DNA from: Chloroflexota bacterium | GTDB lineage: Bacteria; Chloroflexota; Anaerolineae; JAAYEA01 | DNA: 34,260 nt | Reading direction: 5' to 3' | Assembly (NCBI GenBank): GCA_019873665.1 | Contig: JAIOAV010000002.1 | Span: forward strand, 79,485-113,744 | In this document: positions 1 through 34,260 of the stretch, piece after piece | Position numbering within the stretch: the stretch's first letter is position 1 | Layout of the letters: every line of letters starts with the position of its first letter | Made by a program: the position numbers and the translations under genes | The notes under the pieces: model-generated | Databases searched by the model: none | What the model was told of the DNA's origin: nothing | What the model saw: the letters and a program-made list of their open reading frames with translations, nothing else

Positions 1-1052
1 TCCGATCTCAAGGTGTGCGGGTTCTTGATCCGCAGGTCGTATAACCCAGGTGCCAGATTCGACAGCACGAACTCTCCGCTCTCGTTGGTGACCAATGTGG
101 CTGGCCCGGACACGAGCTGATCGTTGGCCCAAAGCTCAAAGACTAGTGGCACACTCCAGGCACTGCTCGGCTTGGGCGGGCGCGCCTGCAGATCAATGAT
201 CCCCTTCAGGGAGGCTAGCTGCGGAGCGACCAGCGTGTTGGTTGGCGTGAAGGTCGGCACCCGAGTCGGCGATAGCGTAAAAGTAGGGGGGAGCGTCGGC
301 GTCCGCGTCGGGAGCGGTGTGCTCGTCCTCGTCGGCGATGGCAAGGGAGTCGCGGTGCGGGTCGGCGTCGCATTAGGCAGCGACGTCGGTGTCGGCGCAT
401 AGATGAATTGCCCGCCGAAATTCTGTGTCCAGTAGTGCTTGTAACCGATGCCATCTGGGTAGTGATCGGCCGGCTCATACGCATAGCCAATGCCGATGTC
501 TGTAACACAGGAGTTCAAGATGTTTCGCCTATGATCATCGCTGCTCATCCACGCATCAAAGACGTCCCGCGGCGTGGTGAATCCGGCAGCAATATTCTCG
601 GCAGCGCACGAGATATTGACGTATCCAGCACGCGCCATACGTTCCCAGAAAGCAGAGCCATCGGAGCCAGTGTGCCCGACAAAGTCGTTTGCAGACATGT
701 CCTGGCTATGCCCTGAGGCCGCAGCCATCAACGCCGCATTGACCATCAAGGGCGCGAGGCCGTTCTGGACGCGCGCGAGGTTCACCAGGTCCACCAGCTC
801 CGCTTCGAAACTGGCGATCTCCACCGCTGTGAGCAGCTGTGTCGCCTGCCCTTCCGATTTGCAGGCAGGCGCATAAATACTATCAGAGGATAGAGCGGTT
901 GGGACAGTCTGCGAGCGCTCTTCTGCCTTGGCCAAGACAACAACGGTGAGGGTGAAGACGGAGGCCAGAAACAAGCAGCTGATAGCCTGGTATATTCCGC
1001 GTAACAGTTTGGTGTGACTGTGCACGGACAAGCGCTTCATGCTCCCCATCAT
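1..1052 (-). CDS. CAP/SCP-domain exported protein, 3'-truncated by window edge
   Basis: The reading frame is open from 1052 to the window edge, giving at least 350 residues. Residues about 17-43 form a hydrophobic signal peptide or anchor, so the protein is exported. Residues about 85-213 are a CAP (SCP/PR-1) domain: H115, H127, the AENI motif at E152 and H174 match the usual His/Glu cavity residues. A Thr/Pro-rich linker follows (about 218-278). The last visible 70 residues look like a carboxypeptidase-regulatory or dockerin-adjacent beta domain (SGEFVLSNLAPGLYDLRIK). CAP proteins are secreted and their bacterial roles are mostly unknown. Four in-frame ATGs lie at 1058, 1052, 1049 and 1040. 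The AAAGGA ribosome site is 7 nt before the ATG at 1052, so I chose that one. The C terminus lies outside the window. Confidence 0.85.
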   Translation of the reverse strand, partial: MMGSMKRLSVHSHTKLLRGIYQAISCLFLASVFTLTVVVLAKAEERSQTVPTALSSDSIYAPACKSEGQATQLLTAVEIASFEAELVDLVNLARVQNGLAPLMVNAALMAAASGHSQDMSANDFVGHTGSDGSAFWERMARAGYVNISCAAENIAAGFTTPRDVFDAWMSSDDHRRNILNSCVTDIGIGYAYEPADHYPDGIGYKHYWTQNFGGQFIYAPTPTSLPNATPTRTATPLPSPTRTSTPLPTRTPTLPPTFTLSPTRVPTFTPTNTLVAPQLASLKGIIDLQARPPKPSSAWSVPLVFELWANDQLVSGPATLVTNESGEFVLSNLAPGLYDLRIKNPHTLRS

Positions 1053-1138
1053 ACTCATTTCCTTTTGCTTGTCAATCCCTGTAGCGTGAAATTTACAGAG
1101 ATTTTACACTGGGCCTGCCTGCTTCGTGCGCAGCGTAA

Positions 1139-1166
1139 TTGACAACGCGATCAGTTGTCTTATGAT
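1139..1166 (+). promoter_or_regulatory. Promoter of xylulokinase gene
   Basis: TTGACA (1139-1144), a 16-bp spacer and TATGAT (1161-1166) lie about 40 bp before the xylB start. They match the sigma-70 consensus at 6/6 and 5/6. Confidence 0.7.
1141..1159. promoter_or_regulatory. Candidate operator in the xylB promoter
   Basis: GACAAC (1141-1146) and GTTGTC (1154-1159) form a perfect 6-bp inverted repeat with a 7-bp centre. It covers the end of the -35 box and the spacer, where a bound repressor would block RNA polymerase. No regulator gene is adjacent, so the protein that binds it is unknown. Confidence 0.45.
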
Positions 1167-1206
1167 AGAGCGCAGGGATTAGATGGAGATCAGGAGGAGG
1201 TTTACG

Positions 1207-2715
1207 ATGGCTTATGTACTGGGCATTGATGTCAGCACGACGGGCGCCAAAGCTCTCATCGTGGACGAAAAGGGCATGGTGATCGCCGAGGCCACCACCG
1301 AGTATCCACTCTACACCCCACGCCCCCTGTGGTCGGAGCAAGATCCTGCAGACTGGTGGGCGGGCGTGCAGCAGAGTATCCGCCACGCGCTGACGAAGGG
1401 CGGCATCAGTGGCGCACAGATCAGCGGCGTCGGCCTGACGGGACAGATGCATGGCCTGGTGCTTCTGGACGAGCGCGGCACCGTCCTGCGCCCGGCCATC
1501 CTCTGGAACGACCAGCGCACCGGCCCGCAGTGCGAGAAGATCACCAAACTCGTGGGTTTCCGCCAACTGCTGGAGTGGACCGGCAATCCCGCCCTGCCCG
1601 GCTTTACCGCCCCGAAGATCATCTGGGTGCGCGAGCACGAGCCGCATATCTATGCCCAGGTGGCGCAGATCCTCTTACCGAAGGATTTTATCCGCTTCAA
1701 GCTGACCGGCCGCTACGCCACCGACCTTGCCGGCGCTTCCGGCACGCTGTTGCTGGACGTGAAAAAGAGGAATTGGTCGCGCGAGATGCTCAGAGCGCTG
1801 GATATCCCCGCAGAATGGCTCCCACCATGCCATGAAGGGCCCCAGATCACCGGCACGATCAGCGAGGCGGGCGCTGCAGCCACTGGACTGAAGGCGGGCA
1901 CGCCAGTGGTGGGTGGGGGCGGTGATCAGGCCGCACAGGCGGTGGGCGTCGGTGCCGTCAGGCCGGGGATCGTGGCACTGACGCTGGGCACTTCCGGCGT
2001 GGTTTTTGCCCCGACCGCCGAGCCATTCATCGAATCAGAGGGGCGCTTGCATGCCTTCTGCCACGCCGTCCCGGGACGCTGGCACTTGATGGGAGTAATG
2101 CTCTCCGCAGCGGGCGCGCTCCGCTGGTATCACGACCTGCTGGCGCCAGATCAGGCGTACGATGATTTCACCGAGCCGGCCGGAGATATCCCGCCCGGTT
2201 GCGAGGGGCTCCTATTCCTGCCCTATCTCACGGGAGAACGCACGCCCTATCCCGACCCCAACGCACGTGGCGCTTTCATTGGGCTGACCGTTCGGCACGG
2301 GTTGCCCCACATGACGCGAGCGGTCATGGAAGGGGTGGCCTTTGGGCTGCGCGACAGCCTGGAGCTGTTACGGGCGGCGGGTTTGCGCGGCATTGATCAG
2401 GTGCGCGCCTCCGGGGGCGGCGCGCGCAGTGCGCTCTGGCGGCAGATCCTGGCCGACGTCCTGGACACGGAGCTGGTCACGGTCAACGTTACTGAAGGAG
2501 CCGCCTATGGCGCTGCGCTGTTGGCGGGTGTCGGCGCTGGCATCTGGCCGGATGCGGATGCCGCCTGTAATGCCGTCGTGCGCGTCACCTCTCATGTCGC
2601 GCCGCAGCCTGCCGCAGTCGAAGCATACCATCGTTTGTATGCGACGTATCACAACCTCTACTCAGCGCTCAAGCCGACTTTTGATGCGCTAACGGACTTT
2701 GCGCTGTCCTCGTAA
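1207..2715 (+). CDS. xylB: Xylulokinase (FGGY family)
   Basis: This 502-residue cytoplasmic kinase phosphorylates D-xylulose with ATP to xylulose 5-phosphate, feeding the pentose phosphate pathway. The N-terminal phosphate-binding loop is GIDVSTTGAK (6-15). The M81-H82 pair within GQMHGLV is typical of XylB, as is the following RPAILWNDQRT. D240 in GGGGDQAAQAVG is the expected catalytic Asp, followed by LTLGTSGVV. GGGARSALWRQILADV is the second FGGY signature. An ATG at 1183 is in frame, but AGGAGGAGG at 1192-1200 sits 6 nt before the ATG at 1207, so that start is preferred. The gene stands alone, with its own promoter and a strong downstream hairpin. No xylose isomerase or transporter is beside it. 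Another FGGY sugar kinase activity is possible, but the motifs favour xylulokinase. Confidence 0.92.
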   Translation: MAYVLGIDVSTTGAKALIVDEKGMVIAEATTEYPLYTPRPLWSEQDPADWWAGVQQSIRHALTKGGISGAQISGVGLTGQMHGLVLLDERGTVLRPAILWNDQRTGPQCEKITKLVGFRQLLEWTGNPALPGFTAPKIIWVREHEPHIYAQVAQILLPKDFIRFKLTGRYATDLAGASGTLLLDVKKRNWSREMLRALDIPAEWLPPCHEGPQITGTISEAGAAATGLKAGTPVVGGGGDQAAQAVGVGAVRPGIVALTLGTSGVVFAPTAEPFIESEGRLHAFCHAVPGRWHLMGVMLSAAGALRWYHDLLAPDQAYDDFTEPAGDIPPGCEGLLFLPYLTGERTPYPDPNARGAFIGLTVRHGLPHMTRAVMEGVAFGLRDSLELLRAAGLRGIDQVRASGGGARSALWRQILADVLDTELVTVNVTEGAAYGAALLAGVGAGIWPDADAACNAVVRVTSHVAPQPAAVEAYHRLYATYHNLYSALKPTFDALTDFALSS

Positions 2716-2721
2716 AGCCAA

Positions 2722-2747
2722 GGGAGGCGGATAGTTATCCGCCTCCC
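2722..2747. terminator. Bidirectional terminator hairpin between convergent genes
   Basis: A perfect 12-bp inverted repeat (2722-2733 with 2736-2747) lies between the end of xylB and the end of the convergent DUF2723 gene. It is followed by a pyrimidine run on the plus strand, without a clean U tract. Its position suits termination from both sides. Confidence 0.8.
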
Positions 2748-2757
2748 CTCTCTTCAC

Positions 2758-5691
2758 CTAAGGCCGAAACTGCACCCGGCCGACCTCAATCTGCGTGCCC
2801 TGTCCCATCTTGGCCAGACGATCGTCGGAGACGGCGAGCGGCTGTAGAGAGAACGCATCGTATACGGTCACTCGGAGTGACGCCTCGCCTGCGCCCTCCC
2901 CAACTGGCACGGAGACCGGATGGAGATCCGTGATTGTTTTGCCTCGCACCCACTTGAAGGTGGGAATGGCTCCCAATGCAGGCGTCGTGTCGTATTGGGC
3001 GATCGTCCGATCATCCGGCGCCAGCGCATTTACCGACACGGCATAGTCGCGCGTCAGCGCGCGCAGGCTCTGCCAGACCAACGTGACGCGGCCGGTTCCG
3101 CCCGCCTCCCACGTTTCCGGAGGCGACCAGGTTGCTCGCTCCAGCGACATCTCACCGCCAAAGATGATGTGCCGTTCCCCCGCCAGCGGACGCGGCAGCG
3201 GCACTGCCGCGCGCAGCGGCAGATGCCATGGCCCCAGCGCTGGCACAACCTCGCCCGTCCCCGTCACGTGCAGGCTCAACTGCCAATCCTGCCCTGGCGG
3301 CAGGTCGGCCGCAGTTGTGGCATAGCCCGGCGCCGTCGGAGCGACAACCCGCCCGATGATCTCGTCCCTGCGGGAGATCACGATCTCGCACGCCGTCGCC
3401 CCGTCGGGAACACGCCAGTGCAGGTAGAGGCGGGTCGTATCGCTTACGCTGGTGTCGTAATCCGCACCGATGCAGCGCAAGCCATTGACAAAGGACACCT
3501 GCATCGGATGTGTGGTCACAGGCGATTGCGTCGGCGGCTGCACGATGATGTCGCCCAACGTCACCGCGTCGCCACCCGCGCTCGATGGCAACCGCTGCCA
3601 CCCCCCTTCTGGGAAAGTGATATAGACGCCCGTCAACAGCGTGTAGCGGCCCGCTGCTGCCGTCGGCAGGAGCGGCATCCGATACTCGTCTATCAGCACC
3701 TCGCCAACCTGATACCGCGTCGCCGCATGGGTCTTGTCGCCCTGCCCCAGCGGCACACCGTCGGTGGGATTCACGAGGTGGACGAAGAAAGAGTAATCCC
3801 GCTGCAGCGGCTGCGTCGGCTGCCAGGCGATGCGCACCACCAGCCCGCCCCCGGCGGTCAGCTCACCTGCCGCTAGATCATAGCCGAGGAGGCGAATCTT
3901 GTCCTCGAACACCACATCCAGCGGCCTCATCCCCGCCGGCAGCGCCTGCAGCGGCCTCGACACAACCTGTTGCGCGCCATAGAAGGGGAGAAAGCGATAA
4001 GGCAGCGCCTCGAATTCGCGATAGTAGCACGTGACGATCACCGGCCGCGCCGGCAGCGCCTCGTTGATGCGCCGCTGCCACACCTCCGCATTGGGTGTGG
4101 CCCCTTCGGGATAGACGTAATCCACTCGCACGTCCGGGCGCAGGCCCTCCACGTATTGCAGGTACCAGAGGGGAGTGACATAGTGCCAGTTGGCGAGGAT
4201 GAGCGCGTCCGGCGGCGCTGCCTGCAGGAGGTTGACCGCCTGATCGCGCGCCGACTTGTCGCCATGCAGCGCCACAAAACTCGGATAGTGCTGCCTTAGA
4301 TTGTCCGCGCCCCACCAGAGGGTCAAGGCGACAGCGACGGCGCTGACCACCGGGCGACGCCACAACCAGAAGAGCGCCGCGCCAGCGCTGATCAACAACG
4401 CCAGTGCCACATACGCCGGCAGGAGATATTCCACAGTTTGCGGCGCGCGGTAGGTGATGGCAACAAAGGCGTTCACCAGAAACACGCCGCCGATCAAAAG
4501 CCAGAGCGGGCGCTGTCGCCAGAGCAGCGCGACAAATCCGAGCAATGCCACGGCCAGGAGAGGGTAGCCAAACTGGAACGCCAGGATATTGCCGAGCACC
4601 GGCAGTCGGTCACGCAGCACATCCGGCGCGATAAAGGCGAACATATCGCCGCCAAAGCCGCGCGCCAGGACATGGTCCAAAAACGCGCTGACGCTGCGTA
4701 TCGGCTGCGCGTCAAAGGGCGCGCCCATCAGGCTGCGCACCGGCAGATAGAGCAACACCAACAATGAGGCGGCGAATGCCAGAAGAGGCTTCCCCCAGAA
4801 GCGCCACCGCCGCCATAACGAGGGATCCACAGCAAGAAGATAGAGCGCATAGGGAATCGCCAGAAACGCCAGCGAGCCATGGTGGCCGATGCCGAAGCCA
4901 AAGGCGAGAGCAAAGCCAACCAGCGCCTGTTGCGACCTTTCTTCGCCGTACTGGAGCAAGAAGCAGAGCTGCCACGCGGTGAAGAAAGTGGTCAATGCGC
5001 GGATGTTCGCCGTTGTCGCCTGCGCCCAGAAGGTGGGCGTCACGCCCAGCGCCGCCGCCGCGATCCAGCTCAACCACTGGGAGCGAGTTGCCAACAGCGC
5101 GGCGCGCCGCACGCCGACCAATGCCAGGGCCGCGACAACAGCGGAGAGGAGATTGACGCGGTATGCCACATCGCCAAATGGCAGCAAGGTAAAGAGCTTG
5201 CCAAGCAGCGTGTAAAGCGGATAGCCCGGGGGATGCGCGATCCCCAGCACATGGGTAACAAATTGGAACTCGCCGCTATCCGCCGGCAAGATGCCGGGCG
5301 CCAGCGTCGCCACATAGAGCGCCAACGCGATCAGAAAGAGGAAAGTATCGGGCAGCCAGGCAAAGCGAAGGTGACGATCTCGCGTGGAGAGCACAAAGCA
5401 ACAGACCAAAGCGACGAACAGCACCGCCCATGCCAGATCGGACCGGGGCCAGGGGAAAAGCACATAGGGCAGGAGCAGCGCCAGGGGAGCGCTCTGCCGC
5501 CAGCGGCGGCCTCCCCACGCCAAGAGCGCCACGCCAGCCAGTCCGGCTAGAAGGGCTATCAGCGCAACAGGCAAAAGCGGCCACGCACCCGCTCGCCGCT
5601 CCGCCAGAACGCGGCTCACATACAGCCCCAGCGCCAGGCCGCTGATCACGCGGTCGGCCTGGAGCCGCTGGCCCCAGGCTTTCCAGAGCAT
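2758..5691 (-). CDS. DUF2723-family polytopic membrane protein, probable glycosyltransferase
   Basis: This is a 977-residue integral membrane protein. The segment around residues 110-190 has the DUF2723 signature (APGILPADSGEFQ, then HPPGYPLYTLLGKLF), with an acidic pair in the first extracytoplasmic loop as in GT-C glycosyltransferases. About ten or more hydrophobic helices fill the first half. The second half, from about residue 480, is soluble and beta-rich, with repeated modules. The family is related to protein O-mannosyltransferases and the eukaryotic TMEM260, so transfer of a lipid-linked sugar outside the membrane is likely. The acceptor is unknown. Its ATG shares one base with the stop codon of the upstream lipoprotein gene (TGATG), so the two are probably translationally coupled. 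The Thr/Pro-rich lipoprotein is an obvious but untested candidate substrate. Confidence 0.85.
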   Translation of the reverse strand: MLWKAWGQRLQADRVISGLALGLYVSRVLAERRAGAWPLLPVALIALLAGLAGVALLAWGGRRWRQSAPLALLLPYVLFPWPRSDLAWAVLFVALVCCFVLSTRDRHLRFAWLPDTFLFLIALALYVATLAPGILPADSGEFQFVTHVLGIAHPPGYPLYTLLGKLFTLLPFGDVAYRVNLLSAVVAALALVGVRRAALLATRSQWLSWIAAAALGVTPTFWAQATTANIRALTTFFTAWQLCFLLQYGEERSQQALVGFALAFGFGIGHHGSLAFLAIPYALYLLAVDPSLWRRWRFWGKPLLAFAASLLVLLYLPVRSLMGAPFDAQPIRSVSAFLDHVLARGFGGDMFAFIAPDVLRDRLPVLGNILAFQFGYPLLAVALLGFVALLWRQRPLWLLIGGVFLVNAFVAITYRAPQTVEYLLPAYVALALLISAGAALFWLWRRPVVSAVAVALTLWWGADNLRQHYPSFVALHGDKSARDQAVNLLQAAPPDALILANWHYVTPLWYLQYVEGLRPDVRVDYVYPEGATPNAEVWQRRINEALPARPVIVTCYYREFEALPYRFLPFYGAQQVVSRPLQALPAGMRPLDVVFEDKIRLLGYDLAAGELTAGGGLVVRIAWQPTQPLQRDYSFFVHLVNPTDGVPLGQGDKTHAATRYQVGEVLIDEYRMPLLPTAAAGRYTLLTGVYITFPEGGWQRLPSSAGGDAVTLGDIIVQPPTQSPVTTHPMQVSFVNGLRCIGADYDTSVSDTTRLYLHWRVPDGATACEIVISRRDEIIGRVVAPTAPGYATTAADLPPGQDWQLSLHVTGTGEVVPALGPWHLPLRAAVPLPRPLAGERHIIFGGEMSLERATWSPPETWEAGGTGRVTLVWQSLRALTRDYAVSVNALAPDDRTIAQYDTTPALGAIPTFKWVRGKTITDLHPVSVPVGEGAGEASLRVTVYDAFSLQPLAVSDDRLAKMGQGTQIEVGRVQFRP

Positions 5692-6491
5692 CAGTACAGG
5701 ATCCAGGACATGTCGTCAAGGCGCAGGACAAAACAGATGTTCCCGTTCCAGAAGAGCACACCACCTTCAAAGTCCTGCACCGCTCCCTGAAAGGTGTGGA
5801 TCAATCCGTTGTCTGCTGTCGTTCCCGCCATAGGCACAGCCCACCCCAGCTTCTCTTGCAGCCAGGCGTTATCGCGCCAGAGCTTGCCGAAGCGGCCTGC
5901 CGGCTCGTAAAGCTTGGGGCCACCCAAAGCGGTCGTGGGCGCAGGCAGGGTAGCGCCAGGTGTGCCATCTGCGACGGTCGAGGTGTCCGGGAAGGCACCC
6001 CAGCCCGCGGGCGTATATGGGGTGAACAGCACGTAGATCAAGCCATTATCGGGACGCCAGATCATGTGGCCGCGCTGAAAGTACATCTCTTCGCCAGCAG
6101 CGCCGATCTGCTCACCAGTGGCACAACCGAGGCGTTCTTTCACCTCCGGGTTTTGCCAGACATCGCCCAGGCCCCACAGCGGGATGATGGCACAGGTTGC
6201 TGTGGGCGTCGGCATCCCCGGAGTAGGAGTGGGTGAGGGCGATGGGGTAGGAGTAGGCGGGACAGGTGTCGGCGTGGGTGGGATCGGCGTATCGGTCGGC
6301 ACAGGGGTCCACGTTGCCGTCGGCTCGATCATCTCTGTGGGCACGGGCGAGGCTTGGATCTCGTCTATCTCGTCGCCGCTGCGGTAGGCGCGCTGCGGCT
6401 GCCCCAAGATCCGGCAACCAAGCAGCAGAGCCGGCAAGATCAGGCAGGCGAGACAGGCCCACCAGATCACGGGCCGTTTGCCATGTTTCAT
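5691..6491 (-). CDS. Thr/Pro-rich lipoprotein with LGFP-like C-terminal domain
   Basis: This 266-residue protein starts with a lipoprotein signal peptide: basic residues, a hydrophobic stretch, then the lipobox LLLGC with C26 as the lipidated Cys. Residues about 46-100 are a Thr/Pro/Ser-rich spacer of the kind that carries O-glycans or spans the cell wall. The C-terminal part (about 100-266) has two related stretches, WQNPEVKERLGCA and WRDNAWLQEKLGWA, each followed by a glycine-rich strand. This recalls LGFP-type repeats. The ATG at 6491 has AAGGAG 6 nt upstream. It is the first gene of a two-gene operon with the DUF2723 membrane protein and has its own strong promoter. The function is unknown; a surface-exposed wall or polysaccharide-binding role is a guess. 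Confidence 0.8.
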   Translation of the reverse strand: MKHGKRPVIWWACLACLILPALLLGCRILGQPQRAYRSGDEIDEIQASPVPTEMIEPTATWTPVPTDTPIPPTPTPVPPTPTPSPSPTPTPGMPTPTATCAIIPLWGLGDVWQNPEVKERLGCATGEQIGAAGEEMYFQRGHMIWRPDNGLIYVLFTPYTPAGWGAFPDTSTVADGTPGATLPAPTTALGGPKLYEPAGRFGKLWRDNAWLQEKLGWAVPMAGTTADNGLIHTFQGAVQDFEGGVLFWNGNICFVLRLDDMSWILY

Positions 6492-6544
6492 TGGCTGCTC
6501 CTTTTACCTGCCTCCCCCGCTAATCCACGACGCTTCAAAAGCTG

Positions 6545-6572
6545 ATTATAGCTGATACGGCGAAACTGTCAA
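6545..6572 (-). promoter_or_regulatory. Promoter of lipoprotein-DUF2723 operon
   Basis: Minus-strand TTGACA (6572-6567), a 16-bp spacer and TATAAT (6550-6545) match both consensus hexamers perfectly. A second TTGACA lies 11 bp further upstream (6583-6578), overlapping the stop codon of the preceding gene. Confidence 0.85.
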
Positions 6573-6579
6573 CTTTCTG

Positions 6580-7014
6580 TCAAGCATCTCTGGCCAGAAA
6601 CTGCGTGCGGTGCTGCCAGAGCCATGGGACGATCCGGGCGGCCGGGATCAGCAGCAGCGCCACGATGGCCAGTTCGACCACGGAATCCATGGTAAACGGC
6701 CAGAATACGCCATTCTGCAGGCTATACAGAAGGTCCATCAGCGCCAGAAAGATCGCCGCGCCGCAAGCCAGCAGGCCAAAGAGCAGACCGTAGGAGCGCA
6801 CCCGTCGGAGGCCAGCGGCGGCCAGAAAGGCACAAAGCGCGAGCCAGGCATCGGCCAACGGGAAGGAGCGCTCAAAGACATAGTAACACTCCCAGTCGCT
6901 CAAGTGCAGCCAGTCGGTGGTGAAAAAGAGCAGCCAGAAGAGGATGATCATCACCCCGATAAAGGCGAAATATACCACAATCCAGGATAGGGCGCGCGAC
7001 CGCGCTGCTGTCAT
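6580..7014 (-). CDS. Four-helix membrane protein of unknown function
   Basis: I do not recognise this 144-residue protein. It has four predicted membrane helices at about residues 10-32, 49-69, 74-97 and 111-129. A Trp/Tyr-rich loop (TDWLHLSDWECYY) lies after the first helix, and basic residues sit at the ends. Start ATG 7014 follows AAGGGGG by 4 nt. It is the third gene behind an SCP2-like protein and a short-chain dehydrogenase, 33 nt after the latter, and is probably co-transcribed with them. That context gives only a weak hint of a link to lipid or ketone metabolism. It could be a homologue of small DUF membrane proteins found in other Chloroflexota. Confidence 0.7.
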   Translation of the reverse strand: MTAARSRALSWIVVYFAFIGVMIILFWLLFFTTDWLHLSDWECYYVFERSFPLADAWLALCAFLAAAGLRRVRSYGLLFGLLACGAAIFLALMDLLYSLQNGVFWPFTMDSVVELAIVALLLIPAARIVPWLWQHRTQFLARDA

Positions 7015-7047
7015 TTCTCCCCCTTCTCGGCGAGATGCCAGAGCCGA

Positions 7048-7917
7048 TTACCCCCCTTCGTCTTGCTCTTCTTCCAGCGCGCCAGGAGGCCAACAGAAAG
7101 GCACGCGCGGAATCAAGTGCTCGTGTCCCATGGCACGTTCGAAGGCATAGACGTAGCTCTCCTCCCCCACCAGGTGCATGCCGCCATCCACGTAGATCGT
7201 GTCGCCGGTAACCCACTCGGCCCACTCGGAGGCAAGAAACGCCACCACCTTGGCCACATCCTCAGGCCGGCCAAAACGCCCGCGTGGAATCTGCTTCAAT
7301 AGCGCGTGGCGCAGCTCCGGCACCACTAACGTCTCTTCCATCATCGGCGTCTCGATGCCGGCGGGGCTGACCGCATTCACGTTGATGCCATATGGCGCCA
7401 GCTCCAATGCCAGTGTCTTAGTGAACATCAGCACGCCCCCTTTGGACGCGCAATAATGCGCCTCGCCGGCGATCGGGATCTTGTCGTTGATAGACGAGAT
7501 GTTGATGATCCGCCCGCGCCGTCCCGCCTCGATCATCCAGCGAGCCACCGCCTGGCTGCAGAGGAAGGTGCCCTTCAGGTTGATGTCCATCACCAGATCC
7601 CACTCTTCCTCCAGCATATCCACCACGGTGGAGAGAGTGCCAGTGCCAGCGCTGTTGACCAGGATATCAATGCCGCCGAATGCATCCACAGCGCGGGTAA
7701 CCATCGCGTTCACCTGCTCCGCGCTCGCCACATCGGTCTTGACGACCAACACCTCTGCGCCGTCGGCGTGCAACTCTTCCGCCAGCGCCTCGCTCCGCTC
7801 CACATCGCGCGCGGCGATGACGACCTTGGCCCCCAAGGCCGCGAACTGGCGAACGACGCCAGCGCCGATGCCCGAGTTACCACCCGTTACAATGGCGACC
7901 TGCCCTGTCAAATCCAT
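7048..7917 (-). CDS. Short-chain dehydrogenase/reductase (classical SDR)
   Basis: This is a 289-residue NAD(P)-dependent oxidoreductase of the FabG/glucose-dehydrogenase type. The cofactor motif TGGNSGIG is at 11-18 and the NAG-like motif is NSAG at 88-91. The catalytic set is N113, S142 (ISSIN), Y155 and K159 (YCASK). The C-terminal substrate region has PRGRFGRPEDVA and GDTIYVDGG, as in FabG-like enzymes. The tail beyond residue 250 is about 30 residues longer than in most family members and ends in a very acidic stretch. Start ATG 7917 has GGAGG 5 nt upstream. It lies 15 nt behind the SCP2-like gene, and the pairing suggests a hydrophobic ketone or alcohol substrate. The exact substrate cannot be read from the sequence. 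Confidence 0.88.
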   Translation of the reverse strand: MDLTGQVAIVTGGNSGIGAGVVRQFAALGAKVVIAARDVERSEALAEELHADGAEVLVVKTDVASAEQVNAMVTRAVDAFGGIDILVNSAGTGTLSTVVDMLEEEWDLVMDINLKGTFLCSQAVARWMIEAGRRGRIINISSINDKIPIAGEAHYCASKGGVLMFTKTLALELAPYGINVNAVSPAGIETPMMEETLVVPELRHALLKQIPRGRFGRPEDVAKVVAFLASEWAEWVTGDTIYVDGGMHLVGEESYVYAFERAMGHEHLIPRVPFCWPPGALEEEQDEGG

Positions 7918-7932
7918 TGCATCCTCCCGCGC

Positions 7933-8361
7933 TTACGCGCCCGGTATGTTGTATTTGGCGTAATCGCCCGCGAACTCGGTGGGAATGGTGCGCAAAACCT
8001 CAACCCAGCGGATCGTGGAATCCGCCCCCTTCAAGAGGCGCAGGATGTTGCCGCTCACCTTGAGCTTGCGCATGGTCAGCGCCTTGTTCGGGCTGATCGC
8101 GCCGCGCAGCACGTCCACCCACACGCCATAGGGACCGGACAGGGTGAAGGATGTCTTGCGCTGGCCCAGCCACACCTCGGTGATCTCGCCGTTCACCAGA
8201 TCGTATCCCGCGACAATCGTCTCCGGCACCCCCTTTTCCGGCTCCGCGATCAGGATCATGGTGTACGAGTCGGTATCCGTCTTGGCCAGGCGGCGATATT
8301 CGGCGTCGGCGTTGGTGCGCTGCTTGACCTCTTCCATGTACTCTATGCTGCACAGTTTCAC
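7933..8361 (-). CDS. SCP2 sterol-binding-domain-like protein
   Basis: This 142-residue soluble protein begins with GTG at 8361, with GGAGGG 6 nt upstream. It resembles SCP2-type lipid-binding folds: a strand-rich N-terminal half (YTMILIAEPEKG), then GPYGVWVDVLRGAISPNKALTMRKLKVSGNI-type sequence leading into the ILRLLKGAD helix. SCP2 domains form a tunnel that binds acyl chains or sterols. It is the first gene of a three-gene unit with the SDR enzyme and a membrane protein, and has a good promoter. I infer a carrier or binding role for a hydrophobic ligand handled by the SDR. The family call rests on motif resemblance, so it is moderately sure. Confidence 0.7.
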   Translation of the reverse strand: MKLCSIEYMEEVKQRTNADAEYRRLAKTDTDSYTMILIAEPEKGVPETIVAGYDLVNGEITEVWLGQRKTSFTLSGPYGVWVDVLRGAISPNKALTMRKLKVSGNILRLLKGADSTIRWVEVLRTIPTEFAGDYAKYNIPGA

Positions 8362-8397
8362 ACTTAACCCTCCTCGTGACCAAATCGCACTAGTCAG

Positions 8398-8426
8398 CTT
8401 ATATCACCACCTTGCCTTTTCGTCAA
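8398..8426 (-). promoter_or_regulatory. Promoter of SCP2-SDR-membrane protein operon
   Basis: Minus-strand TTGACG (8426-8421), a 17-bp spacer and TATAAG (8403-8398) match the sigma-70 consensus at 5/6 and 5/6. They lie about 40 bp before the GTG start. Confidence 0.75.
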
Positions 8427-8466
8427 CACGCCGCCGTACTGCCTCGCACACCGGCCGCTTCTCTGG

Positions 8467-8472
8467 TATAAT
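8467..8472 (+). promoter_or_regulatory. -10 box of the FemABX-like gene
   Basis: A perfect TATAAT lies 30 bp before the chosen GTG start. No good -35 is seen 16-18 bp upstream. Transcription would begin near 8479. An in-frame GTG-ATG at 8482/8485 would then be almost leaderless, which favours the start at 8503. Confidence 0.55.
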
Positions 8473-8502
8473 GCGGGCCACGTGATGAAAGGATATCACC
8501 CT

Positions 8503-9576
8503 GTGAGCGAGAGTGCCTTTGTTACATACATCGACAATCTACCTCCAGATCGTTGGGATCGTTGGATCGCGGCCCATCCCACGGGCCATCTGCTGCAAAG
8601 CTGGCAGTGGGGCGAGTTCAAAGCGCGCTTTGGCTGGCAGCCGGTCCGCGTCGCATTGGAGCGCGGGGGAGAGATCGTCGCCGCTGCACAGATCCTGTTG
8701 CGGCGGCTGCCGCTGGGGAAGATGGCATATATCCCCAAAGGGCCTGTGCTCGACCGAGAGGACATACAGACGAGTGCGGCGTTGCAGGCGCTCTGTCGCC
8801 GGGCATTAGCGCCACACCAGCCGGTCTCGCTCAAGATCGAGCCGGATTGGCCCGACTCGGACGAAGCCAGGATGTGGTGTCGTCAGCTAGGCTACCGGCA
8901 GAGTGCCGAGACGATCCAGCCCCAGCACACCATCCTTGTTGATCTGACGCCGGATGAGGAGCAGATTCTCGGCGCCATGAAGCCCAAGACGCGCTATAAC
9001 ATCCGTCTGGCAGCGCGCAAGGGCGTCATCGTCCGCCAAGGCGACGAACGCGACCTGGAAGCTTTCTATCGCTTGATGGAGGTAACAGGTCAGCGCGATC
9101 GCTTTGCCATCCACAGCCACGCCTACTATGACGAGGTGTACCGTCGCTTTGCCGCCCAAGGGCGAGTCGCGCTGTTGATGGCCGAATACGAGGGCAAGCT
9201 GCTGGCATCGCTCATGGCCTTTGCCTTTGGCGAGAAGGCATGGTATATGTACGGGGCTTCTTCCGACGACGACCGCCATCTGATGCCGAACCATCTCTTG
9301 CAGTGGGAAGCGATGCGCTGGGCCAGAAACAAAGGATGCCGCACATACGATCTGTGGGGGATACCCGATCTCGAGATCGCGACGCTGGAGGACAGCGTCA
9401 AGGAAGGCAGGACTCCAGACGCGGCAGAGTCGCCGCTTTATGGCGTATATCGCTTCAAGCGAGGATTCGGCGGCGAGCCGGTGCGTTATGTGGGCGCCTA
9501 CGATCAGGTCTACCGGCCGCTCCTCTACCGTCTGCTCACATGGGCGTGGCAGCAACGGAGAGGGAGCGAGAGGTGA
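8503..9576 (+). CDS. FemABX-family aminoacyltransferase (peptidoglycan bridge type)
   Basis: This 357-residue cytoplasmic protein has the double GNAT fold of FemA/FemB/FemX. These enzymes use aminoacyl-tRNA to add amino acids to the lipid II stem peptide. Visible signatures are LLQSWQWGEFKARFGW (30-45), AYIPKGPV (75-82), then a second GNAT half with the MKPKTRYNIRLAARKGV basic segment, HYLMPN-like RHLMPNHLLQW and YDLWGIPD. The C terminus reads YRFKRGFGGEPVRYVGAYD, as in family members. GTG at 8503 follows AAAGGA by 9 nt; an in-frame GTG/ATG at 8482/8485 has no ribosome site. It stands alone between divergent and convergent genes. The amino acid added cannot be told; glycine is the usual default name. 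Confidence 0.85.
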   Translation: MSESAFVTYIDNLPPDRWDRWIAAHPTGHLLQSWQWGEFKARFGWQPVRVALERGGEIVAAAQILLRRLPLGKMAYIPKGPVLDREDIQTSAALQALCRRALAPHQPVSLKIEPDWPDSDEARMWCRQLGYRQSAETIQPQHTILVDLTPDEEQILGAMKPKTRYNIRLAARKGVIVRQGDERDLEAFYRLMEVTGQRDRFAIHSHAYYDEVYRRFAAQGRVALLMAEYEGKLLASLMAFAFGEKAWYMYGASSDDDRHLMPNHLLQWEAMRWARNKGCRTYDLWGIPDLEIATLEDSVKEGRTPDAAESPLYGVYRFKRGFGGEPVRYVGAYDQVYRPLLYRLLTWAWQQRRGSER

Positions 9577-9594
9577 GGCCCGCATGGCGCGCGC

Positions 9595-9825
9595 TCACCT
9601 CCCGCCTCGTTCACTTTTTTCCAGGTAGGCGCGGTACAGGAAGTAGATAATCGTACAGAGCACGGCCATCTCGACCGTGAGCAAGATGCCCTGCAACACT
9701 GCCGGCAGCATGCGACCCCCGCCGATATAGACCATCGAAGTGCCCAGCGCAAAGGCGACGGCACAGACCACCAGCAAGCCGTAGCGCAATACATTCAGTC
9801 TCTTCTGCTTGTTCTCGCTCAACAT
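9595..9825 (-). CDS. Small two-helix membrane protein
   Basis: This 76-residue protein has a basic N terminus (ENKQKRLNVLR), two hydrophobic helices at about 14-36 and 41-66, and a charged C terminus (YLEKSERGGR). AAGGAG stands 4 nt before the ATG at 9825, a near-ideal ribosome site, and a plausible promoter lies about 165 bp upstream. These support a real gene. The function is unknown. It converges on the FemABX-like gene with 18 bp between stop codons. Confidence 0.7.
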   Translation of the reverse strand: MLSENKQKRLNVLRYGLLVVCAVAFALGTSMVYIGGGRMLPAVLQGILLTVEMAVLCTIIYFLYRAYLEKSERGGR

Positions 9826-9992
9826 GGCGCTCCTTTCCTTCCGCCAGATACGCGCCCCCTATCCGCGCGCTCTATCCATCGGGCGCGCCGCCCTCTGGCT
9901 GTGATGCCAAGCGATCATGCAGGGTTGTGTGTCCAGAAGGAGCCTGTTCATCAACGCCGTGCCACAGGCAGTGATGTCATTGTCTCTCTCAG

Positions 9993-10021
9993 AGTATATT
10001 GCCCGCGCCACAGGCAATCAA
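9993..10021 (-). promoter_or_regulatory. Candidate promoter of small membrane protein gene
   Basis: Minus-strand TTGATT (10021-10016), a 17-bp spacer and TATACT (9998-9993) match the consensus at 4/6 and 5/6. The leader would be about 160 nt long. The 10-bp word gccacaggca occurs twice here (9961 and 10007). Confidence 0.45.
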
Positions 10022-10034
10022 GAGGACTTTTCTC

Positions 10035-11012
10035 CTATAGCGGCAGCGTAACCGGCGCGCCGCGCAGCGCGGCGCTCTGATAGCACGCTTCCACCAGCTC
10101 CACCGCCTTGTAGCCGTCCGTCGCCGTCACCGGCGGCACCTGGCCGTTCACCACCGCGTCCACAAAGAGCCGATCCTCCTCGCGGTAACCCCATTTGTCG
10201 GCGACATCGAGCTGAAAATAGTCACGCACCACGATCTCTTGCGCCAGCCCGGGCGAATACGTTACGCGCTCCATCTCTTCCGTGACGATGGAAGCGTGCC
10301 CGCCATACAGCTCGATCCGCTCAAACGGGAACGCCCACGAGGTATGCGCCGACGAGGAGAACGCGGCAAAATGCCCGCTGGCGAAGGTCAAGATCATGGC
10401 AAAGTCATCCTGCTCAGCGCAGATGTTCTGCTGCGCCTTGCACTGCACCTCGACGACCTCCCCCATCAGCCACCGCGCCATATCCAGCAGGTGGATGGTG
10501 GACTCGTAAAGAAAGCCGCCAGTCACGGCCCGGTTGCATACCCACTGTGGGTTGATCAACTCGCCACGATTCATCTTGATGTTGGCCGAATAGGGGTGAA
10601 ACCCCTCGTCAATCAATCGTCGGGCGAACTTGTACACCGGCGCAAAGCGTCGGTTATGCCCGACCTGATAGAGCGCGCGGCTCTTTTGCGCCGCCGTGAC
10701 AATGTCGCGCGCTTCCTGCAAAGTCGTCGCCATCGGCTTTTCCGAAAAGACGTGAACTCCCCGCGCCAGCGCCTTGAGCACGGCCTCCGTGTGCAGCGTG
10801 TTCGGCGTGCACACGTACACCGCATCTGGCCATTCCGCCAAGAGCACGTCGGCACTAGGAAACGCCTTCCCTCCCACCTCGGCAGCCAGAGACTGAGCGG
10901 GCCGCTCCATGATATCCGCCACGCCGATGATCTCCACGCGCTGATCCTGCTTCAGGTTGCGGGCATGCGTTCTGCCCATATGACCCGCGCCGATAATCCC
11001 GATCTTGACCAT
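10035..11012 (-). CDS. Gfo/Idh/MocA oxidoreductase, IolG-like inositol/sugar dehydrogenase
   Basis: This 325-residue NAD(P)-dependent dehydrogenase has a Rossmann domain with GIIGAGHMG (5-13) and the family EKP motif at 91-93, whose Lys is catalytic. In the substrate domain GGFLYESTIHLLDMARWL carries H174 and D177. The catalytic Asp of B. subtilis IolG, four residues before the His, is replaced here by E170. The family oxidises inositols and sugars at a ring hydroxyl, so a myo-inositol 2-dehydrogenase role fits the cluster. The Glu substitution warns that the substrate may differ. It is the last gene of the LacI-led operon, 15 nt after a TIM-barrel isomerase gene. AGGAG stands before the ATG at 11012. 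Confidence 0.88.
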   Translation of the reverse strand: MVKIGIIGAGHMGRTHARNLKQDQRVEIIGVADIMERPAQSLAAEVGGKAFPSADVLLAEWPDAVYVCTPNTLHTEAVLKALARGVHVFSEKPMATTLQEARDIVTAAQKSRALYQVGHNRRFAPVYKFARRLIDEGFHPYSANIKMNRGELINPQWVCNRAVTGGFLYESTIHLLDMARWLMGEVVEVQCKAQQNICAEQDDFAMILTFASGHFAAFSSSAHTSWAFPFERIELYGGHASIVTEEMERVTYSPGLAQEIVVRDYFQLDVADKWGYREEDRLFVDAVVNGQVPPVTATDGYKAVELVEACYQSAALRGAPVTLPL

Positions 11013-11027
11013 TTCTCGCTCTCCTCT

Positions 11028-11984
11028 CTATGCCAATAACGCCCGCGTCGCCGCCAGCGCTTCGTCCAAGTGATCGGCGTAACGCGGGCGAATCTCCAGC
11101 GTAATCAACCCCTCATAGTCCGTCAGTAGCTGCAGCGCCTGGCGCAGCGGTATTTCCCCCCATCCCGGCGGCATATGCAGATCGCCCTGCCCCAGCGGCA
11201 GCCGTTCTCCCTGATCCGACGTATAGCCATCGAGCTTGCCAAAATTGTCGTGCAGATGGATATGACGCACATAGGGGGCGGCCCGTCGCACGGCATCCAG
11301 AAAGTCAAAGCCGCAGGTCCGCGCCGCGATATAGGTGTGCCCGGTATCCAGCGTCATCCCCAGCGCCGGATGGCCCACGGCGTCTATCTGCGCCGCCACC
11401 TCTTCCACCAGCAAGCCAGGATGATATGTCGGCAGCGCCTCGATGCCGAGTCCGGCACGTGTCAGCGTTGCCACCTCCCAGAGATGCGGGTCGCGGTTTT
11501 CCATGGCGATCACGACGCCGAGCTCCGCAGCGCGCTCGGCCAATCTCTGCAACGCCGCCATCTCCCGCTTTCTTCGCTCCGCCATTGTCTGCGCGTCGGG
11601 CAGGGGAGCCAGGCCCCAGTAGGCGTCATGCAAAGCCACCAGGCCGCTGTGATACACATAGATCGTCGCCTCTACTTCGGCGCTGAACTCGAGATAGGCT
11701 GCCAGCGCCTTCTCGGCGACCCGATCCGCTGTATCGAGCTGCAGGTTGAGGTCACACGGGCCATGCACCGCGTAGCGCAGTGGGTAGCGTCGCGTGATCT
11801 CTTTCACGCGCGCCACCCGCTCCCGGTGCAGCCGTCCGTTGATCACAGCATTCACCCCATAACCCGATAGCTCGGCGCCATCATAGCCGAGCGCCACAGC
11901 CCGCTCCAATTCCTGCTCCAATGCGGACAGCCGGCCATTCAGATGCCCGCCGTCAATATTGATCGCGATCCCTTTCACGCTCAT
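11028..11984 (-). CDS. Xylose-isomerase-like TIM barrel (sugar epimerase), copy 1
   Basis: This 318-residue protein belongs to the AP-endonuclease-2/xylose-isomerase-like family, whose members isomerise or epimerise keto-sugars with a divalent metal. Expected ligands are visible: E162 (AMENRD), D213 and H216 (TLDTGH), H241/H245 (HIHLHDN) and E297 (TLEIRP). It shares the unusual block GDLHMPPGWGEIP (268-280) with the second barrel protein at 13278-14183, and the two N termini also match (SVKGIAINI and SIKGIGINI). Thermotoga IolO, the 5-keto-L-gluconate epimerase of inositol breakdown, has this fold. That role is an inference from context. AAGGAG stands 6 nt before the ATG at 11984. It lies between the transporter and the Gfo/Idh gene. 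Confidence 0.85.
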   Translation of the reverse strand: MSVKGIAINIDGGHLNGRLSALEQELERAVALGYDGAELSGYGVNAVINGRLHRERVARVKEITRRYPLRYAVHGPCDLNLQLDTADRVAEKALAAYLEFSAEVEATIYVYHSGLVALHDAYWGLAPLPDAQTMAERRKREMAALQRLAERAAELGVVIAMENRDPHLWEVATLTRAGLGIEALPTYHPGLLVEEVAAQIDAVGHPALGMTLDTGHTYIAARTCGFDFLDAVRRAAPYVRHIHLHDNFGKLDGYTSDQGERLPLGQGDLHMPPGWGEIPLRQALQLLTDYEGLITLEIRPRYADHLDEALAATRALLA

Positions 11985-12008
11985 CCGCTGCTCCTTGGCA
12001 AATGGATT

Positions 12009-13277
12009 CTAGACTGCCTGTGATATGCGCCGCTTGCGCCATAGCGCGGCCATCATGAACATTCCCATTACGGCGGCAGCGATCCAGAAACCGAACGCCA
12101 CTCCCCAGCCCCAGCGATCCGCCACGACGCCGGAGAGGACACCGCCGATGCCGGCGCCAACATAGTTGCTGAAATCGAGAAAGCCTGCCGCGGAGGATAC
12201 CCGCCCTTCCCCGCTCTGCGTCATCGGCAACGCCGTCAGCAACAGGCCATTGGCGCCATTGCTGAGCGCGCCGATCAGTCCCAACGCCAGCGGGATGGCA
12301 GCCAGGCCGAACGCCGCGACGAGGGGGCGATAGAGCACAACCGCCAGTGCCAGTCCGGCAAAGAGGCCGATGCCGACCGGCGCCTCCTCAGCGCGGAAGA
12401 AACGGTGCGAGACCCATCCCGCTAACACCACGCCAACGCCACCCGCCAGCGGCAGCCAGATGGCATTGGCAGCGGCTTGCGTGATGCCAAATCGGTACAC
12501 CTCGGATAGATAAGTCGGCGTCCAGAGGGTAAAGCTCTCTTTCACGGCGCCGAGACAGACGCATGCCAACGCGGCCAGTGGTAGCCGGGGATGGCGCAGC
12601 ATGTACATCCACGCCTCTCGCATGCCTCCCTGTCGCAGCGACGTCGTTCCATTTGTCTCTGGCGCGGGCAGTCCCACGTCCGCCGGCGCATCGCGTACGC
12701 GCCACACCCAGTGCGCCGCCGAGAGGATGAGCAGCGCCGCTGGCGTCCAGAATGCCGCCCGCCAGCCAACCCGCGCGATGAGAAAGCCCGCCAGCAGCCA
12801 TGAGACGATGTGCCCGGCAGTGTAGCAGGGGCCAAAGATGGCAGTCACACGGGCGCGCTGGCGACGGCCAAACCAATTGCCCAGCACGCGCATGATCGGT
12901 CCCCACCCTGTCGCCTGGACATAGCCATTCGCGCCCCAGATCAGCGCCAGCAGGAGGAGACGGTTGGAGAAGCCAAAGCTCAGGTTGGCCAGAGCAGAGC
13001 CGATGAGGCCCGTCGCGACAAAGAGGCGCGGGCTCCACCGATCCCCCAGCACCCCGTTGACGAGTTGGCCCAGCGCGTACACCCAGAAAAAGGCGGTGCC
13101 GATCCATCCCGTCTCCGATTTGGTCCAGCCCAAATCGGACTGCAAGGCAGGCAAGGCCACAGCCAGATTGACACGGCCCAGATACAGGCTGGCATAAGTG
13201 AGCCATGATGTGACCAGGATGCGTCGCTGCCAGTGGCGCAGCGCGACACGCCGCTCGTTATCGTCCGCCTGTGGCAT
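12009..13277 (-). CDS. MFS transporter, OPA-like (organophosphate/acid uptake)
   Basis: This 422-residue protein has about twelve hydrophobic helices. The first helix contains LYLGRVNLAVALPALQ, and the NGYVQATGWGP and LGNWFGRRQRAR blocks follow. These resemble the organophosphate:phosphate antiporter (GlpT/UhpT) and related anion:cation symporter branches of the MFS. Such transporters carry sugar phosphates or organic acids. Its ATG (13277) directly abuts the TAG of the preceding TIM-barrel gene, so the two are probably translationally coupled. The operon context makes it the likely importer of the catabolised substrate. A phosphorylated cyclitol or a sugar acid is more likely than a neutral sugar, but this is inference. 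Confidence 0.87.
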   Translation of the reverse strand: MPQADDNERRVALRHWQRRILVTSWLTYASLYLGRVNLAVALPALQSDLGWTKSETGWIGTAFFWVYALGQLVNGVLGDRWSPRLFVATGLIGSALANLSFGFSNRLLLLALIWGANGYVQATGWGPIMRVLGNWFGRRQRARVTAIFGPCYTAGHIVSWLLAGFLIARVGWRAAFWTPAALLILSAAHWVWRVRDAPADVGLPAPETNGTTSLRQGGMREAWMYMLRHPRLPLAALACVCLGAVKESFTLWTPTYLSEVYRFGITQAAANAIWLPLAGGVGVVLAGWVSHRFFRAEEAPVGIGLFAGLALAVVLYRPLVAAFGLAAIPLALGLIGALSNGANGLLLTALPMTQSGEGRVSSAAGFLDFSNYVGAGIGGVLSGVVADRWGWGVAFGFWIAAAVMGMFMMAALWRKRRISQAV

Positions 13278-14183
13278 CTATGCTGCGCGCTCCTCTGCGG
13301 TCAGCGCTGCCAGGCGGCGCACTTCCTGTAGCACCTGTGGGGCCAAGTCGGCAAAGCGCGATTGCAGCTCGATCGTCAGGACGGCGGGCGGGGTGCGCAA
13401 GCTAGCAAAAGCCTGCTCGAACGGGATCTTGCCCCAGCCAGGCGGCAAGTGCATGTCGCCGATGCCAAAGGGAGAGGTGTAGATGTACGGCACACTGAAG
13501 GGTATTTCCACGTCCAGCCCGAAATTGTCATGGACATGGAAAGTGGCAATCAACGGCGCGGCCAGACGGAACATCTCGAGGAAGTCCTGCTTGTGGTGCC
13601 TCACCGTGAGAAAGGCGTGGCCCAGGTCAAAGGTGATCCCCACGGCGGGATGCGCGGTCTCTTGTACTTGCGCCACAAGCTGGGTGATGTCGCTACTGTA
13701 TGAGTCGGTGTCGCCGTTTTCCACACCGATCACGATACCCGCCGCCGCGGCCAGGTCGCCCATCTCGCGCAAGGCTTCACGCTCCATCGCTTTCAGTTCG
13801 GCGAGCCCCCGCCCTGACCGCTCGTTGGTGAAATCGAGCCGCCCGGCATGATATACGATCGCCTCGGCGCGAATCCGCTGCGCAAAGGCGATAGTGGCGC
13901 GAAAGACATCCTTCTGCAAGTCGTGGTAGGTGGCATCAAAGAGATTGAGCGGGTCGGGCGCATGAACCGTGTAGCGAAAAGGCAGGTCGGAGAGGATCTC
14001 CACCACGCGGCGCACGCGCGGCTCGCACAGTTGTCCCCCAAAGATAGCGTCCACGCCATGCGCCGGGATCTCGGCATAGTCGAACCCACACGTGGCAAAA
14101 TACCGCAGGTCCTGCTCTAGGAGTTGCAGGTCGCCGTTGATCCGGCCTGAATGGATGTTGATGCCAATCCCCTTGATGCTCAT
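13278..14183 (-). CDS. Xylose-isomerase-like TIM barrel (sugar epimerase), copy 2
   Basis: This 301-residue paralogue of the barrel protein at 11028-11984 has metal-site candidates E155 (GVENGD), D186 and H189 (TFDLGH), H216/H218 (FHVHDN) and E272 (TIELQ). GDMHLPPGWGKIP (242-254) matches the block in copy 1. An in-frame ATG at 14216 exists. The one at 14183 has GAGGAG 6 nt upstream and aligns with the start of copy 1, so it is preferred. It follows a 130-nt gap that holds a long inverted repeat, and abuts the transporter start codon. The two copies may act on successive keto-acid intermediates or on different epimers; an IolO-like step is plausible for one of them. Confidence 0.85.
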   Translation of the reverse strand: MSIKGIGINIHSGRINGDLQLLEQDLRYFATCGFDYAEIPAHGVDAIFGGQLCEPRVRRVVEILSDLPFRYTVHAPDPLNLFDATYHDLQKDVFRATIAFAQRIRAEAIVYHAGRLDFTNERSGRGLAELKAMEREALREMGDLAAAAGIVIGVENGDTDSYSSDITQLVAQVQETAHPAVGITFDLGHAFLTVRHHKQDFLEMFRLAAPLIATFHVHDNFGLDVEIPFSVPYIYTSPFGIGDMHLPPGWGKIPFEQAFASLRTPPAVLTIELQSRFADLAPQVLQEVRRLAALTAEERAA

Positions 14184-14221
14184 CTTTCTCTCCTCATGAT
14201 CCGCATTGCACGACATAGAGA

Positions 14222-14280
14222 ACGGGCACCCCCTGTGTGGTCAGGAATTGGCATATTCTGCACACCTTTGGGGTGCCCGT
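14222..14280 (-). repeat. Long intercistronic stem-loop in the catabolic operon
   Basis: Arms 14222-14232 and 14270-14280 are perfect 11-bp inverted copies (ACGGGCACCCC / GGGGTGCCCGT). Inside them GTGTG (14235-14239) and CACAC (14261-14265) extend the stem past small bulges. The loop is about 20 nt. It separates the second zinc dehydrogenase gene from the downstream barrel gene. It lacks a U tract, so it may be a partial terminator, an RNA-stability element or a repetitive palindrome. Confidence 0.65.
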
Positions 14281-14313
14281 CAACTGGTAATCGGCTCTGG
14301 CCGTGTCAGTTGC

Positions 14314-15342
14314 TCAGGACGGGAGGATCAGTACCTTGATCGCCTCGCCTGCGCGCATGGCTGCAAAGCCCCTCTCGATCTCGGCCAGCGGGAGTTGATG
14401 CGTCAGGAACACAGATGGCTTGATCACGCCGCTCTCCAACATCTTGATGGTCGTCGGGAAGGTATTGATGCCGATAAAAGTGCCATAGACCGTCAATTCC
14501 TTGCGCGTGATATCATACTGGCTGATGGCAGGACGGGCCTGTTGGTTCATACCAAACAGCACGATCTTGCCGCCCACAGCTGCAACATCAATCGCCTGAC
14601 CAAAGAGCGCGCCCACTGCATCTACGACGACGTCCGCGCCGCCTCTGGTCTTGATGCGGATATAGGCAGTGGCATCCTGCTCCTTGGCATTGACCACATC
14701 AAAGCCGGCATCTGCCGCCAGTTTGAGGCGATAGGGCGCGATATCAGAAAGGACAATTCGGCCGGCGCCCGCCGCGCGGAAGAACACGGCGAACATCAAG
14801 CCCACTGGCCCCGCACCCAGGATAGCCGCCGTCTCGCCTGGCTGCAAGCGGACTTTGCTCGTGCCGCCCACCACGCAAGAGAGGAGCTCGGTAAAGACGG
14901 CATCTTGCAGCGGCACATGCTCGGCAATCTGAAAGAGCGCTCGCTCTGGCGCCAAACTATACTTGGCAAAGCCGCCATTTAGGTAGATGCCCAGCGTGGT
15001 GAAATCCTCACACTGGTTAGGCCGTCCTGCCTGACAGGCGCTGCACAAGCCGCAATACAAGTTAGGCGCCACGACCACGCGATCGCCCGGCCTAAAGTGC
15101 GAGACTCCCTTGCCCACCTCCAGCACACGCGCCACATACTCGTGTCCCAGGACCGCGCCAGGTGTCGCCGGGTGTCCCGGCGGCACCTCCAGGATGTGCA
15201 CGTCGGTGCCGCAAATCCCCGCCCCTTCCACTTGCAACAAAACATCCTCGGGATTGCTGATGCGGGGCACCGGCACTTGTTTGAGGGCCAGCTTGCCCTC
15301 TCCCTCAAAGACGGCCGCCAACATCGTCTGCTCTTGGCTCAT
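14314..15342 (-). CDS. Zinc-dependent medium-chain dehydrogenase (polyol/sugar type)
   Basis: This 342-residue enzyme has the MDR fold. Catalytic zinc ligands are C44 (GICGTDVH), H67 and E68 (LGHEY), with E152 in ELLSCVVGG as the likely further ligand. The structural zinc site is complete: C97, C100, C103 and C111. The cofactor loop is GAGPVG (176-181). Family relatives include sorbitol/L-iditol, threonine and other polyol dehydrogenases, so it probably oxidises a secondary alcohol on a polyol or sugar acid with NAD. AAGGAG stands 8 nt before the ATG at 15342. It sits 2 nt behind the IolM-like gene and is co-transcribed with it. It may act earlier or later in the same pathway; the substrate is unknown. 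Confidence 0.88.
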   Translation of the reverse strand: MSQEQTMLAAVFEGEGKLALKQVPVPRISNPEDVLLQVEGAGICGTDVHILEVPPGHPATPGAVLGHEYVARVLEVGKGVSHFRPGDRVVVAPNLYCGLCSACQAGRPNQCEDFTTLGIYLNGGFAKYSLAPERALFQIAEHVPLQDAVFTELLSCVVGGTSKVRLQPGETAAILGAGPVGLMFAVFFRAAGAGRIVLSDIAPYRLKLAADAGFDVVNAKEQDATAYIRIKTRGGADVVVDAVGALFGQAIDVAAVGGKIVLFGMNQQARPAISQYDITRKELTVYGTFIGINTFPTTIKMLESGVIKPSVFLTHQLPLAEIERGFAAMRAGEAIKVLILPS

Positions 15343-15344
15343 GC

Positions 15345-16514
15345 CTAGCTCTCCTTGTCGGTCATGACAACCATGATCTTGCCGTCACGGCGCTCGGTGG
15401 ACTGGCGGATGGCATCCACCACGTCTTCCAGCTTGTAACGCGCCGTGATGATCGGCCGCAGGTCAATCAGCCCAGAGGCCATAAGTCGGATGACGTTCGG
15501 GAAGTTGGCATCACCAGAGTGGCCCTGCGCACCATAGATCTGCGCGCGACGCACCTGGAAATGTTCCAGGTAGAGCGGTACCCGCTGTGCCGCACGGCCG
15601 ATTTGCACGATCTTGCAGTTGATGGCCATGGCACGCTCCATCTGCGGCAGTGTCAGATGCGGTGCGCCAGCCGCCTCCACCTGGAAATCTGCCCCCTCGC
15701 CGCCCGTCAGGTCCATAATCACATCGGCCGGCACGACAGCGCGCGGGTCAAACACATGATCCGCCCCCACTTTGGAGGCTAGGCTGCGTCGGTTCTCCGA
15801 CACCTCAAAGACGATCACCTTGGCTGCTCCCGCCGCCTTGCAGAGGGCGGTCGCCGCCAGACCGATTGGGCCAGCGCCAAAGACGACCGCGTAGGCCCCC
15901 GGTTTGAACCCACCAGCCCGCGAGAAGATCGCATTGTATGACACGCTGGTGGGCTCCACCAGTGCCCCCGCTTCATAGACTTTGGTCTCGTCGTGGTAAC
16001 GGTCCATCAGCGCGTTCAGCTTCCAACAATACTTGGCGCCGACGGCGATATAGTTAGCAAAAGCGCCGTTGATGGTAAAGCCGATCTCCTCCAGGTTGGT
16101 GCAATGATTGGGGAAGCCATTGCGGCAGGGCGTGCAATGACCGCACCAGATCATCTCCTCCGCCGTCACCATATCGCCTACCTGCAGGTCTTTGACATTC
16201 GGGCCAACCTTCACGATGCGACCCGAGAACTCGTGCCCCAGCACTGACGGGAATTTCGTCAGGCCCGGATACAGGATGTAGTTGTCCTTGTCCGTCTCAT
16301 AAAAGTGCATATCAGAGCCGCATACGCCACACGCCTTGACTTCGATGAGCACATCATCTGGCCCGATCTCCGGTGTCGGCAGCGTCTCGACGCTCAGATG
16401 TGGATTCCGCCAGACGGCGCTGCCCGTCGCTGCCTTGCCTGTCGTCCGCTCAAAATCGGAGAGCGCATACCCCTCGCGTGGTTGCCAATCCGCCCGTAGT
16501 ACCAGCCCTCTCAT
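15345..16514 (-). CDS. Scyllo-inosose 3-dehydrogenase-like zinc enzyme (IolM type)
   Basis: This 389-residue MDR dehydrogenase has C65 (GVCGSD), H94 and E95 (LGHEF), E187 (LVEPTS), structural zinc cysteines C124, C127, C130 and C138, and cofactor loop GAGPIG (213-218). Several blocks match what I recall of Thermotoga maritima TM0412 (IolM): the VWRNP start, NYILYPGLTKFP, EEMIWCGHC, GFPNHC, LVEPTSVSYNA and FQVRRAQIYGAQGHSG. IolM oxidises scyllo-inosose (2-keto-myo-inositol) to a diketo compound with NAD. This is the best functional clue in the operon. An ATG at 16544 is in frame, but AGGAG is 8 nt before the ATG at 16514, so that start is used. The gene lies 49 nt after lacI. Confidence 0.85.
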   Translation of the reverse strand: MRGLVLRADWQPREGYALSDFERTTGKAATGSAVWRNPHLSVETLPTPEIGPDDVLIEVKACGVCGSDMHFYETDKDNYILYPGLTKFPSVLGHEFSGRIVKVGPNVKDLQVGDMVTAEEMIWCGHCTPCRNGFPNHCTNLEEIGFTINGAFANYIAVGAKYCWKLNALMDRYHDETKVYEAGALVEPTSVSYNAIFSRAGGFKPGAYAVVFGAGPIGLAATALCKAAGAAKVIVFEVSENRRSLASKVGADHVFDPRAVVPADVIMDLTGGEGADFQVEAAGAPHLTLPQMERAMAINCKIVQIGRAAQRVPLYLEHFQVRRAQIYGAQGHSGDANFPNVIRLMASGLIDLRPIITARYKLEDVVDAIRQSTERRDGKIMVVMTDKES

Positions 16515-16563
16515 GTTTCTCGCTCCTCTCTTTTGCTCTGTCATATAGACTTCTAGTAATGTC

Positions 16564-17565
16564 CTACTCGCCCAAACGCTGACAAGACTCGCGAATCACC
16601 AAATATGTGGGCAGAATGATGTCTTGCACCTCCTGCCCGGCCACCAACCCCAGCGCCATCCTCGTCACCAGGCGGCCCATCTCGTTCTTGTGTTGCGCCA
16701 CGGATGTGAGGGGCGGTTCCGTGTAGGCGCTAAACGAGATGTCATCAAAGCCGATCAGGGAAAGATCCTGCGGCACGCGGATGCCACGGCGACGGGCATA
16801 GCGCAGCGCACCGATGGCGGTCATGTCGTTGTAGCAAAAGACGGCAGTCGGCGGATCTGGCAGGGAGAGCAAGAGCTGCAAACCCTTCTCTCCGCCGTGC
16901 GGCTGGCCGGTGCCTTCCGCGACAAGGGAAATATCGGGAGTGATGCCGGCAGCTTGCAGCGCTTCGTGATAACCACGCATGCGGTGCGCGCTGGACTTGC
17001 GATCGGCAGAGCCGGTGATATAGCCGATACGCCGGTGGCCCAGCGACAGCAGATACTCGGTTGCCTGTCGACCTCCGCCCACGTCGTCGCTGGCTACCAC
17101 ATGCACGCTGCTGCTGCTCTGCTCGTTGTTGACCAGCACGATCGGGACCTGGATCTTTTCCAGCAAGGGAAGATAGAGGTCGCCGACACGCGATGCCGAG
17201 ATGATCACGGCATCCACGCGCTGCGCCCGCAGCGCATGTACCGCCGCGATCTCGCGGCTGACCTCCGAGTTGGACTGGGCAAGGATGACGTTGTACCCCT
17301 GTTCGAGAGCCATCTCCTCGATGCCACGCACGACTTCGGCGATGAAGGGGTCTGCGATCGTGGTCACCACCAGGCCAAGCGTGCCGCTGTGCTTGGTCAC
17401 CAGGCTCCGCGCCGCCGCATTGGGCGAATATCCCATCTCCATAGCCAGTTGTTGCACGCGTCGTTTTGTCTCCTCTTTGACGAGGGGGCTGTCGCTAAGC
17501 GCGCGGGAGACAGTGGAGTGGGAAACACCTGCTGCCTTGGCGATGTCTTTGATTGATATAGGCAT
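16564..17565 (-). CDS. LacI-family transcriptional regulator of the catabolic operon
   Basis: This 333-residue DNA-binding regulator starts with the LacI helix-turn-helix and hinge (SIKDIAKAAGVSHSTVSRAL, then GYSPNAAARSL). A periplasmic-binding-protein-like ligand domain follows from about residue 62 (LGLVVTTIADPF, FCYNDMTAIGAL, IGFDDISFSAYTEPPLTSV). Such proteins bind a sugar or related inducer and release the operator. It is the first gene of the seven-gene operon. A perfect 14-bp palindrome with a central CG, as LacI proteins prefer, lies just downstream of its own -10 box. Autoregulation of the whole operon is therefore likely. The inducer is probably an intermediate of the pathway encoded behind it. 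Confidence 0.92.
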   Translation of the reverse strand: MPISIKDIAKAAGVSHSTVSRALSDSPLVKEETKRRVQQLAMEMGYSPNAAARSLVTKHSGTLGLVVTTIADPFIAEVVRGIEEMALEQGYNVILAQSNSEVSREIAAVHALRAQRVDAVIISASRVGDLYLPLLEKIQVPIVLVNNEQSSSSVHVVASDDVGGGRQATEYLLSLGHRRIGYITGSADRKSSAHRMRGYHEALQAAGITPDISLVAEGTGQPHGGEKGLQLLLSLPDPPTAVFCYNDMTAIGALRYARRRGIRVPQDLSLIGFDDISFSAYTEPPLTSVAQHKNEMGRLVTRMALGLVAGQEVQDIILPTYLVIRESCQRLGE

Positions 17566-17596
17566 CCTGTCCTCCTACATCCCGAATCGCCACCAG

Positions 17597-17610
17597 TGCA
17601 CACGTGTGCA
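17597..17610. promoter_or_regulatory. LacI-type operator (perfect 14-bp palindrome)
   Basis: TGCACACGTGTGCA is a perfect palindrome with a central CG, the shape typical of LacI-family sites. It starts 6 bp past the lacI -10 box and covers the predicted transcription start, so bound repressor would block initiation. Confidence 0.75.
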
Positions 17611-17616
17611 ATTCTC

Positions 17617-17644
17617 ATTATAGCAGAACTTCTCCTATTGTCAA
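17617..17644 (-). promoter_or_regulatory. Promoter of lacI-led catabolic operon
   Basis: Minus-strand TTGACA (17644-17639), a 16-bp spacer and TATAAT (17622-17617) both match the consensus perfectly. The -35 box overlaps the -35 box of the divergent promoter on the plus strand. Confidence 0.85.
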
Positions 17645-17665
17645 CCTGCGCGTTTCGACTATAAT
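17638..17665 (+). promoter_or_regulatory. Promoter of small cysteine protein gene, divergent from lacI
   Basis: TTGTCA (17638-17643), a 16-bp spacer and TATAAT (17660-17665) lie 31 bp before the ATG. Its -35 shares five bases with the lacI -35 on the other strand, so polymerase binding at the two promoters should be mutually exclusive. Confidence 0.75.
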
Positions 17666-17696
17666 GCGCGCGGGTACAGCCCAGGGAGGAAGATAC

Positions 17697-18017
17697 ATGA
17701 TCAGAGCAGAGATCAAAGCGGGGATCTGCAACCTGCACACGGTGGTGGAGGCGGATTCGTCAGACGGGATGACAGTGCAACTGCGCATCGAGAGTGACTG
17801 CCCTCAGGTGCGCGCCCTGGCGGCTGAACTGACGGAGATAGACGCCCTTCAGGAGCTTTTCAAAGCCCAGAAGGACACGGGCATCCTGGCGTTGGCCGCC
17901 AAACACAGGTTGCACACCTCATGTGTTGTCCCTGTGAGCATTCTCAAAGCCATCGAGGCCGCGGCTCAGATGGCGTTGCCCGCCGAATCCTCCATCGCGT
18001 TGCGCAAGCAAGGATGA
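17697..18017 (+). CDS. Small conserved cysteine protein (resembles DUF6951)
   Basis: This 106-residue soluble protein has three cysteines, each in a motif: C11 (KAGICNLHT), C35 (IESDCPQV) and C76 (TSCVVPVSILKAIEAA), ending in MALPAES. The pattern resembles the small DUF6951 family. The function is unknown; the three cysteines could bind a metal or cluster, or be redox active. GGGAGGA stands 7 nt before the ATG at 17697, and a good promoter precedes it. It is transcribed away from lacI through overlapping -35 boxes. A link to the catabolic operon is possible but is not shown by the sequence. Confidence 0.75.
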   Translation: MIRAEIKAGICNLHTVVEADSSDGMTVQLRIESDCPQVRALAAELTEIDALQELFKAQKDTGILALAAKHRLHTSCVVPVSILKAIEAAAQMALPAESSIALRKQG

Positions 18018-18019
18018 TC

Positions 18020-18157
18020 CTATCCGGTGGGATGCGTTATTGATTGTTGGCCAGAGGGCGAGTTCGCGTCCTCGATGACGATCGGCTCGTGAGGCTCCTC
18101 TAGCAGTCTGGTGCCCACCAGGATGACCAGCAAAGCGGCGGCAATGATCAGTTCCAT
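18020..18157 (-). CDS. Possible 45-residue single-helix membrane protein
   Basis: A short frame from ATG 18157 encodes one hydrophobic helix (residues 2-16) followed by an acidic, proline-containing tail. AGGA stands 8 nt upstream of the ATG. The frame stays open to 18337, but the upstream part lacks protein-like composition and overlaps a terminator-like hairpin. I see no clear promoter. This may be a real micro-protein or chance. Confidence 0.35.
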   Translation of the reverse strand: MELIIAAALLVILVGTRLLEEPHEPIVIEDANSPSGQQSITHPTG

Positions 18158-18271
18158 TCTCATTATCCTGCAGTAGGATGATAGGGGGCAGAGGTTAGCT
18201 CCATACGCGCCCGGCGCTCTATCTGAAGACGTCAAAAGCGGGGAAAAGTTCCGTCCTTTTCGTCGGCACGG

Positions 18272-18305
18272 AAGAGGCACGCCCGGGATTCCGAGCGCGC
18301 CTCTT
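18272..18305 (-). terminator. Hairpin downstream of UxaC-like gene
   Basis: Arms 18272-18282 and 18295-18305 form an 11-bp stem with one G-U pair on the minus-strand transcript and a 12-nt loop. It lies about 30 bp past the UxaC-like stop codon. There is no strong U tract, so termination may be partial. Confidence 0.5.
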
Positions 18306-18336
18306 GGGTGGGCAAGACTCCGGCCAAAGGCTGGCA

Positions 18337-19641
18337 CTAATCGGCCAGCTTCAGCCCCAGCACCCTCTCCAGGTTGCCGATGAGAAACGCGTGGGCCAGT
18401 TCCAGCGCGCCATCTACGGAAAGAGGCGACATGTTGGGATGAATCTGGCTGACCTCGATCCGCGTTGCTAGCGCCTTGGCCAGCTCAAACTTGTACATCC
18501 GGAACTTGGGAAAAACAAACTCCAGATAATAAGCATCAGAATAGTAGCCAATGGACTTGGTCCATGGCACCGCATTCAGCCGCCGCTCCAGTTCCCGCGC
18601 GATATCGGTGGGCTGATTCGAGTACCACCAGTGCCCGGAGGGGAACACATTGTGGCGAATCCAAGCGGCGGCTGTCAGCTCCAGGCCGGAGGTATCGGCA
18701 AGCACCGACGTGGGGAAGCGCACATCCGGATAGTGGTTGAACAAGTAGTCGTAACCGCGCAGCGAGTTCACCCCGTCGAACAAATCCGTGCCGCTGGGCA
18801 CGCCTTGCTCATACACGCTGCGATTCACCCCGACCATCAGATGAAACGGCACCTGATATCTGCGGCAACGGTCAGCCACCTGGTTGATGCCGTAAGCAGC
18901 CCAGAGCGCCTTGTCCGCCTCGCTGAGATTCCCGCCAGCCACCGCCTTGTCCAGCACGCCAGCCGCCTGCTCGTCCGAGACAGGCCGCGTCTGCAGGTTG
19001 GGCGGCGTGCTCAGGGCGGCATACGCCATCTTGAGTTCTGCAAAACGCGCGAATGCCTTGTCCAGCGCCTGGCCAAAGCCAGAGACCGTGCGCGCATCAA
19101 CGCCGGCAAAGGCGCTTAGCTTGTCCCACTCGGCGGGCTTGAGAGCATACTCCATGAATGGGTCGACGCGCAGGCAAGGTGTATAGAACCGAGTATCAAC
19201 TCCGGTGAGATCGTCATCGTACGAGTTAGTGAGAAAGACGCGCTTGATGTTGCCTTTGGCAACGACTTGCTGCCAATAGTCCGGTGCATCTATCGTCCCT
19301 TGTGCGCGATCAAAGATCCTGTCCGCATTCTCTGCTCGCCAATCCTGACGCGGTATCCCATAAAGCGTCTCACACAGCGCCATCAGCCAGTCGTACTGCA
19401 CGGTATTGCGGATCAGATGCAGCTTTTGCAGCAGCACCTGCGTGAAGCGACGTGGCTGATCCAGCGGAAACTCCTGTGGCTGATACTCCGCCGCATTGAC
19501 AAGCTCAGTGTAATAATGATAGCTCAATATGTCGGCGATGCTACGCGCCGTACTGTGCTGGGGCCGGATATGCGTATGAGGGTCATAGATAGGCCAACGA
19601 TCGATCTCGGTGTAGAGATGTTTGACCAATGCGGAATCCAT
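18337..19641 (-). CDS. UxaC-like uronate isomerase family protein
   Basis: This 434-residue amidohydrolase-superfamily protein is related to uronate isomerase, which interconverts glucuronate/fructuronate and galacturonate/tagaturonate. The N-terminal metal motif is PIYDPHTHIRP with H22 and H24, matching PIFDYHCHLPP in E. coli UxaC. Other parallels are NSYDDDL, the FHLMVGVNR strand, the SGHWWYSNQ block (SGWWFNDQ in UxaC) and GYYSDAYYLEF (MLTDSRSFLSY in UxaC). It is about 35 residues shorter than UxaC and divergent, so the substrate may differ. GGAGG stands 5 nt before the ATG at 19641; an ATG at 19659 overlaps that site and is rejected. It follows the sensor kinase gene by 51 nt on the same strand. 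Its likely chemistry suits the tagaturonate end of the nearby cyclitol operon. Confidence 0.75.
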   Translation of the reverse strand: MDSALVKHLYTEIDRWPIYDPHTHIRPQHSTARSIADILSYHYYTELVNAAEYQPQEFPLDQPRRFTQVLLQKLHLIRNTVQYDWLMALCETLYGIPRQDWRAENADRIFDRAQGTIDAPDYWQQVVAKGNIKRVFLTNSYDDDLTGVDTRFYTPCLRVDPFMEYALKPAEWDKLSAFAGVDARTVSGFGQALDKAFARFAELKMAYAALSTPPNLQTRPVSDEQAAGVLDKAVAGGNLSEADKALWAAYGINQVADRCRRYQVPFHLMVGVNRSVYEQGVPSGTDLFDGVNSLRGYDYLFNHYPDVRFPTSVLADTSGLELTAAAWIRHNVFPSGHWWYSNQPTDIARELERRLNAVPWTKSIGYYSDAYYLEFVFPKFRMYKFELAKALATRIEVSQIHPNMSPLSVDGALELAHAFLIGNLERVLGLKLAD

Positions 19642-19692
19642 CCTGTCCTCCCGTTGCATGCAATGTGCTCCTGCGCCATCGCCTGGGCCGAC

Positions 19693-21711
19693 TCAGGCCA
19701 TGTTGCTCCCAACCGCCCGAGTTGTCAAACCCTGCTTGGGCGGCGTGAGAGGCAGGTGGATAACAAACCGGCAGCCCTGCTCCGGCTCACATTCGACGCC
19801 GATCTGTCCGCCATGGGCCTCCACAGCCAGCCGGCAGAAGTAGAGACGCAAGCCAGATCCGCGCCGGCCGTCGTAGGCCTGCGTGCGGAAGAACTTCTCA
19901 AAGAGGTGCGCTCGCTGCCCCTCAGGGATCGGCATGCCCTGGTCCTCGATGGCCACCGTGATACCGCCTGCATCCGCTCGCGCCAAGATGCGCACCGTCT
20001 CGCTGCTAGGGCTGTTCCTGATGGCATTGTGCAAGAGCTCGCCCAAGACCCATTCCAGCACTTCCCCGTCGCCATAGACGGCGGGGAGATCCCCCTTCAC
20101 GTCCATGATGACGCGCACCTGCCGTTCCTGCGCCTCAAAGCTAGAAAAGTCCGCCGCTCGCTCTATCAGCTCCTCCAGGCGCAGCGACGTCACATTGAGC
20201 ATCTGCCGATCTGTTTCCAGGCGGTTCACAGCCAGGAGAATGTCCGTGCGCCGCTCTAGCTGCGCAATGCCCTGCAACGCCAGAGCTAATCCCTGCAAAA
20301 CGTCCTCGCCGCTATCCGGCGGCAAGAACATCTGCGTTGCCTCTACACCCACGCGGGCCAGGCTGAGGGGATTGCGCAGATCGTGCACGATGATGTGGCC
20401 AAGCTCCTCCCGCCAACGCTCCACTTCTTTCTCCTGCGTGATGTCATGCCAGACCAGCAGACGCGCTCCGCCCTCCTCTTCCGCGTACTGGATCGAGGTG
20501 ACAAAGGCGTCGAGAATCCGCAGCTCGCCATTGCTTACCTCGATCGTGAAGCGTTCATCGCCAGAGCGGCTGGTAATGGCATCCACGTAATCCTCGATAC
20601 TGGCTCCCTTGGGGCTGAGCACCTTGACACGCCGTAGATAGGGAGCGAGCGCATCGCGGATATTGGCGCCACGCGCCCGGCTCAGGGGCACACCAAAGAT
20701 CTGATCAGCGGCAGGATTATGTAGGAGGATGATCCCCTCCGGGTCAACAACCACGATACCATCGGCTACCGAGTCCAGCACCGCCTGCAGCAAGCCGTGA
20801 TTGTGCAGCAAGTCTTGGTAGAGCATGGCGTTACGGATGGCGGCTGCGGCAGGCAGCGCCAACGATTCGAACAGCAATAGATCACGCTCCGTGAAATCGC
20901 CGTCTACCTTGTTCACCACTTCCAGGGCGCCGATCGTCTTGCCCAACACACACAATGGCACTGCCATCAAGCTTCGGGTAGTATAGCCTGTGAGCTGGTC
21001 AATGCCGGGGTAGAAGCGGGGATCCTGGCTAACATCATTCACGAGCAAAGAGCGGCTGTGTTTCACCACCCAGTTTGCCATCCCCTGATCTGGCGGGATG
21101 ATAAGGCTGCACAGCTCAGGAGCTTTGCTGGTGGCGCGAAACGCCAGCTCGCCGCTTATCGGGTCCAACAGCAGTACAGAAGCCCCATCCACATGAAGAA
21201 GTTGCTGAATCTCGACCAGAATAGTCGTCAGCACCTGCGATGGATCCAGACTCAGGGTCATGGCATGTGTGGCACGATAAAGGGCGGCTAACTGGCGGCT
21301 GTGCAGATTGGTTTCGCTTTCGGCGCGGCGGCGCATCACGCTCGCCTCAGCACGGTGTAGCGCGGCCACCACGATCTCCGCTGGGACTGTGCCCTGGGCC
21401 GACATGGGAAGGCAATCATATGCGCCCAACCGAATCGCTGCGGTTACAGCATCAAGCGAATCCGCGGGAACAGTGACGAGGCCCGGAATGGCAAACTCGC
21501 TCGCCCTGCGGCAGAGCGCGGCGAGCGCAGGGGCAGGTAGGTCGCTGGGGGCAATGAGGATATCCGGCTCACCAGAAGACACGATGGCCGATGCCGCTTC
21601 CGGCGCGGTCACACGCTGCACACGGTAACCCTGCGCAGCCAAAAGGTCGGCAAGAGGGCAAGCAGCCTCTTCTTTACTCTCTACGAGCAATACGGTCAAC
21701 GGTTCGGGCAT
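19693..21711 (-). CDS. Sensor histidine kinase with degenerate receiver, GAF and PAS domains
   Basis: This 672-residue protein has no membrane helix and is probably cytoplasmic. Residues 5-120 have a receiver fold, but the phosphoacceptor Asp position is proline (P55 in DILIAPSDLP), the acidic pair is reduced to E11-S12, and the conserved Lys is M103. A GAF domain spans about 145-300 and a PAS domain about 305-425. The kinase core follows: H443 in HIIVHDLRNPLS, N562 in LLHNAIRNS, EDQGMPIP (589-596), LFEKFF and GSGLRLYF. ATG 21711 follows a GGGAAGAG site; an in-frame extension to 21843 lacks protein-like composition. No response regulator gene is adjacent, so the partner is unknown. Confidence 0.88.
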   Translation of the reverse strand: MPEPLTVLLVESKEEAACPLADLLAAQGYRVQRVTAPEAASAIVSSGEPDILIAPSDLPAPALAALCRRASEFAIPGLVTVPADSLDAVTAAIRLGAYDCLPMSAQGTVPAEIVVAALHRAEASVMRRRAESETNLHSRQLAALYRATHAMTLSLDPSQVLTTILVEIQQLLHVDGASVLLLDPISGELAFRATSKAPELCSLIIPPDQGMANWVVKHSRSLLVNDVSQDPRFYPGIDQLTGYTTRSLMAVPLCVLGKTIGALEVVNKVDGDFTERDLLLFESLALPAAAAIRNAMLYQDLLHNHGLLQAVLDSVADGIVVVDPEGIILLHNPAADQIFGVPLSRARGANIRDALAPYLRRVKVLSPKGASIEDYVDAITSRSGDERFTIEVSNGELRILDAFVTSIQYAEEEGGARLLVWHDITQEKEVERWREELGHIIVHDLRNPLSLARVGVEATQMFLPPDSGEDVLQGLALALQGIAQLERRTDILLAVNRLETDRQMLNVTSLRLEELIERAADFSSFEAQERQVRVIMDVKGDLPAVYGDGEVLEWVLGELLHNAIRNSPSSETVRILARADAGGITVAIEDQGMPIPEGQRAHLFEKFFRTQAYDGRRGSGLRLYFCRLAVEAHGGQIGVECEPEQGCRFVIHLPLTPPKQGLTTRAVGSNMA

Positions 21712-21885
21712 GCTCTTCCCTTCCCCCCAAAGGCAGCAGCAAGCTTGACAGGGCAATCGCCCTAGGGATCCGATAAGCCGGCGATCCACTAGTATGACGA
21801 GAACGATCACGTGCCTTCCACTGCTCGTGACGATGGCGAACACGGCCCGGGACGAAGGGAAAGCAGGGAACGGTCTTTATGACAG

Positions 21886-21914
21886 ATTATACCATAGACT
21901 CGCATATTTTTCAA
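21886..21914 (-). promoter_or_regulatory. Promoter of sensor kinase gene
   Basis: Minus-strand TTGAAA (21914-21909), a 17-bp spacer and TATAAT (21891-21886) match the consensus at 5/6 and 6/6. The leader to the start codon is about 165 nt. Confidence 0.7.
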
Positions 21915-22029
21915 CTCCCCAATGTTCCTATTCTTGCTATCAAGGATATCATTTTTGCCTCCAGCAAAGAGCTGGGCTCGTTTGTGTCTCATCACGCAAC
22001 GAAGACAATTTGCCCGATCGATGGTAACC

Positions 22030-22058
22030 TTGTGCTTACCACTTGTCTTGGCTATAAT
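22030..22058 (+). promoter_or_regulatory. Promoter of MBL-fold/TPR operon
   Basis: TTGTGC (22030-22035), a 17-bp spacer and a perfect TATAAT (22053-22058) lie 50 bp before the ATG at 22108. The -35 is weak. Confidence 0.6.
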
Positions 22059-22107
22059 GTAGCTGGTTTTGCTGCATTGTTCGAGTCTGAGCAAAGGGGT
22101 TCCGCAT

Positions 22108-22752
22108 ATGCCTGTGGAGATCTTCTGGTACGGTCAGGCCTGTTTCCGGTTGCGCAGTCGGGAAGCAACCATCGTCACCGATCCCTATTCCGATGATATC
22201 GGCTACACACTGCCTAATCTACGGGCCGATATCGTAACCGTCAGTCACGCGCACAGGGATCACGCAAATTATCAGGCCATCAAAGGGAAACCGTACGTCA
22301 TCCTGGGGCCTGGCGAATACGAGATCAACGGGGTCTTTGTAACCGGGCTTTCCACCTACCATGATCAACAACAGGGTAAAGAGCGCGGCAAGAATACCAT
22401 GTATTGGATCGAGTTCGATGACCTGACGGTATGTCACCTGGGCGATCTCGGCCATGTGCCAACCCAGTCCCAGGTTGAGGAGCTGACCGACATTGACGTG
22501 CTCCTGATTCCGGTCGGCGGTGGGCCCACCATTGGCGCCGCAGAAGCCGCCGAAGTCGTCGCTCTCCTTGAGCCCAAAGTTGTGATCCCCATGCACTATC
22601 GCACGCCCGACCTGAAGTTCGGACTGGACGGCGTGGAGAAATTCCTGAAAGCAATGGGCAGTGGAAAGACAGAGCCGGTGGAGAGCTTCAAGGCCAGCCG
22701 CGATGCGCTCCCCGAAGAGACGCAAGTGGTGCTCCTGTCGTACAAGCATTGA
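22108..22752 (+). CDS. Metallo-beta-lactamase-fold hydrolase (UlaG/UPF0173-like)
   Basis: This 214-residue enzyme has the HAHRDH metal motif (47-52), D113 and H116 in LGDLGH, and a later IPMHYRTP with another His ligand. The start, FWYGQACFRLRS, and ATIVTDPY are typical of the UlaG/UPF0173 branch, which includes lactonases and many proteins of unknown substrate. ATG 22108 follows AAAGGGG by 8 nt; an in-frame ATG at 22069 sits too close to the -10 box. It is the first gene of an operon with a TPR protein (13 nt gap) and a membrane-anchored unknown. The hydrolysed substrate cannot be told. It is not in the inositol-type operon, although that pathway lacks a visible hydrolase. Confidence 0.85.
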   Translation: MPVEIFWYGQACFRLRSREATIVTDPYSDDIGYTLPNLRADIVTVSHAHRDHANYQAIKGKPYVILGPGEYEINGVFVTGLSTYHDQQQGKERGKNTMYWIEFDDLTVCHLGDLGHVPTQSQVEELTDIDVLLIPVGGGPTIGAAEAAEVVALLEPKVVIPMHYRTPDLKFGLDGVEKFLKAMGSGKTEPVESFKASRDALPEETQVVLLSYKH

Positions 22753-22765
22753 TCGGAGGATCAAT

Positions 22766-23437
22766 ATGTCCAAGAGCCGCATCTTCATCTGCACAGCCCT
22801 GATCCTGTTCCTGTCGAGCGCGGCGTTTGCCTGTCGTACAACCGGCCCGACGCCATCTGCAGAGCCTTCGGAGGATTTCGCCACACATCTGCAAAACGGC
22901 CGTCTCTTTCTGGAACAGGGAAAGATCCAAGAAGCCATCACGGAGCTGGAGGCGGCGATCAAGCTGAATCCCAACTCGGTGGAGGCGCACTTCCGCTTGG
23001 GGAACGCATATACGCAGGCGAATCGCCTGGAAGAGGCGGAACAGGAATATAAGGAGGCGTTACGTCTAGACGCCAATTCCGCCGATGCCCATTCGAATCT
23101 CGGTGTAGTCTATTACGAGCAGAACCGATTCGAAGAGGCGGCCCAGCAGTTTCGGGAAGCGCTCAGATTGCAGCCGAACGACCCCGAGATCTTGTATAAC
23201 CTGGGTGGCGTGTACGTGCAACAGAACAAGCTGGAGGATGCCATTGCCCAGTTCGAGAAAGCGCTCGAGATAAACCCGAATCAGCCGGAGCCATATTTCG
23301 GCTTGGGCAATGTCTACAAGCTACAGGGCAAAACCCAGCAGGCCATCGAGGCGCTGAACAAGTTCCTGTCGCTCAATCCCCGCGCCGAGTGGCGCACGCT
23401 TGCCGAGAACCTGCTGAAGGAGCTCAAAGGGCAGTAG
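22766..23437 (+). CDS. Exported TPR-repeat protein, possible lipoprotein
   Basis: This 223-residue protein starts with a signal peptide (MSKSRIFICTALILFLSSA). FAC at the end gives C23 as a possible lipid attachment site, though the lipobox is atypical. After a short Pro/Ser linker come five consecutive 34-residue tetratricopeptide repeats (about residues 37-206), each ending in a LNP- or LDA-like turn. TPR arrays bind other proteins. GGAGG stands 6 nt before the ATG at 22766. It lies between the MBL-fold enzyme and a membrane-anchored unknown protein that has TPR-like sequence at its C terminus. The two may form an envelope complex; that is inference. Confidence 0.87.
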   Translation: MSKSRIFICTALILFLSSAAFACRTTGPTPSAEPSEDFATHLQNGRLFLEQGKIQEAITELEAAIKLNPNSVEAHFRLGNAYTQANRLEEAEQEYKEALRLDANSADAHSNLGVVYYEQNRFEEAAQQFREALRLQPNDPEILYNLGGVYVQQNKLEDAIAQFEKALEINPNQPEPYFGLGNVYKLQGKTQQAIEALNKFLSLNPRAEWRTLAENLLKELKGQ

Positions 23438-23485
23438 TTGACCCTTGCCGGTCAGTGCGGGGACAGGTACGGAGAGCCAAAACGC

Positions 23486-24919
23486 ATGATAGACGCAAGC
23501 TTCATCGTCAGCCTGTTGATCGTCGTGGGAGGCGCAATGATCGGCTCCTACTTGCGGAGCGCGGTCAAGGATCGCTGCCTCAAAGATTTCGACTCGTATC
23601 ATGTTACCCTGGAAAAGGCCAATGGGCAGATCATCTGGGGCAACATGCATCTGCAGACGACTGGCATGGAGTTGGAATACCGGGTTGACGTACAGGACAC
23701 CGCGCACATCGAGACCAGTTACGTGTTCTACAAGAGCGAGTACAAGGATCTGCGCGGCATCTACCGCTACGCCGACGACCTCACTCCCGACAAGCGAAAG
23801 CAGCGCGAGCGCGATCTGCGCCGCAGCTTTCATCCCAGTCCGTGGCACATCCTCGGCCGGCATCTTCGGAACTTTTTCAGCCGAGCCACCGACTCATTGG
23901 CAGAGGCAATGCCGCTGCTCACCGGTCAGGCCAAAAAGCCTGCCAGCCGCTATATCTCGGCTGCAGAAGAGACTTATCTGCAAAAGCTAGGCAAGAACAT
24001 CATTGGCTATGTGGGGACGAACTATGATCCCTTGCTGGAGGAGTACGTCGGCGCCAAGGTCGTCGCTGAGATAGCCGAGGGTGATAACGTTTACGAATAT
24101 GTCGGAGTTCTCAAGGAATACTCGGGCGAGTTCCTGGAGATCCTGGACGTCTTTTACCCACAAGCGGAATCTGTCTGTCTCTCTGGTGGCCCGAATCCAG
24201 AGGCGGTCGAGAAGAACATCCGCATCACCTACGTGGATGACGTCTTCCACATCCAGAACAGGAGCGGCTACCCGCTCCTGCTACAGACCATCCGCCACGG
24301 CGACAAGCAGGGAGATATCAACGCCATCATCGGCCCTGGAGATGAGCTTCGCGTCCAGCGGCTGGCGTTGACAGAAGCGCGAAATCGAGATCAGCATGAG
24401 CTTTCTGTCTTTTTCGAGGGCCTTTCCAAAGCCGAGGAGGATAGCCGAGAGAAGAACGACAACCCCGCCTCCATTGACCTTGAGACACTCCTTGAGGGCA
24501 TATCCACCGAGGCGGTGCAAAAGGAGGGCATCCAATTCGACTTTAAGGTCATACGGCTTTTGGATATGATCGTGCCGCGAGAGCGAGCCTTGATCCGACA
24601 CAAAGCGGAGCGATATGATCCCAACGAGCTGTTCGGACGTGTGCGGAAAGGCTGGTTTCCCTTCGGCAAGACCGATTTGGAAGCATCGTACCGTGCGGCG
24701 TTGCGCAGGAATCCGCGCGATGTGGTCAGCGCCGCCGGCTTGAGTCAATTGCTGTTGGAAAAGGGAGAGCTTGCCGAAGCGGCCAAGTGGCTGGAGATGA
24801 CCCTGCAGCACCGCAACCAGCTCGTGGACGGTGGGCGCATCGCCGAGATGCAATTGCGCATGGTCAGAGCAAGGCTGGGGCGAGCGGAGAGCGTCTCTGC
24901 CAACGAGGTCAGAGACTAG
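23486..24919 (+). CDS. Membrane-anchored protein of unknown function with TPR-like C terminus
   Basis: I do not recognise the family of this 477-residue protein. One N-terminal helix (about 5-22) anchors it. A strand-rich domain (about 30-110) contains NGQIIWGNMHLQTTGMELEY and may resemble small beta sandwiches. A charged basic segment, a middle alpha/beta region (about 165-330) and a C-terminal helical part (about 415-465) follow; AALRRNPRDVVSAAGLSQLLLEKGELAEAAKW in the last part looks like one or two TPR units. ATG 23486 has GGAGAG 9 nt upstream; an in-frame TTG at 23438 directly after the previous stop is less likely. It is the third gene of the operon, 48 nt after the TPR protein. An envelope role is likely, the activity unknown. 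Confidence 0.75.
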   Translation: MIDASFIVSLLIVVGGAMIGSYLRSAVKDRCLKDFDSYHVTLEKANGQIIWGNMHLQTTGMELEYRVDVQDTAHIETSYVFYKSEYKDLRGIYRYADDLTPDKRKQRERDLRRSFHPSPWHILGRHLRNFFSRATDSLAEAMPLLTGQAKKPASRYISAAEETYLQKLGKNIIGYVGTNYDPLLEEYVGAKVVAEIAEGDNVYEYVGVLKEYSGEFLEILDVFYPQAESVCLSGGPNPEAVEKNIRITYVDDVFHIQNRSGYPLLLQTIRHGDKQGDINAIIGPGDELRVQRLALTEARNRDQHELSVFFEGLSKAEEDSREKNDNPASIDLETLLEGISTEAVQKEGIQFDFKVIRLLDMIVPRERALIRHKAERYDPNELFGRVRKGWFPFGKTDLEASYRAALRRNPRDVVSAAGLSQLLLEKGELAEAAKWLEMTLQHRNQLVDGGRIAEMQLRMVRARLGRAESVSANEVRD

Positions 24920-24936
24920 AGCGGGCGGTCACTTCG

Positions 24937-25692
24937 TCAGCCGAGGAGATCCAGGAGGTCGAAAACAGGGCCGTCAGCGCAGGCCCGACGGACGCCTCGC
25001 CGGGTTTCCACGACGCACGCCCGACAGATGCCAAAGCCGCACGCGACGGAGGGTGCATGCCAAACCTGCACAAATCCCGGCCGCGCCCACACCGGCTCAT
25101 CCTGCAAGGCGGCGTGCAAGGTACGATAGAACGTCCGGGAACCTGCCGCGCAGACCTGGTCAGCCCATGCCAGGCCGTCCCGCAGGAGCGCCGCAAACTC
25201 CGCCGTTTCCGACAAAAGCCCGTGATACTCCACGTCGCGAGGCAATAGCCCTGTCGGATAAAGCCGCTCCCGTGCCCCCGCCACCGCCAGCAAGGTCACA
25301 CGGTGACCGGCTGCCACGCTCTGCTCGCCCAGCGCCACCAGAGGCGCGATCCCCATCTCCTCTGCCACCAGGAGGACGTTTCGCGTCCCCGGCGCAACCA
25401 CAAAGCCGCGCCCCAGTGGTCCCAGAAGGTTGATAGTCTCCCCTACCCCACGCGCCAGCAAGGGCGCATATGCGGTGGTGGCTCCATCAAGCAGTAAAGC
25501 GACGGTGTCGCTGCCGATCTTGTGCAGCGACACCGCGCATCGCAGGTACGGATCATAACCCCTATCGCGCAACGCCATGACGAATTGCCCTGGCCGCGCT
25601 GCCCGCGCCAGAAACGCGGCGCGCAGGTAGAGCTGCCAGACGCCAGGCATCGCCTCCAGCCGCGCAACAACAAGAGCCTCGCACTGCTCCAT
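24937..25692 (-). CDS. PyrK-like dihydroorotate dehydrogenase electron-transfer subunit
   Basis: This 251-residue protein has an FAD-binding barrel with LRCAVS (50-55), in place of the usual RPxS-type motif, and GPLGRGF (91-97). A nucleotide-binding domain (NVLLVAEEMGIAPLVAL) follows. The C-terminal [2Fe-2S] site is complete: C218, C223, C226 and C238 in ACGFGICRAC and CADGPVF, a signature of PyrK. PyrK passes electrons from dihydroorotate dehydrogenase B (PyrD) to NAD. No pyrD is adjacent. Two Yip1-like genes precede it and probably share its transcript. ATG 25692 lies 8 nt after the upstream stop with a poor ribosome site, so coupled translation is likely; an in-frame ATG at 25722 is less likely. 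It could serve another oxidoreductase. Confidence 0.85.
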   Translation of the reverse strand: MEQCEALVVARLEAMPGVWQLYLRAAFLARAARPGQFVMALRDRGYDPYLRCAVSLHKIGSDTVALLLDGATTAYAPLLARGVGETINLLGPLGRGFVVAPGTRNVLLVAEEMGIAPLVALGEQSVAAGHRVTLLAVAGARERLYPTGLLPRDVEYHGLLSETAEFAALLRDGLAWADQVCAAGSRTFYRTLHAALQDEPVWARPGFVQVWHAPSVACGFGICRACVVETRRGVRRACADGPVFDLLDLLG

Positions 25693-25699
25693 CCGCAAC

Positions 25700-26434
25700 T
25701 CAGAACGTGCGCAGCATGACAATCCAAAGCCCCACCGGCACGATGATCAGGATCAGGGCGATCAGCGCGACCAGTGGCAGGATAACCGCCAGAAAGCCGC
25801 GCAACGTCAGCATGCCGTTGGCCACAGCGGTGGCTTTGATGTAGATCAGCACCCCCCAGACGAAGGCGACAATGCTGACGATCGGTCCCACGTAGGGAAT
25901 CGGCTGGAGCACCAACAGGAGGGAAGGGAGAAACTGGAGCGCCGTCATGCCCAGCATGTTCTGCAGATGCGCTCGCCCGCCCAGAATCTTGGCCGCCAGC
26001 AGGACCCACAGGGTGTAGCCCATCCAGCCGGAGAGAAAAGAGAAGGGCGTGGATAGGATATGCCCTGCGGCCCCAAACACAGCCCGGACTGGCTTGACGA
26101 ATGGGGTGGAGAGTTCAGCGATATCATACTTGATGTCAATTCCGATCTCCAGATACTTGACAATTGGCTCACGGAGGTCAGGACTGAGTGGAAAGTAGCT
26201 CTGCCACCGCTCGAAGGTACCGAGCGCCGCGTCCGTGGCCTGCTGACGCGCCAAGACCTGGGGTGCGGCACGCAGGTCGCCAATAAGACCCACCAAGCCA
26301 TTTACCGCGCCCACCAGTAACGCAACTACCAGAACGATCAGCAGGCCCCACTCGAAAATATGTGGCAAGTCATTGAATCGCACGTATGCCCGGTCTCGCA
26401 ACGCCAAGATGTCCCAGAACCATCGCAGGCTCAT
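25700..26434 (-). CDS. Yip1-like membrane protein, copy 2
   Basis: This 244-residue membrane protein has a hydrophobic segment near residues 28-52, a long extracytoplasmic or amphipathic stretch, then four to five further helices from about 110. The block WVLLAAKILGGRAHLQNMLGMTALQFLPSLL is typical of Yip1-domain proteins. Bacterial Yip1-like proteins have no firm function. GGAGGG stands 5 nt before the ATG at 26434, which lies 2 nt after the stop of the upstream paralogue. An open in-frame extension to 26539 overlaps that paralogue and is rejected. The shared layout with copy 1 suggests tandem duplication. Confidence 0.8.
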   Translation of the reverse strand: MSLRWFWDILALRDRAYVRFNDLPHIFEWGLLIVLVVALLVGAVNGLVGLIGDLRAAPQVLARQQATDAALGTFERWQSYFPLSPDLREPIVKYLEIGIDIKYDIAELSTPFVKPVRAVFGAAGHILSTPFSFLSGWMGYTLWVLLAAKILGGRAHLQNMLGMTALQFLPSLLLVLQPIPYVGPIVSIVAFVWGVLIYIKATAVANGMLTLRGFLAVILPLVALIALILIIVPVGLWIVMLRTF

Positions 26435-26436
26435 CT

Positions 26437-27159
26437 CTACCCTCCACGCGAAGCCAGCGCGACACCCAGCAGCACCAGAAGCGCGACAAGGGTCGCCACC
26501 ACGATCGCCACCAACACGAGTGCCAGGAGGATCGTCCAAAACGCGCGCGCCCAGGAAAGGTGATGCGCTCTCTTGATTGCCAGATAGCTACATACCAGCG
26601 TCCAGACGCTGAGCACTGAGCCGATCTGCACATATGGCAACACCTGGACAAGGCGTAGGAGCTGTGGAGCCACCATCAGCGAGATGGTGCCGAGGGTTTG
26701 GGCCAAACTGGCAGAGCCACCCAGGATACGCGCCACGATATGGGCAGAAACACCCAAAATCAGCCAAAGAACGATAAATCCGGCCGGGCGAGTGATGAGG
26801 CCAATCGCCGCACCTGCCACACTCGGCAAGCCCACCAGTGGGCCCAAGATATCCCAACCAAGGCTGAACCAGCGGCTAAAGAGGTCCGCTGCCTGCGCGT
26901 CGCGCGCCATCTCCTGATACCAGGGCATGAGCCGGATGTTGTGCAGCAGAACGTCATGCACTTCCGCCAGCGGCGGCGTCGTCGCCCACACCAGAGCCTG
27001 TCCGATGATGGCAACCAGCGATACCAGGATGGTGACGACAACGACGATGGTCAGACCCTTAATCACTGGATTCGCTGCATCACGCAAGTCGTCATAGGCC
27101 TCTTCGCGCAAGAGAAGGGCCTCCCAACTGGATCGCAAAGCTCCGACAATCTGTCGCAT
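26437..27159 (-). CDS. Yip1-like membrane protein, copy 1
   Basis: This 240-residue membrane protein has a first helix at about 36-60, an extended segment with PWYQEMARDAQAADLFSRWF, then four or more helices. FIVLWLILGVSAHIVARILGGSASLAQTLG matches the Yip1 pattern and parallels the copy downstream. GGAGGG stands 5 nt before the ATG at 27159. The frame is open far upstream (to 27423), but that part has no promoter-side ribosome site and unlikely composition. It is the first gene of a three-gene unit that ends with the PyrK-like protein. The function is unknown. Confidence 0.8.
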   Translation of the reverse strand: MRQIVGALRSSWEALLLREEAYDDLRDAANPVIKGLTIVVVVTILVSLVAIIGQALVWATTPPLAEVHDVLLHNIRLMPWYQEMARDAQAADLFSRWFSLGWDILGPLVGLPSVAGAAIGLITRPAGFIVLWLILGVSAHIVARILGGSASLAQTLGTISLMVAPQLLRLVQVLPYVQIGSVLSVWTLVCSYLAIKRAHHLSWARAFWTILLALVLVAIVVATLVALLVLLGVALASRGG

Positions 27160-27480
27160 CCGCTCCCTCCTCTCCCTTCCGGCGTCAATGCCGGCGATCC
27201 CCCACAGAAGCGCCCATCGGGCCGCAACATCAGCCAAGATCGCACGGCAGAATCCAGAGCTTCTGCTGTCATGATGCCACAAAAGAGCAGAAATGTCAAT
27301 CGTGGCGCGGCGATCTTTTCGCGCAAGCGCAGTCTCGCCTGCAGGACGCGAGTGTACCTGCAGCGCAATGGACCGCTCTACTCCAACCAGACCGATGGCC
27401 GCATAGCCGGCGGAGCCGGGCATCCCTTTGCCCGATGCTGGATGACCTCGGAGACACGCGTCGCCGCCCGGCAGGTCGGG
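27160..27480. other. Intergenic region without a gene
   Basis: This 321-bp gap lies between the first Yip1-like gene and the end of the M20 peptidase gene. It contains the Yip1 promoter and a small hairpin (27417-27422 with 27429-27434) that may end the M20 transcript. I find no convincing coding sequence. Confidence 0.65.
27271..27299 (-). promoter_or_regulatory. Candidate promoter of Yip1-Yip1-PyrK operon
   Basis: Minus-strand TTGACA (27299-27294) is perfect. The spacer is 17 bp and the -10 is CATCAT (27276-27271), 4/6. The start codon lies about 110 bp downstream. Confidence 0.5.
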
Positions 27481-28860
27481 CTAGACCGGTTTTTCTTCCC
27501 CCAGCTTTTCCAAGAGCTTGGCAAAGGCCACCTGCCCCCGTTCAAAGCTGGCGAGGCGGAAGAACTCGTCCGGCGCGTGTACTTGCTCATCCAACAGGCC
27601 AAAGCCAAAACCGATAGTATATGCGCCCAGGCGCCGTAGGAACGTCTCACACACTGGCACACTCCCGCCCATTCGCCCGTAGTATGGCTCGCGGCCGTAA
27701 AGCTCCGCCAGCACCGCCCGCGCCGCAATGTTGCCGGGGTGATCTAACGGCACCTCGTATGGATAGGCCAGCGCCATGCCGGGCCGGACGACGACCTTTA
27801 CGCCGTGGGGCACATGCTTGGCGATATGCGCTTGCAGCAGTTGCTGGATCCTGGCGGGGTCCTGGTTGGGGACAAGGCGGCAACTGATCTTGGCGTGCGC
27901 TTCTTGCGGCAAGACGGTCTTGGTCCCTTCCCCTGTGAAGCCACCCCACATGCCATTGATCTCCAGCGTGGGCCGGATCCAGATGCGCTCCAGCGGCGAA
28001 TAGCCCGGCTCCCCAAACAGCTCTTCCACGCCCACTTGCGACTTGAAGGCCGCCTCATCGAATGGCACAGCAGCGATCTGCGCCCTCTCCTCAGGCCCGA
28101 AGGTAACGACATCGTCGTAGAAGCCATCCACCGTGATCCGTCCATCCGGCGCGTGCAGTGAGGCCAGGAGCTCGGCCAGCGCGTGCAACGGATTGGCCAC
28201 CGTGCCGCCAAAGCTGCCAGAGTGTAGGTCAGTCCTAGCGCCATACACATCAATCTCCATAGCGCACACGCCGCGCAGGCCCACCAGAAGCGTCGGCTCT
28301 GTCTCGCTTAACTGCCCGCTGTCGGCATTGAGGATCACATCGCAGGCGAGGAGTTCCTTGTGTGCGGCGACGAACGCGGGGAGCTGCGGGCTGCCGATTT
28401 CCTCCTGGCCTTCGATCAGGTATTTGACATTCACCGGCAGCGCGTCCGCGGTCTGCAGCAATGCTTCCACTGCGATAATGCTCAGCAGGAGATTTCCCTT
28501 GTCATCCGACGCGCCGCGCGCATAGACCCGCCCATCGCGAATCGTCGGCTCGAACGGCGGCGTCGTCCATAGCGCCAGCGGGTCGACGGGCTGGACATCA
28601 AAGTGGCCGTAGATCAGGACCGTGGGCTTGCCCGGCGCATGCAACCACTCACCATAAACGACAGGATGTCCACCGGTGGACATCGCACGCGCACCCTCCA
28701 GCCCTGCTGCCGTCAGCCGCTGCGCGACCCACTCCGCTGCACGCTGCACATCTCCCGCATGCTCTGGCAAGGCGGAGATGCTGGGAATGCGCAATAGGTC
28801 AAGTAGCTGCGCGACGTATTCCTGGCGATGATCCTGCAAATGCCTTTCCCAAGCGGGCAT
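27481..28860 (-). CDS. M20-family metallopeptidase (dipeptidase/carboxypeptidase)
   Basis: This 459-residue cytoplasmic zinc peptidase is of the CNDP/ArgE type. H86 and D88 (IYGHFDVQP) are a metal ligand and the catalytic helper. D119 (ASDDKG) bridges the metals, E153 (EGQEEIGS) is the general base with E154 beside it, and D180 (NADSG) is a further ligand. A C-terminal His is present in DEQVHAPDEF. The dimerisation lid domain (ARTDLHSGSFGG) is intact. The family cleaves dipeptides or removes acyl groups from amino acids; the exact substrate is unknown. AAGGAGG stands 5 nt before the ATG at 28860. The frame runs open to 29271 across the divergent perR gene and its promoter, and that extension is rejected. 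Confidence 0.9.
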   Translation of the reverse strand: MPAWERHLQDHRQEYVAQLLDLLRIPSISALPEHAGDVQRAAEWVAQRLTAAGLEGARAMSTGGHPVVYGEWLHAPGKPTVLIYGHFDVQPVDPLALWTTPPFEPTIRDGRVYARGASDDKGNLLLSIIAVEALLQTADALPVNVKYLIEGQEEIGSPQLPAFVAAHKELLACDVILNADSGQLSETEPTLLVGLRGVCAMEIDVYGARTDLHSGSFGGTVANPLHALAELLASLHAPDGRITVDGFYDDVVTFGPEERAQIAAVPFDEAAFKSQVGVEELFGEPGYSPLERIWIRPTLEINGMWGGFTGEGTKTVLPQEAHAKISCRLVPNQDPARIQQLLQAHIAKHVPHGVKVVVRPGMALAYPYEVPLDHPGNIAARAVLAELYGREPYYGRMGGSVPVCETFLRRLGAYTIGFGFGLLDEQVHAPDEFFRLASFERGQVAFAKLLEKLGEEKPV

Positions 28861-28941
28861 GTGTGCCTCCTTGATTTTGCCGAAGCCTCGATCTGCTGGC
28901 GGGATCCCGGATAAAGCCCCCGATCCCATATCTCGAGGCGG

Positions 28942-28970
28942 ATTATAGGCACATTGTGCTGGTGAGCCAA
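28942..28970 (-). promoter_or_regulatory. Promoter of M20 peptidase gene
   Basis: Minus-strand TTGGCT (28970-28965), a 17-bp spacer and TATAAT (28947-28942) match the consensus at 4/6 and 6/6. The site lies back to back with the perR promoter. Confidence 0.65.
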
Positions 28971-28998
28971 CCCAATTCCATCTTAAAGATTGTCTGAC

Positions 28999-29027
28999 TT
29001 GACAGGTCAGCAAAGCGATGATATAAT
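28999..29027 (+). promoter_or_regulatory. Promoter of perR operon
   Basis: TTGACA (28999-29004), a 17-bp spacer and TATAAT (29022-29027) are a perfect sigma-70 pair with ideal spacing. CTGAC and GTCAG flank the -35 as a 5-bp inverted repeat with a 7-bp centre. Confidence 0.88.
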
Positions 29028-29036
29028 AGAAAAAGG

Positions 29037-29062
29037 TTATTATTAGAGAATATCTACTATAA
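29037..29062 (+). promoter_or_regulatory. Candidate PerR box in perR leader
   Basis: A 26-bp A/T-rich stretch begins TTATTATTA and ends CTATAA, just after the predicted transcription start. It loosely resembles the PerR/Fur consensus (TTATAATnATTATAA) but is imperfect. Autoregulation would fit the position. Confidence 0.35.
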
Positions 29063-29067
29063 GAGAA

Positions 29068-29541
29068 ATGGTTGTGAAAGAGAATCAAAATCGTCTGGAA
29101 TGGCTTGTGGCGCGACTTAGAGAACGCGGTTTCCGCCTGACGCCGCAGCGCATGGCGGTGCTCAGGATTCTGGTAGCCAGCGAAGGCCACCCCAGCGTGG
29201 AGATGATACACGAGCGGGTGCGAGCTGAATTTCCGATGGTCAGCCTGGCGACCGTCTACAAGACCGTGCATTTGCTCAAGGAGATCGGAGAGGTGCTAGA
29301 GCTGGCCTTTGGCGATGACCATCGGCGCTATGACGGAAACAGGCCACGCCCGCATCCACACCTGATATGCGTCAAATGTCATAGCATCGCCGATGTGGAC
29401 TTTGCTGGCCTGGCCGAGTTGCCGGATGAGATAGCGCACAACAGCGGCTATCAGATCTTGAACCATAGGCTGGATTTCTTCGGTATTTGTCCGGCGTGTC
29501 AGGCGCAAGTCCCGCATGCTTCTGATAGGCGGTACGACTAG
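29068..29541 (+). CDS. perR: PerR-type peroxide-sensing repressor (Fur family)
   Basis: This 157-residue metalloregulator has a winged-helix DNA-binding half (RLTPQRMAVLRIL, then SLATVYKTVHLLKEIG). The structural zinc site is C101, C104, C141 and C144. The regulatory metal ligands of B. subtilis PerR all have counterparts: H41 (H37), D89 (D85), H96 and H98 (H91, H93) and D109 (D104). The Asp at the last position is typical of PerR, where Fur has Glu. PerR senses hydrogen peroxide by iron-catalysed His oxidation and then releases DNA. It leads a group with a Dps-like ferritin and a b5-like protein, the classic kind of PerR target. ATG 29068 has only a weak ribosome site; a GTG at 29074 is the alternative. 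Confidence 0.9.
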   Translation: MVVKENQNRLEWLVARLRERGFRLTPQRMAVLRILVASEGHPSVEMIHERVRAEFPMVSLATVYKTVHLLKEIGEVLELAFGDDHRRYDGNRPRPHPHLICVKCHSIADVDFAGLAELPDEIAHNSGYQILNHRLDFFGICPACQAQVPHASDRRYD

Positions 29542-29564
29542 GCCACAGCAGGGCCGTTATTGAC

Positions 29565-29596
29565 CCGCTATCGCGTGGCTTGCGAGCAGATAGCGG
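29565..29596 (+). repeat. Inverted repeat between perR and dps-like gene
   Basis: CCGCTATC (29565-29572) and GATAGCGG (29589-29596) form a perfect 8-bp stem with a 16-nt loop, 24 bp after the perR stop. There is no U tract. It may be a weak terminator or a processing site. Confidence 0.5.
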
Positions 29597-29652
29597 CAGC
29601 GGCTGGCTTGTGGATCGGTAAAGGGGACATGAGTCAAGTATGGAGGTGTACG

Positions 29653-30204
29653 ATGGCCAAAGTAGCGCGAGAAATGGTGGAAAAGTCTGGCATCAATGTG
29701 GACCAACTGGTCGAGTTGTTGGTCAAGAACGCGGCTGCAGAGCTCACGACCTATTACTACTATACGATTCTGCGGGTGAACCTGATCGGCCTTGAGGGTG
29801 AGGGGCTCAAAGGAATCGCCGAGGCAGCGCGGATCGAGGATCGGAATCACTTTGAAGCGCTGGTGCCGCGCATCTATGAGCTAGGCGGCAAGCTGCCCGA
29901 AGACATGAAGGTGTTCCACGACATTTCCGCTTGTCCGCCGGCCAGATTGCCCAAGGATCCTACGGATATCAAGGCGATGCTGACCGTGCTTGTGGAAGCG
30001 GAGCGATGCGCCGTGCGTGGCTACACCCATATCTGCAACATGACCGCGGGCAAGGATCACCGCACATACGAGCTGGCCCTGTCCATACTGAATGAGGAGA
30101 TCGAGCACGAGTCGTGGTTCTCCGAGTTCTTGGGCGAAGGCCCCTCTGGGCATTACCTGCGCACCGGCGAGACCTCGCCATTCGTGCGCAAGTACCTGCA
30201 CTAG
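29653..30204 (+). CDS. Dps-like ferritin (DPSL/thioferritin type)
   Basis: This 183-residue four-helix ferritin-like protein would store iron and detoxify peroxide in the cytoplasm. Candidate di-iron ligands are E30 (AAELTTYYYY), E62 and H66 (EDRNHFEAL), E115 (LVEAERC), and E149 and H152 (NEEIEHE). C94 (ISACPP) and C119 (AERCAVRGY) are 25 residues apart. That is the spacing I recall for the paired cysteines beside the di-iron site in the Sulfolobus DPSL protein. So it belongs with the bacterioferritin-like DPSL group and not with classical Dps. GGAGGT stands 5 nt before the ATG at 29653; an in-frame start at 29560 lacks support. It follows perR by 111 nt and is probably under PerR control. 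Confidence 0.87.
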   Translation: MAKVAREMVEKSGINVDQLVELLVKNAAAELTTYYYYTILRVNLIGLEGEGLKGIAEAARIEDRNHFEALVPRIYELGGKLPEDMKVFHDISACPPARLPKDPTDIKAMLTVLVEAERCAVRGYTHICNMTAGKDHRTYELALSILNEEIEHESWFSEFLGEGPSGHYLRTGETSPFVRKYLH

Positions 30205-30219
30205 GATCAAACTTGCCGG

Positions 30220-30246
30220 CTGGGGGACTCGCAGCGAGTCCCCCAG
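30220..30246 (+). terminator. Strong hairpin between dps-like and cytochrome b5-like genes
   Basis: Arms 30220-30231 and 30235-30246 form a perfect 12-bp GC-rich stem with a 3-nt loop, followed by AATCTCTTT. It lies 16 bp after the dps-like stop and 20 bp before the next start, so it may end most transcripts and leave the b5-like gene at a lower level. Confidence 0.75.
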
Positions 30247-30266
30247 AATCTCTTTAGGAGAAGCCC

Positions 30267-30512
30267 ATGCGAAGGATCACCAGAGAAGAGTTGGCGCTTT
30301 GCCATGGTCGCGATGGCGCGCCAGCGTGGTTTGCTTGCCGTGGGCGAGTTTATGATGCGACGCACAGCTTTCACTGGCAGCATGGCCAGCATCAGGTCCT
30401 GCACCATGCTGGCGCGGATTTGACGGCTGAACTCGCCGCCGCACCGCATGGCGATGACTTGCTCGCTAGGTGCCCCGTGATCGGGGTGCTAGTGGAAGAG
30501 GAAGATGTCTAG
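30267..30512 (+). CDS. Small cytochrome b5-like heme-binding protein
   Basis: This 81-residue protein is little more than one cytochrome b5 domain. Matching blocks are EELALCHGRDGAPAWFACRG, VYDATHSFHW, the heme-ligand region QHQVLHHAGADLT (H46 aligns with the HPGG His) and APHG with H61 as the second axial ligand. It ends in VIGVLVEEE, as in bacterial members. Such small b5-like proteins probably carry electrons or bind heme in the cytoplasm; no signal peptide is seen. AGGAG precedes the ATG. It lies behind the dps-like gene and a strong hairpin, which suggests a link to iron or peroxide handling. It converges on purN with 16 bp between stop codons. Confidence 0.85.
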   Translation: MRRITREELALCHGRDGAPAWFACRGRVYDATHSFHWQHGQHQVLHHAGADLTAELAAAPHGDDLLARCPVIGVLVEEEDV

Positions 30513-30528
30513 CACCCTGTTCATGTGG

Positions 30529-31146
30529 CTAGGCGCGCATCTCTTCTGTCGGAATCCCCAACACCCGCGCGATAGCGCGCACGTACAAGTCGTGCTCGAC
30601 GGCGTGGATGCGCACCTCCAGCGTCTCCAGGGTATCGCCGGCGCAGATGGGCACTGACTGCTGCACGACCACCGGCCCGACATCCACCCCCTCATCCGGC
30701 ACGAGATGCACCATCACGCCGGTCTCGAAGATCTCACCGCGCTGGAAGGCCTCGAACGCGCGCTCGATGGCATGCGTGCCGGGGAACGCGCCCGGGAGCG
30801 CCGGATGGATGTTGAGAATGCGATTCGGATAGTGCCGGAGGAATGCCATGGTCAGGACGCGCATCCAGCCGGCTAGCACCACCAGATCGGCGCGATACGG
30901 CGCGAGCTTGGCAGCCAGGTCGGCGTCATAGTCGGCGCGCGAGCGCCCCGCCTGGCGGTAGGGGAGGAAGGGGTGGTAGATGGTCGGTATGCCATGCGCG
31001 GCGGCGCGCTGCAGCGCATACGCCTCACGCCGATCGGAAACAACCACTGCCACCCGGGTATCGGGCAAGCGCCCAGATTCCGTGGCGTCAATGATCGCCT
31101 GCAAGTTAGAGCCATATCCCGACGCCAACACAGCTAGCCGGTTCAT
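30529..31146 (-). CDS. purN: Phosphoribosylglycinamide formyltransferase
   Basis: This 205-residue enzyme transfers a formyl group from 10-formyltetrahydrofolate to GAR, the third step of purine synthesis. The phosphate loop is SGYGSNLQ (9-16). The catalytic residues N112 and H114 lie in NIHPALPGAFPG, and D151 in VPDEGVDVGP corresponds to D144 of E. coli PurN. The length is normal. Its ATG overlaps the purM stop by 4 nt (ATGA), so the two are translationally coupled. It is the last gene of the visible purF-purD-purM-purN operon. Confidence 0.95.
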   Translation of the reverse strand: MNRLAVLASGYGSNLQAIIDATESGRLPDTRVAVVVSDRREAYALQRAAAHGIPTIYHPFLPYRQAGRSRADYDADLAAKLAPYRADLVVLAGWMRVLTMAFLRHYPNRILNIHPALPGAFPGTHAIERAFEAFQRGEIFETGVMVHLVPDEGVDVGPVVVQQSVPICAGDTLETLEVRIHAVEHDLYVRAIARVLGIPTEEMRA

Positions 31147-32168
31147 GTTAGCACCACCCGGGCATCGCCTTGCCGCGCCACGATCTCGCCGATGACGCAG
31201 CCTCCATCGCCCGCAGCAGCCAGCGCGGCATCCACGTCGCCCGAGGCGACGACGACGACCATGCCAATCCCCATGTTAAAGACGTGGTACATCTCGTCGC
31301 GATCTACTTGCCCGACGCGCGCGATGAGCTGAAACAGCGGCGGCACAGTCCAGGCGTCGCGGCGCACCACGGCGCACGTGTCGTCCGGCAGGATGCGCGG
31401 GATATTATCCACAAATCCGCCGCCGGTGATATGCGCCAGCCCCTTGATGGCAACAGCGCGCCGGATCGCGCGCACGTGCGGTAGATATGAGCGGTGCGGC
31501 TCCACCAGCGCCTGCCCCAGAGGTCGCCCCAGGATCTCGGCATACTGGCTGTAACTCTCCGGGCGAAAGATGGATCGCACCAGGGAAAAACCATTAGTGT
31601 GCAGGCCACTGGAGGGAATGCCAATCAGCACATCGCCCGGCGCGACATGAGAGCCGTCAATGATCTCATCCCGCTCGACGACGCCGACGATGGTACCTAC
31701 CAAGTCTAGCTCACCCGCGACATAGACGCCCGGCATTTCTGCCGTCTCGCCGCCCAGGATGGCGCATCCCGCCACGCGACACGCTGCCGCAATCCCGCCG
31801 ACGATCGCGGCCACCACCTGCGGGTCCAACACCGGCGCTGCCACATAGTCAAGGAAAAAGAGCGGTTCCGCGCCCTGCACGAGAATGTCGTTGACGCAGT
31901 GATTGACGATGTCCCAGCCCAGCGTCTCGTAGCTGCCCAGCGCCGCCGCAACCATCGTCTTGGTGCCGACTCCATCGGTGGAACCAACCAGCACCGGATG
32001 GCGCATCTGCTGCAAACGCTGCGCGTCGTACAACCCGCCGAACGCGCCAATGCCCCAGAGCACTTCTGGGCCATACGTGGAGCGGACCGCATCGCGCATC
32101 AGCTCGACCGCCCTGTTCCCCGCGGCGATATCCACGCCCGCTGCCGCATATGCGCTCTTTTTCCTCAT
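31143..32168 (-). CDS. purM: Phosphoribosylformylglycinamidine cyclo-ligase (AIR synthetase)
   Basis: This 341-residue enzyme closes the imidazole ring: FGAM plus ATP gives AIR, the fifth purine step. Family marks are YAAAGVDIAAGNRAVE at the N terminus, GSTDGVGTK, the VNDILVQGAEPLFFLDY block, GGETAEMPGVY, SSGLHTNGFSLVR and AHITGGGFVDNIPR. AAGGAG stands 7 nt before the ATG at 32168. It lies 11 nt after purD and overlaps purN by 4 nt. Nothing in it is unusual. Confidence 0.95.
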   Translation of the reverse strand: MRKKSAYAAAGVDIAAGNRAVELMRDAVRSTYGPEVLWGIGAFGGLYDAQRLQQMRHPVLVGSTDGVGTKTMVAAALGSYETLGWDIVNHCVNDILVQGAEPLFFLDYVAAPVLDPQVVAAIVGGIAAACRVAGCAILGGETAEMPGVYVAGELDLVGTIVGVVERDEIIDGSHVAPGDVLIGIPSSGLHTNGFSLVRSIFRPESYSQYAEILGRPLGQALVEPHRSYLPHVRAIRRAVAIKGLAHITGGGFVDNIPRILPDDTCAVVRRDAWTVPPLFQLIARVGQVDRDEMYHVFNMGIGMVVVVASGDVDAALAAAGDGGCVIGEIVARQGDARVVLT

Positions 32169-32179
32169 TTGGCCTCTCC

Positions 32180-33454
32180 TTAGGCGCTTGCCAGCCCTTT
32201 AGCACCGATATCACGACGGTACATCACGCCCGGCCATTGGATCCGCGCCACCGCGGCATAGGCGCGGGCGATGGCGTCATTCAGATCCTCGGCGCAGGCA
32301 GTTACGCCGAGCACGCGCCCCCCGGCGGTCAGCACACGACCATTCTGTCGCTTGGTTCCGGCGTGAAAGATGATGGTGTCCGGCAACTGCACCGCCTCGT
32401 CCAGTCCTGTGATCTCATAGCCACGCTGGTAGCTTCCCGGATAGCCACCTGACGCCATCACCACGCACACGCATGAGCGTGACGACCACGTGATCTCGAT
32501 CTTGTCCAGACGTCCGTCAATGCAGGCGTTCATCACCACAACGAGATCGGTCTCCAACAGCGGCAGGATGACCTGTGTCTCCGGATCGCCGAAGCGGCAG
32601 TTGAACTCGAGCACTGCAAAGTCGTCGCCCGATACCATCAGCCCGGCATAAAGCACGCCAATGTAGGGCGTCCCCAACTCTCTCAGCCCATCCACCGCTG
32701 GCTGGAGCACCTCGCCCACCACACGCCGCAACGTCGCGGCATCAAGCACGGGCGCTGGCGCATAGCAACCCATGCCGCCGGTGTTGGGGCCACGGTCGCC
32801 GTCGTAGGCTGCCTTGTGATCTTGCGCCAGCACCATTGGCGCGACGCGGCGTCCGTCCACGAACGCCAGCACCGACACCTCCTGTCCGGTGAGGCACTCC
32901 TCGATGACGACGCGATCTCCCGCCGTGCCAAAGATACGGTCGCGCATCATCTGCTGTACAGCCGCGCGCGCCTCGGCATCGGATCGGCACACTATCGCGC
33001 CCTTGCCTGCAGCCAAACCATCCGCTTTGATGACGATCGGCGCAGGATGAGTGTCCAGGTAACGCAGGGCCGCGTCATACGAGTTGAACACCGCATAGTC
33101 CGCGGTGGGAATGCCATGCGCGCGCATGAAATCCTTACTGAACGCTTTGGATGACTCCAGGCGCGCCGCGGCGGCGGTCGGGCCAAACACGCGCAGGCCC
33201 TGCGCTTGCAGCACGTCGGTCAGCCCCAGCGCCAGCGGCACTTCAGGGCCGATGACCACGAGATCAAAGCGCTCCTGCGCCGCATACGCCGTCAGCGCGG
33301 CGACATCTTCCGCCGGAATTGGCACGTTTCGTGCCAGATCACCCGTGCCGCCGTTGCCCGGCGCAATATGAATCTCGCGCACGAGCGGCGACCGATGGAG
33401 CGCCCAGACGAGAGCGTGCTCCCGCCCGCCAGAGCCGACAACGAGCACCTTCAC
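32180..33454 (-). CDS. purD: Phosphoribosylamine-glycine ligase (GAR synthetase)
   Basis: This 424-residue ATP-grasp enzyme joins glycine to phosphoribosylamine, the second purine step. The N terminus, VKVLVVGSGGREHAL, is the PurD signature. Further marks are IAPGNGGT, VIGPEVPLALG, SSKAFSKDFM, VIKADGLAAGKG and RFGDPETQ. I chose the GTG at 33454. It aligns with other PurD starts, has AGAGGGG 8 nt upstream and overlaps the purF stop by 4 nt (GTGA). An in-frame ATG at 33484 and a further extension to 33565 would lie inside purF. The coupled order purF-purD-purM-purN differs from the Bacillus order. Confidence 0.95.
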   Translation of the reverse strand: MKVLVVGSGGREHALVWALHRSPLVREIHIAPGNGGTGDLARNVPIPAEDVAALTAYAAQERFDLVVIGPEVPLALGLTDVLQAQGLRVFGPTAAAARLESSKAFSKDFMRAHGIPTADYAVFNSYDAALRYLDTHPAPIVIKADGLAAGKGAIVCRSDAEARAAVQQMMRDRIFGTAGDRVVIEECLTGQEVSVLAFVDGRRVAPMVLAQDHKAAYDGDRGPNTGGMGCYAPAPVLDAATLRRVVGEVLQPAVDGLRELGTPYIGVLYAGLMVSGDDFAVLEFNCRFGDPETQVILPLLETDLVVVMNACIDGRLDKIEITWSSRSCVCVVMASGGYPGSYQRGYEITGLDEAVQLPDTIIFHAGTKRQNGRVLTAGGRVLGVTACAEDLNDAIARAYAAVARIQWPGVMYRRDIGAKGLASA

Positions 33455-34260
33455 CGCGTCTGCCCCTCTTTTGCGGACTCGCATAGGCGCGCCTCCTCCC
33501 GCGAGACGAAACCGCCCGCCTTTTGCTCGAAAGGATACTCTCCGGTAAAGCACGCCAGACAGCAACGGCTTGACATGCGGCTGATAGCGCGGCCCATCCC
33601 TTCCAGGCTGAGATAGCCGAGCGAGTCGGCGCCCAGCCTGCGCTGGATATCCGAGACGGAGAGACGGTGCGCGATGAGTTCGTCGTAGGTGGCCATATCT
33701 ACCCCCATAAAGCAGGGGTGTCGAATCGGTGGTGACGAGATGCGCATGTGAATCTCGCGCGCGCCGGCGCGGCGCAGCAGGTCAATGATGGGCCGGCTGG
33801 TATTGCCGCGCACGATCGAGTCATCTACCACGATGATGCGTTTCTGCTCCAGCACCTGTGGCAGTGGATTGAACTTGAGCGCGATGCCCGCCTTGCGCAG
33901 GCGATCGTCAGGCTGGATGAAAGTGCGTCCGATGTAACGGTTCTTGATCAATCCCTCGCCAAAGGGGATGCCGGATTCCTGCGCATAGCCAATGGCAGCA
34001 GCGGTCGCCGAGTCCGGCACCGCAATGACGAGGTCGGCTTCTACCGGGTGCTCTCGCGCCAGCTCGCGACCCAGCTCCTGACGCACCTCATGGATCAGCT
34101 CGCCGTCCATGATGCTATCCGGGCGCGCAAAGTAGATATACTCGAACACGCACAGGTGCGGCTTGGCAGCTGGCATCCCTTGCACGCGCTGTATGCCCTG
34201 ATCGTTGATGATCACGATCTGCCCGGCCTGGATCTCCTCGATCTCCCGTGCGCCCACCGT
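33451..34260 (-). CDS. purF: Amidophosphoribosyltransferase, C-terminal part (5' end outside window)
   Basis: The frame is open to the window edge and gives the last 269 residues. PurF makes phosphoribosylamine from PRPP and glutamine, the first committed purine step. The PRPP-binding loop is IIVVDDSIVRGNTSRP. Cysteines in PHLCVFEY, RHPCFMG and RCCLACFTG match the [4Fe-4S] ligands of the Bacillus-type enzyme, so this is the iron-sulfur, oxygen-sensitive form. The glutaminase domain with its N-terminal Cys lies outside the window. The stop codon overlaps the purD GTG by 4 nt, so purD is probably translated by coupling. Confidence 0.95.
   Translation of the reverse strand, partial: TVGAREIEEIQAGQIVIINDQGIQRVQGMPAAKPHLCVFEYIYFARPDSIMDGELIHEVRQELGRELAREHPVEADLVIAVPDSATAAAIGYAQESGIPFGEGLIKNRYIGRTFIQPDDRLRKAGIALKFNPLPQVLEQKRIIVVDDSIVRGNTSRPIIDLLRRAGAREIHMRISSPPIRHPCFMGVDMATYDELIAHRLSVSDIQRRLGADSLGYLSLEGMGRAISRMSSRCCLACFTGEYPFEQKAGGFVSREEARLCESAKEGQTR

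What the first reader, a model, noticed from the sequence alone, without database searches (positions are those of the whole stretch)
10035..17644. LacI-led operon resembling a Thermotoga-type oxidative inositol pathway
One transcription unit encodes LacI, an IolM-like scyllo-inosose dehydrogenase, a second zinc dehydrogenase, two IolO-fold barrel proteins, an OPA-type MFS transporter and an IolG-family dehydrogenase. In Thermotoga maritima, IolG, IolM, IolN and IolO convert myo-inositol to 5-keto-L-gluconate and D-tagaturonate. Here the IolN hydrolase is not evident, and an extra dehydrogenase and barrel protein are present. This suggests a variant cyclitol pathway, possibly for another inositol isomer or a derivative.
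Basis: partly seen in the sequence, partly recalled or inferred. Interest (0 to 1): 0.75.

Follow-up and report, generated by a model that had tools for sequence, protein, structure and literature searches.

The report
Operon for eating glycerophosphoinositol

Summary
The cluster is real: a consensus promoter and a 14-base palindrome precede LacI > IolM > zinc dehydrogenase (ADH2) > barrel A > OPA-like MFS > barrel B > Gfo/Idh dehydrogenase. IolM is confirmed (over the NCBIfam cut-off; 100/100 tree clade). The barrels are not IolO; IolN and IolO lie elsewhere in the assembly. Both barrels keep the nine metal ligands of endonuclease IV (80 of 81 aligned barrels do, the window's two included); IolO proteins keep only the epimerase subset. 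Among 79 related loci, the barrel directly follows PhnM in all 16 C-P lyase loci, an ABC ATPase in 34, and lies within 8 kb of IolM, IolN or IolO in 15. The LacI operator has one other exact copy in the genome, before a glycerol-3-phosphate dehydrogenase-type cluster; a relative in the same family repeats this with a one-mismatch site, beside GlpK and a glycerophosphodiesterase-family gene. I read the operon as a phosphodiester front end on the Thermotoga-type inositol pathway, glycerophosphoinositol the likely substrate. No activity was tested, the overall fold is closest to epimerases, and the alignment to endonuclease IV itself is weak, so the barrels' chemistry is a prediction.

The parts
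17617..17644 (-). promoter TTGACA-16-TATAAT
   Evidence: 12 of 12 consensus positions, TG before the -10; consensus match only
17597..17610 (.). LacI operator TGCACACGTGTGCA, 6 nt after the -10
   Evidence: perfect palindrome; exact copies before LacI/inositol operons in G208, G276, G192, G400 and before barrel-IolN-IolO operons L071, L112; 1 mismatch in G011
16564..17565 (-). LacI-family regulator
   Evidence: PF00356, PF13377; 52-58% identical to LacI of other IolM operons
15345..16544 (-). IolM, scyllo-inosose 3-dehydrogenase (start may be 16514)
   Evidence: NF041097 567.5 bits > 450; PDB 3ip1 E 4e-118; tree
14314..15342 (-). zinc dehydrogenase ADH2; predicted alternative inositol dehydrogenase
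   Evidence: PF08240/PF00107; on the same stretch as IolM in 5 of 19 further IolM loci; own clade 100/100
13278..14216 (-). barrel A, TIM barrel with endonuclease IV-type metal site; predicted phosphodiesterase
   Evidence: PF01261; nine ligands H85 H123 E166 D197 H200 H227 D254 H256 E283; AlphaFold pLDDT 93
12009..13277 (-). MFS transporter, OPA-like; predicted importer of the organophosphate
   Evidence: TIGR00881 191.7 bits < 407.75; PDB GlpT 3.6e-29; GlpT R45 kept, R269 is K
11028..11984 (-). barrel B, second such barrel; predicted phosphodiesterase
   Evidence: nine ligands H74 H112 E162 D213 H216 H243 D268 H270 E297 by alignment with barrel A and relatives; pLDDT 86
10035..11012 (-). Gfo/Idh/MocA dehydrogenase, IolG-like; predicted inositol dehydrogenase
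   Evidence: TIGR04380 173.7 < 355; 42-45% identical to the Gfo between IolM and IolN in two Thermotogaceae

Best explanation
The operon likely encodes the uptake, hydrolysis and oxidation of an inositol phosphodiester, most probably glycerophosphoinositol. Steps: (1) LacI would bind the palindrome just after the -10 and repress until an inducer appears (inferred; the site's conservation is shown). (2) The OPA-like MFS imports the diester (inferred). (3) Barrels A and B, which keep the nine endonuclease IV metal ligands (shown), hydrolyse it with a three-metal site to inositol and glycerol-3-phosphate (inferred); one may take the diester and the other a further ester. (4) Glycerol-3-phosphate goes to the GlpA/GlpB/DUF1667-type complex whose promoter carries the same operator (site shown, flux inferred). 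(5) The Gfo/Idh enzyme or ADH2 oxidises inositol to inosose, and IolM oxidises that to the diketone (IolM membership shown, reactions inferred). [quoted passage not shown]
For: IolM over the cut-off and in a 100/100 clade. IolN and IolO over cut-offs in the same assembly. Nine-for-nine ligand match of barrel A to E. coli Nfo in global alignment, with three IolO proteins showing I/T,-,E,D,H,H,-,-,E; 80 of 81 barrels carry all nine. Neighbours of 79 relatives: 16 of 16 C-P lyase loci have the barrel directly after PhnM (PhnM, PhnI, PhnJ confirmed by models in three of them); 34 lie directly after an ABC ATPase (best model UgpC in the four tested; over the cut-off in Rhizobium L115 only); 15 lie within 8 kb of IolM/N/O by BLAST. 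In two Thermotogaceae one cluster runs IolM-Gfo-IolN-kinase-IolO-PCC-ABC(4)-barrel. Exact operator before barrel-IolN-IolO operons in L071 and L112 (IolN and IolO of L071 over cut-offs). The only other exact operator in 4.16 Mb lies before a glycerol-3-phosphate dehydrogenase-type cluster (first-order Markov expectation 0.03). In G400 the homologous cluster, beside GlpK (538 > 498 bits) and a PF03009 gene, carries a 1-mismatch site. No canonical IolG is over its cut-off anywhere in G000, so the operon's own dehydrogenases would be needed. MFS nearest GlpT and SLC37. PMC3750489, passages: T. maritima did not grow on inositol, and IolR did not respond to inositol or inositol phosphate.
Confidence: 0.6

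Rival explanations
1. The barrels are phosphodiesterases but the substrate is another inositol diester, such as di-myo-inositol phosphate, or an inositol cyclic phosphate.
For: Ligand set and context fit any phosphodiester. Thermotogaceae, which carry the barrel in the iol cluster, make di-myo-inositol phosphate (recalled).
Against: LacI operator sites include a glycerol-3-phosphate dehydrogenase-type cluster in G000 (exact) and G400 (1 mismatch), with GlpK and a GDPD-family gene in the latter, which points to a glycerol phosphate half.
Confidence: 0.2
2. One reading: the barrels are isomerases or epimerases of the IolO/IolI kind that funnel other inositol isomers or derivatives into the IolM route.
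For: Fold nearest to epimerases; IolI 1i60 and T. maritima IolO among the matches. IolI-type inosose isomerases are known (recalled).
Against: No IolO-model hit; four extra metal ligands conserved; directly after PhnM in 16 of 16 C-P lyase loci and after ABC ATPases whose best model is UgpC in the four tested, where no inosose is expected; true IolO is encoded besides and lies in the same cluster as the barrel in L054, L071, L093 and L112.
Confidence: 0.15
3. An ordinary inositol operon in which MFS and barrels are passengers with an unrelated role.
For: MFS-barrel B forms a pair apart from iol genes in G400, so the module can live apart.
Against: Barrel beside iol genes in 15 of 79 loci from several phyla, and under the same exact operator in L071 and L112.
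Confidence: 0.05

Closest known systems
Thermotoga maritima IolG/M/N/O oxidative inositol pathway (Rodionova et al. 2013; recalled, seen only as a reference in PMC3750489)
   Same: IolM over the cut-off here; IolN and IolO over cut-offs elsewhere in the assembly; two Thermotogaceae clusters also carry a barrel after the ABC genes
   Different: IolN and IolO are not in the operon; LacI instead of the ROK-family IolR; MFS instead of ABC; extra ADH2; two barrels; Gfo/Idh below the IolG cut-off
Endonuclease IV (Nfo)
   Same: PF01261 fold and all nine metal ligands
   Different: window barrels give no hit to the deoxyribonuclease IV models at E 0.001; small-molecule gene context; DNA-binding loops not examined
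CbiR, cobamide-remodelling phosphodiesterase (PMC7733943, passages)
   Same: PF01261 phosphodiesterase; best NCBIfam hit of both barrels
   Different: 44 and 30 bits against a cut-off of 105; no cobamide gene among the operon's seven
MJ1311 (PDB 3wqo)
   Same: closest sequence and structure match of barrel A; the printed alignment shows H, H, E, D..H, H, D.H, E conserved
   Different: 'uncharacterized protein' in the PDB; archaeal (recalled)
E. coli glpT-glpQ and ugpBAECQ
   Same: transporter next to a glycerophosphodiesterase (glpT-glpQ shown; ugpQ recalled); Rhizobium UgpB/UgpC-type ABC followed by a barrel
   Different: GlpQ/UgpQ are GDPD-family (recalled); the barrels are PF01261

Membership tests
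Thermotoga-type oxidative inositol pathway | IolM over NF041097 cut-off | tested here: met
   567.5 > 450
Thermotoga-type oxidative inositol pathway | IolN over NF041098 cut-off in the genome | tested here: met
   C155 319.3 > 245; outside the window; bin is mixed
Thermotoga-type oxidative inositol pathway | IolO over NF041099 cut-off in the genome | tested here: met
   C43 339 > 300; outside the window
Thermotoga-type oxidative inositol pathway | IolG over TIGR04380 cut-off | tested here: not met
   operon Gfo 173.7 < 355; none over the cut-off in the assembly, best 199.5 (91.5% complete); G400 has 483
IolO (5-keto-L-gluconate epimerase) | barrels match NF041099 | tested here: not met
   no hit at E 0.001 for either barrel
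Endonuclease IV-type metal site | nine ligands H,H,E,DxxH,H,DxH,E | tested here: met
   direct alignment to Nfo weak for A, failed for B
Endonuclease IV (DNA repair) | NCBIfam deoxyribonuclease IV model | tested here: not met
   no hit for the window barrels at 0.001; 33 of 333 bits for a Thermotogaceae barrel
Endonuclease IV fold | among best structural matches | tested here: inconclusive
   not among the 50 rows
CbiR | NF041277 cut-off | tested here: not met
   44.2 and 30.4 < 105
GDPD glycerophosphodiesterase | PF03009 in the barrels | tested here: not met
   only PF01261 found
Glycerophosphoinositol phosphodiesterase | hydrolysis of the diester | not testable with these tools
   needs enzyme assay
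OPA organophosphate antiporter | GlpT R45 and R269 phosphate-binding pair (recalled) | tested here: inconclusive
   R45 kept, R269 is K; K80 is Q, H165 is Y

The most novel reading that the evidence does not exclude
A whole unrecognised family of endonuclease IV-like barrels hydrolyses small-molecule phosphodiesters in bacteria and archaea: glycerophosphoinositol in inositol operons, glycerophosphodiesters after UgpBAEC, and the cyclic ribose phosphate of the C-P lyase pathway in place of PhnP. The Thermotoga 'inositol' cluster is then really a glycerophosphoinositol pathway, which would explain why T. maritima does not grow on inositol.
Probability: 0.45. Interest if true: 0.82.

Novelty: new variant of a known kind. 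Interest (0 to 1): 0.7.

Why it matters
It turns a list of 'sugar phosphate isomerase/epimerase' annotations into one testable prediction: a three-metal phosphodiesterase family with known partners. It would supply a missing substrate for the Thermotoga inositol pathway, a bacterial route for glycerophosphoinositol (a breakdown product of phosphatidylinositol), a candidate enzyme for the last step of C-P lyase, and a LacI regulon linking inositol and glycerol-3-phosphate metabolism. In nine full-text searches (open-licence PMC only) no listed title or abstract start, and no passage I opened, made this assignment; subscription papers were not covered.

Tried and rejected
IolO-type epimerase as the main reading: rejected on the IolO model, ligands and context, kept as a rival. 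Two barrels as a replacement for a missing IolN: rejected once IolN was found on C155 and, in part, on C139 and C60. UxaC-like protein 18337-19659 as part of the operon: rejected, a divergent DUF6951 gene and promoter lie between. First ORF picking by length gave antisense shadow ORFs in GC-rich loci and was replaced by a composition score. First hhalign parsing mixed alternative alignments and was redone. Foldseek and VIA-align did not list endonuclease IV among the rows shown. No operator at G400's MFS-barrel pair. Operator sites that do not fit or were not looked into: in G400, C137 (two 1-mismatch sites by an SBP_bac_5 gene) and C533; in G208, C1:3190633; in G000, ten of the eleven 2-mismatch sites (C50 was looked at). 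In G000 there are 14 places at up to 2 mismatches against 6 for the reversed pattern, so 2-mismatch sites are near background. NCBIfam gave no name at E up to 1e-60 for PhnI and PhnJ; Pfam did.
Full report
WHAT IS THERE. The minus-strand cluster runs from a 12-of-12 sigma-70-type promoter (17644-17617) and a perfect palindrome (17597-17610) through LacI, IolM, ADH2, barrel A, MFS, barrel B and a Gfo/Idh dehydrogenase to 10035. Gaps are 0 to about 100 nt; one transcript is inferred. Rfam (gathering) and tRNA scans of the window gave 0 hits. The nearest named relatives suggest Chloroflexota (inferred from names).

IOLM IS GENUINE. The 15345-16544 protein scores 567.5 bits against the IolM equivalog (cut-off 450) and 222 against threonine dehydrogenase; PDB 3ip1 is its top solved relative. 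In a tree of 21 rows it falls in a 100/100 clade of 11 IolM proteins; ADH2 falls in a separate 100/100 clade of 4 (the six outgroups are other dehydrogenases of this genome, with long branches flagged). IolM is rare: 9 of 400 genomes of the phylum, own genome included, have it over the cut-off.

THE PATHWAY IS COMPLETED ELSEWHERE. IolN on C155 (319 bits, cut-off 245) and IolO on C43 (339, cut-off 300) are over their cut-offs; partial IolN copies on C139 and C60 score 188 and 84. C155 and C139/C60 are 89-92% identical in DNA, so the bin mixes strains and ownership is not certain. In G400 (same family, another genus) one operon holds LacI-IolM-IolG-IolN-IolO, all four enzymes over cut-offs (537, 483, 300 and 328 bits).

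ADH2 AND GFO/IDH. Twenty IolM loci were examined (window; 8; 8; 2; 1). Nine have a Gfo/Idh gene and no ADH2, 5 have ADH2 and no Gfo, only the window has both, and 5 show neither; several stretches end nearby, and L017/L018 and L019/L020 are same-genus pairs. No IolG is over its cut-off anywhere in G000 (best 199.5 of 355). ADH2 is thus probably an alternative inositol dehydrogenase (inference). The window's Gfo is 42-45% identical to the one between IolM and IolN in two Thermotogaceae.

THE BARRELS. A and B are 35% identical. Both are PF01261; neither matches IolO, and CbiR is the best, sub-threshold, model. A CpEndoIV structure paper lists nine ligands, H,H,E,D..H,H,D.H,E (PMC13113976, passages). 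In a global profile alignment barrel A's H85 H123 E166 D197 H200 H227 D254 H256 E283 fall on E. coli Nfo H69 H109 E145 D179 H182 H216 D229 H231 E261; three IolO proteins fall on only five of the nine. That alignment is weak (13% probability; the local one, 22%, covers six positions), and the barrel B profile did not align to Nfo. Barrel B's ligands rest on its alignment to A and relatives. Of the four extra positions FrlC shares three letters and UlaE one; against the barrel B profile one IolO shows H at one of them. In 81 barrels aligned (2 window, 79 loci) 80 have all nine; the last is cut by its contig end. D254 and H256 lie inside the search motif that found the loci, so only seven positions are independent. 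Models are confident (93 and 86), except a barrel B loop, 247-271, that holds D268 and H270. Closest structure is MJ1311, then epimerases. By sequence profile: MJ1311 7e-23, IolI 2e-9, an endonuclease IV 4e-8, T. maritima IolO 1e-3. I recall, but did not see here, that the MJ1311 structure paper noted conservation of the nine endonuclease IV ligands.

NEIGHBOURS OF RELATIVES. One scan found 229 relatives, of which the best 80, 79 distinct loci, were kept. Genes were labelled by BLAST to references and by clustering; within 8 kb 15 loci have IolM, IolN or IolO; 16 have PhnI/PhnJ, and in all 16 the barrel directly follows PhnM; 34 directly follow an ABC ATPase (11 of these are also iol loci); 25 fall in none of these classes; 12 have no upstream gene on the contig. 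Models bear out the labels where I tried them: PhnM in L058, L087, L109 and PhnI, PhnJ in the same three; IolM in L054 and L065, IolN and IolO in L071, IolO in L093, all over cut-offs. In Rhizobium sullae (L115) the ABC genes are UgpB-like (344 of 411 bits) and UgpC (535 > 432); the ATPases of L050, L054 and L085 have UgpC as best model, below its cut-off (410, 422, 410). PhnP is over the cut-off in 0 of the 16 C-P lyase genomes; 4 have a 98-133 bit relative. In two Thermotogaceae the order is IolM-Gfo-IolN-kinase-IolO-PCC-SBP-permease-permease-ATPase-barrel (the kinase label is PfkB by Pfam in L054, while the L150 gene itself had no Pfam hit). In the phylum sample 4 of 400 genomes have a close barrel, and 3 of them have IolM (same handles); leaving out the own genome, chance gives p = 0.001 (computed after seeing the result).

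THE LACI REGULON. The palindrome occurs exactly twice in the 4.16-Mb assembly: here, and on C44, where by eye it lies 5 nt after TTGACA-17-TAAGAT. The second copy precedes an FAD glycerol-3-phosphate dehydrogenase/oxidase-type gene (261 of 460 bits on its best model; DAO plus BFD domains), a Pyr_redox gene and a DUF1667 gene. First-order Markov expectation for exact sites is 0.03. A one-mismatch site lies about 480 nt upstream of an ABC transporter on C8. In G400 the exact site precedes LacI-IolM-IolG-IolN-IolO; one-mismatch sites lie upstream of the ABC transporter whose binding protein is 71% identical to that on C8, and before the 70-71% identical GlpA-GlpB pair, beside GlpK (538 > 498) and a PF03009 gene. 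G208, G276 and G192 have one exact site each, at their LacI-inositol operon; G011 has one with a mismatch. L071 and L112 have exact sites at the promoter of barrel-IolN-IolO operons, the only exact sites in 0.93 Mb of the 79 loci. Reversed-pattern controls at up to one mismatch gave 1, 0, 0, 0, 1 places against 6, 2, 1, 3, 1 in G400, G208, G276, G192, G011.

TRANSPORTER. The MFS is nearest GlpT and SLC37 in the PDB. It keeps GlpT R45, has K at R269, and lacks K80 and H165. In G400 an MFS (61%) and barrel B (64%) form a pair on their own without the operator. So the pair looks like an import-and-cut module (inference).

PUTTING IT TOGETHER. A regulator whose sites cover inositol oxidation and a glycerol-3-phosphate dehydrogenase-type cluster, a phosphate-antiporter-like importer and two endonuclease IV-type metal barrels fit one substrate: inositol joined to glycerol through phosphate. 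Published T. maritima facts fit too: no growth on inositol, and IolR not responding to inositol or inositol phosphate (PMC3750489, passages). Shown: gene content, ligands, neighbours, operator sites. Inferred: every reaction and the substrate.

VERDICT. Observation confirmed, interpretation partly supported; the better reading is a phosphodiester-fed variant of the Thermotoga-type inositol pathway, confidence 0.6.

Noticed in passing
L055, L058, L059, L064, L075, L078, L079, L083, L086, L087, L088, L091, L095, L096, L100, L109: C-P lyase operons carry an endonuclease IV-like barrel directly after PhnM (16 of 16, by clustering; models in three), and PhnP is below the cut-off in all 16 genomes; a candidate for the cyclic phosphodiesterase step.
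   Followed up: partly
window 18337-19659 (-): UxaC-like protein (PF02614 27.6 bits; PDB 4i6v 'Amidohydrolase 2' E 5e-92) beside but not in the operon.
   Followed up: partly
window 17697-18017 (+): DUF6951 gene with a divergent promoter-like site (TTGTCA-16-TATAAT) overlapping the LacI promoter region.
   Followed up: no
L157:4209-4222 (G000 contig C50): Palindrome TGCACAATTGTGCA (2 mismatches to the operator) right after a TATAAT, before an inositol-3-phosphate synthase-like gene (TIGR03450 447 of 638 bits).
   Followed up: partly
L041, L043, L044: Two 89-92% identical versions of the IolN neighbourhood in one assembly: the bin holds more than one strain.
   Followed up: partly
L103, L105, L114, L115, L120, L122, L124: Rhizobium and Ensifer ABC operons that cluster with L115 (UgpB- and UgpC-like by model there only) end in an endonuclease IV-like barrel where UgpQ would be expected.
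   Followed up: partly
L170:10173-11743 (G400 contig C450): A CbiR-like PF01261 barrel (57 of 105 bits) next to a GDPD-family gene in the operator-linked glycerol-3-phosphate cluster.
   Followed up: no
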